Assembly: GCA_001782235.1 (NCBI GenBank) | Contig: MFOC01000001.1 | Location: 1-38,309, forward strand | Source: Candidatus Levybacteria bacterium RIFCSPHIGHO2_02_FULL_40_18 | Lineage (GTDB): Bacteria > Patescibacteriota > Microgenomatia > Levybacterales > GWA1-39-11 | Direction of reading: 5' to 3' | DNA: 38,309 nt | Part shown: positions 1-38,309 of the stretch, one piece after another | Layout of the letters: each line of letters starts with the position of its first letter | Position numbering within the stretch: the first letter of the stretch is position 1 | The notes under the pieces: model-generated | Database searches by the model: none | Told to the model about the DNA's origin: nothing | Seen by the model: the letters and a program-made list of their open reading frames with translations, nothing else | Program-made: the position numbers and the translations under genes

Positions 1-8
1 AAAATCCT

Positions 9-30
9 CGCGGCATTTGGGGGTGCCGCG
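9..30. repeat. GC-rich hairpin at window start
   Basis: A 7-bp perfect stem (CGCGGCA with TGCCGCG) closes an 8-nt loop. It is followed by a short A run rather than T on the + strand, so read on the - strand it has a weak T tract and could terminate a gene to the right. No gene is visible at this edge. Its role is unknown. Confidence 0.4.
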
Positions 31-63
31 AAAAACCCGCCCTCAAAATCCACGATTTCTCTC

Positions 64-81
64 TTTGTGAACGTTCACAAA
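64..81. promoter_or_regulatory. 18-bp perfect palindrome, candidate operator
   Basis: Positions 64-81 read identically on both strands (TTTGTGAACGTTCACAAA). A perfect 18-bp palindrome without a loop is typical of a binding site for a dimeric repressor rather than of an RNA hairpin. It lies about 90 nt upstream of the best promoter for the membrane protein at 279. No regulator gene is adjacent, so the binding protein cannot be named. Confidence 0.45.
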
Positions 82-110
82 TAGTTTAGGGTCGAATCCA
101 AAAAAGGGTT

Positions 111-172
111 GACCCGTTCGACAAGCTCAGGGTCTTCGTCGTAAAACTCCTTGACCCCGATTGAATCGGGGT
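111..172. repeat. Two small palindromic repeat units
   Basis: Positions 111-134 hold GACCC...GGGTC flanking a TTCGACAAGCTCAG core, a word I recognise as recurring in many environmental genomes. Positions 154-172 form a perfect 8-bp hairpin (ACCCCGAT / ATCGGGGT, loop TGA). The latter resembles the CCCG-type hairpins downstream of uvrA at 24853-24902. Both look like members of dispersed intergenic palindrome families. This is seen only by eye, and genome-wide copy number is unknown. Confidence 0.45.
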
Positions 173-199
173 TGACAAATCAATCTGTTCTGTGATAGC
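172..199 (+). promoter_or_regulatory. Candidate promoter for the gene at 279
   Basis: A perfect -35 (TTGACA, 172-177) is followed by a 16-nt spacer and a weak -10 (GATAGC, 194-199) with an upstream TG. Transcription would begin near 206, giving a leader of about 70 nt. This is one of the few transcription units here with a clear leader. Confidence 0.4.
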
Positions 200-242
200 C
201 TAGTGGTAGATATGGCCGCCGGCCCTAAGAAAGGTCTCTGAC

Positions 243-266
243 CCGGAGGGCCTCTGGCCCGGAGGG
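243..266 (+). promoter_or_regulatory. Leader hairpin with duplicated SD-like CCCGGAGGG
   Basis: CCCGGAGGG occurs twice (243-251 and 258-266). Between them a GGGCC-TCT-GGCCC hairpin (248-260) forms and overlaps both copies. The second GGAGGG is a strong Shine-Dalgarno site 12 nt before the TTG start at 279. The hairpin could hide or present the ribosome site, which suggests translational control, but nothing here proves it. Confidence 0.4.
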
Positions 267-278
267 TGGTGATAAAAT

Positions 279-947
279 TTGCAGTTTGAGAGTGTAAACC
301 AAGTTTTAACAGTTACACTTAATAATACATTAACCTCAGTTGCCCAATTCATCCCGCGTTTTCTAACAGGTCTCATTGTTTTGCTCATAGGCTTAATTAT
401 TGCTTCATTTGTCAAGCAGGTGTTGGTTCAGCTTTTTAAATTTGTAAAGCTTGAACAATTGCTTGAAAGATACGGCGTGCCTGAGACTCGGGGAAGAGAG
501 GGTGTTTCATGGACAGGATTCTTGGCTGAACTTGCACGTTGGTTTGTTATTATTTTGTTTCTTGTACCAACGGCAGATATTTGGGGGTTGGGTCAATTTG
601 TTGTCATCCTTAATAATCTCTTGGCTTATCTACCAAGCGTTCTGGTTTCGGTATTGTTGCTTTTGGTTGGATTTGTTGTAGGAAGATTGGTTCACGACCT
701 GCTTTTGGCATCAGTGCAAGGAGTCTCGGGAGAATCGGCAAGGACAATTGCGGTGGTTGGACAATATTCGGTAATAATTTTTGCCGTATTAATAGCCCTA
801 AATCAATTGGGAATCGCAAGCGATTTAATAAGAATATTGTTTGCGGGGGTTGTGGCATCAGTTGCGCTTGCCGCAGGTCTTGCATTTGGTCTTGGAGGCC
901 GCGACGCCGCCAAAGAAATCCTGACCAAGCTCCTTAAAAGATTGTGA
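279..947 (+). CDS. TM-helix repeat (CmpX-like, MscS-related) membrane protein
   Basis: This 222-residue integral membrane protein starts at a TTG codon preceded by GGAGGG. Hydrophobic segments lie at about 22-47, 84-103, 113-146 and 160-215. The C-terminal segment ends in a Gly/Ala-rich helix (GLAFGLGGRDAAKEIL), the hallmark of the conserved TM-helix domain (Pfam PF05552) found in CmpX and in the pore helix of small mechanosensitive channels. The protein lacks the soluble beta domain of true MscS channels. In this family the helix is thought to line a pore or act as a membrane scaffold; the ligand or trigger is unknown. It is a single-gene unit, convergent with the gene ending at 962. Family assignment is fairly safe; channel activity is inferred. 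Confidence 0.8.
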   Translation: MQFESVNQVLTVTLNNTLTSVAQFIPRFLTGLIVLLIGLIIASFVKQVLVQLFKFVKLEQLLERYGVPETRGREGVSWTGFLAELARWFVIILFLVPTADIWGLGQFVVILNNLLAYLPSVLVSVLLLLVGFVVGRLVHDLLLASVQGVSGESARTIAVVGQYSVIIFAVLIALNQLGIASDLIRILFAGVVASVALAAGLAFGLGGRDAAKEILTKLLKRL

Positions 948-961
948 GCCTAGAGATATTA

Positions 962-1552
962 TTATTTCGAGTGGGGATCTCCCGAATATCTTTGTAAATA
1001 TTTGAGGAGAAGTAAAAACCATGCATCGACATAACCTTCTAGGAAGGTGGAGGTGTGGATACGGTCAGACCCAAGTCTCTTTTCAATTTCCAGCATAGCT
1101 GCATTGATGTTAGGAGATAGCTTAGGTAATATGTCTACGACAGCATCGTAAAAATTAGCAGGTTTCTGCATTCCTGCAATATTAAAGGCTTCTCTTAAAA
1201 TAGGGTTGTCCCAATCGCTGTCATCTAACCGGTCTATTACGTGAACCACTTTTTCAATATCTGTCTCTTCAATTTCATCCAACTCAAGACCTAACCTACC
1301 TATCAGTTTCGTTGTAAATATTGCGGTAGTAAGATAAACTATTGCCCCTCTTTCAAAAGTCCTACCCGACATGCTGTATGCTTTTGTAGCAAACATAAAA
1401 TACCGAAGAGATGACGTACCCTCAGCTTCTAATTCCGCGAGAGTATATTGCTCTTTATCCCTTATATTCCTCCATTCCTTGAGGGTACCAGGAATTCCAG
1501 ATGTGTTTATATCAAATGGACGTACGTATCCTCCTTCTTTGTTTTCTACCAT
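962..1552 (-). CDS. Hypothetical protein (196 aa)
   Basis: I do not recognise this protein. A longer reading frame opens at 1588, but its first 12 codons cover a perfect sigma-70 promoter. The start is therefore placed at the ATG at 1552 (residues MVENKEGG), 7 nt after the -10 box. The product is soluble and mildly acidic. It has an N-terminal WRNIRDKEQYTLAELE segment, a hydrophobic middle (about residues 60-80), an acidic stretch (LDEIEETDIEK), and a C-terminal aromatic/leucine segment (DAWFLLLLKYLQRY). There is no signal peptide and no clear enzymatic motif. It stands alone, converging on the membrane protein at 279-947. It is likely a real gene because of the consensus promoter. Confidence 0.65.
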   Translation of the reverse strand: MVENKEGGYVRPFDINTSGIPGTLKEWRNIRDKEQYTLAELEAEGTSSLRYFMFATKAYSMSGRTFERGAIVYLTTAIFTTKLIGRLGLELDEIEETDIEKVVHVIDRLDDSDWDNPILREAFNIAGMQKPANFYDAVVDILPKLSPNINAAMLEIEKRLGSDRIHTSTFLEGYVDAWFLLLLKYLQRYSGDPHSK

Positions 1553-1559
1553 GCGAAGA

Positions 1560-1588
1560 ATTATATTAAGAAACGGGGAAAATGTCAA
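1560..1588 (-). promoter_or_regulatory. Consensus sigma-70 promoter, leaderless start
   Basis: On the - strand TTGACA (1588-1583), a 17-nt spacer and TATAAT (1565-1560) form a perfect consensus promoter. The start codon is 7 nt beyond the -10 box, so the predicted transcript begins at or next to the ATG. It decides the start of the 962-1552 gene. Confidence 0.8.
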
Positions 1589-1696
1589 ACTATAGGTTTA
1601 TTGTGACCCATGTTAGTCAGAATTGGAACCAGCTTCTAATTCTTAATCCTAACCATGGGATAGGTATCGCCTACAATTACCACTAAGGATTGGAAA

Positions 1697-2512
1697 CTAT
1701 TTTGTTTGCATCTCTAATGATTTTACTAAAGTGGATGTTTTTGCAAGAAGCTGCAGTGCTAATGCTCTATCTGGTTGGATTCCATAAAAAAGAGAAAGTC
1801 TATACCTGTTGCTTTCTACATTAGACCATCTATTTTGGTTAAGTTCATAGAACCTCCACGTAACCATATTCGCAAACGCGTTTCCTGCCATTACTATCAT
1901 TGGACCACTTTCTAGAGGGCTTAATCCTAAAAATTGAGGAAATGGGAAACCAAATCCTGTTGCGGTTGTTAATCCATCAATTATAATCATAGCTACACCA
2001 TCGTTAGTACGCAATCCAGACATTAAATTTTTAGTCCCTATAGTCGAAACTTCCTGTTTCATCGCTTGATTCAGGAAATGTGACCAAGATTCAAGTGACC
2101 TTATCCCTTTGTTTTTCCATCTCTTATCGTTGTTCATTCGGAAAATAACTTCGTTAATATTTACATCAATTGTTGCGCCTATCCAGTCTGCGGCGTGAAT
2201 CGGTCCGTACCACGAAGGACCAAAGCTTGAATCTTGGGGGGATACTATGTTCCTCGAAATTTTACTTGACCCATAAGCAGATCCTTGCGAATCGTATCCT
2301 GCAGTCTGTGGAATTTCAGTTGATGTATCACCCTTCGTATTGCTAATTATTCTTAAATGCTCTATTCCTCCCAACCTGCACAGACTATGAATAGCCTTTA
2401 AATTTACTCCTATTTGATTTTGGTCAATGTAAGGTGGTAAATTTAATTCAAATTTTACCAAAGGAGAAGAAGCCTGTGGTAAGGGTGTATATCTGGATTC
2501 TACTTTGGACAT
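1697..2512 (-). CDS. Hypothetical protein (271 aa)
   Basis: I do not recognise this protein. The open frame extends to 2641, but its first 43 codons run antisense-free through tRNA-Glu and a promoter, so the start is set at the ATG at 2512 (MSKVESRYTPL). That ATG lies 7 nt after a TATAAT box. The product is a Ser/Asn-rich soluble protein with no signal peptide. A GLTTATGFGFPFPQFLGLSPLESGPM stretch (split here: GLTTATGFGF, then PFPQFLGL) around residues 181-205 is its most distinctive and most hydrophobic segment. A C-terminal segment (RYRLSLFYGIQPDRALALQL) is amphipathic. It follows tRNA-Glu on the same strand and precedes the unknown gene at 962-1552. No function can be given. Confidence 0.6.
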   Translation of the reverse strand: MSKVESRYTPLPQASSPLVKFELNLPPYIDQNQIGVNLKAIHSLCRLGGIEHLRIISNTKGDTSTEIPQTAGYDSQGSAYGSSKISRNIVSPQDSSFGPSWYGPIHAADWIGATIDVNINEVIFRMNNDKRWKNKGIRSLESWSHFLNQAMKQEVSTIGTKNLMSGLRTNDGVAMIIIDGLTTATGFGFPFPQFLGLSPLESGPMIVMAGNAFANMVTWRFYELNQNRWSNVESNRYRLSLFYGIQPDRALALQLLAKTSTLVKSLEMQTK

Positions 2513-2519
2513 GCAAGGA

Positions 2520-2525
2520 ATTATA
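2520..2525 (-). promoter_or_regulatory. -10 box for the 1697-2512 gene
   Basis: TATAAT on the - strand lies 7 nt before the ATG at 2512. The -35 region is poor (TTTATT or TTGTTT at unfavourable spacing). A leaderless start is predicted. Confidence 0.55.
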
Positions 2526-2559
2526 ACAGAATTTGAGGCCAGAATAAACAATAAGATTG

Positions 2560-2633
2560 TGACGCCTACGGGATTCGAACCCGTGATTACAGGGATGAAA
2601 GCCCTGTGTCCTGGACCGCTAGACGAAGGCGCC
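2560..2633 (-). tRNA. tRNA-Glu (UUC)
   Basis: The - strand folds as a full cloverleaf. The acceptor pairs GGCGCCT with AGGCGTC, the anticodon stem CAGGG/CCCTG carries loop CTTTCAT (anticodon TTC), and the T arm is ACGGG-TTCGAAT-CCCGT. The discriminator is A, and CCA is not encoded because the next bases read CAA. A promoter lies immediately upstream at 2642-2670. Confidence 0.95.
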
Positions 2634-2641
2634 GTGCTCAA

Positions 2642-2670
2642 ATTATATTAAAATGGCGCTCAAACATCAA
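2642..2670 (-). promoter_or_regulatory. Promoter of tRNA-Glu
   Basis: On the - strand TTGATG (2670-2665), a 17-nt spacer and TATAAT (2647-2642) precede the mature tRNA 5' end by only 8 nt. Transcription should begin within 1-2 nt of the mature end, so little or no 5' leader would be left for RNase P. Confidence 0.65.
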
Positions 2671-2676
2671 GGAATC

Positions 2677-3561
2677 CTATCTGTTTCTATTTGTTTTGAG
2701 GTGTTCGCGGGCAATTAAGAAAGAGGTTGTAAGCACTATTCCTGCGCCAACTATTTGTACCGGACTTAGAGTTTCGCCAAAAAAGAAAAAGGCAAAAGGT
2801 GCTCCGACAAGAGGTCCTACCGCTCGTAACGATGATACTATCCACTCTTTTACGCTTTTTAGAGATGCAAACCAGAGGGTCAAGCTGACAGAAGTTAAAA
2901 GCACTGCCTGAAGTATTAAATATAACCAACCTTCTGAAAATCTGAACACATGACTTCCTGAAAATATAAAAAAGACAGGCAAAAAGAAAATACCCGCTAC
3001 TAAAAGACCGAGCATATTTGAAATTTGAGGGCCAATGGTTTTAACTAGTCTTGAAGCCGGAAAATAAGAATAGGAATAAAATCCCATCGCAAGAATTATT
3101 GCAAAGTCTCCGATTTGAGGTGCGCCGACTCCTGTAAATATTCCTCCGGTTGAGAGCAAAATTGCTCCGAAGATATGGATAGCAAGTAGTAATAAATGTG
3201 CCGGCTTTACCTTTTCTTTATTTATTAACCAATGCCAAAAAAGTACAAAATAAGGTTCGGCCTTTGTAAAAAAGATAGCCTTAATTGCTTCCGTCTGACT
3301 TAGCCCTAAAACCAGTATGATATCGGCGATTATGTATCGAGTCGAAATAAGAGAGAATAGTTCCTTTTTATTATCCTTAATTTTATCAAAGTCTAATTTC
3401 TCTTTTTTTAAACCTAAAAAAGCTAAAAGCGTCAGGAATCCAAACAAAGCATTAAAAAATAGAAATGTTGGAACATCCAAAAGTTTAATTGCACGAGTTT
3501 TGAATATTGTTAATACCGAGGATAAAATTGGAGATGCAATCGCAAAAAAAAGATGTTTCAT
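2677..3561 (-). CDS. EamA/DMT-family transporter
   Basis: The 294-residue product has about ten hydrophobic helices in two similar halves, the pattern of the drug/metabolite transporter superfamily (EamA, PF00892). The C-terminal half carries the typical conserved end: SSLRAVGPLVGAPFAFFFFGE, then LSPVQIVGAGIVL. The fold exports small metabolites, but the substrate cannot be read from sequence. Its ATG overlaps the stop of the upstream hydrolase gene in an ATGA arrangement (3558-3561), so the two are translationally coupled and probably form one operon. It ends 44 nt before tRNA-Glu, whose promoter starts just before this gene's stop codon. Confidence 0.85.
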   Translation of the reverse strand: MKHLFFAIASPILSSVLTIFKTRAIKLLDVPTFLFFNALFGFLTLLAFLGLKKEKLDFDKIKDNKKELFSLISTRYIIADIILVLGLSQTEAIKAIFFTKAEPYFVLFWHWLINKEKVKPAHLLLLAIHIFGAILLSTGGIFTGVGAPQIGDFAIILAMGFYSYSYFPASRLVKTIGPQISNMLGLLVAGIFFLPVFFIFSGSHVFRFSEGWLYLILQAVLLTSVSLTLWFASLKSVKEWIVSSLRAVGPLVGAPFAFFFFGETLSPVQIVGAGIVLTTSFLIAREHLKTNRNR

Positions 3562-4125
3562 TTTGCTATTTCGAGGAGTTTTGAAAGGACGATTGGAAGT
3601 TCTGTTACTCCATCACCGTCGGTAAAATGTCCATAACCGTTTAGGATAATCGATTCAGCTCCAAGTTTCTCTTCGTAAATTTTACTGTGCTCAATAGGTA
3701 CCCAAGGATCGTCCTCCGAATGAATAATCACGAATTTGTTCGCTTTCGTTTTGATCTTGTTCCAATCAGTTGGACTGGCAAAGAATGAGCTCAGCTCGCC
3801 TTTATATCCTTCATATTCAAGATCGTGCCCAAATCCGGCGACAAATATTACCCCGCCAATTTTTTGATCTTCGTCGAGTGATTCGAGAAATCTTAATATC
3901 GCTATACAACCAAGACTATGACCAACAAGATAGGTATTTTCATCAGGATCGACAATCGCTTCTTTCAGTTTTGATAGCCATTTGTCAAGATTCGGAGTAT
4001 CAGGGTTTGGCATGGAGGGCACAATAACTTCGAACCCTTTTTGTTCGAGTTTTTCTTTAAGCCAGGGAAACCAGCTTCCAGTCGGAGAACCCTCCCACCC
4101 ATGAATAATAAAAACTCTTTTTCAC
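3558..4125 (-). CDS. RBBP9/YdeN-type serine hydrolase, apparent frameshift at start
   Basis: The body (ATG at 4022) carries the alpha/beta-hydrolase nucleophile elbow GHSLG (LVGHSLGCIAIL), a late Asp (HSEDDPWVP) and the final His (NGYGHF). This is the triad layout of the RBBP9/YdeN serine hydrolase family. Upstream of 4022 the same frame continues as KRVFIIHGWEGSPTGSWFPW, the family's normal N-terminus with its HGWEGSP motif, but it meets TGA at 4124-4122 with no ATG, GTG or TTG. A GTG at 4125, 8 nt after a TATAAT box, would join perfectly (MKRVFIIHG) if the A5 tract at 4122-4118 had one A fewer. Either the assembly has an extra A, or the gene is broken or uses slippage. It is coupled to the downstream EamA transporter. 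Substrate unknown. Confidence 0.75.
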
Positions 4126-4133
4126 GTTGTCAA

Positions 4134-4142
4134 ATTATAGCA
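4134..4142 (-). promoter_or_regulatory. Extended -10 promoter of the hydrolase-EamA operon
   Basis: TGCTATAAT on the - strand (4142-4134) is an extended -10 element 8 nt before the GTG at 4125. A weak hairpin (TCCGA/TCGGA, 4150-4164) overlaps the greA stop codon just upstream. Confidence 0.65.
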
Positions 4143-4155
4143 TTTCGACTCCGAA

Positions 4156-4581
4156 TTAATCGGACTTGAGAACTTTGAGCTTGAGTTTGCCTTTGGGGGT
4201 TTGGATTTCGACTATGTCCCCTTCTTTTTTGCCAAGGAGCGAACTGCCAATTGGAGAGTTTGCAGAAATTTTATTTTGTGAAGGGTCTGCTTCAAAATCG
4301 CCCACAATTTGGTATTCGATTTGTTGCCCATTTTGTTCAACCAGGACTTTTTTGGAAGGCACAACTTGCGCAAGTTTAATTTGGTTCGAAAGTCTCCTTA
4401 ATTGGATATCGATTGATCTGAGTCTTGCTTTTGCGGCGTGATAAAGACTATTTTCCGATAGATCTCCTAACTCTCTCGCTCTTGAGAGTTCTTTGACTGC
4501 TTCCGGCCGGCCAACTTTGAGTTTTTCGTATTCAATTTTAAGTTGATCGAATCCCTCTTTAGTAAATTTAATTCTCCTCAT
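4156..4581 (-). CDS. greA: Transcription elongation factor GreA
   Basis: GreA enters the secondary channel of stalled RNA polymerase and stimulates cleavage of backtracked RNA. The 141-residue protein begins with the normal MxxxxFTKEGF pattern. It carries the coiled-coil tip GDLSENSLYHAAK (about residues 39-51), whose Asp and Glu coordinate the catalytic metal. It ends in the FKBP-like C-terminal domain (SPIGSSLLGKKEGDIVEI). It is slightly shorter than the E. coli protein (158 aa), mostly at the C-terminus. The ATG is itself followed by AGGAG, and no good SD precedes it. It may be read through from the membrane protein gene upstream, with a strong hairpin lying between them. Confidence 0.95.
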   Translation of the reverse strand: MRRIKFTKEGFDQLKIEYEKLKVGRPEAVKELSRARELGDLSENSLYHAAKARLRSIDIQLRRLSNQIKLAQVVPSKKVLVEQNGQQIEYQIVGDFEADPSQNKISANSPIGSSLLGKKEGDIVEIQTPKGKLKLKVLKSD

Positions 4582-4589
4582 TTGGTAAA

Positions 4590-4632
4590 CCCCGCATCCA
4601 CGACTTTATGGTCATGGTATTGTGGTGCGGGG
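4590..4632. terminator. Hairpin between the GT-C gene and greA
   Basis: CCCCGCATCCAC (4590-4601) pairs with GTGGTGCGGGG (4622-4632), giving 11 bp with one bulged T and a 20-nt loop. It spans the stop codon of the 4612-6225 gene and ends 8 nt before greA. No T run follows, so it is not a classical intrinsic terminator. It could be an attenuator, an mRNA stabiliser or a repeat unit. Confidence 0.45.
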
Positions 4633-6225
4633 TAAACGATATAAAGATTCTGCCGCTTTTTTCCACTGCGCATCCGATATTTGGTCGACTTTATCTTTCC
4701 TGACAAATAAACAAGAAGGATTTTCAAGATTATACAATTGAACGTATTTGTTTTTTACAAAATCGGGTAAGCGATACAATTCTCCAATGTCCGATTTTTT
4801 AGGACATGATCCAAACTCCTTATAAAACGTAGGCGGGTTTATCTTGAACATTTCAATCCTTGCGTCAGCATACTTTTTAAAGTGTGGCATTGCAGATGTA
4901 TACCAAGAGTATTTATATGAAGAAGGAATTTTAGCTTGCCAGTAGATAAGATCGTCAGAGCCGTCAAGAAAAAGAGTATCGCCCGGACCGGATAATTTGC
5001 GGGCAACCTCTCCAATTTGCATCACTTCGCCATAGTTTGTCAGAAGCTCTTTGTGTTGGTCAAATGGTTCATGGGCAAAATATGAACGCGAGGAGACAAA
5101 GGATAAAAGGGCGAAAGAAAGTATTAAAATTGAAGCGTAGAATAGTTTTTTTTGAATGAAATTCCAAAAGACTAGCATAGATGTTATGAAGACAAAGAGT
5201 GCAAACCAAACCAGCAGATGGAAAGCCTCATAAAACATTGAGCCCGGCAAAACGACTCTAATATTTGCAAGCCCCAAAACTATCAATATCGCAATTATTG
5301 TTCGATAAACTCTTTTTTTAAACAATACGAACAAGTTAGCCAGAAATACAATATCTATTAAAATCAGGAGATTCCGAAGTATGTTTGAATTTCCGTAAAA
5401 GAATACATAGACAGGGTAGAACAATGCTTGAGTAAAACGGTTACCAAGCATATCAGCCTTAACATCTGAAGGTAAAACAGCTGTATAGTTCACAGTTACA
5501 ACATTAAAGAAGTACTCGGACAGGTTAAAGGATAGTAGTGTAATTATAGAAAGCGTGGCGAACAACAGGATGGGAATAATTCGAATTTTCCTTAACTTGT
5601 TTTCAAAAAAGATAATTGCAAATAATACTAGAGCTAGGGGTACGTACGGCTCTCGCATGAAGATGACGAACCAGGCAGCGATAGATACTAGATAATAGTC
5701 AATAGTTAATAGCGTTTGGCTGTTGGCTGTTGGCTTTTGGCTGGAAATTTTCAGAAGTGCGAGGCCGGTGAGGTAGGCTAGGGGATAGACGATTATTCCT
5801 TCAGCCAGAAATCTATCTCCGAATAGGTAAAACTTGGCTGGTTCGTAAAGCAAAATAAATAGGAAGGCTGGAAGTCTGAATCGCCAAATGAGAATTGCGT
5901 TCATGATTAGAGAAAATACGAGGACGAATTGTCTATGTCGCAAGATTAATTCGAACACATTCTGTGGATGGGTAACCGCCTGGATGAAATAGCTTATAAA
6001 CCCAGCAAAGGGCTGGTGGTTGAAAAAGAATTCTGAAAACATAGCTTTTCCTTGAAGTAAAAAATATCCACCCATAAAATTATTGCAGTCGTCAAAGCAC
6101 CCAAAGGCATTCACGCGCGGAATATAAATTTTGTAAAGGATTGCGTAGATCGGGATTAAAAGAAGTAGGGGGATAATAATATTAAGATTCGATCGAACAA
6201 ACTTCAGGATTTTTTCAACGTGCAT
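4612..6225 (-). CDS. GT-C-fold-like integral membrane glycosyltransferase (putative)
   Basis: The 537-residue protein has an N-terminal TM helix (about 15-31), then an extracytoplasmic loop with FDDCNNFMGGYFLLQGKAMF and FFFNHQPF. It has about ten further hydrophobic helices and a soluble C-terminal domain (about 410-537). An acidic pair in the first loop followed by a GG..L.G segment and a HQP motif is the usual layout of GT-C lipid-linked-sugar transferases (GT39/ArnT/DUF2079 relatives). Donor and acceptor are unknown. A 63-nt heptamer array (5682-5744) lies in frame in the coding sequence and encodes the loop around residues 161-181. A second array sits just upstream of the ATG. The GT-C role is inferred from topology. 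Confidence 0.6.
   Translation of the reverse strand: MHVEKILKFVRSNLNIIIPLLLLIPIYAILYKIYIPRVNAFGCFDDCNNFMGGYFLLQGKAMFSEFFFNHQPFAGFISYFIQAVTHPQNVFELILRHRQFVLVFSLIMNAILIWRFRLPAFLFILLYEPAKFYLFGDRFLAEGIIVYPLAYLTGLALLKISSQKPTANSQTLLTIDYYLVSIAAWFVIFMREPYVPLALVLFAIIFFENKLRKIRIIPILLFATLSIITLLSFNLSEYFFNVVTVNYTAVLPSDVKADMLGNRFTQALFYPVYVFFYGNSNILRNLLILIDIVFLANLFVLFKKRVYRTIIAILIVLGLANIRVVLPGSMFYEAFHLLVWFALFVFITSMLVFWNFIQKKLFYASILILSFALLSFVSSRSYFAHEPFDQHKELLTNYGEVMQIGEVARKLSGPGDTLFLDGSDDLIYWQAKIPSSYKYSWYTSAMPHFKKYADARIEMFKINPPTFYKEFGSCPKKSDIGELYRLPDFVKNKYVQLYNLENPSCLFVRKDKVDQISDAQWKKAAESLYRLPRTTIP
5682..5744. repeat. In-frame array of nine heptamers inside a gene
   Basis: Nine consecutive 7-nt units all begin T-A/G-G: TAGATAC, TAGATAA, TAGTCAA and so on, changing at mid-array to TGGCTGT-type units. 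The total of 63 nt equals 21 codons, so the host frame is kept. The encoded residues (about 161-181, including SSQKPTANSQTLL) fall in a loop between membrane helices. The TAGTTAA-type units match those of the intergenic arrays at 35334-35628. Confidence 0.8.
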
Positions 6226-6232
6226 CCCTTAA

Positions 6233-6267
6233 TTGTCAGTTGTCAGTAGTTAGTTGTCAATTGTTAT
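6233..6267. repeat. Heptamer array upstream of the GT-C gene
   Basis: Five 7-nt units follow T-(T/A)-GT-(C/T)-A: TTGTCAG twice, TAGTTAG, TTGTCAA and TTGTTAT. On the - strand the units create a TTGACA-N17-GACAAT promoter that ends 6 nt before the ATG at 6225. The array fills the whole gap between glmS and the GT-C gene and touches the glmS stop codon. Confidence 0.75.
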
Positions 6268-8030
6268 TTTACGGTAACGGATTTTGCAAGGTTTCGAGGT
6301 TTATCAGGATCCTTATTGCCACGTGCGAGCGAAAGATAATATCCAAGTAGGTGCGAGACAGTTACTTGGGGGAGTAACGTTGCTTCCTCAATATCGTCTG
6401 TTTCAAGAAAATCGTCAAAGGTCTCGCTGTTTTTGGGTCCTACTCCTATAATGTATCCTCCTCGAGCTTTTATTTCTTGTGCATTTGAGAGGATGTCGTA
6501 GTAAGTTTCGTCATTTGAAGCAAATACGATACAAGGAGTACCTTTTTCAATAAGTGCTATGACGCCATGCTTGAGTTCTCCACCAGGAAATGCCTCTGCA
6601 TGTATATACGTTGCTTCCTTGACTTTTAAAGTTGCCTCAAGCGCTGCTGTGTATGACAATCCTCTTCCAATAATATAAATATGCTCGCTCTTTGAAAGTT
6701 TTCGGGCCAAGAATTTTATTTTTGCAACATAAACATCGGATAAAATTTGCGCTACGTTTTTTGACGCCTTTTTAAGTAAAGTTCTTCCCTTATCTTGTTT
6801 TCCTGCGAGAGTATATGCTGTTAGAATTAAAACTGCGAGCATTGCAATAAAACTTTTTGTAGCAACAACCGCCTTTTCAGGTCCTGATTCAAGCAGTATT
6901 TTAAAATCCGAGATTCTGTAGAGGGTTGAACCCAACACGTTTACTATTCCTGCGATATACGCCCCTTTTTGGGTCTTTACGCGCATTATGGGTTCTATTA
7001 CATCTATTGATTCGCCGCTCTGAGATATTGGAATAACTAGGGTTTTGTTGGTTATAAAATCCTCTATATATTTAAATTCTGATCCAATGGCAAAATTTAC
7101 GTGTTTTTTTGCAATCTTTGAAAATAAATATGTTGCCCCAATTGCAGAGTAAGATGCCGAACCACATGCTATAAGGAATGTTCCAAAAGCCTTGTCAATC
7201 AATTCGGCCAGTTTTTTTATATTAGCAACACCATTTAGGGCAATGTTTTCGATTACTCTTGGTTCTTCGTGAATCTCCTTTATGAAAAAGTGCTTGTATT
7301 TCCCTTTCTCCGTTTCTTCAAATTTCCAAGATAAGGTTGTAAGTTTGGGTTTAACATCTATCCCTTTTGGGAGCTTCAAAAGCTTGAGGTTTTTGCCAAG
7401 AATAGCCATGTGATTATCTTCAAGGAATAGCACTCTATTCGTATGCTTGAGAATTCCTGCAGCGTCAGAAGCTGCAAAAATTCCGTCTTTTCCTATGCCT
7501 ATAACAAGAGGGGAGCCATTCTTTACGGCGATAATTTCAGATGAGGCTGAATTCATAATTAGCATAGCGTTCATCCCTTTGAGTATACTGAATGAATCTC
7601 GAACAGCGGTTGCAAAACCACTTCTCTTTAAGTTATCTTCGATTAAATGGGCCATTATTTCTGTGTCTGTTTCGGAACTAAATTTATGTCCTTTTCTGAT
7701 TAATTCTTCCTTAAGCTCTGCATAGTTTTCAATTATTCCATTATGAAGAACTGCGATTTGTTTTGTGCAGTCAAGATGTGGGTGTGCGTTTTCAACGGTG
7801 ACTCCTCCGTGAGTAGCCCAACGTGTATGGCCTATCCCAATATTACTTTTGGTAAGGTTGGTTATTGCCCCACCTATTTTCCCAACATGTTTATCTACAT
7901 CTATTTTCCCACCATGTTTTATTGCTATGCCCCAAGAATCGTAACCGCGGTATTCAAGGCGTTTTAGCCCTTCAAGGACAATATTGGCAGCATCCTGTTT
8001 GTTTCCGATGTATGCGAAAATTCCGCACAT
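6264..8030 (-). CDS. glmS: Glutamine-fructose-6-phosphate aminotransferase (isomerizing)
   Basis: GlmS makes glucosamine-6-phosphate from fructose-6-phosphate and glutamine, the entry to UDP-GlcNAc and peptidoglycan. The frame is open further upstream, but the start is set at 8030 because the mature enzyme needs Cys as its first residue after Met (MCGIFAYIG). The class II amidotransferase domain shows LEYRGYDSWG, GHTRWATHGG and ETDTEIMAHLI. Two SIS isomerase domains follow (SQSGESIDVIE; then IYIIGRGLSYTAALEATLKVKE and EAFPGGELKHG), and the protein ends in the conserved LAKSVTVK tail. At 588 residues it is near family length. It is divergent from the secreted glycosidase-like gene at 8110. No glmS ribozyme is visible, and the predicted transcript has almost no leader. 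Confidence 0.97.
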   Translation of the reverse strand: MCGIFAYIGNKQDAANIVLEGLKRLEYRGYDSWGIAIKHGGKIDVDKHVGKIGGAITNLTKSNIGIGHTRWATHGGVTVENAHPHLDCTKQIAVLHNGIIENYAELKEELIRKGHKFSSETDTEIMAHLIEDNLKRSGFATAVRDSFSILKGMNAMLIMNSASSEIIAVKNGSPLVIGIGKDGIFAASDAAGILKHTNRVLFLEDNHMAILGKNLKLLKLPKGIDVKPKLTTLSWKFEETEKGKYKHFFIKEIHEEPRVIENIALNGVANIKKLAELIDKAFGTFLIACGSASYSAIGATYLFSKIAKKHVNFAIGSEFKYIEDFITNKTLVIPISQSGESIDVIEPIMRVKTQKGAYIAGIVNVLGSTLYRISDFKILLESGPEKAVVATKSFIAMLAVLILTAYTLAGKQDKGRTLLKKASKNVAQILSDVYVAKIKFLARKLSKSEHIYIIGRGLSYTAALEATLKVKEATYIHAEAFPGGELKHGVIALIEKGTPCIVFASNDETYYDILSNAQEIKARGGYIIGVGPKNSETFDDFLETDDIEEATLLPQVTVSHLLGYYLSLARGNKDPDKPRNLAKSVTVK

Positions 8031-8039
8031 AAGAAGAAT

Positions 8040-8048
8040 ATTATACCA
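8040..8048 (-). promoter_or_regulatory. Extended -10 promoter of glmS
   Basis: TGGTATAAT on the - strand (8048-8040) ends 9 nt before the glmS ATG. A leader of at most 2-3 nt is expected. Confidence 0.7.
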
Positions 8049-8083
8049 CTGGGATCGTGGACCAGTCGATAGTATCAAGGGTG

Positions 8084-8092
8084 TGATAAAAT
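8084..8092 (+). promoter_or_regulatory. Extended -10 promoter of the glycosidase-like gene
   Basis: TGATAAAAT (8084-8092) is an extended -10 element 17 nt before the ATG at 8110. Together with the glmS box it makes a compact divergent promoter of about 80 nt. Confidence 0.55.
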
Positions 8093-8109
8093 ATAGACCC
8101 TTTGATCTT

Positions 8110-9261
8110 ATGAAAATTATCGTTTCTATTGTCTTGGTCTTTACGTTTTTTATTTTAGCCCGACAATCTGATGCGATCTATGATTCTTCAACTCGATCTA
8201 ATAACATCTCTGGAATTCACATATTGTTTACATACGAAATTCCAAAAGCTGCAGAGCTTGTAAATTCCTCGGGGGGAGATTGGGGATATGTAACCATTCC
8301 GATTCAGTATGGGGATCGAGATCTTGAAAAATGGCAGAAATTCATGGATGAGTCTCGGCGCCACCATGTCATTCCGATAATTCGCGTAGCCACCGAGCCT
8401 TTTTACAAAAACACGAGCGTATGGAGAAAACCAAATGATTTTGATATTGTAGATTTCGCAAACTTTTTAAATTCTGTTTCCTGGCCGACAAAAAACCGCT
8501 ATGTTCTTTTATTTAATGAAGTAAATCGATTTGATGAATGGGGAGGAGAGCCACCCGCACCATCAGAATACGCAGATTTTGTATCCTATGCAGTAGACGC
8601 GTTCAAAGCTCGGAATCAGGATTTTTTCATAATTGCAGGCGGCCTTGATAATGCTTCTCCAAATGACGGCGAAAAATACCTTGATAATTTAGTTTACCTC
8701 CGAAGAATGCATGAACATAATCCCGATGTTTTTAAAAAAATCGATGGGTTCTCAAGCCATTCATATCCCAATCCGAACTTTTCGCAGGCTCCTTCGCAAG
8801 GCAAAATTGAAGGAACATCAACTTATAAATTTGAAGTAGATCTAGTTGAAAGATTATCGGGTAGAGCTTTGCCCGTATTTATAACAGAAACCGGCTGGAA
8901 CGCTGATGTTCTTTCTGACGGTGTGGTTTCGGAATATTTCAAAATTGCTATGAATAATTGGAAGCAGGATGTACGTGTAGTAGCTGTTACACCTTTTATC
9001 CTTGAATCCAATGGCGGCCCGTTTGATAAGTTTACATTTCTTAAAAACGGAAAATTTACAAATTATGGACTCTCATACCAACAGTTGCCAAAAACTAAGG
9101 GCGATCCTGTTATAAATCCTTCGAAAATTATCGCAACCAATGTTGCTAAGCCGAAAGCAATGCCCAGAGTCAACTTTATTGCGGCGAGTTTTCTCCCGGA
9201 GCTCTCATTTGATTCAAAAATCCTAAAAAATTATTTCAAAATGATTTTAGGAATAAAATAA
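8110..9261 (+). CDS. Secreted glycoside hydrolase-like protein (clan GH-A fold)
   Basis: The frame is open from 7984, but that part lies antisense to glmS. The ATG at 8110 begins a clear signal peptide (MKIIVSIVLVFTFFILA). The mature part has the marks of a (beta/alpha)8 glycosidase of clan GH-A. An NE pair follows a beta strand (YVLLFNEVN, Glu about 137, the usual acid/base), SSHSYPNP lies on a later strand, and a second Glu ends another strand (VFITETGW, Glu about 260, the usual nucleophile). The length of 383 aa fits a single catalytic domain. The family number and the sugar attacked cannot be told. A weakly hydrophobic tail (about 350-383) may attach it to the surface. Likely acts outside the membrane on cell-surface or environmental glycans. 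Confidence 0.7.
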   Translation: MKIIVSIVLVFTFFILARQSDAIYDSSTRSNNISGIHILFTYEIPKAAELVNSSGGDWGYVTIPIQYGDRDLEKWQKFMDESRRHHVIPIIRVATEPFYKNTSVWRKPNDFDIVDFANFLNSVSWPTKNRYVLLFNEVNRFDEWGGEPPAPSEYADFVSYAVDAFKARNQDFFIIAGGLDNASPNDGEKYLDNLVYLRRMHEHNPDVFKKIDGFSSHSYPNPNFSQAPSQGKIEGTSTYKFEVDLVERLSGRALPVFITETGWNADVLSDGVVSEYFKIAMNNWKQDVRVVAVTPFILESNGGPFDKFTFLKNGKFTNYGLSYQQLPKTKGDPVINPSKIIATNVAKPKAMPRVNFIAASFLPELSFDSKILKNYFKMILGIK

Positions 9262-9313
9262 TTAGTATAAAGAACCGGTGTCAAGCTAATCCACCCTCCA
9301 GGTGTACACAACT

Positions 9314-9341
9314 GGATACTCAATACTCGATACTGTATACT
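9314..9341 (+). repeat. Four-unit heptamer array carrying a -10 box
   Basis: Four 7-nt units share ATACT at positions 3-7: GGATACT, CAATACT, CGATACT and GTATACT. The last unit contains TATACT (9336-9341), a good -10 hexamer exactly 6 nt before the ATG at 9348. The array appears to supply the promoter for the metallopeptidase gene. No mirrored arm is seen. Confidence 0.65.
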
Positions 9342-9347
9342 CGTAGG

Positions 9348-9716
9348 ATGAAGTGGCAGAGGGATGGTAAAATTCAGAAAGAACTTCGCAAATTAGTTCG
9401 TCATTTGTCTTTCGACCATGTAAGGCCTACTCAAGTACACGCATTCAGAACTTATGGGTCAAAGGCTCGGGCATATGCAAGGATTTGGGCTTTCCCAAAA
9501 ATCTTCCAAGAGGTCCTCAATGTTCAGCCGGCATACGTAATCGAGGTTTTGTCCGAAAAGTTCGATAAGCTCTCGGAAGATAATAAGACAAAAGTCTTAA
9601 TTCATGAACTATTGCACATACCTAAAAATTTTTCAGGAAGCCTTCTGCCACACAGAGGACGAGGTAGAAGATTGGATAAAGAAGTCGAACGGTTATATAA
9701 AATGTACAAAACGTGA
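9348..9716 (+). CDS. Small zinc metallopeptidase-like protein (HELLH)
   Basis: The 122-residue protein contains HELLHIPKNF (His86, Glu87, His90), the HExxH zinc-peptidase motif on a helix. A further His at about 102 (SLLPHRGRGRRLD) is a plausible third ligand. This layout matches the short 'putative phage metallopeptidase' family (PF18894 as I recall it), found in archaea and candidate-phylum bacteria. There is no signal peptide, so it should act in the cytoplasm. Target unknown. The N-terminal 60 residues are basic (KIQKELRKLVRHL). It is flanked on both sides by short-unit tandem arrays. Confidence 0.65.
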   Translation: MKWQRDGKIQKELRKLVRHLSFDHVRPTQVHAFRTYGSKARAYARIWAFPKIFQEVLNVQPAYVIEVLSEKFDKLSEDNKTKVLIHELLHIPKNFSGSLLPHRGRGRRLDKEVERLYKMYKT

Positions 9717-9717
9717 T

Positions 9718-9796
9718 AGTTTATAAGGTTTATAAAGTTTTTAAAGTTCATAAAATTACCTTATGAACCTTACAAACCTTAAGAACTTTACGAACT
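9718..9796. repeat. Mirrored array of 4+4 nonamers
   Basis: The left arm (9718-9753) is four 9-nt units and the right arm (9761-9796) is four units in inverted orientation, separated by a 7-nt spacer. Read in the same direction, all eight units fit RGTTYNTAA. GTT and TAA are invariant in 8 of 8, position 1 is A or G, position 5 is T or C, and position 6 varies freely. The two 36-nt arms match at 28 of 36 positions. The element fills the gap between the metallopeptidase stop and the holA ATG, ending 5 nt before it. Confidence 0.9.
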
Positions 9797-9801
9797 GACG
9801 T

Positions 9802-10485
9802 ATGATTTACATAATTTCAGGCGAGGATGTTGTTTCGTCAAGAAATAAGCTAAGCGAACTACTTTCGGGAAAAGAAAATATTGTTCGTTTGGACGGAAAA
9901 AAGGCTACGATTGCGGAGCTTGACGAGGCACTTTTAGGAGGAAGTTTGTTTTCTGATTCAAAGGTGGTTGTTTTGGAGTACTTCTCGAAACTAAAGCCGG
10001 AGGTAAGGGTTTGGGAGATTCTGAACCAAGTTCAGAATGACAAAAGTACGGACGTGATTCTTTGGGATGATATTGACCTTAGCAAAAAGAAATTTCCAAA
10101 AAAAGTTCAGATTTTTAACTTTCTATTCCCAAAGTTCTACTACGCATTTTTGGATAGTTTTGAACCAAATTCGAAAAAGACCTTAGAACTACTTACGGAA
10201 GTTCTAAAAACTTTTGAACCGGAGCAGGTTTTGTATGGACTTGTTCGGAGAGTTCGGCAACTTTTGATTATAAAGTCTAATAACTATTCGGAGTTTTCGG
10301 AATTTAAGCGAGTGCAATCATGGCAAATTTCAAAACTAAAAAAACAGGCTAATCTTTGGTCTGAAAATCAATTAAAAAAGGCATTTCTTGAACTTGCCAA
10401 ACTTGATGAAAAAATGAAAACCAGCAATCTTCCCTTGCCGTTAGCATCTCACCTTGACATTCTACTCCTCTCCGAATTAAACTAA
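9802..10485 (+). CDS. holA: DNA polymerase III delta subunit
   Basis: HolA is the clamp-loader subunit that opens the sliding clamp. The 227-residue product begins with the usual MIYIISGED segment and has the family's N-terminal alpha/beta fold with acidic patches (VILWDDIDL). Its C-terminal helical domain includes LYGLVRRVRQLLIIKS and LAKLDEKMKTSNLPLPLASHLDILLL, which is typical of HolA ends. It is short compared with the about 340 aa of E. coli. It lacks a Walker motif, as expected. A perfect palindrome (10018-10038) lies in frame and encodes ILNQVQN (residues 73-79), probably an insertion. The mirrored nonamer array lies immediately upstream. It is followed after 11 nt by the phosphomannomutase gene, probably in one operon. 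Confidence 0.85.
   Translation: MIYIISGEDVVSSRNKLSELLSGKENIVRLDGKKATIAELDEALLGGSLFSDSKVVVLEYFSKLKPEVRVWEILNQVQNDKSTDVILWDDIDLSKKKFPKKVQIFNFLFPKFYYAFLDSFEPNSKKTLELLTEVLKTFEPEQVLYGLVRRVRQLLIIKSNNYSEFSEFKRVQSWQISKLKKQANLWSENQLKKAFLELAKLDEKMKTSNLPLPLASHLDILLLSELN
10018..10038. repeat. Perfect palindrome in frame within holA
   Basis: ATTCTGAAC-CAA-GTTCAGAAT is a 9-bp perfect inverted repeat of exactly 21 nt, encoding seven residues, ILNQVQN. I recognise the peptide ILNQVQxD as one that recurs in unrelated proteins of environmental genomes, as expected for a mobile mini-palindrome that can be tolerated in coding sequence. Confidence 0.7.
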
Positions 10486-10496
10486 TTCCTAACATC

Positions 10497-11876
10497 ATGA
10501 TCCCTTCGCATATTTTTAAAGGCTATGATATCCGTGGCCTTTACCCAGAGGAACTGAATGAGGAGAATATTAAAACTATAGTTTCGGCAATTTATAAATT
10601 CTTCAAAAAGGGGAAGCCCAAAAACGATAAGCTGACTTTAGTTGTCGGCACCGATATGAGAGTTTCATCACCGTCACTTACAAAAGCGGCTATAGATACG
10701 CTTGTTTCACTCGGAGCAAATATAGTAGACATTGGTGTTGTTTCAACGCCCACATTCTATTTTGCTGTTTCGCACTACGGGTATGAATGCGGAATGCAGA
10801 TTACGGCTTCTCATAATCCTCCGCAATGGAACGGGGTGAAATTTGTGAAAAAAGGTAATCGAGGATTGGTTAAGATAGGAAAACCTACGGGAATGGATGA
10901 CGTTAAAAAGATGGTTCTTGAGAATGACTTGCCAAAACCGGCACCCGGTGGTTCGATAGTAAAAAAAAGCGGAATACTCAAAGACGAGGTCGAGAATTCT
11001 TTAAAAATTATTGGCAGTCCCAATATAGGAACGTTCAAAATAGTCGCGGATCCGGCGAATGCCATGGGGTCTCAATATATCGAAGCGCTATTCAAGCGTG
11101 TTCCTCAAGAATTAATTAGAATGAACTGGGAGCTTGATGGCACGTTTCCCGCACATCAACCTGATCCTCTTCAAACTGAAACATTGGTGGATTTACAAAA
11201 AAGAGTAATTTCCGAGAACGCAGATCTGGGTCTTGCTCCAGATGGAGACGGAGATAGATTATTTTTTATTGATGAAAAAGGCAACATCGTTCCTCCAGCT
11301 ATTATTACATCAATTGTTGCGAGCGAACTTCTTGCCAATCATCCGAGAGACACGATCTATGTTGATATTAGATACTTGTTTACCCCAAAGAAGATAATTG
11401 AGGAGGCCGGTGGAAAAGTAGAGATTACCCGGGTGGGACATGCTTACATAACGGAAGCCATGAACAAAACCGGAGGTATTTTTGCAGGAGAATCATCTGC
11501 CCACTACTTCTTCCGTGAAACAGGAAATGCAGAATCGCAAATGCCTGTAATTCTTATGATTCTTAAGGTCCTAACACGTGAAGGCAAGCCGTTTTCAGAA
11601 ATCATCGAACAGTACAGAAAAAGTTATGAATCGGGCGAATTTAATTTTAAAATAACAAACGCAGCTGAAATTCTTGATGCTCTTTCCCAAAAGTATAAAG
11701 ATGGAGAACTTAAAACAATGGATGGCGTTGCTATTTCATATCCAGATTGGCGTTTTTCAGTCAGAACTTCAAACACAGAACCCCTGCTTCGTCTTAATGT
11801 CGAAGCATATGAATTGAACGTAATGGAAGCAAAAAGAGACGAAATAAAAGCACTTATTGAGTCATTAGCTAAATAA
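10497..11876 (+). CDS. Phosphomannomutase/phosphoglucomutase
   Basis: This alpha-D-phosphohexomutase interconverts hexose 1- and 6-phosphates for nucleotide-sugar synthesis. All four family signatures are present over 459 aa: the active-site serine loop (MQITASHNPPQWNGVKF, about residue 103), the metal loop (PDGDGDRLFF), the sugar-binding loop (GIFAGESSAHYFF) and the phosphate-binding loop (VRTSNTEPLLRL) near the C-terminus. The GESSAH form favours dual mannose/glucose specificity. It lies between holA and the phosphoglucose/phosphomannose isomerase. Together they can connect fructose-6-P with mannose-1-P and glucose-1-P for the glycosyltransferases in this window. Confidence 0.93.
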   Translation: MIPSHIFKGYDIRGLYPEELNEENIKTIVSAIYKFFKKGKPKNDKLTLVVGTDMRVSSPSLTKAAIDTLVSLGANIVDIGVVSTPTFYFAVSHYGYECGMQITASHNPPQWNGVKFVKKGNRGLVKIGKPTGMDDVKKMVLENDLPKPAPGGSIVKKSGILKDEVENSLKIIGSPNIGTFKIVADPANAMGSQYIEALFKRVPQELIRMNWELDGTFPAHQPDPLQTETLVDLQKRVISENADLGLAPDGDGDRLFFIDEKGNIVPPAIITSIVASELLANHPRDTIYVDIRYLFTPKKIIEEAGGKVEITRVGHAYITEAMNKTGGIFAGESSAHYFFRETGNAESQMPVILMILKVLTREGKPFSEIIEQYRKSYESGEFNFKITNAAEILDALSQKYKDGELKTMDGVAISYPDWRFSVRTSNTEPLLRLNVEAYELNVMEAKRDEIKALIESLAK

Positions 11877-11879
11877 TCG

Positions 11880-11888
11880 TGGTATATT
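11880..11888 (+). promoter_or_regulatory. Extended -10 promoter, leaderless start
   Basis: TGGTATATT ends 6 nt before the ATG at 11895 and lies just after the preceding stop codon, so the isomerase gene probably has its own leaderless transcript. Confidence 0.65.
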
Positions 11889-11894
11889 TAATAA

Positions 11895-12923
11895 ATGGCT
11901 GATTCTGTTGACAAGTCGAATTTGAGGCAAGTAATACTTGAGACGCCAGGGCAGTTTGAGGTTGGTCTCTCTCTTGCCAAAGATGTTAAGGTCGAAGGGG
12001 AATTTGAGAACGTGACTATTTCCGGAATGGGAGGTTCGGCACTTCCTGCAAACCTGCTCCGAACCTATTGCAATAGCCTTTTTAAAACTCACCCGAATTA
12101 TAAACCTTTCGAAATCTATATTAATCGATATTATTCGCTTCCACCCGAAAGCCATGGGTCAACCACATTAAACTTTATTGCTTCTTATTCGGGGAACACG
12201 GAGGAAACAATAAGTTCTCTTGAGGAGGCGCAATCGGCAGGATTGAAATTCGTCGGTTTCTCAAGCGGAGGTAGAGTTGAAGAGCTTTGCAAGCAATATG
12301 GAGTGCCTCACATAAAGCTTCCCATGCCAAACCCAAATTTTCAGCCGAGAATGGGGACAGGATATTTTTTTGCCTCCATGTTTCAATTATTGATTAATCA
12401 AGGACTGATTCCTGATACAACTTCTGAATTACTGGCTCTTGCTGGAAAGCTTAATGAACACATGGAGCATCACGAAAATCAAGGGAAAGAATTAGCGAGC
12501 AAAATCCGTGGGAAAACGCCGGTAATTTATTCATCGCCAAAATATAAGCCAGTTGCTATGATTTGGAAAATAAAAATAAATGAAAATGCAAAAACTCCTG
12601 CTTTTTGGAATTTTTTTCCTGAACTTGATCACAATGAAATGGTTGGATTCACAAACCCTCAGGGAAAATTCTTTATAATAATGCTTAAAGATTCAGAGGA
12701 TGACCCTCGAAATCTTAAAAGATTTGATGCGACTTCGAAACTTTTGCGAGAAAAGGGCGTTGAGTCTGAGATTGTTGAAATGCATGGAAATAATGTGTTT
12801 TCCAAAATGTTTTCGTCTCTTAATCTTGCTGATTGGACATCCTACTATTTAGCGCTTGAGTACGGTCAAGACCCCACCCCTGTAGATATGGTAGAAAAGC
12901 TCAAGAAGATTCTTGCTTCATAA
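11895..12923 (+). CDS. Bifunctional phosphoglucose/phosphomannose isomerase
   Basis: This enzyme interconverts glucose-6-P or mannose-6-P and fructose-6-P, replacing separate Pgi and ManA enzymes. The 342-residue length and motifs match the archaeal/candidate-phylum bifunctional PGI/PMI family (SIS domain plus PF10432). They include TISGMGGSALPANLL near residue 42, the SIS phosphate loop SYSGNTEETI, and the C-terminal catalytic FPELDHNEMVGF. The neighbour upstream is the hexose-phosphate mutase, fitting one pathway. I see nothing missing in the active site. Confidence 0.88.
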   Translation: MADSVDKSNLRQVILETPGQFEVGLSLAKDVKVEGEFENVTISGMGGSALPANLLRTYCNSLFKTHPNYKPFEIYINRYYSLPPESHGSTTLNFIASYSGNTEETISSLEEAQSAGLKFVGFSSGGRVEELCKQYGVPHIKLPMPNPNFQPRMGTGYFFASMFQLLINQGLIPDTTSELLALAGKLNEHMEHHENQGKELASKIRGKTPVIYSSPKYKPVAMIWKIKINENAKTPAFWNFFPELDHNEMVGFTNPQGKFFIIMLKDSEDDPRNLKRFDATSKLLREKGVESEIVEMHGNNVFSKMFSSLNLADWTSYYLALEYGQDPTPVDMVEKLKKILAS

Positions 12924-12926
12924 TTC

Positions 12927-12956
12927 TTGCATTCTTCGTTATTTTTCCTGTACGAT
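12927..12956 (+). promoter_or_regulatory. Promoter of ppsA, leaderless start
   Basis: TTGCAT (12927-12932), an 18-nt spacer and TACGAT (12951-12956, preceded by TG) end 6 nt before the ATG at 12963. It probably also drives enolase downstream. Confidence 0.6.
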
Positions 12957-12962
12957 TAAATT

Positions 12963-15227
12963 ATGGTAAGGCCGAGTGATCTGGTCGTGTCTTTATTTGA
13001 TGTGGATCGAGATGATACTCTCTTAGTCGGAGGGAAGGCTGCCAATCTTGGAGAGATGCTCGAACAAAAATTTCCAGTACCGGAGGGCTTTGCAATCACA
13101 GCGGCTTCTTATTTTGAATTCCTCAAAGAGAATAAATTAAACGAAAAAATAAAACACTTGCTTTCGACAGTAAATTATGAAAGAGATGAGTCTTTGAATC
13201 AAATTTCTTCCCATATTCAAAAGCTCATTAAAAACGGCAAAATATCGGAAAAGCTTATGAGTGAGATATTCGAGGCATATAAAAAGATAGGCTCTCCCTA
13301 TGTTGCCATAAGGTCCTCTGCGACCTCCGAAGACTCAAAAGCTGCATCCTTTGCCGGGCAAAATGAAACCTTCCTGAATGTTAAGGGAGAGGCTTCGCTT
13401 GCGGATAAAATAAGGCAGGCTTGGAGTTCACTTTTTGAACCACGCTCAATTTTCTACAGACATGAGAAAAGAATAAGCCACCTTAAAACCGGAATTGCTC
13501 TAGTCGTTCAAAAAATGATCGAATCGGACGTTTCAGGTGTTATGTTCACCCAAGATCCAGTAACAGGTGACAAATCAAAAGTCGTAATAGAAGCCATTTT
13601 CGGACTGGGAGAATATATCGTTCAGGGAAAAGTAACTCCCGATCATTATGAGATAGATAAAAAGTCACTTAGTACCGTCGAAAAGGCTAAAAATCCACAG
13701 GATGTAATGCTTAAAAAGGTAAAAGAAGATAATCGGGAAATAAAAGTTCCTTCCCGTTTTCGGAACCGGCAAAAATTGAGCGACCACGAAATCATCACTC
13801 TGACAAAACTTGGCATAGCCATAGAGAAACATTATTACTTTCCTCAGGACATTGAGTGGGCAAACGAAAAAGATCGAATATACATTGTGCAAACCCGCCC
13901 AATCACCACACTTCGCCCCGCCCCGCCATTCGGCAGGGCCCGCTCAGAGCAAACCACTAGAATTGCATCAGGCAATCTACATCCTATTCTGATTGGTGAT
14001 CCTGCAAGCCCAGGAATAGGAACAGGAAAAGTTCGAAAACTTGCAAATGCTAAAGAATCCAATAGATTAGAGAAGGGGGAAGTTCTAGTGGCGCACGTTA
14101 CAAGTCCTGACTATGTTCCTGCCATGAAAAGGGCTTCTGCAATTATCACTGAAAAGGGAGGACGCACATCCCACGCTGCAATTGTTGCGCGTGAGTTTGG
14201 AATTCCGGCAATCGTTGGCGCACTGCAGGCCTTTGCAAAACTTACCGATCAAAATGTAGTATCCGTAAACGGCGCGAGCGGAGAAGTTTTTAGTGGTGCA
14301 CGTTATTTCCCACCAAACGCATCGGAAGGCAAGTTTTCCGAAGCTAAAACCAAAACCAAAATATACGTGAATTTAGCAGAGCCCGAACTTGCGCCAAAGT
14401 TGGCAGAAAGAAATATTGACGGAGTGGGACTTTTGCGAGCGGAATTCATGATTGCTCAAATCGGAACGCATCCTAAAAAGCTTATTCATGATGGAAAGAG
14501 CGGTTTATTCGTTGAGAAATTATCAGAGGGGGTTGGCAAAATTTGTGAAGCTTTTTATCCAAGACCTGTATTTTACAGAACTACAGATTTTAAGACTAAT
14601 GAATATAGGAATCTTGCTGGAGGAAAACAGTTCGAGGAGTATGAAGAAAATCCAATGATAGGCTACAGAGGAGCTTTTAGATATACTCGAGAGCCGCGTG
14701 TTTTTGAACTTGAACTCCGCGCGATAAAAAAAGTTCGGGAAAAGGCTAAGCTTAACAACCTGAATTTAATGATTCCTTTTGTTAGAACTACAAATGAACT
14801 TCTAGGGATTAAAAAAATAATTAATGCACATGGATTGAAAAGAAGCCCAACATTCAAGATCTATATGATGTGTGAGGTGCCTTCAAACGTAATATTGATT
14901 GACGATTTTATTGGTGTTGGAATTGACGGTGTGTCAATAGGCTCTAATGATTTGACGATGCTAATCTTAGGAGTTGATCGCGATAACGAGGAGGTTGCGA
15001 AAGTTTTTGATGAAAGAGACAAGGCTGTTTTATGGGCAATCGAAAAAGTTATTTCTGCCTGCCGAAGAGCAGGCATAGACTCATCGATATGCGGGCAGGC
15101 TCCTTCCGTGTTTCCAAGTTTTGTTGAAGAACTTGTTTCTTTTGGTATAAACAGCATTTCCGTATCACAAGACGCAGTAGAAGACACTAGGAGAATCGTA
15201 CATTTTGCAGAGGTCAAAAAAGGATAA
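12963..15227 (+). CDS. ppsA: Phosphoenolpyruvate synthase
   Basis: PEP synthase converts pyruvate and ATP to PEP, AMP and phosphate. In order, the 754-residue protein shows the ATP-grasp domain (GGKAANLGEM; RSSATSEDSKAASFAGQNETF), the swivelling phosphohistidine domain (GGRTSHAAIVAREFGIPAIVG, with the catalytic His) and the C-terminal TIM barrel (RAEFMIAQIGTHP; SIGSNDLTMLILGVDRD; the Cys in SICGQAPS). It is slightly short for the family (about 790). The linker after TRPITTL contains a GC-rich hairpin (13921-13938) encoding an odd Pro/Arg-rich stretch (RPAPPFGRARSE), unlike the AT-rich surroundings. Enolase follows after 5 nt. The pair makes and uses PEP, so flux may run in either direction. 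Confidence 0.95.
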   Translation: MVRPSDLVVSLFDVDRDDTLLVGGKAANLGEMLEQKFPVPEGFAITAASYFEFLKENKLNEKIKHLLSTVNYERDESLNQISSHIQKLIKNGKISEKLMSEIFEAYKKIGSPYVAIRSSATSEDSKAASFAGQNETFLNVKGEASLADKIRQAWSSLFEPRSIFYRHEKRISHLKTGIALVVQKMIESDVSGVMFTQDPVTGDKSKVVIEAIFGLGEYIVQGKVTPDHYEIDKKSLSTVEKAKNPQDVMLKKVKEDNREIKVPSRFRNRQKLSDHEIITLTKLGIAIEKHYYFPQDIEWANEKDRIYIVQTRPITTLRPAPPFGRARSEQTTRIASGNLHPILIGDPASPGIGTGKVRKLANAKESNRLEKGEVLVAHVTSPDYVPAMKRASAIITEKGGRTSHAAIVAREFGIPAIVGALQAFAKLTDQNVVSVNGASGEVFSGARYFPPNASEGKFSEAKTKTKIYVNLAEPELAPKLAERNIDGVGLLRAEFMIAQIGTHPKKLIHDGKSGLFVEKLSEGVGKICEAFYPRPVFYRTTDFKTNEYRNLAGGKQFEEYEENPMIGYRGAFRYTREPRVFELELRAIKKVREKAKLNNLNLMIPFVRTTNELLGIKKIINAHGLKRSPTFKIYMMCEVPSNVILIDDFIGVGIDGVSIGSNDLTMLILGVDRDNEEVAKVFDERDKAVLWAIEKVISACRRAGIDSSICGQAPSVFPSFVEELVSFGINSISVSQDAVEDTRRIVHFAEVKKG
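13921..13938. repeat. GC-rich hairpin inside ppsA
   Basis: CCCCGCC pairs with GGCAGGG (6 of 7) around an ATTC loop. It falls in the interdomain linker of PEP synthase (about residues 320-326), where an insertion would be tolerated. It is part of a group of palindromes within genes in this window. Confidence 0.5.
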
Positions 15228-15232
15228 ATTAT

Positions 15233-16486
15233 ATGCCGAAAATTAAAGCCGTAAAAGCGCGGGAAATTCTTGACTCGCGAGGTAATCCCACAATTGAAAC
15301 TATGATAACGCTTTCGAATGAAATGTCGGCAGTGTCATCGGTCCCGTCCGGTGTATCAAAGGGGAGTTTTGAGGCGGTTGAACTTCGCGATCAAGATCAG
15401 GGCAGGTTTAAGGGCATGGGAGTTCTTTCGGCAGTAAAAAATGTAAACGAATTGATAGGCCCAAAACTTGTTGGCATGGACGTTTTAGACCAAAAAAAAA
15501 TAGACAGCTCTATGATGGAAATTGACGGGACGCAAAACAAAGCAAAACTTGGCGCAAACTCAATGTTATCAGTATCATGTGCCGCGGTAAAACTTGGAGC
15601 AACAGCTTCCTCCCTTCCCCTATTTTTATATCTCAAGCAGTTTGTCCAATCAAACTCCGGTAAGAAGCTTCCTATTCCAATGTTTAATTTACTAGAGGGT
15701 GGGAAACATGCAGGTGCTAGTCTTAATTTTCAAGAGTTTCTTCTAATTCCTGCTTCGTCTAAATCGTACCCCGAATCTTTAAGAATCGGCTCAGAAGCCT
15801 ATCAGTCCCTAAAGCAAATCCTATTTGATCGGAGCGAGAGTACGCTTTTGGCAGATGAGGGCGGTTTCTCGCCAAATTTGGCGACAAACCAGTCGGGCTT
15901 AAAGACCATTCGCGAAGCAATAGAACACGCAGGTTTTTCATATGCATACGACGCGTTTATAGGCCTCGATGTCGCAGCCAACTCTTTTCTTGATGGAAAT
16001 GTTTACAAGATAAGCGACAGATCGGTCGCTTATGACTCACAGGATCTTGGGGAGTTTTATAAAGTGCTTGTTACAGATTATTCATTAATCTATATTGAAG
16101 ATCCTTTTTCCGAGAATGACTTGAAAGGATGGAAGAAAATAGCATCTGATCTTTCCTCTAAAGTTCTTATTGTGGGCGACGATTTGACTGTAACCAATCC
16201 CTACAGATTGCAACAGGCTCTCGAAAATAATGTTGTGGGCGGAATAATTATCAAGCCGAATCAAATAGGTACAGTTACCGAGGCGATTGCTGTCTCAGAA
16301 ATAGCGAAGTTTAAAGGGCTTAAAATAGTAGTGTCTCATAGAGGAGGAGAGACAATGGATGATTTTATTGCCGATTTTGCTGTTGGAATAGGTGCTGACT
16401 ATGTTAAGTTTGGCGCCCCGGCCCGGGAAAGAGTAGTAAAATACAACAGGCTTCTCGAGATAGAAGAGGAGCTTAAAAGGATTTAG
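15233..16486 (+). CDS. eno: Enolase, divergent at the catalytic loop
   Basis: Enolase interconverts 2-phosphoglycerate and PEP. Of 417 residues the family marks are present: AREILDSRGNPTIE, GGKHAGASLNFQEF, LADEGGF, the three metal ligands (GLDVAANSF, IEDPFSE, VGDDLTVT), the catalytic Lys (IKPNQIGT) and VVSHRGGETMDDFIADFAV. Two normally conserved spots differ. The usual SHRSGET reads SHRGGET, and the usual IKTGSMSRSDR-type segment reads VKFGAPARERV. The substrate-binding PSGASTG loop is PSGVSKG. It is probably still an enolase, from a divergent branch, though a changed activity is possible. It is tightly coupled to ppsA (5 nt), with AAGG 9 nt before the start. Confidence 0.9.
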   Translation: MPKIKAVKAREILDSRGNPTIETMITLSNEMSAVSSVPSGVSKGSFEAVELRDQDQGRFKGMGVLSAVKNVNELIGPKLVGMDVLDQKKIDSSMMEIDGTQNKAKLGANSMLSVSCAAVKLGATASSLPLFLYLKQFVQSNSGKKLPIPMFNLLEGGKHAGASLNFQEFLLIPASSKSYPESLRIGSEAYQSLKQILFDRSESTLLADEGGFSPNLATNQSGLKTIREAIEHAGFSYAYDAFIGLDVAANSFLDGNVYKISDRSVAYDSQDLGEFYKVLVTDYSLIYIEDPFSENDLKGWKKIASDLSSKVLIVGDDLTVTNPYRLQQALENNVVGGIIIKPNQIGTVTEAIAVSEIAKFKGLKIVVSHRGGETMDDFIADFAVGIGADYVKFGAPARERVVKYNRLLEIEEELKRI

Positions 16487-16507
16487 CTTTCTATAATGGT
16501 TAATTTA

Positions 16508-16516
16508 TGCTAATAT
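16508..16516 (+). promoter_or_regulatory. Extended -10 promoter for the sigma-like gene
   Basis: TGCTAATAT ends 12 nt before the ATG at 16529. No clear -35 or SD is visible. Confidence 0.5.
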
Positions 16517-16528
16517 CACTTCTGTTAT

Positions 16529-17326
16529 ATGGCAAAACAAGAAGGTAGGAGTCATTATGATGCTTGGATTCGAGCAGATTCAGGAACTGCTACGAGGAGA
16601 GCTGATGAATTGCTACCCCCTCGGTTTGCAAGGTACATCAAGGAGGAAATTGCAGGCCACAGCGCGGACGAAATTGCAGTTCTTTATGGCCTAAAACCCG
16701 CAACGGTCAGAGACGAGAGCTTGCGGGCGAGAAAATTATTCACGGAACAATTAGGATTGACCATTCCCGGGAATATAAGGCGCCTGCGTGTAGAAGAAGC
16801 CAAAAACCTGATTCAACAAGTCCGGCTAGGTGATAGATCAGCAGCTATTAGACTTGTTGCACTTTGGCCTGGAACAGTGGGAAGTTTTATAAGGAATATG
16901 GACGAAGGAAAAAAAGAAGATTTTATATTAAAAGTTGTAGAAAGAGTCCAGAACAGTGGGGCAAAGATTAGGTGGGAGGGACTATCAAAATTAAATCGAT
17001 GGCTAAAAATATCCATGCGTGGTGTTGCTGTCGATTTATACAACAGTGAACAAATACCAGGTAGTTTTGAGGCTGATGTTTTTGATTGGATGGATAAACA
17101 TCCGGATGTAGCTCGAGGATTCATTGATGAGTTATCGAGTTGGCAAAGAGAGGTCATTGTTCTTGTAAGATCGGGGTTGAGCTATGAAGAGATACAGTTG
17201 AGATATCCCTCCAAAAGCCATAGTTCTATTAGAAAAACCTTCTATAAAGCTAGGCGCTCCCTTGAAGAAAAAATAGACTCTATGAGCGGAAGTTCTGATA
17301 CTACTTTTGTTGAAACTGCAATGTAG
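16529..17326 (+). CDS. ECF-sigma-like protein with an extra N-terminal HTH
   Basis: The 265-residue protein appears to have three parts. Residues 44-70 (SADEIAVLYGLKPATVRDES) form a helix-turn-helix like sigma region 4 or LuxR. Residues 100-172 resemble sigma region 2 (GDRSAAIRLVALW; KEDFILKVVERV; LNRWLKISMRGVAVDLY). Residues 200-248 (LSSWQREVIVLVRSGLSYEE; HSSIRKTFYKARRSLEE) are a clear sigma region 4. An ECF sigma factor normally has only the last two, in about 180 residues. It could direct RNA polymerase to a special promoter set or act as a regulator. No anti-sigma factor gene is adjacent. The region-4 match is strong; the region-2 match is weaker. Confidence 0.6.
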   Translation: MAKQEGRSHYDAWIRADSGTATRRADELLPPRFARYIKEEIAGHSADEIAVLYGLKPATVRDESLRARKLFTEQLGLTIPGNIRRLRVEEAKNLIQQVRLGDRSAAIRLVALWPGTVGSFIRNMDEGKKEDFILKVVERVQNSGAKIRWEGLSKLNRWLKISMRGVAVDLYNSEQIPGSFEADVFDWMDKHPDVARGFIDELSSWQREVIVLVRSGLSYEEIQLRYPSKSHSSIRKTFYKARRSLEEKIDSMSGSSDTTFVETAM

Positions 17327-17424
17327 GGATTACCATAGGCGCGCCTTCTCCTCGCGTTCATGCAATATGGCTTAGAGCGGTGGCCAAATTTAATGCAAAC
17401 GGTGGCAACCTTGATATTGCTTAG

Positions 17425-18105
17425 TTAGAATAAAATTACAAATTCGCCCTTTGGCTTTACTTTTTCAAAGTGCTCGATTGATTCAGAGATTTTTCCCCTC
17501 CGGATTTCTTCGTGGATTTTTGTTAGCTCTCGGGCAACGACTATCTCTATGTCGCCGAATACTTCTTGAATGTTTTTTAAAGTTTTAATCAGTCTGTGTG
17601 GAGATTCGAAAAGAACAATTGTCGAATCGCTATTCTTTAACTTGACCAGCTTGGCTCTCATTTTTGCTTCAGACTTTGGCAAAAACCCATTAAAAGTTAC
17701 TTTATTTATTGGAAGACCGGAGACAGATAATGCGGCAATGAATGCCGACGCGCCGGGGATAGGGATAATTCGAACCCCTCTTCTTATACATTCTCGAACC
17801 AATTTAAACCCGGGATCCGATATCAATGGTGTTCCGGCTTCTGAAATTAGTGCCACGTCATTTGTTTCGACCAGTTTAAGGATCGAAGGAATCTCGTTCT
17901 CCTCCTCTTCTTCTATCATGGATATAATTTTTTGTTCGTTAATTCTTTTTCTCTTAAACTCTTTTTCAAGAAAATCGAGAAGAATTCCTGCTTTCGAGGC
18001 TGATTCTGCGATTATTACATTTGATCCTAGCAAAATATTTGCCGCTCGGAGCGTAATATCTTGCAAATTCCCAATCGGCGTTGCTACAATGTAAAGATTG
18101 TTCAT
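17425..18105 (-). CDS. rsmI: 16S rRNA 2'-O-methyltransferase RsmI
   Basis: RsmI methylates the ribose of C1402 in 16S rRNA with SAM. The tetrapyrrole-methylase fold is evident in LYIVATPIGNLQDITLRA at the N-terminus, ISEAGTPLISDPG, IPIPGASAFIAAL and FESPHRL. The family's normally invariant AEDTR motif after the first helix is replaced by AESASKAGILL, so one expected acidic/Arg pair is missing. The length of 226 aa lacks the C-terminal helical extension of E. coli RsmI (286 aa). Its ATG overlaps the dedA ATG on the other strand. The promoter lies inside dedA. Confidence 0.9.
   Translation of the reverse strand: MNNLYIVATPIGNLQDITLRAANILLGSNVIIAESASKAGILLDFLEKEFKRKRINEQKIISMIEEEEENEIPSILKLVETNDVALISEAGTPLISDPGFKLVRECIRRGVRIIPIPGASAFIAALSVSGLPINKVTFNGFLPKSEAKMRAKLVKLKNSDSTIVLFESPHRLIKTLKNIQEVFGDIEIVVARELTKIHEEIRRGKISESIEHFEKVKPKGEFVILF
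18085..18090 (+). promoter_or_regulatory. -10 box of dedA inside rsmI
   Basis: TACAAT, preceded by TGC, lies 13 nt before the ATG at 18104. A TTG at 18098 in the same frame is an alternative start 7 nt from the box. Confidence 0.45.
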
Positions 18106-18742
18106 GCTCGAATTTCTTGCGCATTATATTATACAACTGATCGAGACAACAGGCTACTTTGGGATATTTATCCTAATGGCTCTTGAGTCTGCGCTTATTC
18201 CGATTCCTTCAGAAATAACCATGCCATTTTCGGGATTTCTTGTTTCGGAAGGAAAACTTTCATTCGTCCTGGTCGTATTAACCGGTACATTTGCAAATCT
18301 TGTGGGGTCCCTTGCCGCTTATTATCTTGGGTATATATTAGAAGAAACTGTCTTGCTGAATTTAATACGCAGGTATGGGAAGTTTATTCTTCTCTCTGAG
18401 CATGAATTCCATCGCGCCGAAATGTGGTTTAGAAAATATGGCGATAAGATAATATTTATTTCACGCCTTTTACCTGGAATCAGAACTGTAATTTCGCTTC
18501 CCGCCGGCATGTTTGAGATGGATATTAAAAAGTTCGTGATCTACACAACGATCGGTTGCTTAATCTGGTCAATATTTTTAACATATGTAGGATTTGTGAT
18601 GGGGGAAAACTGGAACGCGCTTGAACCAATTTACCGAAAATTTGAATTTCTAATTGCGGGAGTAGTGATTCTAGTGATTCTTTTATATATTGAGAAACAC
18701 TTAAACCTGCGCAGAAAGTTTTTAAAAGGCAAAGGAAATTAA
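18104..18742 (+). CDS. DedA-family membrane protein
   Basis: DedA proteins are polytopic membrane proteins that move undecaprenyl phosphate or phospholipids across the membrane and affect envelope stability. Conserved marks are ESALIPIPSEITMPFSGFL (about residues 27-45) and FISRLLPGIRTVISLPAGMF, with Arg in the re-entrant loop, followed by two helices and a basic tail. The length of 212 aa is normal. Both ends touch the opposite strand. Its ATG (18104-18106) overlaps the rsmI start in CATG, and its TAA shares TTAA (18739-18742) with the lexA stop. A lipid-carrier flippase fits the glycosylation genes here, but the substrate is not determined. Confidence 0.9.
   Translation: MLEFLAHYIIQLIETTGYFGIFILMALESALIPIPSEITMPFSGFLVSEGKLSFVLVVLTGTFANLVGSLAAYYLGYILEETVLLNLIRRYGKFILLSEHEFHRAEMWFRKYGDKIIFISRLLPGIRTVISLPAGMFEMDIKKFVIYTTIGCLIWSIFLTYVGFVMGENWNALEPIYRKFEFLIAGVVILVILLYIEKHLNLRRKFLKGKGN
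18123..18133 (-). promoter_or_regulatory. Double -10 boxes of rsmI inside dedA
   Basis: Two overlapping TATAAT boxes lie on the - strand (18133-18128 and 18128-18123), 22 and 17 nt before the rsmI ATG. The rsmI promoter is therefore within the dedA coding sequence. Confidence 0.5.
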
Positions 18743-19395
18743 CTCGAGGAATTTCCGAATTTTCTGACAAGAGAGACAACAATTCCCTGAATTTGAAGTT
18801 CGCTAGGGTAAATAGGGTCCATTTGACTGTTTGCCGGTTTAAGAACTACACGATCATCTTCTTTGTAAAATCTTTTAAGCGTTGCGAGCTTGTCATCCAC
18901 AAGAGCAACCACAATATCTCCGTTATTAGCGGTTGCGCTTTTTTCAATAACAACGTAATCTCCGTCCAGAATTCCATCATCGATCATAGAATTACCTTTG
19001 ACCTGAAGAACATAGGATGTTTTTTTGCCTGAAAGCATTGTTGAGGCAACAGGGAACGATGCATCAGGATCCGTATGGGGTTCAAGGGGTTGCCCAGCCG
19101 CAATATAACCCATGAGGGGAAGCATCATGGTTGGGCCAATCGCTTTTGGCGTCGAGCCCATAAGAAGACCAATATTGTCCCTTTTCAAAACCTTAAGAGT
19201 TCTATTGTTGCCATCGACTTTTTGAATGTAGCCTTTGTCAACCATTGATCGGATTAATGCGTGAATTGTTGAAACGGAGTTTCGACCCATTGCATCAGCC
19301 ATCTCTCGAAGAGTCGGTGAATATCCATGTTGTTCCTGAAACTGAACAATGTAATTTAGTAATTCCCTTTCTCGGCGATAAAGTACAGCAGTCAT
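18739..19395 (-). CDS. lexA: LexA repressor
   Basis: LexA represses SOS genes and cleaves itself when RecA filaments form. Residues 1-65 are a winged HTH (YSPTLREMADAMG, STIHALIRSMVDKGYI). The cleavage site is Ala100-Gly101 (YIAAGQPLE), and the S24 peptidase dyad is Ser136 (GNSMIDDGILDGD) with Lys174 (LATLKRF). It is slightly longer (218 aa) than E. coli LexA (202). It is divergent from uvrB, with uvrA, uvrC and dinB within 16 kb. I cannot define its operator. Known boxes (CTGT-N8-ACAG, GAAC-N4-GTTC) are not obvious before these genes; the palindrome in the uvrA promoter is a candidate. Confidence 0.95.
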   Translation of the reverse strand: MTAVLYRRERELLNYIVQFQEQHGYSPTLREMADAMGRNSVSTIHALIRSMVDKGYIQKVDGNNRTLKVLKRDNIGLLMGSTPKAIGPTMMLPLMGYIAAGQPLEPHTDPDASFPVASTMLSGKKTSYVLQVKGNSMIDDGILDGDYVVIEKSATANNGDIVVALVDDKLATLKRFYKEDDRVVLKPANSQMDPIYPSELQIQGIVVSLVRKFGNSSS

Positions 19396-19436
19396 AGGTT
19401 AGTATTAAGTATGAAAAACACTAGAACTATATTATT

Positions 19437-19466
19437 AATTTACACGAAAATAAGTCGAAATGTCAA
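19437..19466 (-). promoter_or_regulatory. Promoter of lexA
   Basis: On the - strand a perfect TTGACA (19466-19461), an 18-nt spacer and TAAATT (19442-19437) would give a leader of about 35 nt before the ATG at 19395. Confidence 0.5.
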
Positions 19467-19495
19467 CTAGCGTAAAGGATATCAATCGCTATCAT

Positions 19496-19625
19496 CTGTT
19501 ATCAGTTTTCAGTTGTCGGTTGTCAGAATCAAGTTTACCAGTAGTCTGTTCGCCTGTTAAAAAACCGATTGACCGAAGACTGAAAGACTGGAATCCGAAA
19601 ACAGAAAACCGAGAACCGATAACCG
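19496..19625. repeat. Mirrored heptamer array between lexA and uvrB
   Basis: Two 63-nt arms (19496-19558 and 19563-19625) are inverted relative to each other around an AAAA spacer and match at about 42 of 63 positions. The outer four units of each arm are 7-mers of form C-x-GTT-y-T. C, GTT and T are invariant in 8 of 8, x is A, G or T, and y is any base. Inner units drift but keep CAGT/CGGT words in register. The right arm ends 6 nt before the extended -10 of uvrB. Confidence 0.88.
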
Positions 19626-19630
19626 CACTG

Positions 19631-19639
19631 TGGTACAAT
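19631..19639 (+). promoter_or_regulatory. Extended -10 promoter of uvrB
   Basis: TGGTACAAT ends 10 nt before the ATG at 19650, giving a predicted leader of 3-4 nt with no SD. Confidence 0.65.
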
Positions 19640-19649
19640 TATAGATTCC

Positions 19650-21629
19650 ATGAAATTCGAATTGGTTTCAAAATTTAAGCCTACGGGGGATCAGCCGGAG
19701 GCGATTGAAAAATTAACGGATTTTCTTCGCAAAGGCGAAAAAAATGCCGTCCTTTTGGGGGTTACCGGAAGTGGTAAGACATTTACTATTTCAAATGTAA
19801 TTCAAAACCTTAATATTCCTACACTGGTGATGACACACAATAAAACACTTGCCGCGCAACTTTATCAAGAATTTCGTGATTTTTTTCCCAAGAATGCTGT
19901 GTCATATTTTGTTTCCTATTATGACTATTATCAGCCTGAAGCGTATATGCCGACAACGGATACATATATCGCAAAAGAGACAGAGATAAATGAAGAGATC
20001 GATAAATTAAGACTTGCTGCAACAACCAATATTTTAACTCGTCAAGATACAATAGTTGTTGCTTCGGTTTCGGCAATCTACAACCTAGGGTCTCCAAAAG
20101 AGTATGGTAAATTTGCCATGGAATTGGCCCAGGGAGTTAAATTATCTCGAGGAGCACTACTTGACAGGCTTCTTGATCTTCAGTACGCAAGAAACGATTA
20201 TGCATTTAAAAGAAGCACTTTTAGAGTTCGAGGAGACGCAATCGAGGTTTACCCAAGTTATGAAGAGCAAATCGTGAGGATTGCGTTAACGGGGGATACT
20301 ATCGATAAAATACAGCTAATTGATCCTCTGAATGGAAATATTATAGAAGAAAAAAAATGGACCATGATTTATCCTGCTAAACACTACATCACAGATAGAT
20401 CTTCTTACGAGAATGTATTCGAACAAATTCGACGAGATCTTAAAGTTCGCGTCAAAGAACTTAAAGATATGAACAAGCTTCTTGAGGCAGAAAGACTTAC
20501 TAAAAGAACAGAATACGACATTAAAATGATAAGGGAGATTGGATATGTTAATGGGATCGAGAATTATTCCCGTTATTTTGACGGCAGAAAACCGGGGGAG
20601 CCACCTTTCACGCTTTTAGATTATTTTGAAGAATCAGGAAAGCCATGGCTATTGTTAATTGATGAATCCCATATGACGAATCCTCAGATTCGTGGAATGT
20701 TCCATGGGGACCGATCCCGAAAAGAACTTCTTGTTGAATATGGATTTCGTCTCCCCTCAGCATTCGACAACCGTCCTCTGACTTTTGACGAATTCCGTGC
20801 CCGTGTCCATCAAACAGTCTTTATGTCTGCAACTCCCAGCGAATGGGAACTTGAGAATTCAGGGAAAAATAATGTTGCCGAACAACTTGTTCGTCCAACA
20901 GGAATACCTGATCCGCAGGTACAGATTCGCCAAACAGAAGGGCAGATAGATAGCCTAATCTCAGAGATTAGAACTGTGGTTGCAAAAAAAGAAAGAGTGC
21001 TTGTAACAACCTTGACAAAAAGAATGGCGGAGGATTTGTCGTTCTATCTTCAGGAGAAAGGAATTAAGGTCAATTATTTACATTCGGAGATTGATACTCT
21101 GGCAAGACAAGATATCCTGGATGAGCTTCGGGAAGGGAAGTATGATGTGATAGTCGGTATTAACCTGCTTCGAGAAGGACTTGATTTGCCTGAGGTTTCA
21201 CTTGTTGTAATCATGGATGCTGACAAAGAAGGATTCTTGCGCTCAAAAACTTCCCTGATTCAAATTATGGGGAGAGCTGCCCGTCGAGTAGATTCAAAAG
21301 TCATTTTATATGCGGACGACGAGACTGGCTCAATGAAATCTGCGATTCATGAAGTTGAGAGGCGTCGAAAAAGACAACTTGCATACAACAAAAAGCATGG
21401 AATAACCCCTCGGTCTATCGAAAAAGAAATTCGTGCAAAACTGATTCGAAAAGAAGAAACAATAGAAGATATAAAACCACTTCTTGAAAAAGAGGTTTTA
21501 TTGCCCGACGAAAGAGATAAGGTAATTAAGAGGCTTAGAAAAGAAATGATAGAAGCAGCAAAGCTTTTAGATTTTGAAACCGCAGCCCTATTGAGAGACA
21601 AAATCCGCTATCTTAAATCGGGCTTATGA
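19650..21629 (+). CDS. uvrB: Excinuclease ABC subunit B
   Basis: UvrB is the damage-verifying helicase of nucleotide excision repair. At 659 aa it is of normal length. Motifs in order are Walker A GVTGSGKTFT (about residues 38-47), the damage-probing beta-hairpin YYDYYQPEAYMP, the Walker B-like LLIDESHMT, helicase motif VFMSATP, motif VI QIMGRAAR, and a C-terminal UVR motif (MIEAAKLLDFETAALLRDKI) that binds UvrC. Transcribed away from lexA with its own nearly leaderless promoter. A small unknown gene and uvrA follow on the same strand. Confidence 0.98.
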   Translation: MKFELVSKFKPTGDQPEAIEKLTDFLRKGEKNAVLLGVTGSGKTFTISNVIQNLNIPTLVMTHNKTLAAQLYQEFRDFFPKNAVSYFVSYYDYYQPEAYMPTTDTYIAKETEINEEIDKLRLAATTNILTRQDTIVVASVSAIYNLGSPKEYGKFAMELAQGVKLSRGALLDRLLDLQYARNDYAFKRSTFRVRGDAIEVYPSYEEQIVRIALTGDTIDKIQLIDPLNGNIIEEKKWTMIYPAKHYITDRSSYENVFEQIRRDLKVRVKELKDMNKLLEAERLTKRTEYDIKMIREIGYVNGIENYSRYFDGRKPGEPPFTLLDYFEESGKPWLLLIDESHMTNPQIRGMFHGDRSRKELLVEYGFRLPSAFDNRPLTFDEFRARVHQTVFMSATPSEWELENSGKNNVAEQLVRPTGIPDPQVQIRQTEGQIDSLISEIRTVVAKKERVLVTTLTKRMAEDLSFYLQEKGIKVNYLHSEIDTLARQDILDELREGKYDVIVGINLLREGLDLPEVSLVVIMDADKEGFLRSKTSLIQIMGRAARRVDSKVILYADDETGSMKSAIHEVERRRKRQLAYNKKHGITPRSIEKEIRAKLIRKEETIEDIKPLLEKEVLLPDERDKVIKRLRKEMIEAAKLLDFETAALLRDKIRYLKSGL

Positions 21630-21635
21630 TATAAT
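21630..21635 (+). promoter_or_regulatory. -10 box for the 21644 gene
   Basis: TATAAT begins immediately after the uvrB stop codon and ends 8 nt before the ATG at 21644, another leaderless-type arrangement. Confidence 0.6.
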
Positions 21636-21643
21636 TATTCTAT

Positions 21644-21877
21644 ATGATGAGGGGACCAGAGGGATATGTAGGAGATGTCCGACAGATAGGCGACACATAT
21701 TTGAAACAGCTAGCTCGTCTAGTTAGCCTTAGGCATGAGTATCGAGAAGGCCTCAATCCACTTGGAGTGCAGTTACTGAACAGGGCAATTATGACTAGAG
21801 TTTCCGAACTTCGTGATTTAGCCCGCCACGATGAGGTAGTCATGATTATAAATTCTCCCCAGCGCAAATCCGTTTAA
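21644..21877 (+). CDS. Small hypothetical protein (77 aa)
   Basis: I do not recognise this small protein. It is charged, rich in Arg and Leu, and probably all-helical (DTYLKQLARLVSLRHEYREG; LNRAIMTRVSELRDLARHDEV), without membrane segments or Cys. It lies between uvrB and uvrA, with its own TATAAT box at leaderless spacing, which supports a real gene. A link to DNA repair is suggested only by position. Confidence 0.55.
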   Translation: MMRGPEGYVGDVRQIGDTYLKQLARLVSLRHEYREGLNPLGVQLLNRAIMTRVSELRDLARHDEVVMIINSPQRKSV

Positions 21878-21906
21878 TCTAGGTATCGTAGGGCATAAAT
21901 ACTCCC

Positions 21907-21940
21907 AATGTTGAACATTTGTCGCAGTTTGGGTTATAAT
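21907..21940 (+). promoter_or_regulatory. uvrA promoter with palindromic operator candidate
   Basis: TTGAAC (21911-21916), an 18-nt spacer and a perfect TATAAT (21935-21940) form the promoter. AATGTT-G-AACATT (21907-21919), a perfect 13-nt odd palindrome, covers the -35 box, where a repressor would block polymerase. LexA is the obvious candidate, but the same word is not seen before the other repair genes. Confidence 0.5.
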
Positions 21941-21954
21941 GTTTGGTTTCGAAT

Positions 21955-24831
21955 ATGTTAGATAAAATTATAATTAATGGCGCTCGCGAGCATAATTTAA
22001 AAGATATTGATCTTGAAATACCTAAGTATAAATTGGTAGTGTTTACCGGGTTGTCTGGGTCAGGGAAATCTTCTTTAGCCTTTGATACTATTTACGCCGA
22101 AGGGCAAAGGCGATACGTTGAGTCTCTTTCGTCATATGCTCGGCAGTTTTTGGGGATAATGAAAAAGCCCGACGTAGATTTTATCGAAGGTCTTTCGCCA
22201 AGCATCTCGATTGATCAAAAAAGCACTTCCCATAATCCCCGATCAACTGTTGGAACAGTAACAGAAGTTTACGACTATCTTCGATTGTTATTTGCTCGAA
22301 TTGGACATCCACATTGTCCAAATGACGGAACAGAAATATCTCGAACTACCAAAGAAAAAATAGTTGAAGATATCATCCAAAAGTTTGCATCGGCTGCACC
22401 AACTCGAATCATGATTCTTGCGCCAATTGTAAAAGGAAGGAAAGGTGAATACGTAGATTTATTCCGCGATCTTAAAAAAAGAGGATATCAGCGCGTTAGA
22501 ATTGACGGACAAATTTTTGGATTAGATGAAGACCTTGTTTTAATAAAGACAAATAAACACACAATTGAAGCAGTTGTGGATCGTTTGACCCTCGACCCCG
22601 GCCTCACCAAGCAAAGACTAATAGATTCTGTTGAGCAGGCGTTAAATCTTGCGAATCGAGAACTAACAATTGCGGAAATTAAAGATAAAGGTTTCTCAAT
22701 TCCTGACAAGCCAAAAAATATGGAAGACACATTCTATTCTGAGAAATTTGCATGTCCTCTCTGCGGAACTTCAATGCTTGAGATCGAACCAAGATTATTT
22801 TCATTCAATTCCCCTTATGGTGCATGTCCTGACTGTAATGGTTTAGGCGTTATTCAGTCAATAGACGAAGATCGCGTTTTGAATCCTTATCTCTCAATTC
22901 TTGAGGGGGGAATCCTAGCTTTCCCGGATATCGATTCGGACACTTGGTTTGGAAGAACCGTTCAAAAGGCTTTTGAAAACAATAACATCCCTTTAAACGT
23001 AGAAGTACGAAGGCTCATGCCGGAACAAAAAAGACTAATTCTTAACGGAACAAGTGACCAAATTTACGAAGTAAAAGGAACAAATAGATTTGGCGAGCGG
23101 ACAAAAATTTACGAAACATATCCGGGCGTAACTGCCTACCTTCTTCAAAAATACAATGAGTCTGGGTCGGAACTTGTCAAGCGAGAGATTGAAAAATTTA
23201 TGACAACTTTAGATTGCGATTCTTGCCATGGAGCGAGGCTTAAAAAAGAAGCACTTTCTGTTACTATAAGTGGGATCTCGATTGTTGAACTTTCAGATTT
23301 GTCAATTGAAAAGTCGTATGATTTTATTGCGAAACTTTTTGATTCATTGAACGAACGAGAAAAACAGATAGCAAGAATAATCTTGCGTGAGATACAAACC
23401 AGAATGAAATTCTTAATCGATGTTGGACTTTCTTACCTTACATTATCAAGAAATGCCCAAACACTTGCCGGGGGAGAAGCACAAAGAATTCGATTAGCAT
23501 CGCAAATCGGCAGCGGTCTCTCGGGAGTACTTTACGTCCTTGACGAACCCTCAATCGGCCTCCACCCACGTGACAATTCGAAACTTATTAATACACTTAA
23601 AAAACTTCGAGACCTTGGAAATTCTGTCATCGTTGTTGAGCATGATCGAGAAATGATGAATTCATGCGATTATATTTTTGACATTGGACCAGGCGCAGGA
23701 GAATCGGGAGGGAAAATAGTGGCAGAGGGCACACCGAGAGAAATTATGAAAAACAAAGCTTCTTTAACCGGCGAGTATCTTTCAAAAAAGAAAGAGATAA
23801 TAAATAGAAGACGCGGTTTTGATGTCAAAAAAATCGAAAATTTTCTTGAGCTTAATGGAATTTCCGCCCATAATTTGAAAAACATAAACGTCAAACTTCC
23901 GCAAGGTGCATTTATATGTGTTACCGGCGTCTCGGGAAGCGGAAAATCTACCTTAATTAATGACGTTTTGTATCATGTAATAGCGCTTCGGAAAAACCCA
24001 TTCCATAAAGAAAAGCCCGGTGAGTTTCGCGAAGTCTTAGGGGATGAAAACTTGAAACGTGTATTCTTAATAGATCAATCACCGATTGGCAGAACCCCTC
24101 GATCAAACCCCGCAACATACACAGGAGCATTTACCTATATTCGGGAAATCTTTTCAAATACTCGGGAAGCGCGAATGAGGGGATATGGTCCTGGACGTTT
24201 TTCATTCAATGTAAGAGGGGGCCGGTGTGAGACGTGCGAAGGAGAGGGTCAAATAAAAATTGAAATGCAGTTTTTGCCTGATGTTTATGTCACCTGCGAG
24301 ACTTGCAACGGGTCAAGATATACGGAATCAACGCTTGAAATCGGTTTCGAAGGAAAAAATATTTCGGAAGTCTTAAGCATGAGCGTCGATGAAGCTTTGG
24401 ATTTCTTTTCTTTTCATGAGGGATTGTTCGGAAAACTTGTGACGCTAAAAGAGGTTGGCCTCTCTTATATAAAGCTTGGACAGTCGGCAACAACATTATC
24501 GGGAGGAGAAGCACAAAGAATAAAATTAGCAACGGAGCTCTCAAAAAAAGGCGGCGGCGGTAGTTTGTATTTGTTAGACGAACCGACAACCGGATTACAC
24601 TTCGCTGATCTTGAAAAACTCATATCAGTACTTCGAAAATTGGTTGAGAAAGGCAATACTGTTATCGTAATCGAACACAATCTTGATGTAATTAAGAATG
24701 CCGATTGGATTATAGATCTTGGTCCTGAAGGCGGCGACGCCGGCGGAGAAATTGTCGCCGAAGGTACTCCTGAAGAAATCACAAAAAATCCCAAATCCTA
24801 CACTGGGCAATACCTGGCCAAAGAACTTTAG
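21955..24831 (+). CDS. uvrA: Excinuclease ABC subunit A
   Basis: UvrA is the damage-sensing ABC ATPase dimer of nucleotide excision repair. A TTG at 21943 is in frame but only 2 nt after the -10 box, so the ATG at 21955 (MLDKIIINGAREHNLKDIDLEIP) is chosen. The 958-residue protein shows Walker A GLSGSGKSS, UvrB-binding region zinc cysteines (CPLCG, CPDCNG), CDSCHGARLKKEAL, signature LAGGEAQRI, Walker B VLDEPSIGLHPRD, the second Walker A GVSGSGKST, zinc finger CETCEGEG...CETCNG, signature LSGGEAQRI and LLDEPTTGLH. All key motifs are intact. A 22-nt stretch (22595-22616) is nearly identical to a hairpin arm in uvrC. A transglutaminase-like gene follows. Confidence 0.98.
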   Translation: MLDKIIINGAREHNLKDIDLEIPKYKLVVFTGLSGSGKSSLAFDTIYAEGQRRYVESLSSYARQFLGIMKKPDVDFIEGLSPSISIDQKSTSHNPRSTVGTVTEVYDYLRLLFARIGHPHCPNDGTEISRTTKEKIVEDIIQKFASAAPTRIMILAPIVKGRKGEYVDLFRDLKKRGYQRVRIDGQIFGLDEDLVLIKTNKHTIEAVVDRLTLDPGLTKQRLIDSVEQALNLANRELTIAEIKDKGFSIPDKPKNMEDTFYSEKFACPLCGTSMLEIEPRLFSFNSPYGACPDCNGLGVIQSIDEDRVLNPYLSILEGGILAFPDIDSDTWFGRTVQKAFENNNIPLNVEVRRLMPEQKRLILNGTSDQIYEVKGTNRFGERTKIYETYPGVTAYLLQKYNESGSELVKREIEKFMTTLDCDSCHGARLKKEALSVTISGISIVELSDLSIEKSYDFIAKLFDSLNEREKQIARIILREIQTRMKFLIDVGLSYLTLSRNAQTLAGGEAQRIRLASQIGSGLSGVLYVLDEPSIGLHPRDNSKLINTLKKLRDLGNSVIVVEHDREMMNSCDYIFDIGPGAGESGGKIVAEGTPREIMKNKASLTGEYLSKKKEIINRRRGFDVKKIENFLELNGISAHNLKNINVKLPQGAFICVTGVSGSGKSTLINDVLYHVIALRKNPFHKEKPGEFREVLGDENLKRVFLIDQSPIGRTPRSNPATYTGAFTYIREIFSNTREARMRGYGPGRFSFNVRGGRCETCEGEGQIKIEMQFLPDVYVTCETCNGSRYTESTLEIGFEGKNISEVLSMSVDEALDFFSFHEGLFGKLVTLKEVGLSYIKLGQSATTLSGGEAQRIKLATELSKKGGGGSLYLLDEPTTGLHFADLEKLISVLRKLVEKGNTVIVIEHNLDVIKNADWIIDLGPEGGDAGGEIVAEGTPEEITKNPKSYTGQYLAKEL

Positions 24832-24834
24832 TTC

Positions 24835-24922
24835 ATTGGAATTTCCAATTTTCCCGCCGATAGTTTTCGGTCGGGATCCCGCACGAATGGAATTCGTCGG
24901 GACAAATTACCAATTTCCAATT
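24835..24922. repeat. Compound repeat after uvrA: heptamer flanks and two hairpins
   Basis: The outer parts carry 7-nt units (left TGGAATT, TCCAATT; right ACAAATT, ACCAATT, TCCAATT), partly inverted to each other. Between them are two adjacent hairpins: CCCGCCGA with TCGG(T)CGGG (24853-24875) and TCCCG(C)ACGAAT with ATTCGTCGGGA (24877-24902), each with one bulged base. No T run follows, so termination is uncertain. It looks like a repeat element filling the intergenic gap. Confidence 0.7.
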
Positions 24923-24925
24923 ATT

Positions 24926-24934
24926 TGTTAATAT
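24926..24934 (+). promoter_or_regulatory. Extended -10 promoter, leaderless start
   Basis: TGTTAATAT ends 6 nt before the ATG at 24941. It is the likely promoter for the transglutaminase-like gene and uvrC. Confidence 0.6.
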
Positions 24935-24940
24935 TAAAAC

Positions 24941-26788
24941 ATGCTGCGAAAAATCTTTCTGTTTTTAGTTTTAAGTTTTATGTTTTTAGTCGTGCCGAAG
25001 GCACACGCGGATGAAAATTTTGATATTTCTACGAACGCGACATACAAGGTTTCAGAAAATGGTTTGGCTCATGTTACACAAAGAGTTCAAATTCGAAACA
25101 AAACAGAATTCATATATACGCCATCCTACGCAATTACAACTGGCATGGGAGACCTCATAAACCTTAGAACGTATAATAATTTGGGAGAATTACCAAATAA
25201 AGTAACAGAGACAAAAGACGGAGGCAAAAATATTGAAATAAATTTTTCGGATAAGACTGTCGGGCTTGGTCGAATAAACGAATTTACGATAAGTTTTGAC
25301 ACTAATTTAATTGCTCGCAGGAAAGGCTCTATTTGGGAAGTAAACGTTCCGGGACTATCTGATCCTTCATCTTTTGTGCAATATAATATAACTCTTGAAA
25401 CACCGGCTTCTTTTGGCCCGCCAACCATAGCGAAACCTTATAGATACCTTAGTGACCAAGGTCCTTACAGCTTCACGAAGAATGAGATAGGGAAGTCGGG
25501 GATTTTAATATTATTTGGTAAATCTCAGTACTATTTCATAAAGCTTGTTTATCATATACAAAACTCAAGCGTCGTTCCAGTTAAAACTGAGATCGCGCTG
25601 CCGCCTGAGACTTCTTATCAAGACATTCGAATAGAAAAAATAGTTCCCGAGCCTGAAGATACATATCAAGACGAGGACGGGAACTGGCTAGCAGTTTACT
25701 CTCTTGCTCCGCGAGAAAAGAAAACAATTAATGCGCAGGTCTTTGCTCACGTTTTTGCAATGCCTATTTTTGACCTTGCAGAGCCTCGCGGTAGCATTTC
25801 TTCTGCAAAGTATTGGGAGGTTAACGATCCTGAAATTAAAAAAATCGCACAAAAATTAGAAACGCCAGGTAAAATCTACGATTATGTCGTATCTACACTC
25901 TCTTATAACTATGACAAGGTCGAGTCAAAAAATGTAAGATTGGGTGCATCGGGCGCTCTTAAGAATCCGGATTTTGCCGTATGTCTTGAATTCACGGATT
26001 TATTTGTGGCACTTGCTAGGGCCGCCGGTATTCCTGCAAGGTCTGTTGAAGGCTATGCATATACGCAGGATTCAAAACTAAGGCCCTTGTCTCTCGTTCG
26101 TGATGTTCTCCATTCATGGCCCGAGTACTACGATCAAGAAAGAAAAGCATGGATTATGGTTGATCCCACGTGGACAGATACAACCGGTGGCATGGACTAC
26201 TTCAATTCGTTTGACTTAGATCACATTGCCTTTGTTGTAAAAGGTAATGATAGTATGTATCCGGTCCCTGCCGGCGGTTATAAATTGAGCGAGGACACAA
26301 AAGATGTCAATGTGGCGTTTTCGGACGAATCTTCATTTCGCAATATAGTGAAAACTCAAGTATTAAGCGACTTCCCGGACTACGTATTTCCACTAGTTTC
26401 TGTTTCCGGCCAAATTATCGTTGAAAATCAGGGGAATATGGCAGTAAAGAATAGGAAACTTTATGTTAAAAGCGACCTTACGCCTTCCTATCAGGAATTT
26501 TATATTGATTCTATCCCACCATATGGAAAAAAGGCTTTATATATCACGTTTAACAAATCACCGTTTTTGACAAATAAATCCCATAATATTACAATACTCT
26601 TTGAGGGAAATTCGACTACTGAAAAAGTTCTCGTTGGATTCATTCCGGATTACTATTTAATTCTAATCGGAGGTGTAATAATTCTTGGATCAGGAGCAGT
26701 TAGCGTCATTGCCTACAAAACCTGGAGTTTATATTTTCAAAAACGAAAAAAACAGGCCAATTTACGTGGGAAAGGCCCGCGATCTTAA
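24941..26788 (+). CDS. Exported transglutaminase-like protein, membrane anchored
   Basis: The 615-residue protein has a signal peptide (residues 1-23, ending AHA), a beta-rich N-terminal region and a transglutaminase-like core with the full Cys-His-Asp triad. These are Cys348 (AVCLEFTDLFVALARAAGIPARSVEGY, cut here at AAGIPAR), His391 (LHSWPEYY) and Asp408 (MVDPTW). One C-terminal TM helix (about 567-588) and a basic tail follow. Such proteins are cysteine proteases or crosslinking enzymes working outside the membrane; the substrate is unknown. The last 104 nt overlap the start of uvrC in another frame, so the TM helix is encoded by the same bases as the UvrC GIY-YIG start. Confidence 0.85.
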   Translation: MLRKIFLFLVLSFMFLVVPKAHADENFDISTNATYKVSENGLAHVTQRVQIRNKTEFIYTPSYAITTGMGDLINLRTYNNLGELPNKVTETKDGGKNIEINFSDKTVGLGRINEFTISFDTNLIARRKGSIWEVNVPGLSDPSSFVQYNITLETPASFGPPTIAKPYRYLSDQGPYSFTKNEIGKSGILILFGKSQYYFIKLVYHIQNSSVVPVKTEIALPPETSYQDIRIEKIVPEPEDTYQDEDGNWLAVYSLAPREKKTINAQVFAHVFAMPIFDLAEPRGSISSAKYWEVNDPEIKKIAQKLETPGKIYDYVVSTLSYNYDKVESKNVRLGASGALKNPDFAVCLEFTDLFVALARAAGIPARSVEGYAYTQDSKLRPLSLVRDVLHSWPEYYDQERKAWIMVDPTWTDTTGGMDYFNSFDLDHIAFVVKGNDSMYPVPAGGYKLSEDTKDVNVAFSDESSFRNIVKTQVLSDFPDYVFPLVSVSGQIIVENQGNMAVKNRKLYVKSDLTPSYQEFYIDSIPPYGKKALYITFNKSPFLTNKSHNITILFEGNSTTEKVLVGFIPDYYLILIGGVIILGSGAVSVIAYKTWSLYFQKRKKQANLRGKGPRS

Positions 26789-27998
26789 AAAAAGAATCTC
26801 TTCTTATTTCTCAAACAAAGCGCTTGACTCTAAAACTCTGAAGCTTACATCAGAGGCAAAATTTATTGAACATATAATTGTAGCTTCCGAGATTGAAGCT
26901 TTTTTGCTTGAATCAAGCCTAATTAAGAAATACAAACCTATCTACAATGTTCGGTTGATTGATGACAAAACATTTCCACACCTTGAAATAAACCCCGGCC
27001 TCGCCAAGCGAAGCGGGACGGGTAAGAAGCCTGTACCATATGTTGTTTTAACGCGAAAACTAGAAAACAAAAATGCTATCTATCTGGGCCCATATACAAG
27101 CGCTACTGATCTAAAGATAGTTTTGCGCTTGTTACGCCGAATTTTCCCATACCAATCTGTCAAAAAGCACCCAAACAGGAGGTGCCTTTATAGCCACATA
27201 GGTCTTTGTCCGTGCATACCCATATTCCCTGAAAAACTGCCGGAGTATAGAAAGAATATAAGAAATTTAGTTTCCTTTTTAAAAGGGGACAAAGATAAAG
27301 TTATTCATGATCTTGAAAGAGAGCAGAAGAATTACGTTAGACATGAAGAGTTTGAAAAAGCCGGTGAAATCCAAAGAAAAATCGAGAAGATCGGTTATAT
27401 CACAAGTGAAACATATAATCCTTTTAAATATGAGGAGAAGCCGGATTTTTATTTCGAAAGAATTAAAGCAGAGATAGATTCTCTCAAAGAGATTTTAACT
27501 AAATATGGAATTGCAGTCAACGCTCTTCATAGAATCGAATGTTATGATATCTCAAATATTTCTGGAAAAAATCCGACCGGATCTATGGTGGTATTTATAG
27601 ACGGGGATTCTATTAAAAATGAATATAGAAAGTTTAGAATAAGATTTAAGAAAACTCCCGACGATTTTGAAATGATGCGGGAGGTGCTTCGACGCAGGAT
27701 CAAACGAAGCGATTGGGAAATACCTAATCTAATAGTAATTGATGGCGGTCGCGGACAAGTCTCGGCTGTCCTTCAAGTGTTTACCGAAGAAAAAATCAAT
27801 ATTCCCGTAATCGGACTTGCAAAGCGGAAGGAAACACTAATTATTCCAATTCGGATAAATCACGGAGTTGACTTTCTTGAGGTAAAACTTCCAAAATCGA
27901 CTCCCGGTGTTAACTTACTTCGCCGAATCCGTGACGAAGCCCACAGATTTGCAATTGCCTACCATCGACTACTTCGCAAAAAAGCCCTCAATATTTGA
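26685..27998 (+). CDS. uvrC: Excinuclease ABC subunit C, lacking the C-terminal HhH domain
   Basis: UvrC makes the two incisions in nucleotide excision repair. The TTG start is fixed by an in-frame stop at 26679-26681 and a strong SD GGAGGT (26669-26674), both inside the upstream gene. The 437-residue protein has a GIY-YIG nuclease domain (GVYIF, PIYVGKARDLKKRISSYF), a Cys cluster (RRCLYSHIGLCPCIP), a UVR motif for UvrB (YVRHEEFEKAGEIQRKI) and the RNase H-like endonuclease core (ECYDISNISG, VIDGGRGQ, RDEAHRFAI). It stops right after that core, with no tandem helix-hairpin-helix domain, so it is about 150 residues shorter than E. coli UvrC. A GC hairpin (26993-27022) encodes an odd PGLAKRSGTG loop near residue 105. 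Confidence 0.95.
   Translation: MDQEQLASLPTKPGVYIFKNEKNRPIYVGKARDLKKRISSYFSNKALDSKTLKLTSEAKFIEHIIVASEIEAFLLESSLIKKYKPIYNVRLIDDKTFPHLEINPGLAKRSGTGKKPVPYVVLTRKLENKNAIYLGPYTSATDLKIVLRLLRRIFPYQSVKKHPNRRCLYSHIGLCPCIPIFPEKLPEYRKNIRNLVSFLKGDKDKVIHDLEREQKNYVRHEEFEKAGEIQRKIEKIGYITSETYNPFKYEEKPDFYFERIKAEIDSLKEILTKYGIAVNALHRIECYDISNISGKNPTGSMVVFIDGDSIKNEYRKFRIRFKKTPDDFEMMREVLRRRIKRSDWEIPNLIVIDGGRGQVSAVLQVFTEEKINIPVIGLAKRKETLIIPIRINHGVDFLEVKLPKSTPGVNLLRRIRDEAHRFAIAYHRLLRKKALNI
26993..27022. repeat. GC-rich imperfect hairpin inside uvrC
   Basis: CCCCGGCCTCGC (26993-27004) pairs imperfectly with GCGGGACGGG (27013-27022) across CAAGCGAA. It lies in frame between the conserved segments FPHLEI and PYVVLTRK, where other UvrC proteins have fewer residues. 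Its left arm with flank (26992-27013) matches uvrA 22595-22616 at 20 of 22 positions. On the - strand it shares a CGCTTCGCT core with the dinB element. Confidence 0.6.
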
Positions 27999-28024
27999 AA
28001 ACTGGGACATCTTTTTGTTAGGAT
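27995..28024 (+). promoter_or_regulatory. Promoter for the 28031 gene cluster
   Basis: TTGAAA (27995-28000, overlapping the uvrC end), an 18-nt spacer and TAGGAT (28019-28024, with TGT before it) end 6 nt before the ATG at 28031. The same AGGA could alternatively serve as an SD. Confidence 0.45.
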
Positions 28025-28030
28025 AAGTTA

Positions 28031-28435
28031 ATGAAGGCAGTTTTAAGGCTTATTGTTATAAATGCACTCTCTCTATTTTTAGTTTCCCTGTTTTTGCCTG
28101 GACTTACGGTCTCGGGCGGTTTTACAGGATTTTTAATTAGCGGATTACTCTTGACAATAGCTTCAACCATACTTGACCCTATTATCAAAATTCTTACTCT
28201 TCCGTTTAATCTCCTAACGCTTGGTTTTCTTTCTTTCTTAACTACGCTTTCGGCTCTTTTTTTAATGAGTTTGTTTTATAAAAACATTAGTGTCTCTGCG
28301 TTCACGTTTGAGGGGCTAAATTTCATGGGGATAGTAATCCAAGAAATTCAGTTTTCAGACCTTTTGTCTTTCATCGTTATTTCTGCTACAATATACATTC
28401 TTGGAAGAATTCTTGACTCTCTCTTCGCCAAATAA
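28031..28435 (+). CDS. Four-TM protein of the Phage_holin_4_2 family
   Basis: The 134-residue protein is almost entirely four hydrophobic helices (about 5-25, 32-55, 60-85, 108-130). It has the characteristic LDPIIKILTLPFNLLTLGFLSFL segment (keep: LPFNLLTLGF) between helices 2 and 3, typical of PF04020 (YvlD-like membrane proteins). Despite the name, chromosomal members are not phage genes and their role is unknown. It starts a probable operon with secG and the solute-binding protein (gaps of about 10 nt). Confidence 0.85.
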   Translation: MKAVLRLIVINALSLFLVSLFLPGLTVSGGFTGFLISGLLLTIASTILDPIIKILTLPFNLLTLGFLSFLTTLSALFLMSLFYKNISVSAFTFEGLNFMGIVIQEIQFSDLLSFIVISATIYILGRILDSLFAK

Positions 28436-28444
28436 TTAAGGACT

Positions 28445-28654
28445 ATGATAATTACGGTTGTCGAAATGTTAATTGGAATCTTATTGATAGTATCCATTAT
28501 TCTGCAACAAAGAGGAACGCAGGCAGGCGTTGTCTTTGGCGGGAGTAGTCAAACTTATAGAAGCAAAAAGGGAATCGAGAAGGTTCTCTTTTATTCAACT
28601 ATAACCCTCGCAGGTTTGTTTGCCGGCTTTTCTATTCTGGGAGCACTCATTTAG
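28445..28654 (+). CDS. secG: Preprotein translocase subunit SecG
   Basis: SecG is the small accessory subunit of the SecYEG channel. The 69-residue protein has two TM helices (about 4-22 and 49-67) joined by the conserved cytoplasmic loop: QQRGTQAGVVFGGSSQ, then a YRSKKGIEKVL stretch, as in the family. AAGGA lies 6 nt before the ATG. It follows the holin_4_2-type gene by 9 nt and precedes an extracytoplasmic solute-binding protein. Confidence 0.93.
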   Translation: MIITVVEMLIGILLIVSIILQQRGTQAGVVFGGSSQTYRSKKGIEKVLFYSTITLAGLFAGFSILGALI

Positions 28655-28664
28655 CCATATTGTT

Positions 28665-30014
28665 ATGCAGTTTATCAGGAGAAGATACTACTTCTGGCTA
28701 ATAAAAGCGTACTTTAAAAAATGGAGCAAGACGATCATATCGTCGATAATACTCGGAGCTATATTTTTTTTCGTTATAGTTTTTACCTTTAATTTTTATC
28801 TATTCCCACGACTTCAAAAAAAAGTTCAGAAGATAGGATACGCTGGGGCATATACGCTTCAAGCCGTTCCAAGAGAAATTCTCGGAGACGTATCTTATGG
28901 ACTAACAGAAATTGCCTCCGACCATGCTATAAAACCGGGCGCGGCGTACAAATGGCAGGTGAAAGATGATGGGAAGGAATATTTGCTCTACATCAAAAAA
29001 GGACAATATTTTCACGATAACAAGGAATTAAACGCCAAAAACTTGTCCGTTGCGTTTAAAGACGTAGAAAAAAAAATTATTGATGATTATACTGTTTCGT
29101 TTAAGCTTAAGAAAGCTTATGCGCCATTCTTTTCTTCCCTATCAGTCCCAATAATAACAAGTACACTCGCCGGATTGGGCGAATACAAAATAGCAAATGC
29201 GGATTTAAATGCCGATTTTATACGATCATTAACTTTGATTAAAAGAAAAGATGGGAGCGCAAAAAAGATAATCCATTTCTATCCAAATGAACAAGCATTA
29301 AGAACCGCGTACGCTCTTGGGGAAATCGACGTTGCTTACGGACTTAAAACAACCACAATAAAAGGCAGAGACTTTAACACATTTGCTAATACGCAAATTA
29401 AAAAGAGCACTAATTATAACAAGCTAGTCACTGCATTTTACAATAATTCCGATAAGATATTGTCCAACAAAAAAGTTCGTCAGGCATTAAACTATGCAAT
29501 ACCTCCCGAATTTACAGAAGGGGAACGTGCATTCTCCCCTATTCCTCCTATATCTTTATACTTCTCCAAAACTCCAAATTACGGAATAGTAGATGCTGCC
29601 ATTGCAAAAGAATTACTTTCGCAAGAAAAGGATGTAGTAGATGCCGTTTTCGAAATATCTGTGCTTGAAGGCTATGAAGGTGTTGCAAATTCCATCAAAC
29701 GTTCTTGGGAAAAAATTGGAATAAAATCAAAAATCAAGGTTGTTAATAGCCTGCCTCAAGTATTTCAAATTTTAGTATATCCGATGAATCTTCCACAAGA
29801 CCCTGATCAATATACGCTTTGGCATTCGGGCGAAGTTAATAACATCACTAAGTATAGAAATTTACGCATAGACAAGATCCTTGAAGATGGCAGGCTTAAT
29901 CACGATAGCGCAAGGAGAGCTGAAATATATCAAGATTTTCAAAAATATCTCATTGATGATGTCCCGGCTTCCTTCCTTTACTTTCCCTACGAATATAAGC
30001 TTTCACGAAAATGA
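28665..30014 (+). CDS. Membrane-anchored ABC solute-binding protein (SBP_bac_5)
   Basis: The frame is open from 28620, but the ATG at 28665, after the secG stop, gives a sensible start. A long basic N-terminus (MQFIRRRYYFWLIKAYFKKW) is followed by one TM helix (about 27-48) that anchors the protein. The body matches the peptide/nickel-binding family 5 (DppA/OppA type): EYLLYIKKGQYFHDNKELNA, KKVRQALNYAI, SIKRSWEKIGIKSKI and the typical DPDQYTLWHSGEVNN near the C-terminus. No permease or ATPase genes are nearby, so it may serve a distant transporter or act as a surface receptor. The 449-aa length is slightly short for the family. Confidence 0.85.
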   Translation: MQFIRRRYYFWLIKAYFKKWSKTIISSIILGAIFFFVIVFTFNFYLFPRLQKKVQKIGYAGAYTLQAVPREILGDVSYGLTEIASDHAIKPGAAYKWQVKDDGKEYLLYIKKGQYFHDNKELNAKNLSVAFKDVEKKIIDDYTVSFKLKKAYAPFFSSLSVPIITSTLAGLGEYKIANADLNADFIRSLTLIKRKDGSAKKIIHFYPNEQALRTAYALGEIDVAYGLKTTTIKGRDFNTFANTQIKKSTNYNKLVTAFYNNSDKILSNKKVRQALNYAIPPEFTEGERAFSPIPPISLYFSKTPNYGIVDAAIAKELLSQEKDVVDAVFEISVLEGYEGVANSIKRSWEKIGIKSKIKVVNSLPQVFQILVYPMNLPQDPDQYTLWHSGEVNNITKYRNLRIDKILEDGRLNHDSARRAEIYQDFQKYLIDDVPASFLYFPYEYKLSRK

Positions 30015-30017
30015 GGG

Positions 30018-32372
30018 TCAGTACGCTGACTGAATTCTTCCCGCAACGCTTCTTTTGGCAAACGCAATAAAGTCACCGGTTCTATAAAGTTCTATATAGA
30101 AAGAGTTATTTTGTATATTGTTTGCCAACTCACGTTGCTCTGATAGCGACGGCTGCGCATAGGGATCGTTTAAAAGAAAAACTACAACATCCGCTTCATT
30201 TACTCCATAAGGGACCGTATATATTTTTTCTCTGTGAGATAAATGCGCACCCAGATTGTTTGTTGATGCAACGGACAGATCTTGTGGAATATTTTCCAAG
30301 AATCTTTTTATCTGGTCTCTTTCCTGAAGGTATCTATCGTATATTTCCAAAGAAGGATTTTTTGATCCCGGCAGCACTCCATACCGGTAAGTACTCGCGA
30401 TGGAAAATACGATAAGAAAATATAAGACAATTTTTGGAGTAAGAAACTTGAATTTGAGGTTTAAAATTTGTTTCAAGCCGAATATCGCAGCAATATACAT
30501 AAATGGAATTATCGTAGCCGAATAATGAAATGTTAATGTTCTAAAATTCTCATTTTTGGATAGCAAGTTTATTGCAAGGTCAGGAGCTGCAAAAAACAAA
30601 ATAAGAGGTGACAGAATTGATAAGAATCCTACAGGTAAAAACAGTTTATAAAGATATAGAAAATTTGATTGCGTTATTAAATTTGCTGCGGTCTTTAGTG
30701 GGTTAACTACAAGGTTAATAAGAATTTCGAATGGCGAGTCTCCAAATTCTGCAAAATATTCTGCTGCAAAATGCTGTCCTCCCCGAGCCCAAGGAATCAA
30801 TTTTGCAACCAGGATGTAAAAAGCAGAAAGTCCTCCAAATGTCAAAAATAGCCATTTCTTATTTTTTCCCGCTTCGCGGGAAGTTTTAAGGAACAAGTAG
30901 ATCCCAAATATCGATGCGATCAGGTATAGATTTTCCTTAGTTAATACTGAAAGAAATAAAAATAGAAAAAAGTACCTATAATTTTTAATAAGTGTGAAGT
31001 AAAATGCAGCCAACAAAAATGTTGTCGAGAGCACTACCGCATGGAAGTCGAAAAGATTTTGCTTTTGAACGAAAGGGTTAAGTAAAAAAGAAATACCCAG
31101 GACAGTCGAAATGGTATTATTTCTTAAAATATGACTCGCTATTAGATACACAAAATAGGCCCCCAAGCCTAAAACGACGGTTTGAATGAATAATAATGTT
31201 CTGGGATCTTCCCAAATAAGATAGAAGGGCGCAAGTAAAATAAGTATAAAATCGGAGTGAATTGCAAGGCGAGAAATAGTGTTTATGCCATCTGGATTTG
31301 TAAGCTGAAAAATTCTCCCGTTGAGAGTGTTCCAGACTGTCTGATCCATATTACCGAGGTCAAAACGGCCCGTAAAAAAATTGGCGTGTCTCTCAAATGA
31401 GTAATAAGTGAAGTAGACTACATAGGAAATAATAGACGCCCACAAAATTAAAACATGATTTTCTATCTTGCGTTTTATTCTTATAAATCGGCGAACAAAA
31501 TATGACAAGGCCAAGAATAATACTTCGGAAACAACAAGAATTACTCGAGTAAATAGCGCAATAGATGCCGCAATTGAAATTGGCATTAACATAGAAAGCC
31601 CAAAAGTAGTTACGCCTTCACGCACTCCAATCCCCATTGGCACGACCAGCACTAAGTATCCTGCAAGCCACGAGAGTACAAAAAAAGAGGAAACCTCTAG
31701 AATTTTTGAAGGGTCAATATAAATAATTGCTGTTGCAACCAAGTAGTTCCCAAGACCATAGAATACCCACGCTAAAAGCATAAGAATAAATGGAGTTTCA
31801 AAAAATCTAAGAGGATGGACCCTTTTGCGTAGGGTAACGCCGGATATAACAATTATAATTGTTATAAGAATTATAAATATTATAATCGGAAATTCTGGGA
31901 AAAAGTAAAAAACGGCAGGGGTGGAAATCAGAGCGCTTGTTGCAACAAAAAGAATGCTTTCATACAGAATCAGTTTTACAGTTGACCTTGCCGGAACTTT
32001 TAATAAATTAAAATTATGGATTCGTGTTAAAAATGACAAAATACTTCCGGGTATATACCTTTTTATCTCGGCATTTGCAAGAAGAAACGTTGATTCAGCT
32101 GTTCCCACAATATAACCGTCATTCGCAAGAAGTTCCCTCCAGGCTAAAGATCTAAAAAAGAAAAACAATATAAGGAAAAAAAACCCAAGCAGGAAGGGCA
32201 AGATGCTGAAACTTGAAACTTGCGAAAATATCTCACTTTTGCCTGAGTAAATAAATCTTGTTATAAAAAGCAATGAGATAATTGTAAGCGGAGCTCCGAG
32301 AAAAAATTTTAAAAATCCCTTAAGTCTTTGAGGAAATTCCTTCTCTTGAATCATATTTGATTGAAAATTCAT
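30018..32372 (-). CDS. Fused flippase-like (LPG_synthase_TM) and DUF2079 membrane protein
   Basis: The 784-residue protein appears to join two membrane modules. Residues about 15-300 resemble the YbhN/AglD2-type flippase-like domain (PF03706), with several helices, LANAEIKRYIPGSIL and GIGVREGVTTFGLSML. Residues about 305-784 fit DUF2079, a GT-C relative: SFERHANFFTGRFDLGNMDQTVWN in the first loop (key part FDLGNMDQ), DFHAVVLSTTFLLAAFYF, many helices and a soluble tail with NNLGAHLSHRE. The first ATG has AAGGG close by and overlaps the 3' end of the GT2 gene by 53 nt, so the two are co-translated. A polyprenyl-sugar made by the GT2 enzyme, flipped and then transferred, is a plausible pathway. 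Confidence 0.75.
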   Translation of the reverse strand: MNFQSNMIQEKEFPQRLKGFLKFFLGAPLTIISLLFITRFIYSGKSEIFSQVSSFSILPFLLGFFFLILFFFFRSLAWRELLANDGYIVGTAESTFLLANAEIKRYIPGSILSFLTRIHNFNLLKVPARSTVKLILYESILFVATSALISTPAVFYFFPEFPIIIFIILITIIIVISGVTLRKRVHPLRFFETPFILMLLAWVFYGLGNYLVATAIIYIDPSKILEVSSFFVLSWLAGYLVLVVPMGIGVREGVTTFGLSMLMPISIAASIALFTRVILVVSEVLFLALSYFVRRFIRIKRKIENHVLILWASIISYVVYFTYYSFERHANFFTGRFDLGNMDQTVWNTLNGRIFQLTNPDGINTISRLAIHSDFILILLAPFYLIWEDPRTLLFIQTVVLGLGAYFVYLIASHILRNNTISTVLGISFLLNPFVQKQNLFDFHAVVLSTTFLLAAFYFTLIKNYRYFFLFLFLSVLTKENLYLIASIFGIYLFLKTSREAGKNKKWLFLTFGGLSAFYILVAKLIPWARGGQHFAAEYFAEFGDSPFEILINLVVNPLKTAANLITQSNFLYLYKLFLPVGFLSILSPLILFFAAPDLAINLLSKNENFRTLTFHYSATIIPFMYIAAIFGLKQILNLKFKFLTPKIVLYFLIVFSIASTYRYGVLPGSKNPSLEIYDRYLQERDQIKRFLENIPQDLSVASTNNLGAHLSHREKIYTVPYGVNEADVVVFLLNDPYAQPSLSEQRELANNIQNNSFYIELYRTGDFIAFAKRSVAGRIQSAY
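30866..30882. repeat. Perfect 7-bp hairpin inside the DUF2079 gene
   Basis: TTCCCGC-TTC-GCGGGAA lies in a cytosolic-loop segment (KTSREAGKNKK). It shares the CCCGCTTCGC core with the elements in dinB and uvrC. It is short, so chance cannot be excluded. Confidence 0.4.
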
Positions 32373-33282
32373 CGCCCTTTTTAGAGTTAGCGTTTACTAT
32401 TAAATCGGCTAACAAACCGGTAAATAATGTTTGAATTCCCGCTATAACCAATAGTACTCCAAAAAGCAAAAGTGGTCTATCGCCAATTTTTTGATCCAAA
32501 AATATCCTTAGATATGAAAGGTATAAGAGAATCGCAAATCCAGCACCAAAAATCGCTCCTCCGATTTTCCCGAAGAAATGTAGAGGCCGGCGGTTATATT
32601 TCATTATAAAGTAAATTGTAAGAAGATCCGGAATGTCTGTAAAAATCTTTGAAAACTTATATTTTGACTCCCCATACTTACGGGGATGGTGCAGAACCTC
32701 TTTTTCGGATACGGAAAAGCCGAGCTCCGCGGCAATCACAGGAATGAATCTATGCATGCCTCCATATATTTTTAGATCCTTCGCGGCTTCCGATCTGTAA
32801 ATTTTCAAACCGCTATTCAAATCATTAAGTCTTATCCCAAACAAAGTTGGTACTACAACCTTATTAAAAATCTTTGACGACAAGATTTTTAAAAATCCGT
32901 CCTGTCGATTTTTTCTCCAACCGGTCACCAGATCAAATTTCCCATGCTCAAGCGTTCGATAGAGGTTCTTAATGTTTGACGGGTCGTCCTGAAGATCCGC
33001 ATCTAACGTAACAATGTATTTGCCATTTGCCTCACGAAAGCCAAGAGTCAACGCGGCAGACTTCCCAAGGTTCTTTCTGAAAGATAAAAACCTGATTTTT
33101 TTGCTTTCCGAGACCATTCTTTTTAAAACATCAAGGGTTTTGTCCGTTGACCCATCATCAACAAAAATGACCTCGTAAGTTTTTTTAATGCTCGAAAAAG
33201 CCTTCTCAATATTCCGCACAAGTTCGCGAAGGCTTTCCTCTTCATTAAACACAGGAACTACAATAGAAAAATCCAATTGCAT
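32320..33282 (-). CDS. GT2 glycosyltransferase, DPM1/GtrB type
   Basis: This enzyme transfers a sugar from a nucleotide donor to a polyprenyl phosphate carrier. The 320-residue protein starts with SIVVPVFNEEESL, has FVDDGSTDKT and the DXD-type TLDADLQDDP (about residue 95). RHPRKYGESKYK-like text (HHPRKYGESKYKF) is typical of DPM1/GtrB enzymes, and two C-terminal TM helices (about 235-258, 268-292) follow. It overlaps the flippase/DUF2079 gene by 53 nt, so both probably act in one surface-glycan pathway. The sugar (mannose or glucose) cannot be told. Confidence 0.92.
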   Translation of the reverse strand: MQLDFSIVVPVFNEEESLRELVRNIEKAFSSIKKTYEVIFVDDGSTDKTLDVLKRMVSESKKIRFLSFRKNLGKSAALTLGFREANGKYIVTLDADLQDDPSNIKNLYRTLEHGKFDLVTGWRKNRQDGFLKILSSKIFNKVVVPTLFGIRLNDLNSGLKIYRSEAAKDLKIYGGMHRFIPVIAAELGFSVSEKEVLHHPRKYGESKYKFSKIFTDIPDLLTIYFIMKYNRRPLHFFGKIGGAIFGAGFAILLYLSYLRIFLDQKIGDRPLLLFGVLLVIAGIQTLFTGLLADLIVNANSKKGDEFSIKYDSREGISSKT

Positions 33283-33297
33283 ACCGGGATAAGCACT

Positions 33298-33306
33298 ATT
33301 ATAGCA
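33298..33306 (-). promoter_or_regulatory. Extended -10 promoter of the GT2 operon
   Basis: TGCTATAAT on the - strand (33306-33298) ends 15 nt before the ATG at 33282. It probably drives the GT2 and DUF2079 genes together. Confidence 0.6.
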
Positions 33307-33308
33307 AT

Positions 33309-33767
33309 CTAAGCTCCCTTAATAAAGGAACGCTCAAGTTCTCCAATCATATTTTCTCTTACTAAAGGGTCTAATTTAACCGACCGAACGGTAACGGAAT
33401 GCGTAGAATGTGCCATAAGCCTTCTCGCCCCGTCTCGAACATCATGCCTCCGTGAATAAAAAATTTCATATTCGGAATCGATTAACAGTGATTCGCCGTC
33501 TCTCAAAAGTACCTGATGCAGAAACCAATTTCCTGAAGAGAAATTTGGATTTAGATCACGCAGTTCTCCTCTTTTGTTCCTTATTAATAAAGTTCTATTG
33601 GATTCACTTTGAAACACCAGTCTGACTATTCTTTTCCCTCTATGATAGGTGCCTCTTGTAAAAAGCACAATTTCTTCACCAATTACGACTGCGTTTTGTT
33701 TTCTATACAAAATGAATGGTATAGAAAACGGCATCTCTGGCGGGAGTCTTGTTTCTTTTTCTTCCAT
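33309..33767 (-). CDS. Hypothetical protein (152 aa)
   Basis: I do not recognise this protein. It is soluble and very rich in Arg (RRHDVRDGARRLMAHSTH), with alternating hydrophobic/polar stretches (VIGEEIVLFTRG, RIVRLVFQSES, TLLIRNKRGELRDL) that suggest a mostly beta fold, and a helical C-terminus (MIGELERSFIKG). There is no signal peptide and no Cys. Its own TATAAT box lies 8 nt before the ATG. It precedes the GT2 gene on the same strand, with only 26 nt between, but that gene has a separate promoter. Confidence 0.65.
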   Translation of the reverse strand: MEEKETRLPPEMPFSIPFILYRKQNAVVIGEEIVLFTRGTYHRGKRIVRLVFQSESNRTLLIRNKRGELRDLNPNFSSGNWFLHQVLLRDGESLLIDSEYEIFYSRRHDVRDGARRLMAHSTHSVTVRSVKLDPLVRENMIGELERSFIKGA

Positions 33768-33775
33768 AAACCATG

Positions 33776-33781
33776 ATTATA
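33776..33781 (-). promoter_or_regulatory. -10 box, leaderless start of the 33767 gene
   Basis: TATAAT on the - strand lies 8 nt before the ATG at 33767. Confidence 0.6.
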
Positions 33782-33819
33782 ATAAACATAATAACCTAAA
33801 TCAATATTATAGGGCTGCC

Positions 33820-33848
33820 TTGTTATACCCTTTTAGCTTTGATAAAAT
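33820..33848 (+). promoter_or_regulatory. Promoter of the tRNA-Arg/tRNA-Lys pair
   Basis: TTGTTA (33820-33825), a 17-nt spacer and TAAAAT (33843-33848, with an upstream TG) predict a start near 33855, about 13 nt before tRNA-Arg. Confidence 0.65.
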
Positions 33849-33867
33849 ATTGTGATAGATTGTGTAT

Positions 33868-33942
33868 GCCTTCGTAGCTCAACGGATAGAGTGCTGGTCT
33901 TCGGAACCAGTGATGAGAGTTCGATTCTCTCCGAAGGCGCCA
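33868..33942 (+). tRNA. tRNA-Arg (UCG), CCA encoded
   Basis: The cloverleaf has acceptor GCCTTCG/CGAAGGC, anticodon stem CTGGT/ACCAG with loop CTTCGGA (anticodon TCG) and T arm GAGAG-TTCGATT-CTCTC. The discriminator is G, and CCA follows directly (33940-33942), unlike the other two tRNAs here. Only one base separates it from tRNA-Lys. Confidence 0.95.
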
Positions 33943-33943
33943 C

Positions 33944-34016
33944 GGGCGACTAGCTCAATTGGTAGAGCAGAGGCCTCTTAAGCCTCAGGTTCAGGGTTCG
34001 ATCCCCTGGTCGCTCA
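33944..34016 (+). tRNA. tRNA-Lys (CUU)
   Basis: Acceptor GGGCGAC pairs with GTCGCTC, the anticodon stem GAGGC/GCCTC has loop CTCTTAA (anticodon CTT), and the T arm is CAGGG-TTCGATC-CCCTG. The discriminator is A; CCA is not encoded. Its last three bases (34014-34016, TCA) are the complement of the dinB stop codon, so the two genes overlap tail to tail. Confidence 0.95.
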
Positions 34017-35330
34017 CAAATCTTGTATTTCTCTTCTTTGCCAGCGGTCGGCGAGGTAGCCGTTGGGGCGAGTTAGGAGTTTTGGCCCGTCCACTAAATA
34101 GCCGTTTCGGATGGTGTGATGACCAAAGCGATCATTAATTTGGTCTACGAGCTTGGTAATTATTTCTTTTTTGGGACTTTCGAACATTGATGGGGTAGAG
34201 TATTGTTCGTCTATTAAATTTCCCACCCAAACACTAACTTGCCGAACATATTCAAGGTTCCATTTTTTATAAAATCGCAAACATATCTCAAATATTTCTT
34301 TGCCCGAACTTGTATATCGCGGAATTGTTTTTCTTTCGCCTTCTGATCGATTTCCATGTAAAAATAACCCGATCGTTCTTCCTTTCATTTTGAGACGGCG
34401 AAGCTTAATTGCGATTTCTTCACAAAGTTCGTAAATAGTCTTGAGGATTTTGTCTTTATCATATTCATTATGGGGTAGACAGTAGTTTCTTCCCACTGAT
34501 TTTGTCTCGATTTCTTCTGTGTAGAAAACCACCGGCGAATCATCTATGCCCATAGATATTGCCTTAAGATGCTGCGAGGCAACGTTACCGAATTCTTTTT
34601 TCAAGAGATGCATGGGATATTCTTGCAGGTCGCGAAAATTAAATATTCCAAGCAGATTCAGTCTTCTTTTGTATCTTTCGCCAATTCCCATGATATCTGT
34701 CAACCTAACCTGAGATAAGATTTTATTCTTATTCGAATTATCAATTATTGCGAATCCATCAGGTTTATTAAGGTTTGTTGCGAGCTTTGCCAAAAGTTTA
34801 TTGTAAGAAAGTCCCATGGAAACAGTAATAGTTGACCCGATTTCATTTTGTAACTGTCTTTTAAAATCCTGAACAATATTCTGAATGGCTTCGATACGCC
34901 TCCTCTCTCCACCCCTGTCTGCGCTGTCGCTTGCAGGCGGGCTCCCTCGCTTCGCTCGGTCCGCCCCTCGGGGGTGGGTAGCGTGATAGAGATGCAAAAC
35001 CGGCGTCAAATCAATAAACACCTCATCCAGCGAAAATAGCTCGACGATTGGTGAATAGCGATTTGCGATCTGCAATAACTTTTTTGTTATTTCAATATAC
35101 CTTTCAAAATCTGCTTTTACAAACTCTATCTCAGGACAAATCCTTTTTGCCTCCCAAGTAGTATTGGGACTTTTAATGCCTGCGGCTTTTGCTTCGCGTG
35201 AAGCCGCAATAACACAATTTCTACCGTTCTCAGCCGTTATTCCGATTGGCTTCCCCCGAAGATTAGGATTAAAATGTTGCTCGCAGGAAGCAAAGAAAGA
35301 ATCGAAATCAACGTGTAATATACTACGCAT
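34014..35330 (-). CDS. dinB: DNA polymerase IV with an in-frame insertion
   Basis: DinB is a Y-family translesion polymerase, often under LexA control. The 438-residue protein begins ILHVDFDSFFASCEQ (catalytic Asp in the palm) and carries ELFSLDEVFIDLT (catalytic Asp-Glu), VSMGLSYNKLLAKLATNLNKPDG, the HhH thumb (LTDIMGIGERYKRRL) and the little-finger domain. Residues about 118-146 (ATHPRGADRAKRGSPPASDS, then RGGERRR) have no counterpart I know. They are encoded by the GC-rich palindrome at 34909-34977 and interrupt the palm helix after the catalytic strand. The C-terminal tail repeats a motif (NGYLVDGPK, NGYLADRWQ). It is next to tRNA-Lys, whose end overlaps its stop. Confidence 0.93.
   Translation of the reverse strand: MRSILHVDFDSFFASCEQHFNPNLRGKPIGITAENGRNCVIAASREAKAAGIKSPNTTWEAKRICPEIEFVKADFERYIEITKKLLQIANRYSPIVELFSLDEVFIDLTPVLHLYHATHPRGADRAKRGSPPASDSADRGGERRRIEAIQNIVQDFKRQLQNEIGSTITVSMGLSYNKLLAKLATNLNKPDGFAIIDNSNKNKILSQVRLTDIMGIGERYKRRLNLLGIFNFRDLQEYPMHLLKKEFGNVASQHLKAISMGIDDSPVVFYTEEIETKSVGRNYCLPHNEYDKDKILKTIYELCEEIAIKLRRLKMKGRTIGLFLHGNRSEGERKTIPRYTSSGKEIFEICLRFYKKWNLEYVRQVSVWVGNLIDEQYSTPSMFESPKKEIITKLVDQINDRFGHHTIRNGYLVDGPKLLTRPNGYLADRWQRREIQDL
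34909..34977. repeat. 69-nt GC-rich palindromic insertion in dinB
   Basis: An outer stem CCACCCC (34909-34915) pairs with GGGGTGG (34971-34977). Inside are CCTG...CAGG (34914-34937) and GGCGG...CCGCC (34936-34965) stems around a CGCTTCGCTCGG core. The 69 nt equal 23 codons. Its GC content is far above the rest of dinB, and it encodes a Pro/Arg/Ser-rich segment absent from normal DinB proteins. Confidence 0.7.
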
Positions 35331-35333
35331 AAT

Positions 35334-35460
35334 TAGAAAATAGTTAGTAGATAATAGAGAATAGTAATGGATAATGGAAAATAGAAAATAGTTTTTAAAA
35401 TACTAATTTCCAAATCTCTAATTTCCGAACTATTTTCCAATTTCTAATAACCAATTTCCA
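35334..35460. repeat. Mirrored heptamer array upstream of dinB
   Basis: The left arm (about 35334-35391) is eight units, almost all 7-mers beginning TAG or TGG: TAGAAAA, TAGTTAG, TAGATAA, TAGAGAA, then TGGATAA, TGGAAAA. The right arm (about 35401-35460) read on the - strand gives TGGAAAT, TGGTTAT, TAGAAAT, TGGAAAA, TAGTTCG and so on, in register apart from one gap. The array begins 3 nt before the dinB ATG, so any dinB promoter must lie inside it. Confidence 0.85.
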
Positions 35461-35479
35461 GAACTTGAACTAGTTTAGT

Positions 35480-35517
35480 CGAAAAATAACCGAAAATAAA
35501 GAGAATAAAAACCGAAC
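35480..35517. repeat. Short array of 11-nt units
   Basis: Three imperfect 11-nt units (CGAAAAATAAC, CGAAAATAAAG, AGAATAAAAAC) and a partial CGAAC lie between the two larger mirrored arrays. No inverted partner is visible. Confidence 0.5.
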
Positions 35518-35534
35518 ATACAACATCAAAAAGC

Positions 35535-35628
35535 GTCAAATAGTTAAAATGACTAAAATAGCTGAATAGTTAGAATAGTTTTAAGCTATACAGCCATTCA
35601 ACTATTTAACTATTTTTCGCTACTTGAC
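35535..35628. repeat. Mirrored array of 8-9-nt TAG units
   Basis: Two 46-nt arms (35535-35580 and 35583-35628) are inverted copies around a 2-nt centre. Both read GTCAA-rich at the outside, followed by AATAGYTRA-like 8-9-nt units (AATAGTTAA, AATAGCTGA, ATAGTTAG; opposite arm AATAGTTGA, ATGGCTGT), with single-base slips. The outer end merges with the TTGACC -35 box of the next gene. With the two preceding arrays it accounts for nearly all of the 349-nt gap 35331-35679. Confidence 0.8.
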
Positions 35629-35653
35629 CTTTTTATTTATATTGTTCTATCAT
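35624..35653 (+). promoter_or_regulatory. Promoter of the surface-protein operon
   Basis: TTGACC (35624-35629), an 18-nt spacer and TATCAT (35648-35653) predict a start near 35660. A GAAGGAAG purine stretch lies about 14 nt before the ATG at 35680. The -35 box is formed by the edge of the mirrored array. Confidence 0.5.
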
Positions 35654-35679
35654 GGAAGAAGGAAGCTTTATCAATGTAA

Positions 35680-36474
35680 ATGAATAAAAAAACCGCATTG
35701 GTTTTGGGAGCGGTAGTTGCCGCATTAATTGGCGTTATAGCACTAACTCTATATTTAATTCAGAGCCAACAAGATGTCAGATCGCGAGCAAGCGAGGAAC
35801 AAACGCCTGTTACTGTCCAAGAAACTACCTGCCCAACCCCGTCTCAAGTTCAAAATGTCCTTGTTGAATTTCCCAACTGCGTAGGAGATGCGTGTAACTT
35901 CACGCAAGCAAGCTGTTCATGGGGCAGCGTTGCCGGAGCAACGCAGTACCAAGTAAAAATTTCGCAGGTCGAATCGGGAGAGGTGGTAAGGGATGATAAG
36001 GTAGAGGCGGCAACAACAAGGATAGAGTTCTCAATTGTACAAAATAAAACTTATAAATGCGACATTTCTGCAATCAATTCTTGTGGTGTATCAGGGGCCG
36101 CAGGATCCCATTCCCTTCTTTGCGCAGTTGATGCACTTGTTGAGACCCCTACCCCTCAACCGCTAACCCCAACTCCAACTATTGCAAAAGCTGATTGCGG
36201 ATTTTCATGCACAAGTACCGCAGATTGTAAATCAGGGCTAATCTGCGCGCAAGGCACAAGTGGACAGGGGTACTGTGCGATACCTGCATATGAAAGCACG
36301 TGTGAAGCAAATCCATCAATCTCATCCTGCTGCACAGCGCCAACAGCCCCCGCTCAAGCGTCCGGTACTCCGGTACCCACGATTCCACCGACCGGGGATA
36401 TAGGGAGCGCGGCTACTGTTGGAGCCGGAGCGTTGTTGTTATTGCTTTTTGGAGCAGCATTATTTATTCTATAA
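35680..36474 (+). CDS. LPXTG-like surface protein with Cys-rich repeats
   Basis: The 264-residue protein has an uncleaved-looking N-terminal helix (about 6-27) ending QQDVRSRAS, a form I associate with Microgenomates envelope proteins. Residues about 50-150 hold a Cys-containing, fibronectin-III-like beta region (VAGATQYQVKISQV). A Thr/Pro linker (PTPQPLTPTPT), a Cys-rich patch (CGFSCTSTADCKSGLICAQG) and a sortase-like end (PTIPPTGD plus a final TM helix) follow. The terminal helix lacks the basic tail of classical LPXTG anchors. It probably spans or decorates the envelope. It is first in an operon with the TPR protein and the Thr/Pro-rich secreted protein. Function unknown. Confidence 0.7.
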   Translation: MNKKTALVLGAVVAALIGVIALTLYLIQSQQDVRSRASEEQTPVTVQETTCPTPSQVQNVLVEFPNCVGDACNFTQASCSWGSVAGATQYQVKISQVESGEVVRDDKVEAATTRIEFSIVQNKTYKCDISAINSCGVSGAAGSHSLLCAVDALVETPTPQPLTPTPTIAKADCGFSCTSTADCKSGLICAQGTSGQGYCAIPAYESTCEANPSISSCCTAPTAPAQASGTPVPTIPPTGDIGSAATVGAGALLLLLFGAALFIL

Positions 36475-36486
36475 CTTATAAAATAG

Positions 36487-37767
36487 ATGGACAATAATAC
36501 AACACAACAAATCGCAAAACAGACCGAAATAGATGCCGGCAATTTGCCACAAGCAAGTAGTGGCGGTTTTGGATCGCTAATTCACGGGAAAAAAAGACTA
36601 ATTATCCTGGCTGTCTTAGTTCTATTTGTACTATCGGCGCTCGCATTTTATTTCTTCAAAGGTCAAAACAAGTACTCACAAAGCAGATCCTTATACGCGG
36701 CTAGCGAAGCACAAATAGCTTACGAGTCAGGTGACTTAGACACTGCGAAAAAAATTATCGAGGACGTGCTCAAAAACAGTGAAGATGATCCCTCCCTTAA
36801 CATTGCGAAAGTGAATTTAATTTCGATTGAAGGAAATTCTACAGGTACGGAGCAAGAATCATTTCAAAAATCCATGCCGTACATTGAGAAGGCTCTGGCA
36901 AACGGCGGGAATGAAAATCCAAATATTTTGAGTTCCGTAGGATATGCATATGAAACAGCCGGAGAATATGAGAAGGCACTCGAGTACTATACAAGAGCAA
37001 CGGAAATAAATCCTAAATTCGCTGAAATATGGTTTCACAAGGGGCATGCGCTTGAATTTCTAGGGAGAGCGGAAGAAGCACAATCTGCATACGACAAAGC
37101 ATACGAAATCAACCCGATGTATCCATTACTTCTACTCAGAAGGGGAAGTATATTTATGGCAAGCGGCAATTTTGAAGCCGCAATTGCCGAATTTGAACGA
37201 CTCCTTCAGACAAACGCGACCAATGAGATAAAGGCAAAGGCTTTGGCATCTCTTTCAAGTATTAAAAAAAGCCAACTTGACATTCCCGGCGCTTTGGAGC
37301 TTTCAAAACAGGCTATTGAACTTAGTCCGAACGATTCAAGAACTGTCGGAATTCACGGGTACAACCTTGCTATAAGCGGCCAGCGCAGCGAAGGTATAGA
37401 GCACCTCAAAAAAGCAATTGAGCTAAACCCGAGAATTTCATGGAATTATGACGTGATCGGAGAAATTTACAGAGCCAACAAGCAGTATAGCGAGGCCATA
37501 CAGTTTCAGAAAGGAGCAATTTCAAAAGCAGAAAATGACAATACGATTCTTGACATGAAAGACAGGCTTGAGGCAAAAGGTTTTTACACTTATAATCTTG
37601 CTAAAACGTACGCGATGTCCGGTCTGAGCGTTGACATTGTTCCCCTCCTTGCGGATGCTGTTTCACTGAGCCCTAAAGCGAAAGATTTTCTTATATTAGA
37701 TAACAATAGGCTGGAGATTTATAACAACTACGAAAACGACAGCAGGTTTACGGCTTTAATTCAATGA
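36487..37767 (+). CDS. Membrane-anchored TPR protein
   Basis: The 426-residue protein has a cytoplasmic N-terminal tail (about 1-35), one TM helix (about 37-58, LIILAVLVLFVLSALAFYFF), then tetratricopeptide repeats over about 65-370. Clear TPR pairs are SSVGYAYETAGEYEKALEYY / FAEIWFHKGHALEFLGRAEE and LLLLRRGSIFMASGNFEAAI, with the Trp/Leu/Gly/Tyr/Ala/Pro spacing of the family. TPRs are protein-interaction scaffolds. This one faces outward and could organise the neighbouring surface proteins. Its TGA overlaps the ATG of the next gene. Confidence 0.88.
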   Translation: MDNNTTQQIAKQTEIDAGNLPQASSGGFGSLIHGKKRLIILAVLVLFVLSALAFYFFKGQNKYSQSRSLYAASEAQIAYESGDLDTAKKIIEDVLKNSEDDPSLNIAKVNLISIEGNSTGTEQESFQKSMPYIEKALANGGNENPNILSSVGYAYETAGEYEKALEYYTRATEINPKFAEIWFHKGHALEFLGRAEEAQSAYDKAYEINPMYPLLLLRRGSIFMASGNFEAAIAEFERLLQTNATNEIKAKALASLSSIKKSQLDIPGALELSKQAIELSPNDSRTVGIHGYNLAISGQRSEGIEHLKKAIELNPRISWNYDVIGEIYRANKQYSEAIQFQKGAISKAENDNTILDMKDRLEAKGFYTYNLAKTYAMSGLSVDIVPLLADAVSLSPKAKDFLILDNNRLEIYNNYENDSRFTALIQ

Positions 37768-38309
37768 GATTATTCAAAAACATTATTAAAACGTCACTAA
37801 TACTGGTCTTTTTTAGCGTGCTGTTTTTGTTGTTTCCGAAAGGCTCATTTGCTCAAATTAGCCAGGAATATTATGATCAATTATTGGCGGAAGGGTGGAC
37901 GGTAGTAGGAACCAATCCCGACGGGTCTGTGGTTCTTGATAATCCCAACATTGAGTGTACGAATGGAACTTCAACAATTTATCCGCCGGGGTCGTCGCCA
38001 GGAGATAACAGCGCAGGATATGCTTGCGACTGTGCAGGAGACGGATATATTTGGTGTTGTGATGTAGCCGGTAATTGTGGAAATACCGGTAATCTTTGTA
38101 CTGATCGTAGTGATCCAACCTCAACACCTACGCCTACCGTAAAGCCTACCGCAACCCGAATCCCGACTCCAAAACCAACTACGCCAACACCTACACCTAC
38201 AAAAAAGCCTACGCCAACACCTATACCTACAAAGATTCCGAACGCCTGCGGGGTTACCTGCACAAGGGATGCTGACTGTACAGGTAGCCAATACAGTAGT
38301 TCAAACCAA
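37764..38309 (+). CDS. Secreted Cys- and Pro/Thr-rich protein, cut by the window end
   Basis: The reading frame opens at ATG 37764, overlapping the stop of the TPR gene (ATGA), and stays open to the last base, so the C-terminus is missing. The first 33 residues form a signal peptide (KTSLILVFFSVLFLLF ... SFAQ). Then come a Cys-rich domain (YACDCAGDGYIWCCDVAGNC), a Pro/Thr/Lys linker of PTPTP repeats (about residues 115-155) and the start of a second Cys motif (CGVTCTRDADCTG), resembling the CGFSCTSTADC of the protein at 35680. The shared Cys motif suggests the two envelope proteins are related or work together. Confidence 0.8.
   Translation, partial: MRLFKNIIKTSLILVFFSVLFLLFPKGSFAQISQEYYDQLLAEGWTVVGTNPDGSVVLDNPNIECTNGTSTIYPPGSSPGDNSAGYACDCAGDGYIWCCDVAGNCGNTGNLCTDRSDPTSTPTPTVKPTATRIPTPKPTTPTPTPTKKPTPTPIPTKIPNACGVTCTRDADCTGSQYSSSNQ

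Follow-up and report, generated by a model that had tools for sequence, protein, structure and literature searches.

The window analyzed here, the whole 38,309-nucleotide stretch from Candidatus Levybacteria bacterium RIFCSPHIGHO2_02_FULL_40_18, contains a mirrored array of short repeats lodged between two protein genes, immediately ahead of a gene resembling holA, and it raises the question of whether such an element serves the gene that it precedes or has settled there on its own account. We consider the second answer probable, and interpret the array as one of a family of small selfish elements of the IVP/IVS type, resembling a MITE and lacking an ORF. The junction is organized as follows.

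9348..9716, + strand: upstream ORF, PF18894 putative phage metallopeptidase
9718..9753, + strand: 5' arm, four nonamers (AGTTTATAA GGTTTATAA AGTTTTTAA AGTTCATAA)
9754..9760, no strand: 7-nt spacer or hairpin loop, AATTACC
9761..9796, - strand: 3' arm, four inverted nonamers, reading on the minus strand from 9796 (AGTTCGTAA AGTTCTTAA GGTTTGTAA GGTTCATAA)
9717..9797, + strand: predicted RNA stem of 32 bp, interrupted by five 1x1 mismatches (-22.8 kcal/mol)
9802..10485, + strand: holA-like gene (DNA polymerase III delta subunit), PF21694 DNA_pol3_delta_C, E=9e-8

The mirror array makes up the whole intergenic gap between the ORF stop (9716) and holA, with the TGA of the upstream ORF ending 1 nt ahead of the array and the last inverted unit lying 5 nt from the holA ATG at 9802; the element is 79 bp long and lacks an ORF. 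The original prediction, made from the sequence alone, partitioned it into four nonamers, a 7-nt spacer, and four inverted nonamers ending 5 nt before the start codon, and all of these details are confirmed. Its consensus, RGTTYNTAA, matches all eight units exactly, at 9718-9753 (+) and 9761-9796 (-), but the sixth position is better written as D, giving RGTTYDTAA: C occupies it in 0 of 38 in-register units in the Levybacteria genome and in 2 of 563 units in other genomes. The fifth position is a pyrimidine in 537 of those 563 units. Both positions lie outside the filter that selected the nonamer units, and across many phyla they vary just as Y and D.

The unit is not confined to this junction. 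The 995-kb genome has 35 two-unit matches (16 forward and 19 reverse) in about 11 places, compared with none genome-wide for the reversed-pattern control, and chance is therefore excluded for the nonamer pattern. Matches occur in many phyla, including many Bacteroidota, and nonamer arrays are patchy within the phylum, where 9 of 380 genomes carry them; a convergent partner is present for 11 of 18 arrays in eight other genomes of the phylum, and some arrays are one-directional. The pattern search that had been proposed thus finds other instances both here and in related genomes, and the unit serves well as a query for a dispersed family. The ORF-less copies in the genome are placed with some precision, starting -12 to +10 nt from the upstream stop in seven of seven cases and ending 4 to 7 nt ahead of the next start in six of seven. 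We note that two near-identical nonamer mirrors (G000:C2:123700 and C2:124760) lie ∼1 kb apart around one gene, as though one were a copy of the other. Neither a transposition event nor a target-site duplication or an excision product was seen, and the flanks of the copies show no consistent duplication.

Arrays with a period of 7 also abound in the genome, some of them next to non-IVP genes, and the window carries several arrays of the heptamer type. Mirrored arrays are present in the gap at 19396-19649 (GTTGTCA-like, then CCGAAAAC-like units), where a different mirrored array occupies the matching junction of the congener G002, and between divergent ORFs at 35329-35453 (AATAG and CTATT units). 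One-directional arrays are found at 9311-9343 (ATACTCG-like) and 6226-6263 (TTGTCAG-like), and are perhaps decayed or single-arm relatives.

If the element served holA, it might be expected at the orthologous locus. We find no sequence conservation there; position alone recurs, and the holA gaps of the congeners G001 and G002 have mirrored arrays composed of different units, while most members of the order have almost no gap and little or no array. Other junctions behave similarly. The ftsW|murG junction has a nonamer mirror in this genome and one of heptamers in G001; the congener G002 and the family members G004 and G006 have no gap there. The thymidine phosphorylase junction has a different mirror in G002. 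That mirrors of different units recur at shared junctions suggests, in a small sample, that these are favored sites or that arrays replace arrays. The dispersed gene-less copies, together with sites that are empty in relatives, are what is expected of a MITE.

The likely partner protein is suggested by a sibling copy elsewhere in the genome (C2:130334-130764; 431 nt), in which opposed arms of the same nonamer unit as at holA bracket a gene for a 114-aa protein of PF05635 (23S_rRNA_IVP / S23; Pfam E=2e-34). Relatives of this protein have solved structures (2gsc, the Xanthomonas campestris IVP XCC0516, and 2rld), each with five chains. The genome has ten IVP genes in all, and most of them stand between mirrored arms built from a 7- or 9-nt unit of their own. 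Two IVP genes (L036, G000:C3:69823-70131, and L037, G000:C7:353517-353786) have an in-frame stop and are still flanked by arrays; they are apparently pseudogenes.

Inverted arrays of this type are general to IVP genes. Because neighboring genes share arrays, counts of periods in the flanks separate IVP genes from controls poorly, and we instead used an inverted-arm score, in which the left flank is aligned to the reverse complement of the right flank. For 36 IVP genes of the order the median score is 18, compared with 10 for 80 neighboring genes (P=3e-10); the direct orientation scores 11, and mismatched partners score 10. A further 29 IVP genes from Bacteroidota, Chloroflexi, Ignavibacteria, Firestonebacteria, and other Patescibacteria have a median of 25, compared with 10 for their neighbors (P=1.6e-12). 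The arms are also specific to one another, with the true partner ranking within the top 10% for 22 of 36 genes in the order and 24 of 29 in the other genomes; the flanks of these 65 IVP genes, from several phyla, are thus arm-specific inverted arrays of degenerate 7- to 9-mers. Cyanobacterial plasmids show inverted arms at six of eight IVP genes (five strong, and L291 short), the exceptions being L289, with direct arrays, and L287, with none. The IVP genes L285 and L289, carried by plasmids of Anabaena sp. 90 and Pseudanabaena galeata, are flanked by cas6 and cas4.

The arrays are linked not only to IVP genes but to particular IVP lineages. Array 5-mers track IVP protein identity (Mantel r 0.26, 0/2000 permutations), and do so when the nonamer clade is left out (r 0.20, 0/2000 permutations). 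A single clade (99/96 support; 0/500 shuffles) unites the seven IVPs initially identified between nonamer arms; it spans two phyla, Patescibacteria and Bacteroidota, and the best-matching pairs are 55 to 66% identical. An out-of-sample check gave a mixed result. Nine further IVPs were found at 53 to 63% identity, of which eight were readable, and inverted arrays bracket all eight; two have the exact nonamer, three have one-step variants (AGTCYDTAA, AGTTYATCA), and three have heptamers. None of the more distant IVPs examined has more than one nonamer unit. The pairing of unit and IVP is not absolute, as a close IVP is missing from four of the nine other genomes with nonamer arrays and is present in two of ten genomes without exact nonamer arrays. 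Opposed arrays bracketing a PF05635 gene in the same genome, and a unit that tracks an IVP clade with these exceptions, nonetheless place the holA element among the IVP-associated inverted arrays. In L293 and in L251, the nonamer-bracketed IVP of the cultured Butyricimonas synergistica, a core change is common to both arms and the degenerate positions are still varied.

Such a linkage could also arise without mobility, if the IVP were a host nucleic-acid-binding protein, functionally tied to the arrays, whose binding sites are spread by ordinary recombination. We think this unlikely, even though it accommodates the linkage of unit to clade, and a core change shared by both arms is expected if a protein constrains the unit. 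A search of the genome for a reverse transcriptase found none; no mobility enzyme emerged from that search, and movement through a resident reverse transcriptase is rejected. The patchy distribution over phyla, the differences in presence between congeners, and the compact gene-plus-arms unit at gene junctions nevertheless look selfish.

Somewhat less probable again is that the element is a regulatory RNA structure or a protein-binding array controlling holA or its operon. It has a good fold, lies 5 nt from the start codon, and has unit degeneracy that is restricted rather than random, and heptamers near start codons in Beggiatoaceae have been proposed as translational regulators (PMC4679880). 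As RNA, the element is predicted to form 32 base pairs with five 1x1 mismatches at -22.8 kcal/mol (z -5.7), an energy reached by none of 200 shuffles. Of the two structures envisaged at the outset, an RNA stem and a 36-bp cruciform, the first is thus upheld in imperfect form; folded as single-stranded DNA the element is weak (-10.4 kcal/mol, z -2.7), and a DNA cruciform is accordingly weakly supported, a perfect 36-bp one, given the five mismatched positions, not at all. The other copies in the genome fold too, on either strand, and seven elements show no consistent strand preference in folding or in arm polarity (T-rich versus C-rich fifth position). No Rfam family matches the element above the gathering score, with sub-threshold microRNA hairpin matches only, and 20 IVP loci contain no rRNA match, so a known RNA family is also rejected. 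A role specific to holA is, however, at odds with the presence of RGTTYDTAA at unrelated operon junctions (murG, thymidine phosphorylase, and others), and the different units in the holA gap of both congeners rule out a conserved holA regulator. A neutral minisatellite, generated by slippage and inverted duplication, is very improbable: the abundance of period-7 arrays favors it, but decay would strike all positions rather than leaving the fifth and sixth restricted to Y and D in many phyla, the reversed control has no matches, and inverted arms are a feature particular to IVP genes.

We therefore return to a small selfish element as the preferred reading. Full members of the family would be ∼430 bp, with one PF05635/S23 four-helix-bundle gene set between two opposed arrays of degenerate short repeats, and the unit RGTTYDTAA would belong to one IVP subfamily. 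The IVP protein, or its complex with RNA or DNA, presumably recognizes the unit, and copies, if they move, would insert between genes, directly where the upstream reading frame stops. The arms would pair in the transcript, and the hairpin, which may be subject to RNase III processing, would draw the stop of the upstream gene toward the start of the downstream one. We propose that operons tolerate the insert because the paired arms fold the transcript in this manner, much as 23S rRNA accommodates IVS hairpins.

MITEs and REP/BIME elements are small, palindromic, intergenic, gene-less, and dispersed, and depend on a protein encoded elsewhere. The holA element and its copies share this appearance, but have arms of degenerate nonamer arrays in place of a defined terminal repeat, and the AT-rich nonamers also set the holA element apart from a typical REP, a palindrome of 20 to 40 nt served by a RAYT transposase. 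The partner also differs: the IVP is a four-helix bundle that is not known to have enzymatic activity, and it is neither a transposase nor a RAYT. A nearer parallel is the 23S rRNA IVS of Coxiella burnetii, which carries an S23p ORF, is 428 nt long, pairs its complementary ends into a long RNA stem, and is described as selfish (PMC4990558). The protein family is the same (S23p / PF05635), the length is close to the 431 nt of the sibling copy, and complementary ends that form a stem are present in the holA copy. Unlike the IVS, the holA copy is located between protein genes rather than inside a 23S rRNA gene, its ends are arrays of degenerate 7- to 9-mers, and the S23p/IVP ORF is absent from it and present in the sibling.

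Two reported classes of heptamer array are similar in other respects. The GGGAATC or (GGGANTN)n arrays of Xanthomonas and Nostoc are degenerate, intergenic, and nearer to the upstream than to the downstream gene, with 70 to 75 convergent inverted pairs per genome in Xanthomonas (PMC4692102). They share with the holA element short units with fixed and variable positions and convergent pairing, but their unit is 7 nt and G-rich, they are read as G-quadruplex repeats, and no IVP link is reported (PMC4692102). TAACTGA heptamers of Beggiatoaceae, cyanobacteria, and Bacteroidetes are likewise next to start codons and patchy across phyla, and close relatives have shorter, repeat-free intergenic regions (PMC4679880); they differ in being almost all direct rather than mirrored, in their proposed regulatory role, and in having no IVP link (PMC4679880). 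The association of IVP genes with arrays is not reported in the literature searched, and since most subscription papers lay outside that search, our claim of novelty is limited to this coverage.

Both IVP (S23) genes and heptamer arrays between genes occur commonly, and neither has so far been explained. The bracketing of one by the other with matching units provides an orphan protein family with a hypothesis of function and one class of bacterial repeats with an origin. We tentatively suggest, as a possibility that falls short of the case for the holA element itself, that IVP/S23 proteins are specificity factors of widespread, unrecognized minimal selfish elements whose ends are rows of degenerate repeats, that the heptamer arrays of cyanobacteria, Xanthomonas, and Bacteroidota are gene-less derivatives of these, and that a change in the unit core can affect the two arms jointly without loss of variation at the degenerate positions. 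An old proposal holds that IVS elements are mobile and that the ORF is needed for movement (discussed in PMC4990558), and the link between IVPs and arrays makes it directly testable. The IVP query also matches Avd, the DGR accessory protein, in phages, and the same link thus bears on the origin of Avd.
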